From an uncultured Bacteroidota bacterium (GTDB lineage: Bacteria; Bacteroidota; Bacteroidia; Flavobacteriales; Flavobacteriaceae), in the NCBI GenBank assembly GCA_902517245.1, contig CABYBK010000006.1, positions 1-44,594 on the forward strand: 44,594 nucleotides of DNA, written 5' to 3'. Positions within the stretch are counted from its first letter, which is position 1; each line of letters starts with the position of its first letter. Made by a program: the position numbers and the translations under genes. Shown piece by piece: positions 1 to 44,594 of this stretch. The notes beneath the pieces are model-generated. The model made no database searches. It was not told where the DNA came from and saw only the letters and a list, made by a program, of their open reading frames with translations.

Positions 1-585
1 GTTGTCAGGGGAGTTAATCGAGCTCTAATTGTTGTTGATCTACCTTTTGGCACTTATCAATCAGATTCCAAAGAGGCACTTCGTTCTGCAATTCGAATAA
101 TGAAAGAATCTGGAGCTCATGCAGTAAAAATGGAGGGAGGCGAGCAGGCTAGAGAATCTATTGAGCGAATTATTCAAGCTGGAATTCCAGTAATGGGTCA
201 TCTTGGTTTAACTCCTCAATCAATCTATAAGTTTGGTTCCTACACAGTTCGTGCGAAAAAAGCCCAAGAGGCTGAGCAACTGATCATGGATACTCAAATG
301 CTTCAAGATATCGGTTGTTTTGGTGTTGTTTTAGAAAAAATTCCTGCAACATTAGCTAAACATGCCTCTAAGTCGGTTAATATTCCAATCATAGGAATAG
401 GTGCTGGTTCTGATGTTGATGGTCAAGTTCTTGTACTTCATGACATGTTGGGTATGAATAAAGAATTTAGCCCACGTTTTCTTAGACGTTATGCAGAATT
501 AGATAAAATAATTCATGGGGCTGTAAATCAATATATTGTTGATGTCAAATCAAAAAATTTCCCCAACGATAAAGAACAATATTAA
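1..585 (+). CDS. panB: 3-methyl-2-oxobutanoate hydroxymethyltransferase, 5'-truncated by window edge
   Basis: Catalyses the first committed step of pantothenate (CoA) synthesis, moving a hydroxymethyl group from methylene-tetrahydrofolate to 2-oxoisovalerate. The frame is open from base 1 and reads [20 protein letters not shown], a PanB signature, so the ATG at position 100 is internal. Further family landmarks are KMEGG, the [14 protein letters not shown] stretch and [21 protein letters not shown]. About 194 residues are present of the usual 260-275, so the N-terminal quarter lies outside the window. The next gene starts 3 bases after the stop. Its substrate comes from the valine branch, related to the leu genes that follow. 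Identification is very secure; only the start is missing. Confidence 0.95.
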
Positions 586-588
586 AAT

Positions 589-1272
589 TTGAAATTAGAA
601 AAACGTATTCTTTTTGAGGATAACCATATAATAGTTATTAATAAAAAAGTTGGAGAATTAATTCAAGGAGACAAAACAGGAGATTCAACATTATCAGATT
701 TTGTTAAAGAATACATTAAAAAAAAGTATAATAAACCAAATTCTGTTTACTTAGGGATAGTACATAGATTGGATCGTCCTACAAGTGGAGCTGTTATATT
801 CGCCAAAACCTCAAAAGCTTTAAGTAGATTAAATGATCAATTCAAATCTAGAATTCCAAAAAAAAATTATTGGGCTTTAGTAGATAATAAATTTCCTTAT
901 AATCATGGAACTCTTAATCATTGGATCACACGGAATAAAATAAAAAACAAATCAAAAGCTCATAAAAATGAAGTCCCAAATAGTAAAATAGCTAAATTAT
1001 CTTTTAAACGCATCAAAGTATTAAATCATTATTGTGTCTTGGAAATAGCTTTAGAAACTGGGCGACATCACCAAATTAGAGCACAATTGAGCGAAATAGG
1101 ATTTCCTATCAAAGGGGATCTGAAATATGGTTCCGATAGGAGTAATAATGATGGGGGCATATGCTTGCATGCAAGAAGTTTATCTATAAAGCACCCCGTT
1201 TCAAAAGAAACTTTATGTTTCACAGCAGACCCTAAGGAAGCGGGGATATGGAAGAGCGTTCTTTTCGATTAA
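589..1272 (+). CDS. RluA-family pseudouridine synthase (short form, no S4 domain)
   Basis: Predicted to isomerise uridine to pseudouridine in rRNA or tRNA. The catalytic motif HRLDRPTSG (about residues 60-68, with the catalytic Asp) and the later ETGRHHQIRAQL segment are typical of the RluA/RluC/RluD family. At 227 residues it has only the catalytic domain, without an N-terminal S4 RNA-binding domain. The start is TTG at 589, three bases after the panB stop; no early in-frame ATG exists, so translation is probably coupled to panB. Its last 41 bases overlap the 3' end of the converging gene on the other strand. The exact RNA target cannot be told from sequence. Confidence 0.88.
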   Translation: MKLEKRILFEDNHIIVINKKVGELIQGDKTGDSTLSDFVKEYIKKKYNKPNSVYLGIVHRLDRPTSGAVIFAKTSKALSRLNDQFKSRIPKKNYWALVDNKFPYNHGTLNHWITRNKIKNKSKAHKNEVPNSKIAKLSFKRIKVLNHYCVLEIALETGRHHQIRAQLSEIGFPIKGDLKYGSDRSNNDGGICLHARSLSIKHPVSKETLCFTADPKEAGIWKSVLFD

Positions 1273-2806
1273 TAGACAATGCTTTTTCCTTTATTACCTC
1301 TGCAATAGGTTTATTTTTAATTTTACTTTCCAACCAGGATAATATATCTAAGTATAAAAAAGAACGTCTTTCGTATGGATCGTTTTCATACTGCTTTAGC
1401 TCTTGATATAATGTCTCAAAAGCAGTTTTTAATTCGTGAGGATAAATATCACCGAGTCCTTTAACAAATCGAATCATAGCCATCTGAACTTCATGTAGAT
1501 CGTTCATTTTTATCAAAAACTTGTATGTCTCCCGAAGATGATTTTCTAAATGATAATCAAATCCTGCTTCGTAGTGAGCGAAAATATTAAGTACTCTTGA
1601 AAAACAAAGGAGATCTTCACGCATTTTTAAACTTTTATTACTAATTATTTTATCCAAAAAGACAATGCAATTTTCATAATCCTCTGATCCAAAATAAACA
1701 CAAGCAATTTTATAATAAAACATCATGATATGATGAGGATCAATTTGATTGGTGTTGTCATTGATTCCTTTTTTGATTTCTGGAATTAAAATTTGTGCTT
1801 CTTCAAAACTCCCCTCTAAAAAATGCATGTTTAATTTATTACTAAAATAGAATTGGAAAATTAGAGCTCGTAGATTATCGTTTTTTGGAAAACTGTCCTG
1901 ATTTGTCCAATGCTCCATTTGCTTTAGTATATTTTTAAATTTTGATGGGTACTTTATTAAAACTAAACTTTCCATCAAATAATTGATCCCCTTCAAATAA
2001 AAAACAGGATGGATATTTATCATAGATGGAGATTCTTCAAACATTTCTACCCACTTTGACGCATAACGATAAGTAGATAAAAAATCTTGAGTTAAAAAAC
2101 TATACCAAACATGTACCTTGAAATACCAAAGTTTTTCTCTAAAACCAAGCTTTATAATATCAATTTTAGGTAAGTTTTCGTAAAAAAACTGAGTAATTTC
2201 TCTAAATTCTTGATCACTTTTTGCATAGCCAGCTTTTATTAAACGTTCGTATAATTGGAGGGAAAGATTTGATAGTTGGGTGGCAAGATTATTTTGAGAT
2301 CTTAATGATTCCGATTCTTTAATCAATGTTTCAGTCCTATTACTCAAACTTCTTGTTATGTATTGTGATTCTATAACTTTTTCTAGTTCAACAATTTCGT
2401 AAGAAATATATTTTTCCTCATTTTTAGTGGCAAATAATTTAGCTTTTTCAAGAACCTTCAAGCTCTGTTTATATAATCCTTTTTGATAAAGAATAGTCGC
2501 AAAATCTAGTTGCTCACGAATTTGAATCCGAATATTTTTGTGCATTGGATTCATTCGTAAACTTATTAGAATTTGTTTATACAAGTGGGCTTTAAGATTT
2601 GATAATTGTTGCTTAGATACAATCCCTCTACTTAAAATTAACTTTTCATCATATCTATTAATTTTGTCTAATAGCTGAAAAAGATTTAGGAATTTCGAAT
2701 CTTCATTTGAATCCATTCTACCTACATATAAAGTAAATTGTCTTTTTTCTGATTTAGTAAGTGATTTTACTAGAACAAATAAATTATCTTTAGGCTCATT
2801 TGTCAT
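1232..2806 (-). CDS. Conserved Bacteroidota helical-repeat (TPR-like) protein of unknown function
   Basis: A 524-residue soluble protein with no signal peptide or membrane segment. The sequence is almost wholly alpha-helical in character, with repeated pairs of amphipathic helices such as LYKQSLKVLEKAKLFATKNE and EDYENCIVFLDKIISNK, which resemble TPR units and suggest a scaffold. The N-terminus (KSLTKSEKRQFTLYVGR) looks like a recurrent opening for this Bacteroidota family. No catalytic motif is visible. The 3' end overlaps the pseudouridine synthase gene by 41 bp in the convergent direction. The 143-bp divergent gap to leuA must hold both promoters. Function not recognised. Confidence 0.8.
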   Translation of the reverse strand: MTNEPKDNLFVLVKSLTKSEKRQFTLYVGRMDSNEDSKFLNLFQLLDKINRYDEKLILSRGIVSKQQLSNLKAHLYKQILISLRMNPMHKNIRIQIREQLDFATILYQKGLYKQSLKVLEKAKLFATKNEEKYISYEIVELEKVIESQYITRSLSNRTETLIKESESLRSQNNLATQLSNLSLQLYERLIKAGYAKSDQEFREITQFFYENLPKIDIIKLGFREKLWYFKVHVWYSFLTQDFLSTYRYASKWVEMFEESPSMINIHPVFYLKGINYLMESLVLIKYPSKFKNILKQMEHWTNQDSFPKNDNLRALIFQFYFSNKLNMHFLEGSFEEAQILIPEIKKGINDNTNQIDPHHIMMFYYKIACVYFGSEDYENCIVFLDKIISNKSLKMREDLLCFSRVLNIFAHYEAGFDYHLENHLRETYKFLIKMNDLHEVQMAMIRFVKGLGDIYPHELKTAFETLYQELKQYENDPYERRSFLYLDILSWLESKIKNKPIAEVIKEKALSINRKERSSISPLP

Positions 2807-2949
2807 TGTAATATATTTTAATTTAATATACTAATAATTAGCGAGTTAGGTAGTAGTTAATCTCTTCGAATATTGTAATACAAAAATAGCTATTTTATAT
2901 TAATTAATGGTATCATCTATTTTAGTGTAATTAAATATGATTTAATTTA

Positions 2950-4098
2950 ATGGACTACGTTGAAATTTTCGATACAACACTTCGAGATGGTGAACAGGTG
3001 CCTGGATGTAAATTAGATTCTGTAACTAAATTAATAATTGCAGAAAGACTAGATCAACTTGGTGTCGATGTATTAGAGGCAGGATTTCCTATCTCTAGCC
3101 CAGGAGATTTCAAAGCAGTGGAAGACATTTCTAAGTTAGTAAAAAATGCTCGCGTATGTGGATTGACTAGAGCTGTTAAAAAAGATATTGAAACTGCGGC
3201 TGAAGCATTAAAATCTGCTAAACGTTCTCGAATACACACTGGCATAGGAACCTCTGAAAATCATATACGCTATAAATTTAAATCATCTAAAGATGAAATT
3301 TTGGAACGAGCAGTTGCTGCAGTCAAATATGCAAAAAGTTTTGTTGAAGATGTAGAGTTCTATGCAGAAGATGCTGGTAGAACAGATAATGAGTTCCTAG
3401 CCAAAGTTTGTGAAGCTGTAATAAAAGTTGGAGCTACAGTTTTAAATATACCTGACACAACTGGGCATTGCCTTCCAGAAGAGTATGGTGCTAAAATGAA
3501 ATATCTCAAAGAAAATGTTAGTGGCATCCACAAGGCCAGACTCTCATGTCATTGCCATAACGACTTAGGACTTGCTACCGCAAACTCTATCGCAGGAGTC
3601 CAGCACGGTGCTAGACAGATTGAATGTACTATTAATGGCATAGGGGAACGGGCAGGTAATACATCACTTGAAGAGGTAGTAATGATTCTTCGTCAACACC
3701 CTAACTTAAAATTAGATACTCGAATAAATTCAAAAAAACTATATGGAATTAGTAAATTGGTATCTGAAAGTATGGCAATGCCAGTTCAACCTAATAAAGC
3801 AATTGTTGGTGCCAACGCATTTGCTCATTCCTCAGGAATTCATCAAGATGGTGTTATAAAAAAACGGGAAACTTATGAAATTATAGATCCGAGAGATGTT
3901 GGTGTAGATAAATCATCAATTATCCTTACAGCCAGAAGCGGAAGAGCTGCACTGGCTTATCGAGCCAAGAATATTGGCTATGAATTAGATAAATTACAAT
4001 TAGATAAAGTTTACGAGCAATTCTTAATTATGGCAGATCAAAAAAAAGAAATTCGAGATAAAGATTTACCAAAAATTATCAAAGCCAGTAATATTTAA
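2950..4098 (+). CDS. leuA: 2-isopropylmalate synthase, short form without regulatory domain
   Basis: Condenses acetyl-CoA with 2-oxoisovalerate, the first step of leucine synthesis. Visible landmarks are DTTLRDGEQ (residues 8-16, metal-binding Asp), the HCHNDLGLA metal site and [15 protein letters not shown]. The [10 protein letters not shown] segment belongs to the subdomain after the TIM barrel. The protein ends at 382 residues, lacking the roughly 130-residue C-terminal LeuA allosteric domain found in enteric or mycobacterial LeuA, so classical leucine feedback through that domain is not expected. It opens the operon leuA-leuC-leuD-cimA-leuB with a 16-bp gap to leuC. Homocitrate synthase is a related alternative, but the leu context argues against it. 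Confidence 0.88.
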
Positions 4099-4114
4099 TT
4101 TAAATTCAATTTAA

Positions 4115-5509
4115 ATGAAAAAAACTCTATTTGATAAGGTGTGGGACTCTCACGTTGTTAAAAGTATAAAAGATGGACCCGATGTATTATTCATTGATCG
4201 CCATATGATTCATGAAGTTACAAGTCCAGTTGCCTTTCTAGGGTTAAAAAAAAGAGGCCTTCCGGTGCTTTATCCTGAGCGAACATTTGCAACCGCAGAT
4301 CATAATACTCCAACAATTAATCAACATCTTCCTGTCTCTGATCCTCTTTCTAGAAATCAACTAAAAGCACTGGAAGAAAATGCGAAAAATCACGGAATTT
4401 CTTATTGGGGATTAGGTCACAAAAAAAATGGAATAGTTCATGTTGTTGGACCTGAGTATGGCATAACACAACCAGGAGCTACAATTGTTTGCGGAGACTC
4501 ACACACATCTACACACGGTGCGTTTGGGGCTATTGCTTTTGGAATAGGAACTTCTGAAGTTGAAATGGTCTTATCTACACAATGTATCATGCAACCTAAA
4601 CCAAAAAAAATGCTTATTACTATTGATGGGAGTCTCAATGAAGGTGTCACACCAAAAGACGTTGCGCTATTTATAATTTCTAAACTAACAACCTCTGGTG
4701 CTACAGGATATTTTGTTGAGTATGCTGGAGAAGTTTTTAGAGATTTATCTATGGAAGGAAGGATGACAGTCTGCAATTTAAGTATTGAAATGGGTGCTCG
4801 AGGCGGGATGGTGGCTCCCGACCAAAAAACATATGAATACATAAAAGAACGTGAATTTACTCCCAAAGGAAAAGAATGGGACAAAGCTATGATTTACTGG
4901 AAGACTCTTTATACTGACGAAGGGTCAATATTTGATAAAGAGTTAACTTTTGATGGATCTGAAATTGATCCAATGATTACTTTTGGAACTAATCCTGGGA
5001 TGGGAATGAGTATCACTAAAGCTATACCGAGTGCAAAAGATATTGAGGGTGGGGCTTCTACTTATGCAAAATCACTGGCTTATATGGGATTTTCAGAAGG
5101 TGAAAGTATGATTGGAAAATCTATTGATTATGTTTTTATAGGTAGTTGTACAAATGGCCGTATTGAAGATTTTAGAGCTTTTGCAAGCGTCATTAAAGGA
5201 TATAAACGGGCATCTAATGTAACAGCATGGTTGGTTCCAGGTTCCCATAAAGTCCTTCAAGCAATAAAGGACGAAGGTTTGCTTGAAATACTTGAAAATG
5301 CAGAGTTTAAACTTCGCGAACCTGGATGTTCTGCTTGTTTAGCAATGAATGAAGATAAAATTCCTGCAGGAAAATATGCTGTAAGTACATCAAACAGAAA
5401 TTTTGAAGGACGTCAAGGACCTGGTGCAAGAACTTTATTGGCAAGTCCACTCGTCGCAGCAGCAGCGGCAATCACTGGAAAAATTACTGACCCTAGAACT
5501 TTAATATAA
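4115..5509 (+). CDS. leuC: 3-isopropylmalate dehydratase large subunit
   Basis: Aconitase-family large subunit that, with LeuD, isomerises 2- to 3-isopropylmalate; here it probably also converts citramalate made by the CimA two genes downstream. The [4Fe-4S] ligands are visible as Cys345 (GSCTNGR) and Cys405/Cys408 ([11 protein letters not shown]), two residues from the E. coli positions. Substrate-loop motifs [19 protein letters not shown] and [21 protein letters not shown] are intact. At 464 residues it is full length. Gaps are 16 bp from leuA and 4 bp to leuD, which supports one transcript. Confidence 0.96.
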
Positions 5510-5513
5510 TTAT

Positions 5514-6110
5514 ATGGCATACGATTCATTCAAAAAATTAAAAAGCACCGTTGTTCCTTTGCCTATTGAAAATGTTGACACAGACCAAATCATTCCAGCC
5601 CGTTTTCTTAAGGCAACTGAACGAAAAGGTTTTGGAGATAATTTATTTCGTGACTGGCGTTACAACCAAGATAATACACTAAAATTAGATTTTGTACTAA
5701 ATAATCCAATCTATTCTGGAAAAATCTTAGTTGGTGAACATAATTTTGGTTCAGGGTCATCAAGAGAACATGCAGCTTGGGCAGTTTATGACTACGGATT
5801 TAGATGTGTAGTCTCAAGTTTTTTTGCTGATATTTTCAAGAATAACTGCCTAAATGTTGGTGTTTTACCTGTTCAAGTTTCATCTGATTTTTTAAAAATA
5901 ATTTTTCAATCAGTTGATCAAGATCCAAAAACAGATTTAACAGTAGATCTTCCTTCTCAGAAAATAATGATTAATTCTACAGGAGAATCAGAAATTTTTA
6001 ATATAAATTCTTACAAAAAGGAAAATATGCTCAATGGTTATGATGACATTGATTATTTGAACAATATTAAAGCCGAAATTTCAAATTTTGCTTCAAATAC
6101 ACCTCTTTAA
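5514..6110 (+). CDS. leuD: 3-isopropylmalate dehydratase small subunit
   Basis: Swivelling small subunit of the LeuCD hydratase. The motif [20 protein letters not shown], which supplies the substrate-binding Ser-Arg and closes over the LeuC cluster, is intact. The opening [18 protein letters not shown] is also canonical. At 198 residues it is normal size. It lies 4 bp after leuC and 20 bp before cimA. No anomaly seen. Confidence 0.96.
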
Positions 6111-6130
6111 TGATAACAAATTAGTTTACT

Positions 6131-7648
6131 ATGAGTAAGACAATTGAAATTATGGATACTACGCTCCGTGACGGAGAACAAACCTCAGGGGTATCTTTTT
6201 CAGTTTCTGAAAAACTAACACTGGCTAAACTTCTACTTAAAGAATTAAATATTGACAGAATAGAAATTGCTTCGGCAAGAGTATCTGATGGAGAATTTAG
6301 AGCAGTGAAAGAAATAACTTCTTGGGGGATACAAAATAAGTGTATCGATAGAATTGAAGTTCTAACATTTGTTGATAATGGTACTTCTATAAAATGGATG
6401 AAAGAAGCTGGGGCAAAAGTCCAAAATTTACTCACAAAAGGCTCCCTAAATCATTTAAATTTTCAACTAAAGCAAAAACCTGAAGAACACTTCAATAATA
6501 TTAAGAACAGTATCGAATGTGCCCTAAACGAAGGATTTAAGACAAATGTTTATTTGGAAGATTGGAGCAATGGAATGGTAAATTCTCAAGATTATGTTTT
6601 TCGTTATCTTGACTTTATTTCAAAACAGCCTGTTAATAGAATTTTATTGCCAGATACCCTAGGAATACTTACCCCTAATAAAACCTCTGAATACATTAAT
6701 ACAATTATAAATAGGTATCCAAATTTACATTTTGATTTTCATGGTCACAATGATTATGATTTAAGCGTAGCTAACTGCATGGAAGCTGTTAAAGCGGGTG
6801 TAAAAGGACTACATCTTACTGTGAATGGAATGGGTGAAAGAGCAGGAAATGCACCATTAGCTAGTGTTGTCGCTGTATTAAATGATTTTTTACCTGAAAC
6901 TAAAATTAATATTAAGGAAGATTCTCTTCACAAAGTAAGTCAAATTGTTGCTACTTTTACTGGTTTCAGAATCCCAGCTAACAAACCAATTGTTGGAGAA
7001 AATGTTTTTACTCAAACAGCTGGCATACACGCCGATGGTGATCATAAGAATAACTTATATTTTAATGATTTGCTGCCTGAACGCTTTGGAAGAAAACGCA
7101 AATATGCCCTTGGGAAGACTTCAGGTAAAGCAAATATTCAGAAGAACCTTCAAGAACTTGGTCTTACTTTAAACAATGAAGATCTAAAAAAGGTTACAAA
7201 ACGAATTATAGCATTAGGTGATAGAAAAGAAAGAGTAACGATTGAGGATCTTCCATTTATAATCTCAGATATTTTGGGAAATGATATCCCTAATAAGATT
7301 AAAGTTCAATCCTATGTTTTAACTCATTCTAAGGGTTTAAAACCAACTACTAGTGTATGTATTCAGATTGACAATAAAACCTTCGAAGAAAATGCTTCTG
7401 GAGATGGACAATATGACGCGTTTTGGAATGCATTGCACAAAGTTTTTAAGGATCAAAAAATTGATTTGCCAAAATTAATTGATTATGCAGTAAGAATACC
7501 TCCAGGAAGTAACTCAGATGCACTATGCGAAACAACTATAATTTGGAGAACAAATAAGCAAGATTTTGCAACTCGTGGTTTAGATTCAGACCAAACAGTG
7601 TCAGCTATTAAAGCCACAGAGAAAATGTTAAATATAATTCATCAATAA
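6131..7648 (+). CDS. cimA: (R)-citramalate synthase, Leptospira-type
   Basis: Predicted to condense pyruvate with acetyl-CoA to citramalate, which LeuCD and LeuB then convert to 2-oxobutyrate, a threonine-independent isoleucine route. Barrel motifs are [13 protein letters not shown] near the N-terminus, FHGHNDYDLSVANC and NGMGERAGNAPL. The segment VYLEDWSNGM and the run GKTSGKANIQKNLQELGL match what I recall of Leptospira CimA better than LeuA. Unlike the short LeuA at the head of the operon, this 505-residue protein has a C-terminal LeuA-type regulatory domain (about 370-505, ending DQTVSAIKATEKMLN). A second isopropylmalate synthase is the alternative call. Gaps are 20 bp from leuD and 9 bp to leuB. 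Confidence 0.82.
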   Translation: MSKTIEIMDTTLRDGEQTSGVSFSVSEKLTLAKLLLKELNIDRIEIASARVSDGEFRAVKEITSWGIQNKCIDRIEVLTFVDNGTSIKWMKEAGAKVQNLLTKGSLNHLNFQLKQKPEEHFNNIKNSIECALNEGFKTNVYLEDWSNGMVNSQDYVFRYLDFISKQPVNRILLPDTLGILTPNKTSEYINTIINRYPNLHFDFHGHNDYDLSVANCMEAVKAGVKGLHLTVNGMGERAGNAPLASVVAVLNDFLPETKINIKEDSLHKVSQIVATFTGFRIPANKPIVGENVFTQTAGIHADGDHKNNLYFNDLLPERFGRKRKYALGKTSGKANIQKNLQELGLTLNNEDLKKVTKRIIALGDRKERVTIEDLPFIISDILGNDIPNKIKVQSYVLTHSKGLKPTTSVCIQIDNKTFEENASGDGQYDAFWNALHKVFKDQKIDLPKLIDYAVRIPPGSNSDALCETTIIWRTNKQDFATRGLDSDQTVSAIKATEKMLNIIHQ

Positions 7649-7657
7649 AATAATAAT

Positions 7658-8725
7658 ATGCATTTAAAAATTGCTCTTTTGGCCGGAGACGGTATTGGTC
7701 CTGAAGTTATAAATGAAGCAGTAAAAGTTTCAAACGTGATTGCTGAAAAGTACAACCATACTATGGAATGGACACCTGCATTGACTGGAGCTGCAGCTAT
7801 TGAAGCTGTGGGAGATCCGTATCCAGACAAAACACACGAAATTTGTTTAGCCTCTGATGCAGTCCTTTTTGGAGCTATTGGACATCCAAGATTTGATAAT
7901 GATCCTTCAGCAAAAATTAGACCTGAACAAGGGCTTCTTAAAATGCGGAAAAAATTGAGACTATTCGCTAATGTTCGACCAACTTTTACCTTCACTTCTC
8001 TGCTAGATAAATCTCCCCTAAAACAAGAACGTATTGAGGGTACTGACTTAGTTTTTCTCCGTGAATTGACAGGTGGAATTTATTTTGGAGAACGAGGCAG
8101 GAAAGATAATGGCAATACTGCATTTGATACCTGTACATACACAAGAAAAGAAATTGAACGTTTGGCTATTAAAGGTTTCGAACTTGCAATGACGAGATCT
8201 AAAAAACTCTGTTGTGTTGATAAAGCAAATGTTTTAGAAAGTTCTCGACTATGGAGAGAAACTGTTCAAGCTTTAGAAAATAACTATCCTGAAGTTAGAG
8301 TATCTTATGAATTTGTTGATGCTGTTGCAATGCGATTGGTACAGTGGCCAAATAGCTACGATGTATTAATTACAGAGAATCTTTTTGGTGATATACTAAC
8401 TGACGAAGCTTCTGTGATTTCAGGCTCAATGGGTTTAATGCCTTCAGCTTCTTTGGGAACAGAAAATGCTCTCTATGAGCCAATTCACGGATCTTTTCCA
8501 GAGGCTGCAGGATTAGGAATCGCGAATCCGTTAGCTACTATATTATCAGCTGCGATGATGCTTGAAATGAGCTTTGGATTAAAGGAAGAAGGAGCCTCTA
8601 TTCGTAAAGCGGTAGATAAATCACTTTCTGAAGGAATAGTAACCAAAGATCTGACTCAAAATAACGGAAGGTCATACTCCACTTCAGAAGTAGGCGACTA
8701 TTTAATTAAGGCAATAAAAAATTAG
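7658..8725 (+). CDS. leuB: 3-isopropylmalate dehydrogenase
   Basis: NAD-dependent oxidative decarboxylase for 3-isopropylmalate and, in the presence of CimA, probably for 3-methylmalate. Seen: the opening LLAGDGIGPEV, the substrate loop with RPEQGLLKMRKKLRLFANVRP, the metal-site segment ITENLFGDILTDEASVISGS and the NAD-site region EPIHGSFPEAAGLGIANPLA. The protein is 355 residues, standard for the family. It closes the leu operon, and only a 55-bp gap separates it from msrA on the same strand. No hairpin stands out in that gap, so read-through is possible. Confidence 0.95.
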   Translation: MHLKIALLAGDGIGPEVINEAVKVSNVIAEKYNHTMEWTPALTGAAAIEAVGDPYPDKTHEICLASDAVLFGAIGHPRFDNDPSAKIRPEQGLLKMRKKLRLFANVRPTFTFTSLLDKSPLKQERIEGTDLVFLRELTGGIYFGERGRKDNGNTAFDTCTYTRKEIERLAIKGFELAMTRSKKLCCVDKANVLESSRLWRETVQALENNYPEVRVSYEFVDAVAMRLVQWPNSYDVLITENLFGDILTDEASVISGSMGLMPSASLGTENALYEPIHGSFPEAAGLGIANPLATILSAAMMLEMSFGLKEEGASIRKAVDKSLSEGIVTKDLTQNNGRSYSTSEVGDYLIKAIKN

Positions 8726-8780
8726 GAAATAAAACTTTTAGATTTTACTACCGTGTTAAAATAAATATGTTAATTGAAAT

Positions 8781-9434
8781 ATGAAAACTTTAATTATACT
8801 ACTTTTCGTGACTATTTTACAGACCTGTATTTCTAATACAACTCCTTTAAATTCATCTGAAGTAGTCTGGTTTCCTGAGTTTAATGTACAAAAAGGGATG
8901 AAAAAAGCTTATTTCGCATCAGGTTGTTTTTGGTGTGTTGAGGCCATATATGAAAGTGTAAAAGGAGTTCAAGAGGTATATTCAGGTTATGCTGGAGGAA
9001 TAACAAAAAATCCCAATTATAATCAAATTGGAACTGGTAGAACTGGACACGCAGAAGCTGTTGAAGTTATATATGATCCAAAGAAAGTAACTTTTGAAAC
9101 TTTGGTGCAGGTTTTTTTTGGATCTCATGATCCTACAACCGCCAATAGGCAGGGTCCAGACTATGGGTCTCAATACAGGTCAATAGCATTTTACTCTTCA
9201 GATGAGGAAAGAGAAATAATTCAAAATTATATTCAAATTCTTGAAAAAGGAAATTTTTTTTCTAAGGAGATTGTTACGGAAATCAAATTGTTAGACAAAT
9301 TTTATTATGCGGAAGAATACCATCAGGATTATGAGAAAAATAATCCCAATAATCCCTATGTAAGGCAAGTTTCTATACCAAGGCTTCAAAAATTTAAAAA
9401 ACAATATCCTGAGCTTTTGAAAAAAGATAAATAA
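8781..9434 (+). CDS. msrA: Exported peptide-methionine (S)-S-oxide reductase, probable lipoprotein
   Basis: Repairs methionine-S-sulfoxide in proteins. The catalytic motif GCFWC holds Cys49 and Cys52, followed by GVQEVYSGYAGG, the GHAEAVEV segment and a downstream AEEYHQDY region, all typical of MsrA. The first 15 residues are hydrophobic and followed by Cys16 in LQTC, a plausible though weak lipobox. The enzyme is therefore probably attached to the cell envelope rather than cytoplasmic. At 217 residues, the extra length over about 180 is this N-terminal leader. There is no fused MsrB domain. The next gene on the other strand converges with a 7-bp gap. Confidence 0.93.
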   Translation: MKTLIILLFVTILQTCISNTTPLNSSEVVWFPEFNVQKGMKKAYFASGCFWCVEAIYESVKGVQEVYSGYAGGITKNPNYNQIGTGRTGHAEAVEVIYDPKKVTFETLVQVFFGSHDPTTANRQGPDYGSQYRSIAFYSSDEEREIIQNYIQILEKGNFFSKEIVTEIKLLDKFYYAEEYHQDYEKNNPNNPYVRQVSIPRLQKFKKQYPELLKKDK

Positions 9435-9441
9435 AAACTCA

Positions 9442-10008
9442 TTAAACTATTTTACTATGGTATAGATTCACCCATATTTTATAAAAAATATAACCATTTA
9501 TAAGTCCTACAATAGCTCCGCAAAAAATATCTAAAGGAAAATGAACTCCTATATAGACTCTGCTATATGCAATTAAAGACGCTATGAAAAGTAAAAAGTA
9601 AAGTATATTCTTAACATAAACTTTTATTATATATCCAAAAAAAATAGCTAGAGCAAAAGAATTTGATGCATGCCCTGAAAAGAAACTAAACTTTCCACCA
9701 CAAGTTAATTTTACCAAACGAACTAGTGATTTAATATCGTTGTCATGACAAGGTCTCAAGCGTCCAACTTGAACTTTAAAAAGGTTTGTTAACTGATCGG
9801 TAAAAAGGATTAAAAAACTTGCAAAAAGAAATATATATACTGCTGTTCTCCAAGAGTTTTTGTACCATATAAATATTAAAAGTGTTAAATACACTATTAG
9901 GTTAGATAAACGATGGGTCATCATCATCCAAAACCAATCAAAAGTTTGATTTCCCAAGCTATTGAGCCATAAAAATAATTCCCTGTCCCAAGCCAAAAGA
10001 TTTTCCAT
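9442..10008 (-). CDS. PAP2-family membrane phosphatase
   Basis: Integral membrane phosphatase of the type 2 phosphatidic acid phosphatase superfamily. The three active-site motifs are present: KVQVGRLRPC, FFSGHASNSFA (catalytic His) and YSRVYIGVHFPLDI (second His). About five hydrophobic segments are visible in 188 residues. Likely substrates are undecaprenyl pyrophosphate or phospholipid phosphates, but sequence does not decide. It follows the 74-residue gene by 3 bp and is probably the last gene of a minus-strand unit with the MATE exporter. Confidence 0.88.
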   Translation of the reverse strand: MENLLAWDRELFLWLNSLGNQTFDWFWMMMTHRLSNLIVYLTLLIFIWYKNSWRTAVYIFLFASFLILFTDQLTNLFKVQVGRLRPCHDNDIKSLVRLVKLTCGGKFSFFSGHASNSFALAIFFGYIIKVYVKNILYFLLFIASLIAYSRVYIGVHFPLDIFCGAIVGLINGYIFYKIWVNLYHSKIV

Positions 10009-10011
10009 TTC

Positions 10012-10236
10012 TTACTCTAAAGATTTCATCTCAGAGTCAAAAAAGGCGAGTGCCGATTCTATTAATGACTTTGATTCAGATGCCAAGCTGCTCTCTTCTT
10101 CTTTATCAAATTCCTCTAACCAATGAACTTCATCATTAAAAATATTTAGAACGAATCTAGGATACTCTGTATGTACAACAAATAAATCATCCTTTCGGGA
10201 TGAATTATCAGCAATTAAAAATTTAGGTAAATCCAT
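10012..10236 (-). CDS. Small conserved acidic protein of unknown function
   Basis: A 74-residue soluble, strongly acidic protein without a signal peptide or membrane segment. The N-terminal half (FLIADNSSRKDDLFVVHTEY, then PRFVLNIFNDEVHWLEEF) has beta-strand character and the C-terminal part is one long acidic helix. It fits exactly between the MATE gene (1-bp gap) and the PAP2 gene (3-bp gap), so it is translated within that operon. Small proteins of this kind are often conserved in Flavobacteriia, but I do not recognise a function. Confidence 0.72.
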   Translation of the reverse strand: MDLPKFLIADNSSRKDDLFVVHTEYPRFVLNIFNDEVHWLEEFDKEEESSLASESKSLIESALAFFDSEMKSLE

Positions 10237-10237
10237 T

Positions 10238-11617
10238 TTACGAATTTAAAATTAACTTTTTAGTTAAATGCTGAAATCTCCAAAAAAGAAGTACTGCTGA
10301 AGCGGTTAGGCCTGAAAGTAATCCTATCCATATGCCTATTGCACCAAGATCAGTTTTTATACCCAAATAAAAGGAAACAGGAATACCAAATATACCATAA
10401 GAGAAAAAAGTTATAAAAGCAGGAATATTAACATCTTGAAGTCCCCGAAGTGCACCTAGAACTACCGCTTGAAGTCCATCGGAAATTTGAAAAAAAGCAG
10501 AGGCAATTAATAATGAAGAGGCAATAGCAACTACTTCCTGAACATCCTTTATCTGTAAAAGATTATTATCATTTAAATATATCCAGGGAAGGTAATCGCT
10601 TGTTAATAGAAAGAAAAGACAAAAAACTATATCAAAAATAAAAATGAGTAAAAAAATAGAGTATGCTATTCGTTTTAGAGAAATAAAATCTTGCCTTCCT
10701 TTTTGGTTCCCTACTCGAATCATTGCGGTAACACTTAGGCCCATCGCAAACATAAATGTCATAGATGAGAGATTTAAAGCTATTTGATTGGCTGCTTGTG
10801 GATTTTTCCCTAAAAAACCCGAAATCCATACAGCAACCGTAAAAAATAAAACCTCAAAAAACATCTGCAAAGCAGATGGGAAGCCCAGTTTAATTATTTT
10901 TCTGATTAAATGTAAATCAGTTATTCTGAATCTTAAATTTGTTATATATGCCTTAAATCGAATATTAAATTTAATATATAGTGCAATGAATATCAACATG
11001 AAACACCGAGAAAAAAGTGTTCCTATTGCAGCCCCTTCTACCCCCAACTTTGGGAAAATCCAAAATCCAAAAATTAAAAAATAGTTTAAAATAATATTTA
11101 TAACGTTTCCAAGTAATGTTGCATACATTGCTGGGTGAGTATGCGACAGACCCTCAGAAAATTGCTTAAAACCTTGAAAACAAATTAAAGGAATTAAAGA
11201 AATTCCTACCCATTGCAAATATGGGTATGCTAAAACAACAACCTCATCAGGTTGCTCCATTTGAAATAAAAGAGGCTTACTAACTGAAACGCATAATGAA
11301 AGAAAAATACCTAAAAAAACACATAAAAATAAACCATGAATAAAGATATTCCTGCCCTGGAATATGTCCTTCATACCATCAGTCTCTGCAATTAAAGGAG
11401 TAATAGCTGTTGAAAAACCAATACCTAAGGACATTGCAACAAAGAAAAAACTATTACCCAAAGAAACTGCAGCCAATTCAGCTGTTCCTAATTGACCAAC
11501 CATAATATTATCCACGAGTTGAACCATGGTATGCCCCAAAAGGCCAATTATTACAGGATAAGAAAGATTCAGATTAAACTTAAATTCTTTAGTGTATTGA
11601 TTAAGCATTTGGAGCAT
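10238..11617 (-). CDS. MATE-family multidrug/cation antiporter
   Basis: A 459-residue polytopic transporter with about 12 hydrophobic segments. The N-terminal region GLLGHTMVQLVDNIMVGQLG and the SLGIGFSTAITPLIAE segment are typical of the MATE (NorM/DinF) superfamily, which exports drugs or metabolites against Na+ or H+ gradients. Two homologous halves are visible, the second starting near VWISGFLGKNPQAANQIALN. A second Met at residue 4 is an alternative start. It is 12 bp downstream of the peptidase gene on the same strand. Substrate unknown. Confidence 0.9.
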   Translation of the reverse strand: MLQMLNQYTKEFKFNLNLSYPVIIGLLGHTMVQLVDNIMVGQLGTAELAAVSLGNSFFFVAMSLGIGFSTAITPLIAETDGMKDIFQGRNIFIHGLFLCVFLGIFLSLCVSVSKPLLFQMEQPDEVVVLAYPYLQWVGISLIPLICFQGFKQFSEGLSHTHPAMYATLLGNVINIILNYFLIFGFWIFPKLGVEGAAIGTLFSRCFMLIFIALYIKFNIRFKAYITNLRFRITDLHLIRKIIKLGFPSALQMFFEVLFFTVAVWISGFLGKNPQAANQIALNLSSMTFMFAMGLSVTAMIRVGNQKGRQDFISLKRIAYSIFLLIFIFDIVFCLFFLLTSDYLPWIYLNDNNLLQIKDVQEVVAIASSLLIASAFFQISDGLQAVVLGALRGLQDVNIPAFITFFSYGIFGIPVSFYLGIKTDLGAIGIWIGLLSGLTASAVLLFWRFQHLTKKLILNS

Positions 11618-11629
11618 TAACCTTAAAAT

Positions 11630-13009
11630 TTAAAATCCATACTGATCTACAATATATATTAAGCTTGTCATTGCTGCTGCCCCCAACTCTAGTTCTCTTT
11701 TGTTAATTGCCTCGAAAGTATCATTAGCAGAGTGATGATAATCAAAATACCTTTGTGAGTCGGGTCTTAATCCTGAAAGAACTATTTTACCGTTTTTTAA
11801 AGGGCCTATATCTGATCCACTTTCACCTAAAGTAAAATGGTCGATCATATACGGCTCAAAATAAGTTTTCCAGGATTTGATTTTTTTAAACTGCTTTTCA
11901 TTAGCTTCAAAAGCAAAACCCCGAGGTGAAAATCCACCTGCATCTGATTCTAAAGCAAAAATATGATTTTCATTTTTCCTTTTAGTATTTTCAGCATATG
12001 TTATACCTCCTCGCAAACCATTTTCTTCATTCATATACAATACCACTCTAATAGTTCTTTTAGGCTGATAATTCATTTGCTTAAACAAGTTTAAAACTTC
12101 CATAGACTGTACAATTCCGGCACCATCGTCATGAGCACCATCACCCAAATCCCATGAGTCAAGATGTCCACCAACTAATATAATCTCTTCAGGAAACTCA
12201 TTGCCTTTTATTTCACCAATTACATTGTGTGATGGTACGTCAGGATAATTCTTACAATCTTGTTTTAGATAAAAGTAAAGATCTTTATTTAGCGACAACA
12301 TTGAACTCAATAATTGAGCGCCATTAGTACTAATAGCCGAAGCTGGAATCCTCATTTTATTTGGTAAATTACCATAACGCATATTTCCTGTATGAGGGTA
12401 ATCATCCATTCTTAAGTTCATTGAACGAACAATAACACCAACTGCACCAAGTCGAGCAGCTTTAGAAGCACCATTAGACCTTTGATCTACAGTTTTTTTA
12501 TAAGCTTCAAATGTATTTATTAAGTCAGGTGGCATTGGCCTGTTATAAAAAACAAATTTACCTCTAATCTTTTCCTCACCTAAAACCTCTAATTCTGAAA
12601 AATTTTTCACCTCAACTACTTTTGCTCTTAAACCAGCTGCAGGTGTGGCAACTGATCCTCCTAAAGCACAAACTGGAACATTCATACTCATACCTGGTCC
12701 AGTAATTATACTTGCATACTCAAAAGTTCCTCTTACCCATTTTGGCACCATTATATCCTCTAAATATACCTTGTCAAGGCCCATTTCATTGAGTTGTTGA
12801 TTCCCCCAGATTACTGCACGCTCAGCGTTAAGTGAGCCAGAGAGTCTTCCCCCTATCTGATTGGATAAATGATCTAACCAGTCATAAGATTTCCCATTAG
12901 TCAAAGCTTGATGAAAAATTTTTTTGATTTGTTGTTTATGGACCTCACTTTGTCCTGAAAGAAGTTGATAATTTAAAAGTACTAGGAAAGTAAGTACACT
13001 AATTTTCAT
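11630..13009 (-). CDS. Secreted M28-family metallopeptidase (carboxypeptidase Q-like)
   Basis: Exported zinc aminopeptidase or carboxypeptidase. A signal peptide of about 20 residues (MKISVLTFLVLLNYQLLSGQ) is followed by a helical region, a PA-type insert and the co-catalytic zinc domain. Metal-site motifs are GGHLDSWDLGDGAHDDGAG (His and bridging Asp), MNEENGLRGG (catalytic and binding Glu) and a late YHHSANDTFE (His). Order and spacing match the M28 plasma glutamate carboxypeptidase/carboxypeptidase Q group. Likely role is scavenging of peptides in the periplasm or at the cell surface. It lies 6 bp after the response regulator on the same strand. Confidence 0.88.
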   Translation of the reverse strand: MKISVLTFLVLLNYQLLSGQSEVHKQQIKKIFHQALTNGKSYDWLDHLSNQIGGRLSGSLNAERAVIWGNQQLNEMGLDKVYLEDIMVPKWVRGTFEYASIITGPGMSMNVPVCALGGSVATPAAGLRAKVVEVKNFSELEVLGEEKIRGKFVFYNRPMPPDLINTFEAYKKTVDQRSNGASKAARLGAVGVIVRSMNLRMDDYPHTGNMRYGNLPNKMRIPASAISTNGAQLLSSMLSLNKDLYFYLKQDCKNYPDVPSHNVIGEIKGNEFPEEIILVGGHLDSWDLGDGAHDDGAGIVQSMEVLNLFKQMNYQPKRTIRVVLYMNEENGLRGGITYAENTKRKNENHIFALESDAGGFSPRGFAFEANEKQFKKIKSWKTYFEPYMIDHFTLGESGSDIGPLKNGKIVLSGLRPDSQRYFDYHHSANDTFEAINKRELELGAAAMTSLIYIVDQYGF

Positions 13010-13015
13010 AAATTT

Positions 13016-14179
13016 TTATTTTGGTGCAAATTGAATAATATTTTCAGCACTCACAGGATTATCACCTAATATCATTAAACGTTCAATGACGTTTCTAAGT
13101 TCTCGAATATTTCCTGTCCATGGGTATTTGTTGAGTTTTTCTAATGCTTCTTTTGTAAAAATCTTTTTTTCTATTCCTTGTTCTTTAGAAATCAAACTAA
13201 CAAAATATTCAGTTAGTATTGGAATATCTTGTTTTCTACTAGATAATGAAGGAACATGAATCATAATAACTGCTAGACGATGGTATAAATCTTCTCTAAA
13301 TCTTCCCTCTAAGATCTCTTGTTTTAAATCTTTATTTGTTGCTGCAATAACTCTCACGTCAACTGAAATATCTTTTTCATTACCAACACGTTGTATTTTT
13401 TGCTCTTGCAGAGCTCGTAAAACTTTGGCCTGCGCAGCTAAGCTCATATCAGCAATTTCGTCTAAAAAAAGTGTCCCCATATTTGCAGCTTCAAACTTTC
13501 CTGAACGATCTTTAGCTGCAGATGTAAATGCACCCTTAACATGTCCGAAAAGCTCACTCTCAATCAATTCAGAAGGTATAGCAGCACAATTTACTTCAAT
13601 AAAGTTATTTGAACTTCGATTACTTTGTTGATGAAGCTGATGTGCAACAAGTTCTTTTCCAGTTCCGTTTTCACCTGTTATTAAAATCCTAGCATCAGTA
13701 ATAGCAACTTTTGAAATCATTTCCCTCATTTCTTTTACAGCTTTACTCTCGCCAATTATCCTAAATTTTTGAGCTACTTCACGTTTTAGTTTTTTATTTT
13801 CATTACGTAATGATTTATTTTCTAATGCATGCCGAACTGCGGTAAGTAGACGGTTTAAGTCTGGTGGTTTGGAAATAAAATCATATGCTCCTAGCTTCAT
13901 TGCTTCGACTGCAGTCTCAACGTTTCCATGTCCGGTTAGCATTATAAATGGGGTACTAATTTTTTTACTATTAGCTTTTTGGAGCACTTCAATACCATCC
14001 ATGTTAGGCATTTTTATATCACAAAGAACCAAATCAAATGTCTCTTTTTCTAAAAGATTTAAACCTTTTTTACCATCTATAGCTTCTGTGATTTCATACT
14101 GTTGATCCTCTTCAGTTAATATGCGAACCAAAACTCTGCGAATTGGTTCCTCATCTTCTATTATTAATATTCGAATCAT
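13016..14179 (-). CDS. Sigma-54-type (AAA+) response regulator lacking the C-terminal HTH
   Basis: NtrC-like protein of 387 residues. The receiver domain (1-120) has the acidic pocket IIEDEE, phosphoacceptor Asp54 (CDIKMPNMDG) and Lys104. The AAA+ domain (about 142-375) has Walker A GENGTGKE (169-176) and Walker B GTLFLDE (235-241). The sigma-54-contact loop is GAFTSA (216-221), not the canonical GAFTGA. The protein stops just after the AAA+ lid at IIQFAPK, so the usual Fis-type DNA-binding helix-turn-helix is absent. Its start overlaps the mscS-like gene stop by 4 bases (ATGA). No histidine kinase is encoded in the window. Confidence 0.9.
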   Translation of the reverse strand: MIRILIIEDEEPIRRVLVRILTEEDQQYEITEAIDGKKGLNLLEKETFDLVLCDIKMPNMDGIEVLQKANSKKISTPFIMLTGHGNVETAVEAMKLGAYDFISKPPDLNRLLTAVRHALENKSLRNENKKLKREVAQKFRIIGESKAVKEMREMISKVAITDARILITGENGTGKELVAHQLHQQSNRSSNNFIEVNCAAIPSELIESELFGHVKGAFTSAAKDRSGKFEAANMGTLFLDEIADMSLAAQAKVLRALQEQKIQRVGNEKDISVDVRVIAATNKDLKQEILEGRFREDLYHRLAVIMIHVPSLSSRKQDIPILTEYFVSLISKEQGIEKKIFTKEALEKLNKYPWTGNIRELRNVIERLMILGDNPVSAENIIQFAPK

Positions 14180-15024
14180 TGCAATGATTTTGGTGGATTT
14201 AAGAAACTAATAGTACGCTGTGGAAAAGGAATTTCAATTTTTTCTTTCTTAAAGGCTCTAAAAATCGAGTATCTCAATTCACTTTTAACAATATTTGATT
14301 CAAAACTACTTTTGAGCGCAAAAAAAAGTTGAAAATTTAAAGCATTATCCCCAAAATCTTCAAATATTACAAAAGGTTTAGGGTTCTCAAGAATTTTTTT
14401 GTTTTGAGCTGCTAAATCCAATAATATTTGAGTGACTTGATCAATATCTGTCTGGTATGAAACTCCAACAGCAACACTTTCTTTTGTTATAACTCCATTT
14501 TCAGTCCAATTAAAAAGAGTGGAAATTAAAAATTTGTGATTCGGAATTATCAAAACCTTGTTTTCTCTGGTAACTGCTCTTGTTGTTCTAAGCTTAATAT
14601 TTTCTACTTTTCCAACTTGTCCTTCAACTTCGATTATGTCTCCCACATGAACCGATTGATCTACTAAAATAAAAATCCCAGAAATAATATCTTGTATAAA
14701 AGTTTGTAAAGCTAGACCTACTCCAACTAGCAGGGCTGCTGAGGCCGCAAATATCGCCGTAACATTTATGCCGATATTTTGAAATGTAAAAAGTATTACA
14801 ACAATGTATATGAAGTAATTAATAAAAGAAAAAATACTTCTAAATTTTATTTTGGCGTCATTTGACAGGGTACGATAAATAATTTTTTTAAGAAGTTTGA
14901 GTAAGAGTGAGGTAATAATAAAAACTAAAGTGACAATCAAAATCGATCTTGGAGAAAAAGAAATAGAATCACCTATAGTGAATTTATGATTGAAGAAATC
15001 TAAAATATTATTAATAACCTTCAT
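14176..15024 (-). CDS. MscS-family mechanosensitive channel
   Basis: Small-conductance mechanosensitive channel of 282 residues that would relieve osmotic pressure. The N-terminal part has two to three membrane segments. The pore-lining helix region (AASAALLVGVGLALQTFIQD) is Gly/Ala-rich as in MscS. The beta domain follows, with VHVGDIIEVEGQVGKVENIK and RTTRAVTRENKVLIIPNHKF, both MscS signatures. It is translationally coupled by a 4-bp overlap to the sigma-54-type regulator. Full length for a minimal MscS; no extra domains. Confidence 0.92.
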   Translation of the reverse strand: MKVINNILDFFNHKFTIGDSISFSPRSILIVTLVFIITSLLLKLLKKIIYRTLSNDAKIKFRSIFSFINYFIYIVVILFTFQNIGINVTAIFAASAALLVGVGLALQTFIQDIISGIFILVDQSVHVGDIIEVEGQVGKVENIKLRTTRAVTRENKVLIIPNHKFLISTLFNWTENGVITKESVAVGVSYQTDIDQVTQILLDLAAQNKKILENPKPFVIFEDFGDNALNFQLFFALKSSFESNIVKSELRYSIFRAFKKEKIEIPFPQRTISFLNPPKSLQ

Positions 15025-15043
15025 ATGAGAGTAAAGTTACTAT

Positions 15044-15075
15044 AAAAACAAAACCCACCCTTGTGAAAGGATGGG
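15044..15075 (-). terminator. Rho-independent terminator of grpE-dnaJ
   Basis: On the minus strand a 9-bp stem (one C-A mismatch) pairs bases 67-75 of line 15001+ (15067-15075) with 15054-15062 around a 4-base loop, followed by the U-rich run read from 15053 down to 15044. It lies about 90 bases past the dnaJ stop and before the next minus-strand gene, so it ends the chaperone transcript. Confidence 0.7.
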
Positions 15076-15164
15076 AAAAAATTGCTATGAAAAAGAAAAA
15101 TAATACTAATATGTAATTACTAGTATTAACCCAAAGATATTATTTTTTTTTAATTCTTACTATT

Positions 15165-16265
15165 TTAAGCAAACATATCCTTTACTTTTTCAAAAAAGGA
15201 TTTATCTGATTTTTCAGGATGAGGAATAAAATTACTATCTGACTGCATTTTTTCAAAAAATTGGCGTTGCTCCTTGCTTAAAGTTTTTGGCGTCCAGACA
15301 TTTACATGGACTAACAAATCTCCATTTGCATAACCATTTACACTTGGTAATCCTTTACTTCTTAGCCGAAGAGTTTTCCCAGATTGAATACCAGGCTCAA
15401 GCTTGATTCTAGCCTTACCATCAAGTAATATTAAATCTTTGGAGATCCCGAGTACAGCCTCAGAAATACTTATATAAAGGTCATAGTGCAAGTGATTACC
15501 CTCTCTAATAAATACGTTGTTAGGTATTTCTTCAATCAAAACCAATAAATCTCCTGGGACACCACTAGATGCAGCATCGTTACCTTTTCCACTCACCTTC
15601 AATTGCATTCCCTCTTCGACACCTGGGGGTATTTTTATTGATACTGTTTCTTCTTTTCTAATCATACCCTGGGCGTCTGAACCCGAAGGACGGTTTAATA
15701 ATACTTTTCCACTTCCGCCACAGCTAGAGCAGGTAGCAGCGGTTTGCATCCGACCCAAAATAGTATTGGTGATTTTCATTACTTGACCTTTTCCATTGCA
15801 AGATGAACAAGTGCCATACTCCACTCCTTGTGCTTTTACTTTTCGGGGAACTTTAATTTTCTTTTCAACACCGGTAGCAATCTCCTCTAAAGTCAACTTA
15901 ACTCGAATGCGCATATCAGAACCTTTAGACCTTCTTTGTCCTCCACCTCCAAATCCACCACCAAATGCACTTCCAAAAATATCACCAAATTGGCTAAAAA
16001 TATCATCCATGTTCATGCCACCCTGTCCAAAACCTTGCGCACCTTCAAAAGCTGCATGGCCATATTGGTCATATTGATTTCTTTTATCCTGATTTCCTAA
16101 AATTTCATAAGCCTCGGCAGCTTTTTTAAAATTAGCTTCAGCTATTTTATCATTTGGATTTTTGTCTGGGTGAAATTCAATAGCTTTTTTTCTGTATGCC
16201 TTTTTTATCTCAGATGAACTGGCATTCTTAGAAATTCCTAATATGTCATAATAATCTTCCTTCAT
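15165..16265 (-). CDS. dnaJ: DnaJ chaperone with a two-motif (half) zinc finger
   Basis: Hsp40 co-chaperone that stimulates DnaK ATPase. The J domain has HPD at residues 32-34; a Gly/Phe-rich linker spans about 72-110. The cysteine-rich region has only two CXXCXGXG units, CSSCNGKG (Cys153, Cys156) and CSSCGGSG (Cys179, Cys182), instead of the usual four, which allows one zinc site. The C-terminal client-binding domains are complete, with IKIPPGVEEGMQLKVSGKG, and the protein ends KSFFEKVKDMFA. At 366 residues it is slightly short because of the missing motifs. It starts 3 bp after grpE, and the pair is co-transcribed. Confidence 0.94.
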   Translation of the reverse strand: MKEDYYDILGISKNASSSEIKKAYRKKAIEFHPDKNPNDKIAEANFKKAAEAYEILGNQDKRNQYDQYGHAAFEGAQGFGQGGMNMDDIFSQFGDIFGSAFGGGFGGGGQRRSKGSDMRIRVKLTLEEIATGVEKKIKVPRKVKAQGVEYGTCSSCNGKGQVMKITNTILGRMQTAATCSSCGGSGKVLLNRPSGSDAQGMIRKEETVSIKIPPGVEEGMQLKVSGKGNDAASSGVPGDLLVLIEEIPNNVFIREGNHLHYDLYISISEAVLGISKDLILLDGKARIKLEPGIQSGKTLRLRSKGLPSVNGYANGDLLVHVNVWTPKTLSKEQRQFFEKMQSDSNFIPHPEKSDKSFFEKVKDMFA

Positions 16266-16267
16266 AA

Positions 16268-16783
16268 TTATTGGCCTACGACTACTTTTGGATATCGAAT
16301 AATACGATCACCTAATTGGTAACCAACTTCTATAATATCAATGATTTTACCTATTTCGTCTTTACTAGGGGCTGGGATTTGTGTAATTGCCTCATGAAGC
16401 TCAGAATCAAATTCGTCACCAATTTTCGCTTCAGTTGGATTTAAACCACTGTTCTTTAAAGTTTCATTGAACTTGTTAAAAATTAATTGAAAGCCCTCTT
16501 GATCAACTGATCCATTCTCTTTCTCTATTTGCTGATTTGCTCTGTTAAAATCATCTAGTATTGGGATTAAATCATTAATCACCTCTTGATTTGCTGTTTT
16601 GTAAAGTTCGATACGCTCTTTAGATGTTCTTTTTTTATAATTTTCAAATTCGGCAAAGAGTCTGAGGAATTTTTCTTTTTCCTCTTTTATAACAAGATTC
16701 AATTCCTTAATTTGAGGGTCTTTTTTGGGTTTAGTTACCCTTTTCTTTACAGTCTTTTTTGGGGCTGATTTTTTTGTCATCAA
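16268..16783 (-). CDS. grpE: GrpE nucleotide exchange factor
   Basis: Exchange factor for DnaK. After a Lys-rich N-terminus (residues 2-25) comes the long coiled-coil helix (EEKEKFLRLFAEFENYKKRT) and then the beta domain with SELHEAITQIPAPS and the family's C-terminal signature GYQLGDRIIRYPKVVVGQ. At 171 residues it is typical. The basic N-terminal tail is unusual, since many GrpE proteins have an acidic one. Met2 is an equally good start. The dnaJ gene follows after 2-3 bases; dnaK is not in the window. Confidence 0.94.
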   Translation of the reverse strand: MMTKKSAPKKTVKKRVTKPKKDPQIKELNLVIKEEKEKFLRLFAEFENYKKRTSKERIELYKTANQEVINDLIPILDDFNRANQQIEKENGSVDQEGFQLIFNKFNETLKNSGLNPTEAKIGDEFDSELHEAITQIPAPSKDEIGKIIDIIEVGYQLGDRIIRYPKVVVGQ

Positions 16784-16842
16784 ACTTAATTTATAAACAT
16801 TCTTTTACAAAAGTTTTGCCAGATTCAAAAAGTGTCAAAATG

Positions 16843-17766
16843 TCATAATTTTGAACTATTAAAAATATCATACATTGCTTTGTTTATTTCAGGATGTAAA
16901 AATTTATATTTTTCATCTATTACTTTTTTAGCACTAATCCAATGACTATCTAAAACTAAACTACTCATTTCACCTATTAAAATTTTAAGTAAAATTTTAG
17001 GGATTGGAGGTAAAAAATAGGGCCGTTTTAAAGCTTTTGATAAGGCTGAAATAAAATCTACTTGGTTTACTGGATTTGGAGAAACAACATTGTATACTCC
17101 TTCCCATTTTTCACGACAAGCTTTAAAAAATATACCTACAACATCCGAAATATGAATCCATGACTGACCTTGATTACCATTACCGAATGCCATGCCTAAA
17201 CCAAAAGATGTTGGTATTTTTAAAGGACTTAAAACACCTCCTTCATTACTCAAGACTAGCCCAATTCTCATTTTAGTTACACTTATTTTTAGTGAAGAAA
17301 ATAAATCAACTTCATTTTCCCATGCAATAACAACTTTTTCCATGAAAGAATTAGGATAAACTTTAGCTGTTTCTGTAAATGTTTTTTCTAAATCCGAGGG
17401 ATATATTCCTATTGCAGAAGCTGCAATAATTTGTTTAACATGATGTTTTCCTTGAATTTTTTTTAAACTTGAAATCAATAATCGTGTAGATTCTATACGA
17501 CTAGAATAAATCAATTTTTTATGAGAGGTTGTCCAAAGTTTTGATATACTTGCACCTGTTAAATGAATAATTATATCTACTCCTAAAAAGCAATTAGTAT
17601 CTATATCTCCTTTCAACAGGTCCCAGTAGAATCCTTTAGCGTTATCAAAACAATTTATCTTAGATTTTCTTGAGGTTAAAAAATTAATTTTAAAACCTTG
17701 AGATAAAGCACTTTTGACAAGTGATCGGCCAAGTAAACCAGTTGCACCCGTAATAAGTATTTTCAT
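16843..17766 (-). CDS. TIGR01777-family NAD(P)-dependent epimerase (YfcH/SDR39U1-like)
   Basis: Extended short-chain dehydrogenase/reductase of 307 residues. The Rossmann motif ITGATGLLGRSLV is at the N-terminus. The family-specific features are DIIIHLTGASI, the IAASAIGIYPSD segment with a Ser-x-x-x-Tyr arrangement, MRIGLVLSNEGGVLSPL and a C-terminal DUF1731-like region (RPYFLPPIPKILLKILIGEM). Members are widespread but their substrate is not established. It lies 23 bp downstream of the mnmD-like gene on the same strand, probably in one transcript. Confidence 0.88.
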   Translation of the reverse strand: MKILITGATGLLGRSLVKSALSQGFKINFLTSRKSKINCFDNAKGFYWDLLKGDIDTNCFLGVDIIIHLTGASISKLWTTSHKKLIYSSRIESTRLLISSLKKIQGKHHVKQIIAASAIGIYPSDLEKTFTETAKVYPNSFMEKVVIAWENEVDLFSSLKISVTKMRIGLVLSNEGGVLSPLKIPTSFGLGMAFGNGNQGQSWIHISDVVGIFFKACREKWEGVYNVVSPNPVNQVDFISALSKALKRPYFLPPIPKILLKILIGEMSSLVLDSHWISAKKVIDEKYKFLHPEINKAMYDIFNSSKL

Positions 17767-17789
17767 TATTTTTTTTTAAAAATAAACAA

Positions 17790-18470
17790 TTACTCCTTTA
17801 CTGCCCTTAACATTTCCCTCTTACCTGGTGGACCTGGTAATCGAAAAACCTTGAAGCCGGCTTTTTTTAAACCTCTTCTAACGCTTCCCTTTGCACAATA
17901 GCTAACCCATACTCCACCTGGATTTAGTAATTCAAAACATTTTCTCATAAGATTTGGTTCCCATAGCTCTGGTTGTGCATTATAACCGAATGCATCATAA
18001 AAAATTATATCAAAATAATTTTGAGATTTAAAATTTTCAAAACAAGTTTGTTTTTTTGCAATTCTAAAATAAGGAGATAGATCTTGAGCCTGTTCCCAAA
18101 TTATCGATGAGAACTTTTTAAAATTCATGGAGATATATGAACTATCAAAAAACTTATCATATTCAAGTATTTTGGTTTCCTCGATTGTCATTGGAAATGG
18201 TTCAAGAGACGTATAATCTATTGATTTTCTGATTTTATTGGATTCCACAAAACTCATATAAGCCATCAAGCCGGTACCATATCCTAGCTCCAAAATATTA
18301 CATTCACATTGGTTTCTTTTTTGAAACCAATAGTTTAAACCTTCGTTTAAATAGACGAAATAGGATTCTGTTACTGCTCCATATAAAGAATGATAATTTT
18401 CTTTCAAATCATCAATTCGATATGTTATAGAACCATCTTCGGTTATAATTTTCCTTTTAATGTAATCCAT
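17790..18470 (-). CDS. mnmD: tRNA 5-aminomethyl-2-thiouridine methyltransferase, MnmD-like
   Basis: SAM-dependent methyltransferase related to the N-terminal domain of E. coli MnmC, which methylates the aminomethyl group on the wobble uridine of certain tRNAs. Seen: the SAM loop LELGYGTGLMAY, the acidic FDIIFYDAFGYNAQPELW motif typical of DUF752/MnmD, and the C-terminal GPPGKREMLRA. At 226 residues it is a stand-alone enzyme with no fused FAD-oxidase domain (MnmC2). Divergent from ilvE with a gap of about 134 bp. Confidence 0.88.
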   Translation of the reverse strand: MDYIKRKIITEDGSITYRIDDLKENYHSLYGAVTESYFVYLNEGLNYWFQKRNQCECNILELGYGTGLMAYMSFVESNKIRKSIDYTSLEPFPMTIEETKILEYDKFFDSSYISMNFKKFSSIIWEQAQDLSPYFRIAKKQTCFENFKSQNYFDIIFYDAFGYNAQPELWEPNLMRKCFELLNPGGVWVSYCAKGSVRRGLKKAGFKVFRLPGPPGKREMLRAVKE

Positions 18471-18604
18471 AAAGGGATTATAAAATCAAGTCAACACGAA
18501 TTTATTTTTAATTATTGAATAGATATCAAAAATTATTGTAATTCTTAATCTTGACCTCTTGTTTTATTTTAAAAAAAACTAATTTTACTTATTATTTTTA
18601 TAAA

Positions 18605-19654
18605 GTGATAAAGATTCAAAAAATTAAAAAATCAAAAATCGAGAGTGTAAATTTCGATGACCTAGTTTTTGGAAAAACATTTACTGATCATATGTTTATT
18701 TGTCACTATAAAAATAATGAATGGCTAACACCTGAAATTAGACCCTATCAACCATTAAAATTAGACCCTTCTGCTAGTGTTTTGCATTATGGACAGGCAG
18801 TTTTTGAAGGCATGAAGGCGTTTAAAGATAGTCAAGAAAAGATATGGCTCTTTAGACCTGACCAAAATTTCGAAAGAATAAATCGTTCTGCTCATCGTCT
18901 TCAAATACCTGAGTTTCCAAGAAAATACTTTTTTGATGGAATTAAAAAACTTGTAAAACTTGAACAAGCTTGGATAAAAAAAGGAGAAGGAAATTCATTA
19001 TACATAAGACCATTTGTTTTTGCAAGTCAGCCTACAGTTCAAGCAAGTGCCTCAGATGAATATATTTTTATGATTATATGTGCTCCTGTAAGTACATACT
19101 ATTCAGGAGGTGAAATTAATGTTTTAATTGCAGAAGAATATAGTAGGGCTGCTAATGGTGGTGTCGGATTTGCTAAAGCAGCAGGAAATTATGCTGCGCA
19201 ATTTTATCCAACCTCCGAAGCATTGAAAAAAGGATTTCAACAAATTATCTGGACTGATGCTAACAATCATGAATACTTAGAAGAAGCCGGAACAATGAAT
19301 ATTTTTTTCAAAATAAATGATTCGTTAATTACAGCTCCCACAAATGATAGAATTCTTGATGGTGTTACGCGTAAAAGCATTATTGAAATTGCAAAAAGCA
19401 ACGGCATTAAAGTTGAAGAACGGCCAATTAAAGTAAGTGAAATTATACAAGCACATGAAAACGGAAATCTTCAAGAAATTTTTGGAACTGGTACTGCTGT
19501 CGTGGTATTACCAATAAAAAGTTTTTCATACCGTGGTGTATCATATAAAACAAATGGAATTGACGAATTAGCAATCGCTCTAAAAAAACAATTAATAGGT
19601 ATTCAGTATAATCAACTTGAAGATTTATTTAATTGGACAGTTAAAGTTGATTAA
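18605..19654 (+). CDS. ilvE: Branched-chain amino acid aminotransferase
   Basis: Class IV PLP aminotransferase for the last step of leucine, isoleucine and valine synthesis, complementing the leu/cimA operon. Motifs seen: VLHYGQAVFEGMKAFK, the PLP-lysine region GGVGFAKAAGNYAAQF and EEAGTMNIFF, then DGVTRKSI. The chosen start is GTG at 18605, giving 349 residues and beginning IKIQKIKKSKIESVNFDDL as in related flavobacterial enzymes. The frame is open further upstream to a TTG at 18551, but those residues are Phe/Tyr-rich and do not resemble the family. The stop overlaps the converging pyrophosphohydrolase gene by 4 bases. Confidence 0.93.
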   Translation: MIKIQKIKKSKIESVNFDDLVFGKTFTDHMFICHYKNNEWLTPEIRPYQPLKLDPSASVLHYGQAVFEGMKAFKDSQEKIWLFRPDQNFERINRSAHRLQIPEFPRKYFFDGIKKLVKLEQAWIKKGEGNSLYIRPFVFASQPTVQASASDEYIFMIICAPVSTYYSGGEINVLIAEEYSRAANGGVGFAKAAGNYAAQFYPTSEALKKGFQQIIWTDANNHEYLEEAGTMNIFFKINDSLITAPTNDRILDGVTRKSIIEIAKSNGIKVEERPIKVSEIIQAHENGNLQEIFGTGTAVVVLPIKSFSYRGVSYKTNGIDELAIALKKQLIGIQYNQLEDLFNWTVKVD

Positions 19655-20043
19655 ATTTCTTTTAAAATTTTTTCAATATTGGGTTTAAAATAATTAGGGC
19701 CCTTCAAAACTTTTCCATCCTCACGATATATTGGCTTACCGTCTGCACCAAGCTTGCTCATATTACTTTTCTGAATTTCATCAAAAATAGATTCAATCTT
19801 ATCCTGAAAACCGTGAGCAATAATAGTTCCACATAATATATAGAGCATATCACCAAGGGCATCTCCAATTTCTATAATATCATTTGCTTTAGCAGCCTCT
19901 AAGTATTCCTCATTTTCTTCTTTCATTAAATCAAATCTTAATTTAGAGATTGCATGGGGTAAATTAGCCTTTGGCTTTTGTTCTACTCCAAGTCCAAAAG
20001 CATTATGAAAATCAATAACCGCCTGAATAGGTTTTTTTATCAT
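19651..20043 (-). CDS. MazG/HisE-like nucleotide pyrophosphohydrolase
   Basis: All-alpha NTP pyrophosphohydrolase of 130 residues. The metal-binding signature EENEEYLEAA (ExxE) is followed by DIIEIGDALGDMLYIL (ExxD), as in the MazG, dimeric dUTPase and HisE superfamily. A C-terminal tail (GADGKPIYREDGKVLKGPNY) is characteristic of the phosphoribosyl-ATP pyrophosphohydrolase-like subgroup. Likely role is hydrolysis of non-canonical nucleotides; true histidine synthesis is less likely given the lack of his genes nearby. Converges with ilvE with a 4-base overlap. Confidence 0.83.
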   Translation of the reverse strand: MIKKPIQAVIDFHNAFGLGVEQKPKANLPHAISKLRFDLMKEENEEYLEAAKANDIIEIGDALGDMLYILCGTIIAHGFQDKIESIFDEIQKSNMSKLGADGKPIYREDGKVLKGPNYFKPNIEKILKEI

Positions 20044-20099
20044 ATTTTATTTCTGTGTTAATGGATTTATTATTTCTAATTTAGTTAAAAATATTAGAG

Positions 20100-20288
20100 A
20101 TGTTTTCATTTGGTCAATTGATTTTTGGAATATGTTTTTTTGTTGTTTTTGTTATGATAGCAATATTATCGTACAAAGCTGATAAAAAGCAACAACCACA
20201 ATATTTTAAGGGTAGCTATAAGATTCTAATTGGTTTCCTAATTGCATTTAGTTTGTTGTTGTTAGTTAAATTTATTACAAAACAATGA
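20100..20288 (+). CDS. Small two-helix membrane protein coupled to the fluoride channel
   Basis: A 62-residue protein with two hydrophobic helices (about 5-25 and 41-58) separated by a basic, Gln-rich loop (YKADKKQQPQYFKGSYK). The stop overlaps the crcB start as ATGA, so the two are translated together. Function is not recognised; it may help or simply accompany the fluoride channel. No fluoride riboswitch is visible upstream of it. Confidence 0.72.
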   Translation: MFSFGQLIFGICFFVVFVMIAILSYKADKKQQPQYFKGSYKILIGFLIAFSLLLLVKFITKQ

Positions 20289-20662
20289 AAAGTTTTTTTT
20301 ATGTATTTATCGGAGGAGGTTTAGGAAGTATTTTCCGTTTTGCCATATCAAAGTTAATATCTGTTACCAAAGGGGGGGTTCCGTGGCCAACCATTTTTGC
20401 AAATCTTACAGGGTGCTTCCTTATTGGATTATTATTAGGTTGGGTAATTAAAAATAATGGTGAAAAATCAGAATTATATTTCCTCTTGATCGTAGGATTT
20501 TGCGGGGGTTTAACTACTTTTTCTACTTTCTCCAATGAAGGTCTTTTGTTTCTGAAATCAGCTGACTACTCAAACTTTTTAATTTATTTAGTGACCAGTG
20601 TTGTTGGGGGTATTACACTTGTAGGTCTTGGATATTATATTTTTCGATTAGTAAATTCCTAA
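20285..20662 (+). CDS. crcB: Fluoride channel CrcB/Fluc
   Basis: Dual-topology fluoride export channel of 125 residues. Four hydrophobic helices are visible. Conserved landmarks are GGGLGSIFRFAISK near the N-terminus, FANLTGCFLIG (pore Asn) and GFCGGLTTFSTFSNE (the Phe/Ser/Thr pore track with the central Na+ site). It starts within the stop codon of the preceding small membrane protein gene. Confidence 0.93.
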   Translation: MKSFFYVFIGGGLGSIFRFAISKLISVTKGGVPWPTIFANLTGCFLIGLLLGWVIKNNGEKSELYFLLIVGFCGGLTTFSTFSNEGLLFLKSADYSNFLIYLVTSVVGGITLVGLGYYIFRLVNS

Positions 20663-20714
20663 TAAATCTCTTTTTTTAAATAATCCTCAATTTTGAATAT
20701 TTATTTTTATTATA

Positions 20715-20730
20715 CCCTAAATTTTTAGGG
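20715..20730. promoter_or_regulatory. Palindromic operator CCCTA-N6-TAGGG upstream of porin-glnK-amt
   Basis: Perfect 5-6-5 inverted repeat CCCTAAATTTTTAGGG followed directly by GTTAA. The same arms, spacing and trailing GGTTAA occur once more in the window, at 33387-33402 between the two glutamine synthetase genes. In both places a G-run ending in T sits exactly 56 bp downstream of the last G of the palindrome. The arrangement suits a dimeric DNA-binding protein; CRP/FNR-family proteins use this 5-6-5 geometry. The role in nitrogen control is inferred from the genes it precedes. Confidence 0.6.
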
Positions 20731-20778
20731 GTTAAAATTTTATTAATCCTAATTTTTGAAATTACAACCCCTTTTTTA

Positions 20779-20809
20779 TTGGGGGTATTTTTTTTATAAT
20801 ATATGTTTG
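20779..20809 (+). promoter_or_regulatory. Bacteroidota-type promoter of porin-glnK-amt
   Basis: A -7 element TATGTTTG at 20802-20809 matches TAnnTTTG. A TTG at 20779-20781 lies 20 bp upstream, at -33 distance, and merges into the run GGGGGT (20781-20786). This G-run also pairs with ACCCC at 20767-20771, so the two form a short inverted repeat. Transcription would start about 20 bases before the porin ATG at 20837. Confidence 0.55.
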
Positions 20810-20836
20810 CGAAAAATTAATCACTAACATATTATT

Positions 20837-21859
20837 ATGAAAAAATCAAATAAATTTTTTACGCGAGTGTTTATATGCACAATGATGACATTTACCGCTA
20901 TAAATGCCCAAGATACCGATGATAGTGTGCCACAGCCAACTTTTAATTTTAGTGGAACTGTTGACACTTATTTTAGAAGTAGTTTTACTGAAGATCCTGT
21001 TGCACCTGGCACTTCTTTTGCAAACCTTAATGGATTTTCACTAGGAATGGCAAACTTCATCGTTTCATACGAGGGAGAAAAATCAGGATTTGTAGCTGAT
21101 GTAGTTTTTGGTCCTAGAGGTTCTGATGCAGTATTTGGATCTGTTGGAAACTCTTCTGAGATGGTAAACCAATTATATGCATATTACAATATCGCAGAGG
21201 GTGTTACTATAACACTTGGTAACTTTAATACCTTTTTAGGTTATGAAGTTATTTCACCAGCTGCTAACTTTAATTATTCTACATCTTATATGTTTTCATA
21301 TGGTCCGTTCTCTCACACAGGAGCTAAAGTTGATTTCTCAATTTCTGAAGATGTATCCTTAATGATTGGTGTGTTTAATCAAACCGATCAAACTGAGGCT
21401 AACTATGACAGATATACAGCCTTTGGTGCTCAGCTAGGACTTTACGGTCAATATATTAACCTATTGGCGGGTGATGAGTACTTCCAGCTTGATTATACTG
21501 GAGGATTTGACTTATCTGATAGTTTCTTTTTAGGAATTAATGCTACAACAGCAACTTTAGCTGGAGATACTGGATTTGCTGGTATTGCTTTATACCCTCA
21601 ATTAACAACAAGTGATAGTTTTGCTATCGGTTTACGTGGAGAATTTTTCTCTGAAACAGACGGCTTTGGCGCATTAGTTTCAGACGGAGATGCTGATAAC
21701 TTTTCTCTTACTCTAACAGGAAGTTTTACTTCTGGAAACTTTATGTTTAAACCTGAATTAAGGTTAGACTCAGCATCCTCTGAAATATTTGCTATTTCTC
21801 CTACTGAAACATCTGAAAGGCTTACTTCGTTTGTTATGGCTATGATTTATACATTTTAA
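20837..21859 (+). CDS. BBP2-type outer-membrane beta-barrel porin linked to ammonium uptake
   Basis: Exported outer-membrane protein of 340 residues. A signal peptide of about 24 residues ends at AINAQ. The mature part shows alternating beta-strand character, Gly/aromatic-rich strands such as FSGTVDTYFRSSF, GFVADVVFGPRG and GVTITLGNFNTFLGYEV, and a terminal strand ending in Phe (FVMAMIYTF), as expected for barrel insertion. It resembles the OmpL-like BBP2 family. Co-transcription with glnK and amt (18-bp gap) suggests a role in letting ammonium or small nitrogen compounds through the outer membrane. Confidence 0.83.
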   Translation: MKKSNKFFTRVFICTMMTFTAINAQDTDDSVPQPTFNFSGTVDTYFRSSFTEDPVAPGTSFANLNGFSLGMANFIVSYEGEKSGFVADVVFGPRGSDAVFGSVGNSSEMVNQLYAYYNIAEGVTITLGNFNTFLGYEVISPAANFNYSTSYMFSYGPFSHTGAKVDFSISEDVSLMIGVFNQTDQTEANYDRYTAFGAQLGLYGQYINLLAGDEYFQLDYTGGFDLSDSFFLGINATTATLAGDTGFAGIALYPQLTTSDSFAIGLRGEFFSETDGFGALVSDGDADNFSLTLTGSFTSGNFMFKPELRLDSASSEIFAISPTETSERLTSFVMAMIYTF

Positions 21860-21877
21860 CAACAAAATAAATAAAAA

Positions 21878-22216
21878 ATGAAAAAAATTGAGGCAATAAT
21901 TCGAAAGTCAAAGTTTGACGATGTTAAAAAGTCCCTGCATAATGTTGAAGTAAATTTTTTCAGCTATTGGGATGTAACTGGAGTTGGAAATGAAAAACAG
22001 GGACACGTATATCGTGGTATCAGTTACAGCACCTCCGAAATTCAAAGACGTTTTTTGTCTATCGTAGTAAATGACGATTTTGTTCAACCTACAATAGATG
22101 CCATTATAAATTCTGCTGCAACTGACAAGGTGGGTGATGGTAAAATTTTCATCACCACTGTAGATGAAGCCTATCGAATTAGGACGGGCGAAAAAGGAGG
22201 AAATTCACTTAATTAA
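21878..22216 (+). CDS. glnK: PII nitrogen-regulatory protein
   Basis: Trimeric PII signal protein of 112 residues that senses 2-oxoglutarate and ATP/ADP and gates Amt. The T-loop region contains HVYRGISY (Tyr45 and Tyr50); Tyr50 corresponds to the uridylylated Tyr51 of enteric PII with a one-residue offset. The B-loop KVGDGKIFI and C-loop IRTGEKGG are canonical. Its position directly before amt (20-bp gap) defines it as a GlnK-type paralogue. Whether Tyr50 is modified cannot be told; no GlnD is present in the window. Confidence 0.94.
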   Translation: MKKIEAIIRKSKFDDVKKSLHNVEVNFFSYWDVTGVGNEKQGHVYRGISYSTSEIQRRFLSIVVNDDFVQPTIDAIINSAATDKVGDGKIFITTVDEAYRIRTGEKGGNSLN

Positions 22217-22236
22217 AAATATAAAAATCAAAAATT

Positions 22237-23478
22237 ATGGAAAGTACTGCACTTTTTACTGCTAATAATGTATGGATGATGATCTGTACAGCACTTGTAT
22301 TTTTTATGCATTTAGGCTTCTCTTTTTTAGAGATTGGTCTTACACGTCAGAAGAATACAGTAAACATTTTATTTAAAAATTTCTTTGTTATCACCGCAGG
22401 GTTATTACTTTATGCTATAGGTGGTTTTAACTTAATGTATCCTGGATTTGAAGAAGGAGCTACTGGCTTTTTTAAATTTGCAGGATTTGGGATTGAGCCT
22501 CCAGAAGGGGGCATGACTTCTGCCTATGCTGATGGAGGTTACACCTGGTGGACCGATTTTCTTTTTCAAGGCATGTTTGCTGCCACTGCAGCAACAATAG
22601 TTTCAGGTGCTGTAGCTGAGAGAATTAAATTGAATAGCTTTATGCTTTTCACTATTGTATATGTTGGATTAGTATATCCAATTATAGGATCATGGAAATG
22701 GGGTGGTGGATTTTTAGATCAGTGGGGTTTTTACGATTTTGCAGGGTCTACCCTAGTTCATTCTGTAGGTGGATGGGCTGCACTAATTGCTGTATATTTT
22801 TTAGGAGCTCGAGTAGGTAAGTTTGGTTCTGATGGAAAACCTAAAGCAATTCCAGGACATAACATTCCGGTTGCTGCTGCTGGAGTATTAATACTTTGGT
22901 TAGGGTGGTTTGGATTTAATGGTGGCTCTGTATTATCTGCTGATCCTGAATTAACTTCTTTAACATTAGTAACAACTTGTCTTGCTGCAGCTGCTGGCGG
23001 AATAGCTTCAAGCATTGTTTCTAATATTTTATACAAAAATTTTGACTTAACTATGTTTATGAATGGCGTCTTGGGGGGGCTTGTTGGGATCACGGCTGGT
23101 GCTGATCTTATGAGTCCTATGGACGCCATATTTATTGGAATTATTGCTGGGGCTATTATTGTTTTTGGTGTTTCTCTGATAGACAGACTAAAGCTAGATG
23201 ACCCAGTTGGTGCAATTGCAGTCCATTTAATATGTGGAATTTGGGGAACATTAGCGGTAGGTGTTTTCGGAGATATGGCTGGAATAGATCAATTTATAAT
23301 CCAGTTAATTGGTGTGGGTATAGTTGGCGCGTTTTCAGTTATTACTTCTTTTATTATAATTATTACTATTAAAAAAACCATTGGTCTTCGTGTTGAAAAT
23401 GAGGAAGAAATAAAAGGTCTCGATCTGGCTGAACATGGAATGGATGCGTATGCAGATTTCCGATTAAACCAGCATTAA
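22237..23478 (+). CDS. amt: Ammonium transporter Amt
   Basis: Trimeric ammonium channel of 413 residues with about 11 membrane helices. The twin pore histidines are visible as His175 (LVHSVGGW) and His330 (AVHLICGIWGTL). The periplasmic vestibule and gating regions, such as DFLFQGMFAATAATIVSGAVAER and HNIPVAAAGVLILWLGWFGFN split across helices, are intact. Its cytoplasmic C-terminus (about 380-413) offers the usual GlnK docking surface. It ends the porin-glnK-amt operon and is followed by a strong terminator. Confidence 0.96.
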   Translation: MESTALFTANNVWMMICTALVFFMHLGFSFLEIGLTRQKNTVNILFKNFFVITAGLLLYAIGGFNLMYPGFEEGATGFFKFAGFGIEPPEGGMTSAYADGGYTWWTDFLFQGMFAATAATIVSGAVAERIKLNSFMLFTIVYVGLVYPIIGSWKWGGGFLDQWGFYDFAGSTLVHSVGGWAALIAVYFLGARVGKFGSDGKPKAIPGHNIPVAAAGVLILWLGWFGFNGGSVLSADPELTSLTLVTTCLAAAAGGIASSIVSNILYKNFDLTMFMNGVLGGLVGITAGADLMSPMDAIFIGIIAGAIIVFGVSLIDRLKLDDPVGAIAVHLICGIWGTLAVGVFGDMAGIDQFIIQLIGVGIVGAFSVITSFIIIITIKKTIGLRVENEEEIKGLDLAEHGMDAYADFRLNQH

Positions 23479-23515
23479 TTAAATTTATACTCAATATTGA
23501 TTTATAAGAATGTTA

Positions 23516-23543
23516 TCTCCCGCAAACGCGGGAGATTTTTTTT
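23516..23543 (+). terminator. Strong rho-independent terminator after amt
   Basis: Perfect 8-bp stem TCTCCCGC/GCGGGAGA (23516-23523 and 23528-23535) around loop AAAC, followed by eight T residues (23536-23543). It lies 38 bases after the amt stop and ends the nitrogen-uptake transcript. Confidence 0.93.
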
Positions 23544-23568
23544 AGCTATTTTTGATTAAAATTTTTTT

Positions 23569-25131
23569 ATGCGCTTTGCTATTTGCCTTCTAATTCTTAC
23601 TATTTCATCAACTTTATTTGCACAAAACAAAAGTAATTCAACAACTGAAGGGCCCTATAATCAATTAATTATTCGTGGAGCAACACTGATTAATGGAAAT
23701 GGTGCCCCACCGATTAGCCCAGTTGATATTACCGTAGAAAACGATAAAATTACAGGAATAAGTGTTGTAGGATATCCTGGAGTTCCAATAAATAATAGTA
23801 AAAGACCTCAATTAAAAGTTGGAGGTCAAGAAATCGATGCAACTGGAATGTATGTTTTGCCAGGATTTATTGACATGCACGGACACATTGGGGGTGTTTC
23901 TCAAGGAGCAGATTGGGAGTATGTATTTAAGCTTTGGCTTGCTCACGGAGTTACAACTGTCCGTGAACCTAGTGGTCGTGGAGTAGAATACGCAGTTAAC
24001 TTAAAAAAGCGAAGTGCTAAAAATGAAATTATTGCTCCTAGAATCCTAGCTTACACTGGTTTTGGTCAGGGTAGCAAAAAACCCATAACAAGTGAAGAGC
24101 AAGCACGTGAATGGGTTCGACAAAATGCAAAGAATGGTGCAGATGGAATTAAATTTTTTGGTGCTGAGCCCCATGTAATGACTGCAGCATTAGATGAAAA
24201 TAAAAAATTAGGTTTACGTTCCGCATGTCATCATGCTCAAATGAGTGTTGCTAGGTGGAATGCTTTACATTCTGCTCGCGCTGGTTTAACAACATTGGAA
24301 CACTGGTATGGTCTACCTGAAGCTCTATTTGAAGATCGTACAGTTCAAAATTATCCACTTGACTATAATTATCAAAATGAACAACATCGTTTTGGAGAAG
24401 CTGGAAGACTTTGGAAACAAGCTGCAAAACCATATTCAGATCATTGGAATAGTGTAATGAATGAGATGATTGATTTGGATTTCACAATGGTTCCAACATT
24501 TAATATATATGAAGCCAGCAGAGATCTTCATAGGGCAAGAAGAGCTGAATGGCACGAGGATTATACTTTACCTTCACTTTGGCGTTTTTATCAGCCAAGT
24601 AAAATTTCTCATGGTTCTTATTGGCATTTTTGGGGTACTGAAGAAGAGGTAGCATGGAAAGAAAACTTTAAACTATGGATGATATTTGTAAATGAATATA
24701 AAAATAGAGGTGGAAGAGTAGCTACGGGTTCTGATTCTGGCTTTATTTTTCAACTATATGGATTTGCCTATATCCGGGAGATGGAAATGTTAAGAGAAGC
24801 AGGTTTTCATCCTTTGGAAATAATCCGCTCAGCTACCTTAAATGGTGCCGAAGCACTTGGAATAGACAATGAAACCGGATCAATCGAAATAGGAAAAAGT
24901 GCTGATTTTGTAATTGTTGAAGAGAATCCACTTAAAAATTTCAAAGTTCTTTATGGAACTGGCGCAATCAAGCTTACAGAAGACAATAAAGTTACACGAG
25001 TCGGTGGTGTAAAGTATACAATTCGTCAAGGAGTGATATATGATGCTAAAAAACTTCTTTTGGAAGTGAAGCAAATGGTTGATAAGGCTAAAAAAGAAGA
25101 GATGTTTAAAATTTCACAACCTGGAAAATAA
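23569..25131 (+). CDS. Secreted metal-dependent amidohydrolase
   Basis: Amidohydrolase-superfamily enzyme of 520 residues with a signal peptide (MRFAICLLILTISSTLFAQ). The metal sites are visible: GFIDMHGHIGG (HxH), GADGIKFFG (bridging Lys region), ACHHAQMS and TLEHWYG (His ligands) and ATGSDSGF (Asp). The C-terminal strand region IGKSADFVIVEENPL is typical of imidazolonepropionase/prolidase-like members. Such exported enzymes often cleave dipeptides or lactams, but the substrate is unknown. It starts 26 bp after the amt terminator and is 8 bp before purU. Confidence 0.88.
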   Translation: MRFAICLLILTISSTLFAQNKSNSTTEGPYNQLIIRGATLINGNGAPPISPVDITVENDKITGISVVGYPGVPINNSKRPQLKVGGQEIDATGMYVLPGFIDMHGHIGGVSQGADWEYVFKLWLAHGVTTVREPSGRGVEYAVNLKKRSAKNEIIAPRILAYTGFGQGSKKPITSEEQAREWVRQNAKNGADGIKFFGAEPHVMTAALDENKKLGLRSACHHAQMSVARWNALHSARAGLTTLEHWYGLPEALFEDRTVQNYPLDYNYQNEQHRFGEAGRLWKQAAKPYSDHWNSVMNEMIDLDFTMVPTFNIYEASRDLHRARRAEWHEDYTLPSLWRFYQPSKISHGSYWHFWGTEEEVAWKENFKLWMIFVNEYKNRGGRVATGSDSGFIFQLYGFAYIREMEMLREAGFHPLEIIRSATLNGAEALGIDNETGSIEIGKSADFVIVEENPLKNFKVLYGTGAIKLTEDNKVTRVGGVKYTIRQGVIYDAKKLLLEVKQMVDKAKKEEMFKISQPGK

Positions 25132-25139
25132 AAAGAATT

Positions 25140-25994
25140 TTGAAAAAACTTACATTATTAATGTACTGCCCCGATCAAAAGGGAATAATAGCTGACGTAA
25201 CACAATTCATTCATAAAAACAATGGAAACATTATTTACATAGACCAATATGTAGATCGAGTCCATAAAAGTTTTTTTATGCGTGTTGTAATAGAAAGTGA
25301 ATTCAAAAAAAGTTCATTCGATGATTTTAAATACTCCTTTAACACAGAAATAGGAGAACACTATTCTCTAAAATGTTCATTTTATTTAGCTGAAAACTTA
25401 CCAAATATGGCTGTATTTGTATCAAAATATGATCACTGTTTATATGATATATTATCACAACAACGTTCTGGTAAATTAGCATGTAAAATACCATTCATAT
25501 TGAGTAATCACGAAGATTTAAGTTTCATTGCAAAACAATTTGATGTTCCCTTTTACTATATTCCTGTAGAAAAGAATGATAAGGATGAAGCAGAAAAAAA
25601 ACAGCTAAAATTATTAAAGTCACACAAAGTTGATTGTATTGTTCTAGCAAGATATATGCAGATTTTATCTAGTAAACTTTTGGATGCATATCCAAATCGA
25701 ATAATTAATATACATCATTCTTTTTTGCCCGCTTTTCCTGGCGCAAAACCATATCACTCAGCTTTTGAGCGAGGAGTTAAAATCATAGGTGCTACTAGTC
25801 ACTATGTAACTGAAGAACTCGATGCTGGTCCAATAATTGAACAAGATATAGTAAGAGTAACACATGAACACGAGGTAGATGATTTCATATTAAAGGGTCA
25901 AGATTTAGAAAGGATTGTGTTATTACGTGCCCTAAAATATCACTGTGATAGGAAAATTATGGTATATAACAACAAAACTGTAATCTTTAATTAG
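25140..25994 (+). CDS. purU: Formyltetrahydrofolate deformylase
   Basis: Hydrolyses 10-formyl-THF to formate and THF, balancing one-carbon pools for purine synthesis. An N-terminal ACT domain (about 1-80, opening LTLLMYCPDQKGIIADV) precedes the formyltransferase-like domain with VLARYMQIL and NIHHSFLPAFPGAKPYH, then GATSHYVTEELDAGPIIEQD. The start is TTG at 25140, 8 bases after the amidohydrolase stop. At 284 residues it is standard. The 3' end overlaps the converging hydrolase by 4 bases. Confidence 0.94.
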   Translation: MKKLTLLMYCPDQKGIIADVTQFIHKNNGNIIYIDQYVDRVHKSFFMRVVIESEFKKSSFDDFKYSFNTEIGEHYSLKCSFYLAENLPNMAVFVSKYDHCLYDILSQQRSGKLACKIPFILSNHEDLSFIAKQFDVPFYYIPVEKNDKDEAEKKQLKLLKSHKVDCIVLARYMQILSSKLLDAYPNRIINIHHSFLPAFPGAKPYHSAFERGVKIIGATSHYVTEELDAGPIIEQDIVRVTHEHEVDDFILKGQDLERIVLLRALKYHCDRKIMVYNNKTVIFN

Positions 25995-26764
25995 TCCTCC
26001 AAAAGATGGGACAGTAGAGAATTATTAAATTGATCAGACTTATCAATGTTTACGACATGCCCAGAACCGGCTATAGTGACTAGAGATGAGGATTTATGAT
26101 TGTTAACAATTTTTTTTACAAAAGGTAAAAACATATAATCTTGCTCACCCATTAAATATAATATAGGTGTTTTGAATTCAAGTGCTCTAATTTTTTCTAA
26201 TAAAGGTAAAATAGAGTTAGTTAATTTATACCATCGTTTAAATTCTTTTTGAGAAAGTTTTTTAGCCTCGTTAATGAAATATGCCCTAGATTTTCTATGA
26301 TTTTTGTAAGGCATAATTACATAAGCAAAAAAGGTATAAATCCAGATAAATGGAAGAATACTTTGTGTTAGTTTTCCCAAAAACATTAAAAGTCTGGATT
26401 GTAAATTTAGATTCAATATAGCGCCTCCTAGACATATTTTCTCAACCCTATTTTGATGGTTAAAAAGCATGTATTGTATTAAAATACTTCCTAAAGATAT
26501 ACCTACAAAATGTGACTTTTCAATTTTATTATAATCCAAAACCTCGATAACATCATTTATGATTTGGTCAAAATTATATTGAACCTCATCTGGAGGTGCT
26601 TTTGATTTACCGTGACCTCTTAAATCAATCAATAACACATTGAAATATTTCTTAAAAAAACGAACCTGATTAAACCATATGGAGGAGCTACCTCCAGCAC
26701 CATGAATAAATGTAATCCACTTTTCAGATTTATTTACTGAAGGATAAATAACATAATGAAGCAT
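25991..26764 (-). CDS. Alpha/beta hydrolase
   Basis: A 257-residue alpha/beta-hydrolase. The oxyanion segment FIHGAGGSSSIWF, the nucleophile elbow GISLGS (Ser), the acid EQDYMF (Asp) and the final GSGHVVN (His) make a complete triad. A hydrophobic lid region (ILPFIWIYTFFAYVIMPY) suggests a lipophilic substrate or membrane association. Last gene of the purM-to-hydrolase minus-strand cluster; its start overlaps the pyrF stop by 1 base. Confidence 0.84.
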   Translation of the reverse strand: MLHYVIYPSVNKSEKWITFIHGAGGSSSIWFNQVRFFKKYFNVLLIDLRGHGKSKAPPDEVQYNFDQIINDVIEVLDYNKIEKSHFVGISLGSILIQYMLFNHQNRVEKICLGGAILNLNLQSRLLMFLGKLTQSILPFIWIYTFFAYVIMPYKNHRKSRAYFINEAKKLSQKEFKRWYKLTNSILPLLEKIRALEFKTPILYLMGEQDYMFLPFVKKIVNNHKSSSLVTIAGSGHVVNIDKSDQFNNSLLSHLLED

Positions 26765-27591
26765 TAGATTAGACCTTTCGATTTTAGTAGTATTTGCATT
26801 TCCTTCTGCAACTTTTCTGCTTGGTATGCAGCTGCATCGGCAAAATCATTTTTTTGAGAAGCATAAATAATTCCCCTTGATGAATTTACTAATAAACCAC
26901 ATTGACTGTTCATTCCATTATCAGCAACTTCAGTGAGACTACCACCCTGGACCCCTACTCCAGGTACAAGCAAAAAAGAATTAGGAACTAATTTTCGAAT
27001 AGACAAAAAAGCTTCCGCTTTTGTTGCGCCGACTACATACATAAGCCGCTCCGAATTTTTCCAATTTAAGCTGGTTTTTATTACTTTTTCATACATAGGC
27101 TGTTGATTTTCTTTGGTATATTGAAAATCATCAGCACTTTTATTTGAGGTTAAAGCTAATAGTATTGCAAACTTATCTTTAAATCTCAAAAAAGGTTCAA
27201 CAGCCTCTCGACCCATGTAGGGAGCTACAGTTACAGAATCAACGCAATATGTTTTAAAAAAGGCGTTCGCATATCTATTGGCTGTATTTCCTATATCACC
27301 CCTTTTCGCATCTGCAATAGTAAAATGGTCAGGATAGTTAGTGTTTAAATAATCAATTACTTTTTCAAAAGCACTCCAGCCTTTTGGACCGTATGATTCA
27401 AAAAAAGCTAAATTAGGTTTATAGGCAACTGTAAAATTGTGGGTGGAATCTATAATAGCTTTTGCAAAAGAAAAAACTGGATCTTCTTCTTTAAGTAAAT
27501 AAGGAGGTATTTTTTCCAAATCTATATCTAAACCTACGCAAAGAAAGGAAGCCTTGGCTTTAATTTGTTCAAAAAGAAATGTATTGGTCAT
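26764..27591 (-). CDS. pyrF: Orotidine-5'-phosphate decarboxylase (type 2)
   Basis: Last step of UMP synthesis. The catalytic array [16 protein letters not shown] (Asp-Lys-Asp network) is intact, along with [14 protein letters not shown] at the N-terminus, and VPGVGVQGG plus [10 protein letters not shown] for phosphate binding. At 275 residues it is the longer type 2 form common in Bacteroidota and mycobacteria. Overlaps prfA by 4 bases and the downstream hydrolase by 1. Confidence 0.95.
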
Positions 27592-28664
27592 AGTACTTCT
27601 CCAGCTTCTTTTAATTTCTCTGTATTCTGGTACAACTTTAGTTCATCAATAATTTTTTGAATATCGCCATTTATAAAATTAGGAAGGTCATAAAGGGTAA
27701 TTCCTATTCGATGATCAGTCACTCTTCCTTGTGGATAATTATAAGTTCGAATCTTTGCAGACCTATCACCTGAGGAAACGAGAGAATTTCTCTTTTCAGC
27801 ATCAGAAGCTAGTTTTTTAGAAAGCTCTAGTTCATATAACCTGGATCGGAGTACTTTTAGGGCCTTGTCCTTGTTTTTATGCTGTGATTTTTGATCTTGG
27901 CATTGTGCAACGATACCAGTAGGTTCATGAGTAAGACGGACAGCCGAATAAGTTGTATTAACAGATTGCCCACCTGGTCCTGAGGAACAGAAATAATCAA
28001 TTCTAACTTCATTCATATCAATTTCCACATCAAATTCTTCCGCCTCAGGTAGAACCATAACAGTAGATGCTGATGTATGAACTCGACCTTGAGTTTCAGT
28101 TTGAGGAACACGTTGAACTCGATGAACTCCAGATTCATATTTCAAAGTTCCATAGACATCTTCACCGGACACTTCAAATATTATTTCTTTGAATCCACCT
28201 GATGTTCCATCACTAGAATCGACAAAGCTAACATTCCAGTTTTTAGACTGACAGTATTTAGTATACATCCGGTATAGATCTCCTGCAAAAATACTTGCCT
28301 CATCTCCACCAGTACCAGCTCGAATTTCAATCACAACATTTTTAGCATCTTCAGGATCTTTGGGTATTAGTAAAAATTTAATTTCCTCTTCTAATTCTGG
28401 GAGTTGATCCTTTAAGGATTCAACTTCCATTTTAGCCATAGAAATCATTTCACTATCTACTTCATTTTTAATCAAAAGTTCAGCTTCATTTAGGTTAGAA
28501 AGCAAAGTATTATATACTTTGATTTTTTCTACCATTACTGAAAGGTCTTTATATTCTTTATTAAGTTTAATGTACCTTTTTTGATCTGAAATTATATTTG
28601 GTTGAATAATAAGATCAGATACCTCGTCGAACCTTTGTTGAATTATTTGTAATTTTTCTATCAT
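27588..28664 (-). CDS. prfA: Peptide chain release factor 1
   Basis: Class I release factor for UAA and UAG. The stop-codon tripeptide region [18 protein letters not shown] carries Pro-Gln-Thr (187-189) in the PxT position, and the peptidyl-hydrolysis motif GGQ is at 231-233 ([10 protein letters not shown]). At 358 residues it is full length. It lies 45 bp after the yceI-like gene and overlaps pyrF by 4 bases. No prmC is adjacent. Confidence 0.96.
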
Positions 28665-28709
28665 TAGATTACAAATTTACAAATTGTAAGAGTATTTTAA
28701 ACTTGATCT

Positions 28710-29249
28710 CTACTTTAAGACGATCGAATAATCAATATCAAGCAAATTTTCCATTTTTACAGATAAAAATGATGGTAATTTTATTCCAAAATCGGTAGGA
28801 ACAAGTTTAAAGTTTCCTGTTATTTTCCAAATTTCATTTTTTGTGTTCAAGTTTCCCAATAATTCTTTCTCTATTTTAATTCCATGAAAATTGAAAGTGC
28901 CTTTTAAATTAACTTTATCCTCAACTATATTGATAGATTGTGAATAAAATCTTATTTCAGGATATTTAAGTGCTTCAAGGACCTCAAGAGAATGAGCATC
29001 TCTACCCGGGTTTCCACTGTCAAAATCCCTTACATAAATTAAAATAGCTATTTTCTCAATTTTATTACTTTTTGGATTGAGAATTGCAATTCCATTTACA
29101 TTATTATTAATTCCCTCCCAAGAATGTAGCAAATGATCACCTTTATATTTTACTGATGACTCTTCTGCCTGAATTTTTAATTGAATGTCTTGTGCAAAAT
29201 TAAATTTGAGACAAAAAATTAATGCCAAAAATGATAATTTTATTTTCAT
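28710..29249 (-). CDS. YceI-family periplasmic lipid-binding-like protein
   Basis: A 179-residue exported protein with a signal peptide ending at FNFAQ. The mature part has lipocalin-like beta-strand character with YceI landmarks: VRDFDSGNPGRDAHSLEVLEALKYPEIRF and the later KGTFNFHGIKIEK (both shorter than full motif copies). YceI folds bind polyisoprenoid or amphiphilic ligands. It shares a 1-base overlap with the upstream multi-helix protein that resembles cytochrome b561, the arrangement seen in E. coli yceJ-yceI. Confidence 0.82.
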   Translation of the reverse strand: MKIKLSFLALIFCLKFNFAQDIQLKIQAEESSVKYKGDHLLHSWEGINNNVNGIAILNPKSNKIEKIAILIYVRDFDSGNPGRDAHSLEVLEALKYPEIRFYSQSINIVEDKVNLKGTFNFHGIKIEKELLGNLNTKNEIWKITGNFKLVPTDFGIKLPSFLSVKMENLLDIDYSIVLK

Positions 29250-29869
29250 TAGTTAAATTTAAATACTAACATAGCTGCTGCGAAACTTCCAACAGCAGTG
29301 TAAGCTGAGTATTTATGAATTTTTTTATTTCGATTTTTAAAAATACCTGTCATCACCATAGCTGAAAAATGAATCGAAGCTAAATATTTGTGAGCTTTAA
29401 TTGAATTTAAACCTTTATATTTTTTATTGATTAATGGAGGGGGCGAAAATAAAGATAAACCAGCGCCAGTAAAATAACTTAGAGTAGTAAGATTTCCAAC
29501 AGTTTTATGGGTCCTGTATAGACCTTCCTCCCAGTTATTATAAAGTTTACCCCCTAAAAATCCCTGAGTTACCATTCCAGCCAACGTTAAATAGCCAATT
29601 ATTTGATGTACTTTCAACATTGATCGTCTTAATTTTAGTTCTTTTTCTCGTTGCTCAGTATTAAGAGGGGATATTCCAGTTATTCGAAACAATCCGTTCT
29701 CTCCCCAAAGAAACCTTTGTGTAAAAATCATTCTCTCAGGTAAGAGAGATTCATCACTTTTAATATCCTGTCTTATCGAGCTGAATAAATCCTCACTTTG
29801 CGCTAAAAGGCAAAAAGGAGTGGATAGTAGAGATAAATGGAAAAGTGTTATTGATATTTTCTTTTTCAA
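29249..29869 (-). CDS. Exported multi-helix membrane protein, candidate cytochrome b561-like partner of YceI
   Basis: A 206-residue protein with a signal peptide (to about residue 24) and four hydrophobic helices at about 87-105, 121-140, 160-177 and 185-203. Histidines sit at the start of or within each helix: His88 (KVHQIIGYLT), His121 (THKTVGN), His160 and His167 (AHKYLASIHFSAM) and His185 (IHKYSAYTAVG). This is the pattern expected of a di-heme b-type membrane cytochrome. The yceI-like gene overlaps its end by one base, which supports a yceJ-like role. I cannot confirm heme binding from sequence; the family call is an inference. Confidence 0.6.
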   Translation of the reverse strand: MKKKISITLFHLSLLSTPFCLLAQSEDLFSSIRQDIKSDESLLPERMIFTQRFLWGENGLFRITGISPLNTEQREKELKLRRSMLKVHQIIGYLTLAGMVTQGFLGGKLYNNWEEGLYRTHKTVGNLTTLSYFTGAGLSLFSPPPLINKKYKGLNSIKAHKYLASIHFSAMVMTGIFKNRNKKIHKYSAYTAVGSFAAAMLVFKFN

Positions 29870-29880
29870 TATTTTTTTAT

Positions 29881-31053
29881 CTAATTAGGATATTCAAATG
29901 TACCATATTTTGTTACCAAGGTTAATTTTTTTTCATGGGATTTTTCTACCCTCCCTATTATTTTAGCATCAACAGAAAAAGATTTTGATATTTTTATAAT
30001 TTTCTCGGCAGTTTCAGGACTTACATACAACTCCATACGATGTCCCATATTAAAAACTTGGTACATTTCTCTTGGTGAGGTACCTGACTCTTTCTGAATT
30101 AAATCAAATAACGGAGGAACTAAAAACAGTTCATCTTTAATTATATGCAAATTGTCAATAAAATGCAAAATCTTCGTTTGAGCACCTCCACTACAATGAA
30201 CCATACCAAAAATAGAATCTCTACCTAATTGATTAAAAATTTTCTTAACAACAGGGGCATAAGTTCTAGTGGGGGAAAGAAGAAGCTTTCCTACGTTTAT
30301 TGGAACACCTTCCATAATTTCAGTCAAAGAACGAGAGCCAGAATAAATCAAATCTTTAGGCAGCAATGGATCATAGCTTTCAGGGTATTTTTTAGCTAAG
30401 GATTTCGAAAATACATCATGTCGTGCTGAAGTAAGTCCATTACTTCCTATACCTCCATTGTACTCTTTCTCATAATTTGAAATTCCAGAAGATGATAATC
30501 CCACAATAACATTTCCTGATTTAATATTAGCATTGTCAATCACATCTTTTTTATCAATACGAGCCATGACTGTGGAATCAACTATAATTGTTCTAACCAA
30601 ATCTCCAACATCAGCGGTTTCCCCGCCTGTACTATGTATACTGACTCCCCATTTTCTAAGTTCGTCTAACAAATCTTCAGTCCCTTCTATAATCGCTGAA
30701 ACAACTTCCCCAGGAATATGGTTTTTGTTTCTTCCAATGGTTGAAGAAAGTAAAATATTTTCTGTAACTCCAACACAAAGTAAATCGTCTATATTCATTA
30801 TTAAAGCATCTTGGGCTATTCCCTTCCAAACTGAAAGATCACCTGTCTCTTTCCAGTACATGTAAGCTAGGGAGGATTTAGTGCCTGCACCATCAGCGTG
30901 CATAACTAATGCATGATCTTTACTTGATGTTATATAATCTGGTATTATTTTACAAAAAGCTTTTGGATAAAGGCCTTTATCAATGTTTTTGATAGCGCTA
31001 TGCACATCTTCTTTTTGAGCAGAAACACCGCGTTGACTATAGCGATTTGACAT
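29881..31053 (-). CDS. purM: Phosphoribosylformylglycinamidine cyclo-ligase (AIR synthase)
   Basis: Fifth step of purine synthesis, ATP-dependent ring closure of FGAM to AIR. The AIR synthase fold is seen in RYSQRGVSAQKEDVHSAI, ALVMHADGAGTKSSLAYMYW, the NIDDLLCVGV segment, and STGGETADVGDLVRTI; the C-terminal domain has FNMGHRMELYVSPE. At 390 residues it is longer than E. coli PurM (345), as is usual in Bacteroidota. First gene of the minus-strand cluster, with an 11-bp gap to the b561-like gene. Confidence 0.9.
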   Translation of the reverse strand: MSNRYSQRGVSAQKEDVHSAIKNIDKGLYPKAFCKIIPDYITSSKDHALVMHADGAGTKSSLAYMYWKETGDLSVWKGIAQDALIMNIDDLLCVGVTENILLSSTIGRNKNHIPGEVVSAIIEGTEDLLDELRKWGVSIHSTGGETADVGDLVRTIIVDSTVMARIDKKDVIDNANIKSGNVIVGLSSSGISNYEKEYNGGIGSNGLTSARHDVFSKSLAKKYPESYDPLLPKDLIYSGSRSLTEIMEGVPINVGKLLLSPTRTYAPVVKKIFNQLGRDSIFGMVHCSGGAQTKILHFIDNLHIIKDELFLVPPLFDLIQKESGTSPREMYQVFNMGHRMELYVSPETAEKIIKISKSFSVDAKIIGRVEKSHEKKLTLVTKYGTFEYPN

Positions 31054-31116
31054 ATTTTAAATTTCTACAAAATTAAGTTTTTTGTTTTTGTTTTTTAATA
31101 ACGTAGTTTATAGTTA

Positions 31117-33297
31117 TTAACGAATAAACAATAACTCTCTATATTTTGCGAGTGGCCAAATAGAATCATCAATTGTGAGCTCTAATTTATCACAGTGATC
31201 TCGTATTTCATTTAAATAAGGAATCACCATCTTGGCATAAGCCATAGCCTTTTTATTTACATCTTCAATTTTGTTTGCATTTTTTCGTGCTAACACCATT
31301 TGATCAACACCATTTATTATTTTTTTTATGTGATCAGATATTTCTTCTAAGATTATTAGTTGATCATTTGCATGAGATTTAAACTTTTCACCAAAAATTT
31401 CTTTAATACCCTTTACATTTTTAATCAATATATTTTGATATCTAATTGCTGTAGGAATAATATGATTTAATGACATATCACCTAATGTTCTAGATTCAAT
31501 CTGTATCTCTGATATATAAGACTGCATATCTACTTGACATCGTGCATGTAATTCAACAGAACTAAAAACTTTTAAATTTTCAAAAAGATCTACAGAAGAC
31601 TTATCAAGATAAGCAAGAAGTGACTCGGGTGTTAGTTTCATGTCTCTTTTATTGGTTTTTTCTGATGTATTTGCCTTCTTTTTCCCCTCATAATCTTCCA
31701 ATAAAAAATCTTTTATCTCGATAATTATTTCCCGTAAAATATTGAAAATAGCATCATCTTTTTTCATGTTTTTAGTATCTACTAAATTATCAACACCTTT
31801 CTTAAAATCTAGAAGTTGCTCTGTGACTATTGCGTTTAAAACTGTTATTGCTTTAGCAGAATTTGATTTTGATCCCACCGATCTGTATTCAAATTTATTT
31901 CCAGTGAACGCAAATGGAGAAGTACGATCGCTATCTGTATTGTCTAATAAAATTTCAGGAATTTTACCAATCACATTTAATTTTAAATCCGTTTTTTCTT
32001 TTGGCGACAACTTTCCCTTTGATACATTTTCTAAATCTTCAAGGACTTGAGTTAGATGTTTTCCAATAAAGATTGAGAGAATTGCCGTTGGAGCATCATT
32101 TTGACCTAATCGTAAATCATTACTTGCTGATACTGATGAAGCTCTTAATAATGCTTCATGTTTTAAGACAGCTGCAATTGAGTTAACAAAGAATGATAAA
32201 AATTGTAAATTACCCATAGGAGTCTTACTTGGACTCAAAAGGTTTATACCCGTATTAGTGTTCAATGACCAATTTGTATGCTTACCAGAACCATTAATAT
32301 GATGAAATGGTTTTTCATGTAAAAGAACTATAAAGTTATGCTTGTAGGCAACTTTATCCATCAAATCCATCAACAAAGCGTTATGATCAACCGCAATGTT
32401 TGCAGCTTCGAAAACAGATGCAATTTCATATTGACTTGGAGCTACTTCATTATGTTTTGTTTTAATTGGTATTCCCAGGAGTCTACACTCAAATTCTAGC
32501 TCATTCAGACAGATACTTACTCTGGAAGGTATTGAACCAAAATAATGATCACTAAATTGTTGGCCTTTAGAAGGCATGTGTCCCATTAGAGTTCTCCCTG
32601 TTAACATTAAATCTGGTCTTGTTTGAGCTAGTGCACGGTCAACAAGAAAAAATTCTTGCTCCCAGCCCATAGTTGCAGTGACTTTACTGATATTCTTGTC
32701 AAAAAAACGACAAACTTCTGTAGCTGCCTCGTCTAATTTTTCAAGTGATTTTAAAAGGGGGCTTTTATAATCCAATGCCACTCCGGTATATGAAACAAAA
32801 GTTGTTGGGATACATAGGGTTGTTTCATATAAAAAAGCTGGCGAGGATGGATCCCATGTAGAATATCCTCTTGCTTCAAAAGTATTTCTAATACCACTAT
32901 TTGAAAAGTTCGGAAAATCAGGGATTTGCTGGACCAACTGTTCTCCTTCAAATTTTTCAAGTTGATTTCCAGAATTATCTAAATCAAAAAAAGAATCGTG
33001 CTTTTCTGCCGTAGCACCAGTTAGTGGTTGAAACCAATGAGTAAAATGTGTAGCACCATTTGAAATTGCCCATGACTTCATCGCCGCTGCAATTTGGTCA
33101 GCAATAATTGAGCTTATAGGTATTTGCTTCTCAATAGATTGCTGCATCTGGTAAAATGTTTTCTCGCTTAAGTATTTTTGCAACTTAGTTCGATCAAATA
33201 CATGCTTAGCAAAATCTCTTGGATCAATCTTAATTTTTTTAACAAGATTTGGTTCTGAGGATAGTTTTTTAAGTATTTTTTTTCGTAGCGTTTGCAT
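31117..33297 (-). CDS. glnN: Type III glutamine synthetase
   Basis: Large hexameric or dodecameric GSIII, ATP-dependent ammonium assimilation into glutamine. At 726 residues it has the extended N-terminal GSIII domain (THFTHWFQPLTGATAEKHDSFF) and catalytic motifs GWEQEFFLVD (metal Glu), KHNEVAPSQYEIA and INGSGKHTNWSLNTN, with a long helical C-terminal extension (about 500-726). Divergent from the type II gene, and they share a 198-bp control region. A perfect -7 element lies 24-32 bp upstream of its start. Confidence 0.96.
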   Translation of the reverse strand: MQTLRKKILKKLSSEPNLVKKIKIDPRDFAKHVFDRTKLQKYLSEKTFYQMQQSIEKQIPISSIIADQIAAAMKSWAISNGATHFTHWFQPLTGATAEKHDSFFDLDNSGNQLEKFEGEQLVQQIPDFPNFSNSGIRNTFEARGYSTWDPSSPAFLYETTLCIPTTFVSYTGVALDYKSPLLKSLEKLDEAATEVCRFFDKNISKVTATMGWEQEFFLVDRALAQTRPDLMLTGRTLMGHMPSKGQQFSDHYFGSIPSRVSICLNELEFECRLLGIPIKTKHNEVAPSQYEIASVFEAANIAVDHNALLMDLMDKVAYKHNFIVLLHEKPFHHINGSGKHTNWSLNTNTGINLLSPSKTPMGNLQFLSFFVNSIAAVLKHEALLRASSVSASNDLRLGQNDAPTAILSIFIGKHLTQVLEDLENVSKGKLSPKEKTDLKLNVIGKIPEILLDNTDSDRTSPFAFTGNKFEYRSVGSKSNSAKAITVLNAIVTEQLLDFKKGVDNLVDTKNMKKDDAIFNILREIIIEIKDFLLEDYEGKKKANTSEKTNKRDMKLTPESLLAYLDKSSVDLFENLKVFSSVELHARCQVDMQSYISEIQIESRTLGDMSLNHIIPTAIRYQNILIKNVKGIKEIFGEKFKSHANDQLIILEEISDHIKKIINGVDQMVLARKNANKIEDVNKKAMAYAKMVIPYLNEIRDHCDKLELTIDDSIWPLAKYRELLFIR

Positions 33298-33321
33298 AAA
33301 ATAACGAGATTATTAAGCTCT

Positions 33322-33329
33322 CAAAGATA
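33322..33329 (-). promoter_or_regulatory. Putative -7 element of glnN (GSIII)
   Basis: Read on the minus strand the sequence is TATCTTTG, an exact TAnnTTTG match. It ends about 25 bases before the glnN ATG, giving an ordinary short leader. No convincing -33 TTTG is present at the expected distance, which fits an activator-dependent promoter. The shared palindrome lies 57-73 bp further upstream. Confidence 0.45.
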
Positions 33330-33386
33330 GGAATTTTGAATATTTGTTTGTGATTATTAAAAATATTGAGATAAATTAAATTTTTG

Positions 33387-33402
33387 CCCTAAAAAAATAG
33401 GG
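33387..33402. promoter_or_regulatory. Palindromic operator CCCTA-N6-TAGGG between the two glutamine synthetase genes
   Basis: Second copy of the 5-6-5 palindrome seen before porin-glnK-amt. Here the core is CCCTAAAAAAATAGGG, followed by GGTTAAT. On the GSII side, a run of six G plus T (33452-33458) ends exactly 56 bp downstream of the palindrome, as at the amt operon. Because it is centred in the divergent region it could act on both glnN and the type II gene. Confidence 0.6.
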
Positions 33403-33451
33403 GGTTAATAAAAATTAATTATTGTTAATTTCTTTATTGCATATCATAAAA

Positions 33452-33479
33452 GGGGGGTCATTTTAATCCATTATTTTAG
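33452..33479 (+). promoter_or_regulatory. Putative promoter of GSII with G-run in place of -33
   Basis: The best -7 candidate is TATTTTAG at 33472-33479 (one mismatch to TAnnTTTG). The -33 position has no TTTG but carries GGGGGGT (33452-33458). The same substitution is partly seen at the amt operon promoter. The start codon follows at 33496, so the leader would be about 10 bases. Confidence 0.4.
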
Positions 33480-33495
33480 TTAAAAATTTTTAATC

Positions 33496-34503
33496 ATGAG
33501 TAAAGCTAAACTTGAATATATATGGTTAGATGGTTATCAACCGACAGCTAACCTTAGAAGTAAAACTAAAATTGTAACTGATTTTAAAGGAACTTTAAAT
33601 GACTGCCCAATGTGGTCTTTTGATGGATCTTCAACACTTCAAGCAGAAGGAAATTCGTCTGACTGTTTATTGAAACCTGTAGCATTGTATCAGGATCCTG
33701 ATCGAAAAAATGGATGGCTAGTTATGACAGAGGTTTTAAATGCAGACGGAACCCCGCACATTTCTAATGGAAGAGCAACTATTGACGACGATGATAATGA
33801 CTTCTGGTTCGGTTTTGAACAAGAATACTTTTTGTGGGACCCAGAAACAAACCTTCCATTAGGCTTTCCGAGAGACCAAACTCCTCAAGGTCAGTTCTAT
33901 TGTTCTGTAGGTGCCAAAAATGCTTTTGGTCGTGAAATGATTGAAGAACATCTTGATCAATGCATTGAAGCTGGAATAAATGTTGAAGGAATAAATGCTG
34001 AGGTAGCCTCTGGACAGTGGGAGTATCAATGCTTTGCTCAGGGAGCAAAACTTGCTGGGGATGAGATGTGGATATCTCGATACCTATTAGAGCGGTTAGG
34101 TGAAAAGTATGGTTTAGCTATTGATTGGCACCCAAAACCTCTCGGTGATACTGATTGGAATGGCTCTGGTATGCATGCTAATTTCTCTAATGAAATCCTC
34201 CGAACATGTGGTTCTCAGGAAACTTACGAAAAGATTTGTGAAGCCTTTCGACCTGTTGTTAAAGAACATATAGAAGTATATGGAGCTCACAACGATCAGC
34301 GTCTAACAGGAAAACACGAGACTCAATCAATCGACGAATTCAGCTTTGGTATATCAGATCGAGGAGCTTCAATTAGGATCCCGATTTTAACTGTAGAGAA
34401 AGGATGGAAAGGTTGGCTAGAAGATAGAAGACCAGCTTCTAATGGAGATCCATACAAAATTGCCTCTCGAATAATAAAAACAGTTAAATCAGCTAAAATT
34501 TAG
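33496..34503 (+). CDS. Type II (eukaryotic-like) glutamine synthetase
   Basis: Compact 335-residue GSII. Motifs seen: LDGYQPTANLRSKTKI, WSFDGSSTLQAEG, the metal Glu in FGFEQEYFLWD, EVASGQWEYQ, and the ammonium/glutamate site GSGMHANFSN and RLTGKHET. This form is decameric in eukaryotes. Marine Flavobacteriia often carry it alongside GSIII. The upstream palindrome links it to the ammonium-uptake operon. A hairpin terminator follows the stop. Confidence 0.93.
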   Translation: MSKAKLEYIWLDGYQPTANLRSKTKIVTDFKGTLNDCPMWSFDGSSTLQAEGNSSDCLLKPVALYQDPDRKNGWLVMTEVLNADGTPHISNGRATIDDDDNDFWFGFEQEYFLWDPETNLPLGFPRDQTPQGQFYCSVGAKNAFGREMIEEHLDQCIEAGINVEGINAEVASGQWEYQCFAQGAKLAGDEMWISRYLLERLGEKYGLAIDWHPKPLGDTDWNGSGMHANFSNEILRTCGSQETYEKICEAFRPVVKEHIEVYGAHNDQRLTGKHETQSIDEFSFGISDRGASIRIPILTVEKGWKGWLEDRRPASNGDPYKIASRIIKTVKSAKI

Positions 34504-34520
34504 CCTGTTTTTATATAAAA

Positions 34521-34559
34521 AAACAAAACCTCCTTGTTTAAAAGTAAGGAGGTTTTTTT
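34521..34559. terminator. Bidirectional rho-independent terminator
   Basis: Stem AACCTCCTT/AAGGAGGTT (34527-34535 and 34546-34554) with a 10-base loop, flanked by T-run 34553-34559 on the plus strand and A-rich 34517-34528 (U-rich on the minus strand). It ends the GSII transcript and, in reverse, the exchanger gene whose stop is at 34558. Confidence 0.85.
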
Positions 34560-35514
34560 ATATCAGTTTATTTATAAATAAAAGGTAAAATAATAATAAT
34601 AAAATACCCTCTGCCCTGCCTAACTTCATTTTATTTGGAAAAAACACAAGAGGTAGTATAAGAAATGCCAGGGAGACCATCCAAATCAAATCACTATCAA
34701 TAAGGCCTTTATCTGAAATTACTATTGGTGAAAGTATTCCAGTTATTCCAATAACACCCAGCATATCAAAAATATTAGATCCTATTAGATTACCTAAAGA
34801 AATATTTTGTTCCTTATTTATGATTGCGACTATAGATGTAGATAATTCTGGAATACTTGTCCCAAAAGCAATGATTGTTACGCCGATAATCCTTTCACTA
34901 ATTCCCAGCTTTGAAGCTAAACTCACTGCACCTTTAATTAAAACCTCAGATCCAAGCCACAAGAAAAAACTACCAAAAATTAATAAAGAAAATATTTTTA
35001 AAAATTTCATACTTGTATCTACGTCAATCTCTTGATCATTAATTCTATTTTTTTGAAAAAGAAAAAGAGATATAAGATAGGCTACTAGAACAGCAATAAA
35101 TAAAATTGACTCAAATAGAGTTAAGGTGTAATCACTTTTTAAAAGAAAATAAAAAAGCAGAGTAACAAAAATCATTGCAGGCCAATCATACTTGATAAAA
35201 ATTTTATCGATTTTAATTGGTGTTATAAATACAACAATTCCAAGAACTAGAGCTAGGTTAGCTATGTTTGAACCAACAATATTTCCTACCGCTAAGTCGG
35301 GATAGCCATTTAAAGCAGCATTAATACTTACTATGAGTTCTGGAGCAGAGGTTGCAAAAGATACAACCGTCATGCCTACAACTATTTTTGGAATATTTAG
35401 TCGTAGAGAAAATAAAATAGCTGAGTCTAAAACCCAATCCCCTCCTTTTATCAATAATATAAGTCCTAAGACAATTGCTAAATATTCCATAATTAAAATT
35501 CCTACAATATACAC
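34558..35514 (-). CDS. Calcium/sodium antiporter of the CaCA (YrbG/CaxA-like) family
   Basis: A 318-residue antiporter with about 10 hydrophobic helices in two inverted repeats. The two alpha-repeat signatures are VSFATSAPELIVSINAAL plus GNIVGSNIANLALVLG in the first half, and AFGTSIPELSTSIVAI plus GNLIGSNIFDMLGVIG in the second, both holding the ion-binding Glu and Asn. A short cytoplasmic loop (KNRINDQEIDVD) separates them. It probably exports Ca2+ in exchange for Na+. Met9 (MEYLAIVLG) is an alternative and perhaps better start. Confidence 0.93.
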   Translation of the reverse strand: MYIVGILIMEYLAIVLGLILLIKGGDWVLDSAILFSLRLNIPKIVVGMTVVSFATSAPELIVSINAALNGYPDLAVGNIVGSNIANLALVLGIVVFITPIKIDKIFIKYDWPAMIFVTLLFYFLLKSDYTLTLFESILFIAVLVAYLISLFLFQKNRINDQEIDVDTSMKFLKIFSLLIFGSFFLWLGSEVLIKGAVSLASKLGISERIIGVTIIAFGTSIPELSTSIVAIINKEQNISLGNLIGSNIFDMLGVIGITGILSPIVISDKGLIDSDLIWMVSLAFLILPLVFFPNKMKLGRAEGILLLLFYLLFINKLI

Positions 35515-35620
35515 TGAAGTTTAAGAATCTTAAAGCCTTAAAATAAAAAGAAAATAATTTTATTTATTCATTAATGATTTACAATTCTGCAGGTAATTTT
35601 AAGGAATTAAGGAGCAGAAA

Positions 35621-35770
35621 TCATTTTTTAAATATCCTAATCAGATAGTAGATGCCTAAAGAACCTAATCCTGCTATTAATAGTTTATCTGCATATTGCC
35701 AAGACAAAAGCTTAAACAGGATAGCAAAACAAGTGACAGAAAATCCAAAATATTTAAGCTTTAAAATCAT
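35621..35770 (-). CDS. 49-residue GldL-like small membrane protein
   Basis: Short gene, easily missed by size filters. Translation: MILKLKYFGFSVTCFAILFK, then LLSWQYADKLLIAGLGSLG and IYYLIRIFKK. The pattern, FKLLSW followed by a small-residue helix with IAGLGSLG, resembles the N-terminal membrane hairpin of flavobacterial GldL and of related small 'FKI-HWPGA' proteins. Its start overlaps the stop of the preceding gene as ATGA (35767-35770), so the two are translated together. No cytoplasmic GldL domain follows, so it is not GldL itself. Function unknown. Confidence 0.62.
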   Translation of the reverse strand: MILKLKYFGFSVTCFAILFKLLSWQYADKLLIAGLGSLGIYYLIRIFKK

Positions 35771-35955
35771 ATATTAATATTAAAGAAATTATTTTTTTTA
35801 AATAATTGTGTAAAAACAAAAAGTGAAAAACCCATACAAAAGTAACCTATTGCATCAAAATATTTTCCATCTAAAAGGCTATTAATCGTAACAATGACAA
35901 AAATTGAGAGTGTAGTAAAACTTAAGATTTTGATTAGTTTGTTTTTATTTATCAT
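35767..35955 (-). CDS. Small two-helix membrane protein
   Basis: A 62-residue protein with two hydrophobic helices (about 9-26 and 34-51) and basic ends. The loop GKYFDAIGYF resembles ADYINAIGLS in the small protein at 38146-38295, so the two may be distant relatives. It is coupled by ATGA to the 49-residue GldL-like gene. Not recognised as a known family. Confidence 0.6.
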   Translation of the reverse strand: MINKNKLIKILSFTTLSIFVIVTINSLLDGKYFDAIGYFCMGFSLFVFTQLFKKNNFFNINI

Positions 35956-35992
35956 TTAAAATAAAGTTATGGAATTAAGTATAAGTAAAAAA

Positions 35993-36019
35993 GAAAAACA
36001 CGGAGTAGAGATATTGTAA
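35993..36019 (+). repeat. Gene-end remnant, copy 1 (EKHGVxIL stop)
   Basis: This 27-base stretch encodes EKHGVEIL followed by a stop. It matches 36738-36764 at 23 of 27 positions, and each copy is followed about 30-34 bases later by a lipoprotein start codon. Both appear to be 3' ends of one lost gene family. Upstream reading gives only a 16-codon frame from ATG. Confidence 0.5.
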
Positions 36020-36053
36020 AGTTTTTATATTGCATCTTATTAATCATAAATCA

Positions 36054-36650
36054 ATGAAAAAGTTATTTGTAATGTTTCTATGCATTTTAATGTTTTCTTG
36101 TTTCAAAACAGACATAAAGCAATATGAGACTTGGAATCAAGACCCTGCAACTAAAGTAAGTGGATTACAAATTAATGCTGTACGAAGTCAATATAATGCT
36201 CATAGCGGAAAAAAATTTTTATCTAAATATGATGAAACAATGTGGGCAGATACAGAAAATTATTTTAGCTCCTTTTCTGATATAAAATTTGATATTGATA
36301 TAAGGTTTTTTAATGCTGCTGAACATTTCATATCCTTCTTTAATATTGGTGAAGATATTTCATATTGTAAAGGATGGAAAAAAGGTGAAAACACTTATGA
36401 TGGAAAAAAATGGAATATAACTATTAAAAAAGATGAGTGGGATGTTTTTTGGTTTGATTATGATTATTACGGGACTGGTCAAGAAATTGAATATACAATA
36501 ACCTATAAATACGAAGTAATTGATGGTTTACTCCATTTTTCAAACTCTGAAGATCAATCATTTATTTTTCATCCATCAGATAAAAATTACTCAAAAGGAT
36601 TAATCGACACAGATGAAATAATTGAACAAGAAGGTTGTCTGTTCTTGTAA
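36054..36650 (+). CDS. Hypothetical lipoprotein
   Basis: A 198-residue exported protein of unknown function. The start chosen is ATG at 36054 because MKKLFVMFLCILMFSC forms a good signal peptide with lipidation at Cys16; a TTG 24 bases upstream would only add unrelated residues. The mature part is rich in Asp, Tyr, Trp and beta-strand segments (KKDEWDVFWFDYDYYGTGQE). A Cys four residues from the C-terminus (EGCLFL) is notable. No domain is recognised. Its upstream region resembles that of the repeat lipoprotein at 36794. Confidence 0.68.
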   Translation: MKKLFVMFLCILMFSCFKTDIKQYETWNQDPATKVSGLQINAVRSQYNAHSGKKFLSKYDETMWADTENYFSSFSDIKFDIDIRFFNAAEHFISFFNIGEDISYCKGWKKGENTYDGKKWNITIKKDEWDVFWFDYDYYGTGQEIEYTITYKYEVIDGLLHFSNSEDQSFIFHPSDKNYSKGLIDTDEIIEQEGCLFL

Positions 36651-36658
36651 TTAGGATA

Positions 36659-36764
36659 AACTAAATCATCGGTATATCCTCTTCATAAAGTTACAGTAGA
36701 TGAAAAAGAAAGGATGGACAGGGTTCGTGCATATGAAGAAAAACACGGCGTTAAGATATTATAA
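36659..36764 (+). pseudogene. 3' remnant of an unidentified gene, copy 2
   Basis: An open frame without a start codon of its own reads TKSSVYPLHKVTVDEKER then [16 protein letters not shown] and stop at 36762-36764. Codon use and composition look like real protein, but the frame is closed just upstream. The last 27 bases match copy 1 at 35993-36019. I do not recognise the parent protein. The likely explanation is decay or partial deletion of duplicated genes in this accessory stretch. Confidence 0.45.
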
Positions 36765-36793
36765 GTATATTGAACTATCTTAAAACCAACACA

Positions 36794-37501
36794 ATGAAAA
36801 AGCTACTTCTTGTTTTACTGTTTATTTCGTCAACCGTGTCTTGTTCTCCAGATGAAGAAACTCTAACTACAACAACAGAGCCCATATTTCCTATTTATTT
36901 AGACTCTAATGGAATTACAATAAAAGCATATGATTTTGCTTTAGTTGGGAATGAATATGAACTTAATGGAGTAAGCTATACTGTTGTCGATGATTCAACT
37001 ATTGATGCCCAAATAGCAAACGCTAATGTTAACCTATGTACAACATTTGTAAATAATATGAGCGAACTATTTAAAGATAATTCATCGTTTAACTCTGACA
37101 TTAATTTTTGGGATACTTCAAGTGTTACTTCAATGAATAGTATATTTGAAAATGCAACAGCATTTAATCAAGATATTGGTAATTGGGATACTTCAAGTGT
37201 GACTGATATGTCAAGTATGTTTTATGAAGCATCATCATTCAATCAAGATATTGGTAACTGGAATACTTCAAGTGTGACTGATATGGTTGGTATGTTTTAT
37301 GAAGCATCATCATTCAATCAAGACATAGGCAGTTGGGATACTTCTAAAGTGACTAGTATGGAACGAATGTTCTGGGCTGCTGATGCATTCAATCAAGACC
37401 TTTCAGGATGGTGTGTTTCTAATATTAGTTCTGAACCTGCTGGGTTTGCAACTTCTTCCCTAACAAACTTTAAGAAACCTGTCTGGGGGACTTGTCCTTA
37501 A
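36794..37501 (+). CDS. BspA-like lipoprotein with 25-residue (DUF285-type) repeats
   Basis: A 235-residue surface lipoprotein. The signal peptide ends at the lipobox STVSC (Cys17). Five 25-residue repeats run from about residue 98 to 222, with consensus [20 protein letters not shown], the pattern of DUF285/BspA leucine-rich-like repeats, used in adhesion in several bacteria. The protein ends KPVWGTCP, a common ending for this family. Start chosen at ATG 36794 ([10 protein letters not shown]); an upstream TTG at 36770 is out of place. Sequence after the stop stays open in frame for 22 codons. Confidence 0.8.
37085..37459 (+). repeat. Five tandem 75-bp coding repeats in the BspA-like gene
   Basis: Five 75-bp units at 37085, 37160, 37235, 37310 and 37385 encode the 25-residue repeat. 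Units two and three are nearly identical at the DNA level (for example TTCAAGTGTGACTGATATG in both), which shows recent duplication and makes the array prone to length change. Confidence 0.85.
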
Positions 37502-37946
37502 ACCCCAGTCATATCATCTTCAGTAAGTTCTGGGATTTGTGATTCTTTAAGTGTAACCGTAACAGGTTAACAGGGTCGTTGGATAATAGTACCATATAAT
37601 AATAAACCCCCAAAAAGGAAAACGATTTGGATTCCAATAGGGGGGTTCAAGAGTAGGTTTCTCCGCTTCCTTTTTTAATGTCTTACGAAGCAACTAATTC
37701 TTATGGTGCTGCAGTTGAAGGTTTTGAAATGCTTGAATTTAATGCAAAGCTAAAAGAAACAGCAGGTAGTGTTATGTTAAGAATGAATTAAACACGAAGT
37801 AAAAAATTCTTTAGTATTTAGTAAAAAAGGATGTTATATTTGCCCCTCACAATAAGTGAAAAACAATATTTTGTAATACGTAGTGTAATACTTGATTGTT
37901 AACAGAGGCACAAAATGTCCTCTAACTTATTGTCTAACAACATTTT
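37502..37946. other. Gene-free accessory stretch with remnants and hairpins
   Basis: No intact gene is seen in these 445 bases. 37502-37570 continues the BspA-like frame past its stop (TPVISSSVSSGICDSLSVTV then TG and stop), resembling an Ig-like or secretion-tail fragment. 37605-37647 is an inverted repeat AACCCCC/GGGGGTT enclosing a small TTGGA/TCCAA hairpin. 37678-37791 is a 37-codon frame starting MSYEATNSYGAAVEGFE, probably a remnant. 37835-37842 TATATTTG is a possible -7 element for the downstream tRNA. Confidence 0.5.
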
Positions 37947-38295
37947 GGCCTCGTAGCATAACTGAATAGTGCACTTGATTACGGCTCAAGAGGTTGCAGG
38001 TTTGAATCCTGCCGAGGTCACATATAAACAAAGGGCTCACGTAAAGTGGGTCTTTTTTTTTACCCCTCCAACTCACAAAAAGCTCACAAAAAAGCCTATT
38101 TTTTGGGTCTAAAAACCCGTAAAACGATTTAATCCAATTTTTGATTTTAACCATATTTGGAGAAAGCCAAACAAAGTAGAAGAAAAGAGAAAGACCAATT
38201 GCATTAATATAGTCTGCATTTACAATGTTAAGAATTATTAAAGCTATACATCCTATACCAGTTATATATCCAACAATAATCCAAAATTTGCTCAT
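37927..38295 (-). CDS. Small membrane protein whose frame runs through the tRNA on the other strand
   Basis: The first 50-60 residues (38295 down to about 38120) look real: two hydrophobic helices (IIVGYITGIGCIALIILNIV; AIGLSLFFYFVWLS) with a basic tail, similar in style to the 62-residue protein at 35767. The rest of the 122-residue frame reads across the terminator and tRNA antisense; the stretch LGRIQTCNLLSRNQVHYSV is a well-known false peptide from reverse-strand tRNA. The natural stop was probably lost or the C-terminus is not conserved. Confidence 0.4.
   Translation of the reverse strand: MSKFWIIVGYITGIGCIALIILNIVNADYINAIGLSLFFYFVWLSPNMVKIKNWIKSFYGFLDPKNRLFCELFVSWRGKKKDPLYVSPLFICDLGRIQTCNLLSRNQVHYSVMLRGQNVVRQ
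37947..38020 (+). tRNA. tRNA-Arg (anticodon ACG), with A19-U56 in place of G19-C56
   Basis: A 74-base cloverleaf. Acceptor GGCCTCG/CGAGGTC has one G-U pair; D stem GCAT/GTGC, loop AACTGAATA; anticodon stem CTTGA/TCAAG with loop TTACGGC gives anticodon ACG (37981-37983); T stem GCAGG/CCTGC with loop TTTGAAT; discriminator A. No encoded CCA. D-loop G19 is A and T-loop C56 is T, a double change that keeps a Watson-Crick tertiary pair. A terminator follows, which supports expression. It could instead be a diverged or pseudo-tRNA, since the D stem has a T-G pair. Confidence 0.85.
38032..38060 (+). terminator. Terminator downstream of tRNA-Arg
   Basis: Stem AGGGCTCAC/GTGGGTCTT (38032-38040 and 38046-38054, with three G-U pairs) around loop GTAAA, followed by a T-run to 38060. 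It begins 12 bases after the tRNA 3' end. Confidence 0.7.
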
Positions 38296-38321
38296 GTTGT
38301 AAATATAACATAGATACAGCT

Positions 38322-38349
38322 TAAAAAAAAACCCTCCGCATAGGAGGGT
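38322..38349 (-). terminator. Terminator of the 259-residue secreted protein gene
   Basis: On the minus strand, stem ACCCTCC/GGAGGGT (38343-38349 with 38331-38337) and loop of 5, followed by a run of U read from 38330 to 38323. It lies 25 bases after the gene's stop at 38374. Confidence 0.85.
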
Positions 38350-38373
38350 GATTTAGTTTAAAGCTTCATTTAA

Positions 38374-39153
38374 TTACCATGCAAAATGAACTAATTCCAT
38401 ATTCATAGTTCCGTGAAATTTCCTACTTGCTGTTCCATATTTTGCCGCCATTTCTTCAGCAAAAGTTGGATTCCATTCAACTTCCGGTGCATCAGGGTTT
38501 AATATTTCAGTTATTATATGGGTAACAGGTTTATAAGCATTTTCAGTACGATCAACAATTTCATTTAATTCCCAATAAAGTCTTGACTTTGATTCTTTAT
38601 GATAGGGTGCAAAAAATTTATTTTCAAAATCCACATAGTCTTCGTTCAATTGTTCTACGCCAATATATTTTGCATTAATTCCTGTTGCAGGTGCTGCTCC
38701 ATCAGCAAGAAAAGCTCCCAATCCTTTATTGGTATACATGACTGATTTATTACGATATTTATTGCCCATAGTTTGTTGGGTATATTTTTTAACAATGGAT
38801 CTTTTAGTTTTACCTTTATGAGCAACTTTGATTTCGTTTTCCCACCATTCGGTAGATTTAGAGCTCATCTCTTTCATCTGCTCTTCATTAGCGTAAATAT
38901 TATAAATTAAATAATCTGCCCAACCCTTATTTTCCTCTGTTGGTAAAACTTTCCATACAAACCAAGCAATTTGTTTACCTTCTTTTACTTGTTTTTCTTT
39001 TATAGTTTTCCAAAACCCTTCAAAATCTACATACTCATTATCGAGCCCTTCGTTTAATGTAACTTCTTCTATTTGACGATAGACAGAAGACCAATCTTGA
39101 GCTTGGAGACTAATAGATAGAATAAAAATAGTTGCAATAAATAACTTCTTCAT
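38374..39153 (-). CDS. Secreted protein of unknown function
   Basis: A 259-residue exported protein with signal peptide MKKLFIATIFILSISLQAQ. The mature part is rich in Trp, Tyr, Lys and Glu with helical segments; recognisable internal pairs such as YVDFEGFWKTIKEKQ and EDYVDFENKFFAPYHKES hint at two related halves. There is no catalytic motif I recognise, and no lipobox. It stands alone, with its own terminator and about 150 bp upstream. Proteins like this are seen in marine Bacteroidota but have no assigned role as far as I know. Confidence 0.72.
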   Translation of the reverse strand: MKKLFIATIFILSISLQAQDWSSVYRQIEEVTLNEGLDNEYVDFEGFWKTIKEKQVKEGKQIAWFVWKVLPTEENKGWADYLIYNIYANEEQMKEMSSKSTEWWENEIKVAHKGKTKRSIVKKYTQQTMGNKYRNKSVMYTNKGLGAFLADGAAPATGINAKYIGVEQLNEDYVDFENKFFAPYHKESKSRLYWELNEIVDRTENAYKPVTHIITEILNPDAPEVEWNPTFAEEMAAKYGTASRKFHGTMNMELVHFAW

Positions 39154-39247
39154 TTTAATAAATTTATGATTAATAATACTCCTAAGATATAGAGAATGGA
39201 TTACATATCAAATCCCACACACTTGTTTCAATAGAAAAACAGTTTTC

Positions 39248-39276
39248 TTAAACCCATGCCCATGTTTTAGGTTTAA
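39248..39276. repeat. Inverted repeat upstream of the 101-residue lipoprotein gene
   Basis: Arms TTAAACC (39248-39254) and GGTTTAA (39270-39276), 15 bases apart, in the divergent gap 39154-39304. Could be an operator or chance in AT-rich DNA. Confidence 0.3.
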
Positions 39277-39304
39277 TGCAATTTTATTTTATATTTTAGA
39301 TTAA

Positions 39305-39610
39305 ATGAAAAAATTAATTCTATTTTTTTTTCTTGTATTTCTAAACAGTTGTTCAACCAACGAAGACGATATCGTAGACTCTGATATAGGTTGGTTTTTT
39401 ACAGTACTGAATGATTGTAAAGACCCATCTGCTCCTGCCGCTACTAATTATTGTGTATCTAAAAAAACTTATGACTACCTGGTTAATGATTACCCCGATG
39501 GTGTTAGTTGCGAATATCTAGTGTTTACAGATATTAATGGTGTAAGTCAATCAGGCTATGTTGTAGCTTATGGTTTTTCTGATAACTGTGAAAATTATAA
39601 AAGTTTTTAA
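39305..39610 (+). CDS. Small hypothetical lipoprotein
   Basis: A 101-residue protein with signal peptide MKKLILFFFLVFLNSC and lipidation expected at Cys16. The mature part has four further cysteines (NDCKDPSAP, YCVSKKTYD, SCEYLVF, NCENYKSF), suggesting two disulfides in the periplasm. No known domain. A single-gene unit in the accessory stretch. Confidence 0.66.
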   Translation: MKKLILFFFLVFLNSCSTNEDDIVDSDIGWFFTVLNDCKDPSAPAATNYCVSKKTYDYLVNDYPDGVSCEYLVFTDINGVSQSGYVVAYGFSDNCENYKSF

Positions 39611-39681
39611 TACTCGTACTTTAGATAAATAAAACATTCTAATTTGAAATGAAAAAGGTCTCTAAATATCATAGATTCTTT

Positions 39682-40065
39682 TTAATTTGAAATCTTCTTT
39701 TGTTTGACGAATTTATATACAAGTAAAATCCAACCAAAAATTAAAAAACATCCACCTATTGGGGTAATGGGACCTAGCCAGCTAAGTTCGATATTGACTA
39801 TCGACTGAATTGATAAAAGGAAAATACTAAAGGAAAAAAATATTGTGCCTACAATAAAAAAAATAGCAATCCATTTTTTTTCTTCAATTGATAATATTGA
39901 TAATATCAATAGTGCAAGTCCGTGATACATCATATACCTAAGACCTACATCAATCGATTCAATGGCTGTATAAGGAAGTATTTTTTTTAAAGCATGGCTA
40001 TTAAAAGCACCAATGATTACAGATAATAATGCAAATAATGCTCCAAATAACTTATCTATTTTCAC
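39682..40065 (-). CDS. DUF423 membrane protein, copy A
   Basis: A 127-residue DUF423 (YgdD-like) protein with four hydrophobic helices. Landmarks are YMMYHGLALLIL and LGPITPIGG. The usual AFGAH motif in helix one has changed to AFNSH (AFNSHALKK), unlike copy B 52 bp upstream. Function of the family is not established. It is probably co-transcribed with copy B. Confidence 0.86.
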   Translation of the reverse strand: MKIDKLFGALFALLSVIIGAFNSHALKKILPYTAIESIDVGLRYMMYHGLALLILSILSIEEKKWIAIFFIVGTIFFSFSIFLLSIQSIVNIELSWLGPITPIGGCFLIFGWILLVYKFVKQKKISN

Positions 40066-40116
40066 AATTTAAAATTTCAAAATAACCATTTGTCCATATT
40101 GATTACTTGGATGAAT

Positions 40117-40485
40117 TTAATGAAAACCAGCTTTTATTAAAAATAAAATCCACCCAACGATAAGGAAAGTTCCTCCAATTGGTGTAATTGGGCCTAACCA
40201 TTTTAGTTTGATTTTAAAAAAAGATTGAAGCGATAGAAAGAAAATACTAAATGAAAAAAGTAATACTCCAAAAACAAAGAATATTGCAACCCATATTTTT
40301 TCTTCAAACGGCATAATAGCTAATATCAACAATGCTAGTCCATGATACATCATGTACCTAACTCCCACCTCAAAAGATTGTAATTCAGCTTCTGAAAGAG
40401 ATTTTCTTAGTGAATGAGCACCAAAAGCTCCTAGGATTACAGAAAACATAGTAAAAACAATCCCGAAAAACTCGATGAATTTCAT
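40117..40485 (-). CDS. DUF423 membrane protein, copy B
   Basis: A 122-residue DUF423 protein with canonical GAFGAHSLRK, VGVRYMMYHGLALLIL and WLGPITPIGGTFLI. Shares long identical segments with copy A, so the pair is a tandem duplication. Four membrane helices. Retains the typical first-helix motif, so it is likely the ancestral copy. It lies 51 bp upstream of copy A in the same direction. Confidence 0.88.
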   Translation of the reverse strand: MKFIEFFGIVFTMFSVILGAFGAHSLRKSLSEAELQSFEVGVRYMMYHGLALLILAIMPFEEKIWVAIFFVFGVLLFSFSIFFLSLQSFFKIKLKWLGPITPIGGTFLIVGWILFLIKAGFH

Positions 40486-40549
40486 GTTAAGTAAAGTTTT
40501 ATTTAAAAAATATTTTGTTACTGTAATTGATGCAAACCATCATAAAAGT

Positions 40550-40891
40550 TTATAAATAATATAGACCAATTATTACACCAATAAACCCTCCAATTAGCAA
40601 TGCTACAATCATAACAATATTTGAGGTTTTTTTATCTGAATAAAGTTTTGAGGCTAACCGATTTAAAAAATCAAGTTGTTTTGGATAAATTGATTTATCA
40701 TCTAATGATCTATATATTTTTAGTGCTTTTTGAATAATAATTATTCCTAAAATTTCTAACAGGATAACTGCTAATAAGAAATAAATTTGAGTTTTTGAAT
40801 CACCAGGATTAGCTAATAGAATTATAATACCAGAAAAAATAGCTAGATAGGCATAAATTATAGTTTTCCAAAAGTCTTTCTTAGTTTTCAT
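40550..40891 (-). CDS. Three-helix membrane protein of unknown function
   Basis: A 113-residue protein with three hydrophobic helices (about 10-27, 33-52 and 92-112), the last one Gly/Ile-rich (IVALLIGGFIGVIIGLYYL). A cytoplasmic-type basic segment (KIYRSLDDKSIYPKQLDFLN) lies between helices two and three. No family recognised. It precedes the DUF423 pair on the same strand by 64 bp. Confidence 0.6.
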   Translation of the reverse strand: MKTKKDFWKTIIYAYLAIFSGIIILLANPGDSKTQIYFLLAVILLEILGIIIIQKALKIYRSLDDKSIYPKQLDFLNRLASKLYSDKKTSNIVMIVALLIGGFIGVIIGLYYL

Positions 40892-40963
40892 TTAATGGAA
40901 TTCAAGTGAAATATATCAATATCAATATATTAGTGTTAAATTAACGAATAATATTATGATTCT

Positions 40964-42403
40964 GTGACTCTCATTTTAAAAATATTTAAAAACAATAATT
41001 ATTTAAAGATACTTGTCTTTTCAATTTTATTGAACTCCTGTTCATCTAATGAAAAATCAAAAATTTACTCTGAAGAAATACAGACTCTCGTAAATTATGT
41101 TCAAGATAAAAGTGATTTTAATTATACGATAAAGGACACCATAAAATATAATGGTGCTTCATTATACAGGATTAAAATGGATTCTGGAAACTGGTTAACT
41201 AAAGAATTGGTTAATGAGCCTTTATGGTGGCACTGGATTGATGTTGTAGTACCAGACTCAATAGATACGTCCGCATCATTACTTTTTATAGGTGGTGGAT
41301 CTAAATTTGAAAATGGTATTTTTTTAGACAGTCTGTCTGTACAAAAAGCGATTGATACAAAATCGATAATTAGCCATGTAAGCAACATACCTTTTCAGCC
41401 ACTAAAATTTCATTCAAGTGATTCTATTGAACGTTATGAGGACAATATAATCGCATATGGTTGGAATCAGTTTCTTCAAGGAGGAGCCAAAAAAGGGGAT
41501 GTTGAGTGGTTAGCAAGGTTTCCAATGACTCGTGCAGTAGTGAGAGCGATGGATGTAATTCAAGAGATCACATCCAGTAAAGAAAATGCTGTAAAAAAGT
41601 TTTTTATTTCCGGAGCGTCAAAAAGAGGTTGGACCACATGGACTACAGCCGCAGTAGATAATAGAGTTATGGGCATGGCTCCATTGGTAATTGATCTTTT
41701 AAATTTAGTCCCTTCTTTTGATCATCATTATAAGGTTTATGGTGATTGGACACCAGCTGTTAATGATTATGTTGAATTTCAAATTATGGATTGGATGAAT
41801 ACAAAAGAATTTAAAAAACTCATGAACTACGTTGAACCTTATCAATTCAAGGAGCTTTTCACAATGCCTAAATTAATTGTAAATGGCACTATTGATGAAT
41901 TTTTCGTGACAGATTCATGGAAATTTTATTGGGAAGATATTCCTGATAAAAAATATCTTCAATATGTTCCAAATGGAAATCATGGCTTAACAGAGGGTTA
42001 TCGATATCAAAATGTCTTTTCCTTTTACGACAGACTTATTCATTCCAGAGATTTACCACAAATGAAGTGGCATATTGAAAAAGATGTATTTCACTTAGAT
42101 TTAGGAATAGATGCACCTCATAATATTAGCCTTTGGAAGATAAATAATCCAAATTCAAGAGATTTTAGAATATGGGAAGTTGGTAGAAATTGGAAAAAAA
42201 TAGTGGTAGAAAATAATAAATCAGGTAAGTATGAGATTACAGCTCCAATAGATGAAGGCTTTACTGCTTCACTTGTTGAGGTTGTTTTTTATCCAGATTC
42301 TGGAGCACCAATAACCTTAACTACAGGGACTCAGGTTTTACCTAATAAATATTCATTTTCATCATATGAATCAAAAATTAAAACAAAAGAGGAGGGTAAA
42401 TAA
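40964..42403 (+). CDS. PqaA-type (PhoPQ-activated pathogenicity-related) lipoprotein hydrolase
   Basis: A 479-residue exported alpha/beta-hydrolase-like protein. A GTG start at 40964 gives a signal peptide with lipidation at LLNSC (about Cys26); no ATG occurs before the mature part. The nucleophile elbow FFISGASKRGWTTW, followed by DNRVMGMAPLVIDLLN, and the late acid/His regions (GTIDEFFV; PNGNHGLTEGY) match the PhoPQ-activated PqaA family. Its substrate is unknown; members are thought to be peptidases or esterases. It converges with the lactate dehydrogenase-like gene. Confidence 0.85.
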   Translation: MTLILKIFKNNNYLKILVFSILLNSCSSNEKSKIYSEEIQTLVNYVQDKSDFNYTIKDTIKYNGASLYRIKMDSGNWLTKELVNEPLWWHWIDVVVPDSIDTSASLLFIGGGSKFENGIFLDSLSVQKAIDTKSIISHVSNIPFQPLKFHSSDSIERYEDNIIAYGWNQFLQGGAKKGDVEWLARFPMTRAVVRAMDVIQEITSSKENAVKKFFISGASKRGWTTWTTAAVDNRVMGMAPLVIDLLNLVPSFDHHYKVYGDWTPAVNDYVEFQIMDWMNTKEFKKLMNYVEPYQFKELFTMPKLIVNGTIDEFFVTDSWKFYWEDIPDKKYLQYVPNGNHGLTEGYRYQNVFSFYDRLIHSRDLPQMKWHIEKDVFHLDLGIDAPHNISLWKINNPNSRDFRIWEVGRNWKKIVVENNKSGKYEITAPIDEGFTASLVEVVFYPDSGAPITLTTGTQVLPNKYSFSSYESKIKTKEEGK

Positions 42404-42449
42404 ATCTGGATATTATTATTTATTTAGTTGGTATAGAAAGTAAGAAATT

Positions 42450-43595
42450 TTAAACTTTAGTATTATATATATCTTTAACCTTAGAACAACTCAATTGCTC
42501 CATAATTTGGGTTAATTGCGTTTTAAGCATTGATATGGTGTGATATCCTCCCTTTTTCCCTAAAGCTGACACACCATACATAAAAGTTCGTCCCATAAAA
42601 CTAAAATCAACACCAGTTGACATAACTCGAGCCACATCAGCACCACCTCGGATTCCACTATCCATCATCAAAGTTATTCTATCCTTATACAAAGGCGCTA
42701 TAGTTTTTATAGAATCAATAGTTGCTTGGCCGACATCTACTTGGCGTCCACCATGATTTGATACAATTACTCCGTCCAACCCTAATTGACAAGCCATTTC
42801 TACGTCTTGAATGGACTCAGCTCCTTTTAAAACAAGTTTTCCTTTCCATAAATCACGAATCTTTTTAATTTTTTCTTCATTCAGTCGACCTGAAAAAGTA
42901 GCATCCATAAATTTAGCCAATTGACTAAGGTTTAATTTTTTTGGCATGTAAGGTTTTAATGTTTCAAAACTTGGCTGCCCATTAATAATAGTTTGAAATA
43001 ACCAATGAGGTCGTTTAATTGCATTAATAATATTTGTGAGTGTCATTTTAGGAGGCATAGATAGTCCGTTACGAATATCTCTAGGCCGATAACCAAAAGA
43101 GGGAACATCTGCAAGTATAACTAGAACAGGACATTCAGCTACTTCAGCTCTTTTTAAAATATCCTTAGTAACACTTTCTTCAGCTGGATGATATAGTTGA
43201 AACCACGCTTTACCTTCAGTGATTTCTGCAATCCTCTCGATGCTTGCAGTTGTAACAGTACTTAAAACGAAGGGAACATTGTGATCGAATGCCGCCTTGG
43301 CTAATATTTCAGGTGACTTTGGCCACATAAGTCCCTGTAAACCAATTGGTGAAATACCAAAAGGTGCATCATAAATATGTCCAAAAAGTTCTGCTTTTAA
43401 GCTTGGTTTATCATAATCCACCAAATATTTAGGCTTAAGCTCAATATCTCGAATCCTTTGTGTATTTTTTTTCAGATTCACATCATCATTACAACCACCA
43501 TCCAAATATTCAAATGCAAACTTTGGAATTTTAGATCTAGATCGCTCCCGTAAGTCAGCCACCGAAGGATATTTATGATTTATATCATTTTTCAT
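42450..43595 (-). CDS. lldD: FMN-dependent alpha-hydroxy-acid dehydrogenase (L-lactate dehydrogenase-like)
   Basis: TIM-barrel flavoenzyme of 381 residues that oxidises L-lactate or a related 2-hydroxy acid. Motifs seen: FAFEYLDGGCNDD at the N-terminus, FGISPIGLQGLMWP, the Lys-FMN region (LVLKGAES), the catalytic SNHGGRQVD (His and Arg) and MDSGIRGGADVARVMSTG. It overlaps the mutarotase gene by 4 bases. L-lactate is a product of the oxidative L-fucose pathway, so this enzyme likely uses lactate formed by the operon. Confidence 0.88.
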   Translation of the reverse strand: MKNDINHKYPSVADLRERSRSKIPKFAFEYLDGGCNDDVNLKKNTQRIRDIELKPKYLVDYDKPSLKAELFGHIYDAPFGISPIGLQGLMWPKSPEILAKAAFDHNVPFVLSTVTTASIERIAEITEGKAWFQLYHPAEESVTKDILKRAEVAECPVLVILADVPSFGYRPRDIRNGLSMPPKMTLTNIINAIKRPHWLFQTIINGQPSFETLKPYMPKKLNLSQLAKFMDATFSGRLNEEKIKKIRDLWKGKLVLKGAESIQDVEMACQLGLDGVIVSNHGGRQVDVGQATIDSIKTIAPLYKDRITLMMDSGIRGGADVARVMSTGVDFSFMGRTFMYGVSALGKKGGYHTISMLKTQLTQIMEQLSCSKVKDIYNTKV

Positions 43596-43948
43596 AGATG
43601 TGATTCGTTTAAATCATAAATCTTATCCATAAGGACCCATTTAACCCCGGGCTTTGAATTTGGAAGTGACTGTTGAAATTGCCACATAAGAGTTTCCCAT
43701 TCTACTACTTTTGGGTTACTATTATCTAGTCTAGCTTTTTTATTAAACGAAAATGATTTATCAACTTCTAGAATCATAAAAAGCCTATTTCCTGTACAGA
43801 ATATCTCAGCATTTATAATCCCTGAATCTTTAAGACTTTTATTTATTTCTGGCCATACGTTTTTATGATACTCTACATAAGCATCTATCTTTTCTTTTTC
43901 ATCTTTTAGATCCAATGCCAAACAATATTTTTCCAACTTATCAGCCAT
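43592..43948 (-). CDS. L-rhamnose/L-fucose mutarotase (COG3254 family)
   Basis: A 118-residue dimeric alpha-beta-barrel-type mutarotase. Seen: CLALDLKDEKEKIDAYVEYH with the conserved HKNVWPEI, the FCTGNRLFMILEVD strand pair and the Trp-rich C-terminal part (VEWETLMWQFQ). It interconverts anomers of 6-deoxysugars; family members are called RhaM or, in oxidative fucose clusters, fucose mutarotase. The neighbours point to L-fucose. It overlaps the SDR gene and lldD by 1 and 4 bases. Confidence 0.84.
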   Translation of the reverse strand: MADKLEKYCLALDLKDEKEKIDAYVEYHKNVWPEINKSLKDSGIINAEIFCTGNRLFMILEVDKSFSFNKKARLDNSNPKVVEWETLMWQFQQSLPNSKPGVKWVLMDKIYDLNESHL

Positions 43949-44594
43949 TATCTTTTATACTTAAATGCCCTGTCTAAATGTGTATATCCACCATCTACAT
44001 ACAATAATTGACCCGTGGTGTGACTGGATCTTTCTGAGAGTAAAAATGCAACAGCATTAGCAATTTCAGTTGTTGTTGTCATGCGCTGTTCTAAAGGAAT
44101 TTTATCTGTTATGGATTTCAACTTTTCTTTTGGATTTTTGAAAGTCTTAATCCATTTTTCATAAAGCGGGGTATAACATTCAGCAACAATGATAGAGTTT
44201 ACTCGAATCCCATAGGGTAATAGCTCAATCGCCCATTCCCTTGTCAGAGCATTACGTCCTCCATTAGCTGCCGCATAACCTGATGTTCCTCCTTGCCCAG
44301 TGTCCGCAACTTTGGAACTAATATTTACAATTACACCTTTATTCTTCTTAAGTTCAGGCAATACCAAATGTCCCATCATGTAATAATGAGTTAAATTACG
44401 TTTAATTGACTCCATAAATTCAACATAATTCCCAGATTCTAATCCAATACTATCATTAATGCCCGCATTATTTACAAGACCATCAATTCGACCATACTTT
44501 TCCAAAATCTCTTTAACAGCTATTTCACATTGCTTAGGTTCTGTTAATTCCGCAAATGCATAACCAACTTTTAGATTCTTTTTTTTAACCTCAA
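43948..44594 (-). CDS. Short-chain dehydrogenase, probable L-fucose dehydrogenase, N-terminus cut by window edge
   Basis: NAD(P)-dependent SDR. The frame stays open to base 44594 (reading EVKKKNLKVGYAFAELTEP), so a TTG at 44505 is internal; the glycine-rich nucleotide site lies outside. Seen: GLVNNAG (NNAG motif), IVNISSK (catalytic Ser), TSGYAAANGGRNALTREWA, and the C-terminal SSHTTGQLLYVDGGY. The catalytic Tyr is followed by Asn at the +4 position in place of the usual Lys (YxxxN). Its product or substrate is probably L-fucono-lactone/L-fucose given the mutarotase and lactate dehydrogenase, but other deoxysugar steps remain possible. Confidence 0.82.
   Translation of the reverse strand, partial: EVKKKNLKVGYAFAELTEPKQCEIAVKEILEKYGRIDGLVNNAGINDSIGLESGNYVEFMESIKRNLTHYYMMGHLVLPELKKNKGVIVNISSKVADTGQGGTSGYAAANGGRNALTREWAIELLPYGIRVNSIIVAECYTPLYEKWIKTFKNPKEKLKSITDKIPLEQRMTTTTEIANAVAFLLSERSSHTTGQLLYVDGGYTHLDRAFKYKR

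Follow-up and report, generated by a model that had tools for sequence, protein, structure and literature searches.

Paired palindromes as a candidate conserved operator of nitrogen-assimilation genes in Flavobacteriaceae

Palindromes near the ammonium transport and glutamine synthetase genes

The window (the whole stretch of DNA analysed, 44,594 nucleotides) belongs to an assembly of 1.48 Mb that is 62% complete. It carries an operon for a porin, a PII protein and an ammonium transporter and, further along, two divergent glutamine synthetase genes. The features discussed below are the following, the putative operators being given without a strand.

20714 to 20732 (core 20715 to 20730), no strand: putative distal operator of the porin-PII-Amt operon, ACCCTAAATTTTTAGGGGT, an exact palindrome at a genus-conserved position
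20767 to 20786, no strand: putative proximal operator of the porin-PII-Amt promoter, ACCCCTTTTTTATTGGGGGT, also present in the genus
20802 to 20809, forward strand: -7 box TATGTTTG (TAnnTTTG) of the porin-PII-Amt promoter
20837 to 21859, forward strand: BBP2 beta-barrel porin, first gene of the operon (PF07642, 3e-56)
21878 to 22216, forward strand: PII nitrogen regulatory protein (PF00543, 2e-22)
22237 to 23478, forward strand: ammonium transporter, Amt (PF00909, 8e-115)
31117 to 33297, reverse strand: glutamine synthetase type III (GSIII), 726 aa, divergent from GSII (PF12437, 2e-65)
33322 to 33329, reverse strand: -7 box TATCTTTG of the divergent GSIII promoter, at a fixed distance to the operator centre
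33387 to 33402, no strand: putative operator CCCTAAAAAAATAGGG in the divergent GSIII/GSII intergenic region, near -108 relative to the start of GSII in the genus
33452 to 33458, no strand: proximal half-site GGGGGGT of the GSII promoter, where a G-run is kept in the GSII promoters of the genus
33472 to 33479, forward strand: -7 box TATTTTAG of the GSII promoter (TATTTTTG in relatives), from promoter comparison
33496 to 34503, forward strand: glutamine synthetase, short GSII-type, 335 aa (PF00120/PF03951)

An earlier note on this DNA had reported two identical palindromes, and both were found exactly where it had placed them, CCCTAAATTTTTAGGG at 20715-20730 and CCCTAAAAAAATAGGG at 33387-33402. 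The first stands before the amt operon, as described, but the second, which had been assigned to GSII, lies between the divergent GSIII and GSII genes and not before GSII alone. In the whole assembly (1,477,012 bases) CCCTA-N6-TAGGG has two exact matches, both before nitrogen genes, for a chance expectation of about 0.5 per assembly and 0.016 per window under a first-order Markov model, and its reversed control pattern has no match in the assembly. When the spacer was restricted to A and T (CCCY-W8-RGGG), three matches were obtained in the assembly, all three inside the window; the third, at 20769-20784, is the second site of the amt operon, overlooked in the first reading of the sequence. A laxer pattern (ACCC-N9..11-GGGT) was uninformative. 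The fuller consensus, TACCCC(T)-N6..8-(A)GGGGTA, is wider than the CCCTA arms first described, the full site covering about 20-22 bp with TACCCC(T), an AT-rich centre and (A)GGGGTA.

Promoter architecture, conservation and further candidate targets

The palindrome occupies a fixed place in most of the 30 GSII upstream regions and 22 amt-operon upstream regions of the genus. The amt promoters of the genus hold two palindromes joined by a conserved linker, (A)TAAAAAT, with a TAnnTTTG box after the proximal one; GGTTAA and ATTAAT, which had been reported to follow both sites, are present 3' of both palindromes in the window but lie outside this conserved part. The centre of the distal site is 80-84 bp from the TAnnTTTG -7 box in 51 of 54 promoters (83 bp at the amt operon of the window), the distal and proximal sites of the genus amt promoters are separated by 51-54 bp, that is, five helical turns, and the proximal site lies 26-31 bp from the -7 box in most of the 54 promoters. 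At GSII the proximal site is often incomplete, most GSII promoters having only a half-site at that place. The spacer between CCC and GGG is 10 in most sites and 11 in a good share of them, a variation that is loose for a rigid dimer and counts against the mechanism proposed below. In most site-bearing genomes of the genus, the GSIII promoter has a TAnnTTTG, intact or with one mismatch, 68-69 bp from the operator centre, and this fixed position indicates that a single operator probably serves both divergent synthetase genes.

Retention of the sites in the two promoters is concerted. Among the 20 genomes of the genus in which both promoters were readable, 18 have the GS and the amt site, two (G035 and G036) have neither, and none is discordant. 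These two fall in a clade that lost the sites, together with G026 and G028-G030. The same joint pattern was observed at L182, L187, L192 and L194, where both sites are absent, and at L210, where both are present. When the GSII upstream regions of named genomes were read, the site was present in 34 of 65 loci, at 110-143 bp before the GSII start codon in the other Flavobacteriaceae. The carriers include Winogradskyella, Kordia, Cellulophaga, Croceitalea, Euzebyella, Sinomicrobium, Jejuia, Bizionia, Aquimarina pacifica, Aurantibacter and many marine MAGs; among the same 65 loci, the site is absent from GSII in most other Aquimarina and in Flammeovirgaceae and Cyclobacteriaceae.

Other elements were seen in promoters devoid of the site. 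The GSII upstream regions of six site-less Aquimarina loci (L177, L178, L180, L183, L184 and L186) have in common AATTAAGTAnTAnTACGTAAAT before the -7 box, and the crcB-PII/amt intergenic regions of the site-less L182, L187 and L194 have in common AATTACGTACTTCATAATTCT before the amt operon. In L188, L190, L191 and L197 (Flammeovirgaceae and related Cytophagales), the GSII promoters have in common a different pair of inverted repeats, AAGGTTTATTTTTTACCTT and GGTTAAAAATAAACCTTGA, at some 30-190 bp upstream of GSII, and this pair is perhaps an analogous operator. A Bacteroidota-like GSII (77%) is also encoded on L239, a contig filed as Candidatus Poseidoniales archaeon, which was thus probably mis-binned.

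A sequence-only model of the double promoter was trained on the GSII promoters, the amt promoters of the genus and L210, and was run on 15 named Flavobacteriaceae genomes from outside the genus and six genomes of the genus; the training set held no gltB (glutamate synthase) or ald (alanine dehydrogenase) promoter and no amt promoter of the 15 genomes. At E<=2.2e-4, the 15 genomes gave 37 distinct places, all 37 at GSII, amt, gltB or ald: 15 at GSII (15/15 genomes), 14 at the amt/PII/porin operon in 13 genomes, three at gltB and five at ald. The best score among 56 control loci was 14.9 bits, against about 24-60 bits for the targets. On inspection, nearly all amt promoters found by the model show the full two-palindrome layout, and in Kordia, two Winogradskyella, Jejuia and Aquimarina pacifica the amt site is common to a divergent gltB. 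The gltB genes of both Euzebyella are preceded by two palindromes at the right spacing, with no -7 box where it usually lies; in Croceitalea, ald is preceded by a distal palindrome, a proximal half-site and a -7 box, and in both Cellulophaga by one palindrome and a half-site. Weak matches, which may be terminators, were obtained at ald in Euzebyella and at gltB in Croceitalea, and two sites near gltB and ald in G006 were set aside, having been found to follow other genes. No regulator gene was among the targets recovered.

The next matches of the model lie near nitrate-assimilation genes, in Aquimarina pacifica (3e-4) and Cellulophaga fucicola (7e-4); they are only suggestive as targets, and the one in C. 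fucicola may be a terminator. In A. pacifica (L382:11280-11840), three ACCCC-type sites precede a 135-aa ORF of no known family beside the nitrate-assimilation genes. The nitrate cluster of C. fucicola (L381:215-10334) encodes a NarX/NarQ-like kinase and a NarL-type response regulator, the gene of the latter being followed by an AAACCCC-TTTTTTT-AAAGGGGTTT hairpin.

Alternative readings and the nature of the regulator

Read as intrinsic terminators of the upstream gene, and not as operators, the palindromes would account for the proximal amt site of the window, which scans as a hairpin followed by T8 with the end of crcB just upstream, as well as for some ald and nas matches located directly after the stop codon of a gene; single-site matches elsewhere are often terminators. 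However, the 5' ends of two divergent genes flank the GS site, and likewise the site between gltB and porin-amt in Winogradskyella, Kordia, Jejuia and Aquimarina, and since divergent 5' ends need no terminator, such a function cannot explain the GSIII/GSII and gltB/amt sites. Moreover, the spacing from site to -7 box is fixed, only 8 of 17 promoters have a T-rich tail after the proximal amt site, and the scan found no terminator in the GS region. We therefore regard a terminator function in place of an operator as very improbable, while the proximal amt site of the window could double as a terminator, the terminator-like hairpin there being seen in the window's genome only. Another reading keeps the operator and changes the sign of the factor, which would be a repressor forming a DNA loop from one site to the other when ammonium is abundant. 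Tandem palindromes at integral turns (51-54 bp) would also suit such a protein, and the proximal site would overlap the polymerase at the -33 region. On the other hand, the start and the region beyond it are free of sites, the only two lying upstream of the -7 box, and GSIII has one site alone, 68-69 bp from its -7 box, a poor position for repression; a looping repressor is in our opinion unlikely. A structured RNA leader was rejected, as Rfam finds only a tRNA in the window and the sites stand upstream of the -7 boxes.

With the palindromes taken as operators, the known nitrogen regulators were considered through their sites. No sigma-54 -24/-12 element (TGGCAC-N5-TTGCW) is found at 20663-20836 or 33298-33495, even with three mismatches, the GlnR/TnrA site TGTNA-N7-TNACA is absent from both promoters with one mismatch allowed, and the promoters contain no NtcA-like site. 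The geometry nevertheless recalls the CRP/FNR family, as the earlier note had proposed: the site is a 5-6-5 dyad with N10 between the outer trimers (N11 variants occur too), and the arms of CCC-N10-GGG are spaced as in CRP and NtcA sites (TGT-N10-ACA). In addition, the tandem arrangement, with 51-54 bp from site to site and distances of about 82 and 29 bp to the -7 box, is similar to that of class III CRP promoters, whose sites are at -41.5 and -93.5. The factor could accordingly be a CRP/FNR protein, the flavobacterial counterpart of cyanobacterial NtcA. The gene content argues against it. The 38 genomes of the genus were searched with the PF00027 cNMP-binding profile, a profile of the commonest orthogroup and a CRP-wide profile, and these detected no CRP/FNR protein in seven genomes whose sites are intact, namely G037 (89% complete), G033 (85%), G009 (85%) and, of lower completeness, G000, G005, G022 and G031. 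The absence from all seven through incompleteness alone would have a chance of about 3e-5 if independent, although an absence seen in incomplete genomes is not absolute. In G032, the only CRP found is an unrelated one, no CRP orthogroup is common to all site-bearing genomes, and not every genome using the site has a detectable CRP/FNR protein. Two CRP/FNR orthogroups (L292-L308) have a patchy distribution in the genus. Thus the geometric part of the earlier proposal fits, the regulator probably lies outside the CRP/FNR family, in this genus at least, and an NtcA counterpart of that family appears quite doubtful.

A regulator from another family, for example a NarL/LuxR-type response regulator or an Lrp/AsnC protein, is a better though still tentative candidate. 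The half-site TACCCCT/AGGGGTA matches the NarL heptamer TACYYMT, Lrp/AsnC proteins prefer GC-ended palindromes with an A/T centre, and in C. fucicola the NarL-type response regulator gene adjoins the weak match before nitrate reductase. NarL dimers, however, use a 7-2-7 arrangement, whereas the spacing here is about 7-8-7 and so is not that of a NarL-type site, and the C. fucicola response regulator, being beside a NarX/NarQ-like kinase, looks like a local nitrate regulator. No conserved regulator gene was found near the sites by Pfam on most ORFs of the window or by ORF clustering over 80 GSII loci; one ORF cluster of the GSII loci (cluster 12), BlaI-like by sequence, was judged unrelated.

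Proposed mechanism and comparison with known systems

The sites themselves, the fixed spacing and the conservation that they show, the way in which they are kept or lost together and their enrichment before nitrogen-assimilation genes all agree with a reading of the palindromes as operators to which a single shared DNA-binding protein attaches to regulate nitrogen assimilation in Flavobacteriaceae. We consider this reading highly likely. The shared nitrogen operator put forward in the earlier note is borne out by the positions kept at orthologues in the genus and in the family, by GS and amt sites being kept or lost together and by the recovery of amt, gltB, ald and GS in the model search; matches scattered or absent in close relatives, which would have spoken against it, were not the pattern obtained. 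Its description as new also stands within the literature searched, where no such operator was found.

The binding protein, the signal to which it answers and its action as an activator, not a repressor, are inferred. One predicted dimer would probably bind each palindrome: at amt, and partly at GSII, the proximal dimer would be adjacent to the RNA polymerase, at about 29 bp from the TAnnTTTG box on its upstream side, and the distal dimer five helical turns further up on the same face of the DNA. This layout suggests cooperative activation under nitrogen limitation, and its likeness to tandem CRP promoters (-41.5/-93.5) suggests an activator. Judged from this geometry, the factor is probably activating. 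The occurrence of a site at a fixed distance before genes of ammonium uptake and ammonium fixation points to a candidate master switch of nitrogen assimilation in marine flavobacteria. A broader reading, to which we give about even credence, is that of a family-wide global nitrogen regulator outside NtrC, NtcA, GlnR/TnrA and AmtR, which would activate, through paired TACCCC-N8..10-GGGGTA operators five turns apart, the glutamine synthetases, ammonium transport with PII, glutamate synthase and alanine dehydrogenase. In the sea, Flavobacteriaceae play a major part in the consumption of algal matter. An operator defined by consensus, spacing and targets offers a direct means of isolating the regulator and allows nitrogen control to be predicted in thousands of genomes. 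The sequence comparisons presented here thus describe a putative conserved nitrogen-assimilation operator of Flavobacteriaceae for which that literature gave no earlier description.

Among the known systems closest to the proposed regulator is the NtcA regulon of cyanobacteria, in which one factor controls glnA, amt, the PII genes and nitrogen assimilation through palindromes with equal arm spacing and a class II-type position. NtcA is a CRP/FNR protein that reads GTA-N8-TAC, in contrast with CCC-N10-GGG here, and a protein of that family went undetected in several site-bearing genomes of the present genus. Tandem CRP promoters of class III in E. coli have two palindromes about 52 bp apart with the proximal one beside the -35/-33 region; the arm sequence differs, the promoter here is of the Bacteroidota -33/-7 type, no matching CRP gene was found in the genus, and the targets are nitrogen rather than carbon genes. 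The NtrC/sigma-54 system of Proteobacteria acts on the same targets (glnA, glnK-amtB, gltBD), whereas the flavobacterial promoters carry TAnnTTTG with no -24/-12 match, and GlnR/TnrA of Bacilli share the target genes but not the TGTNA-N7-TNACA site, which is missing here. Within Bacteroidota, the transcription of amtB, glnK, glnN and gltBD responds to ammonium in Prevotella ruminicola, the available part of that report naming no operator or factor for the response (PMC5552732). Although P. ruminicola belongs to another order, it offers a transcriptional response to ammonium within the same phylum (PMC5552732).
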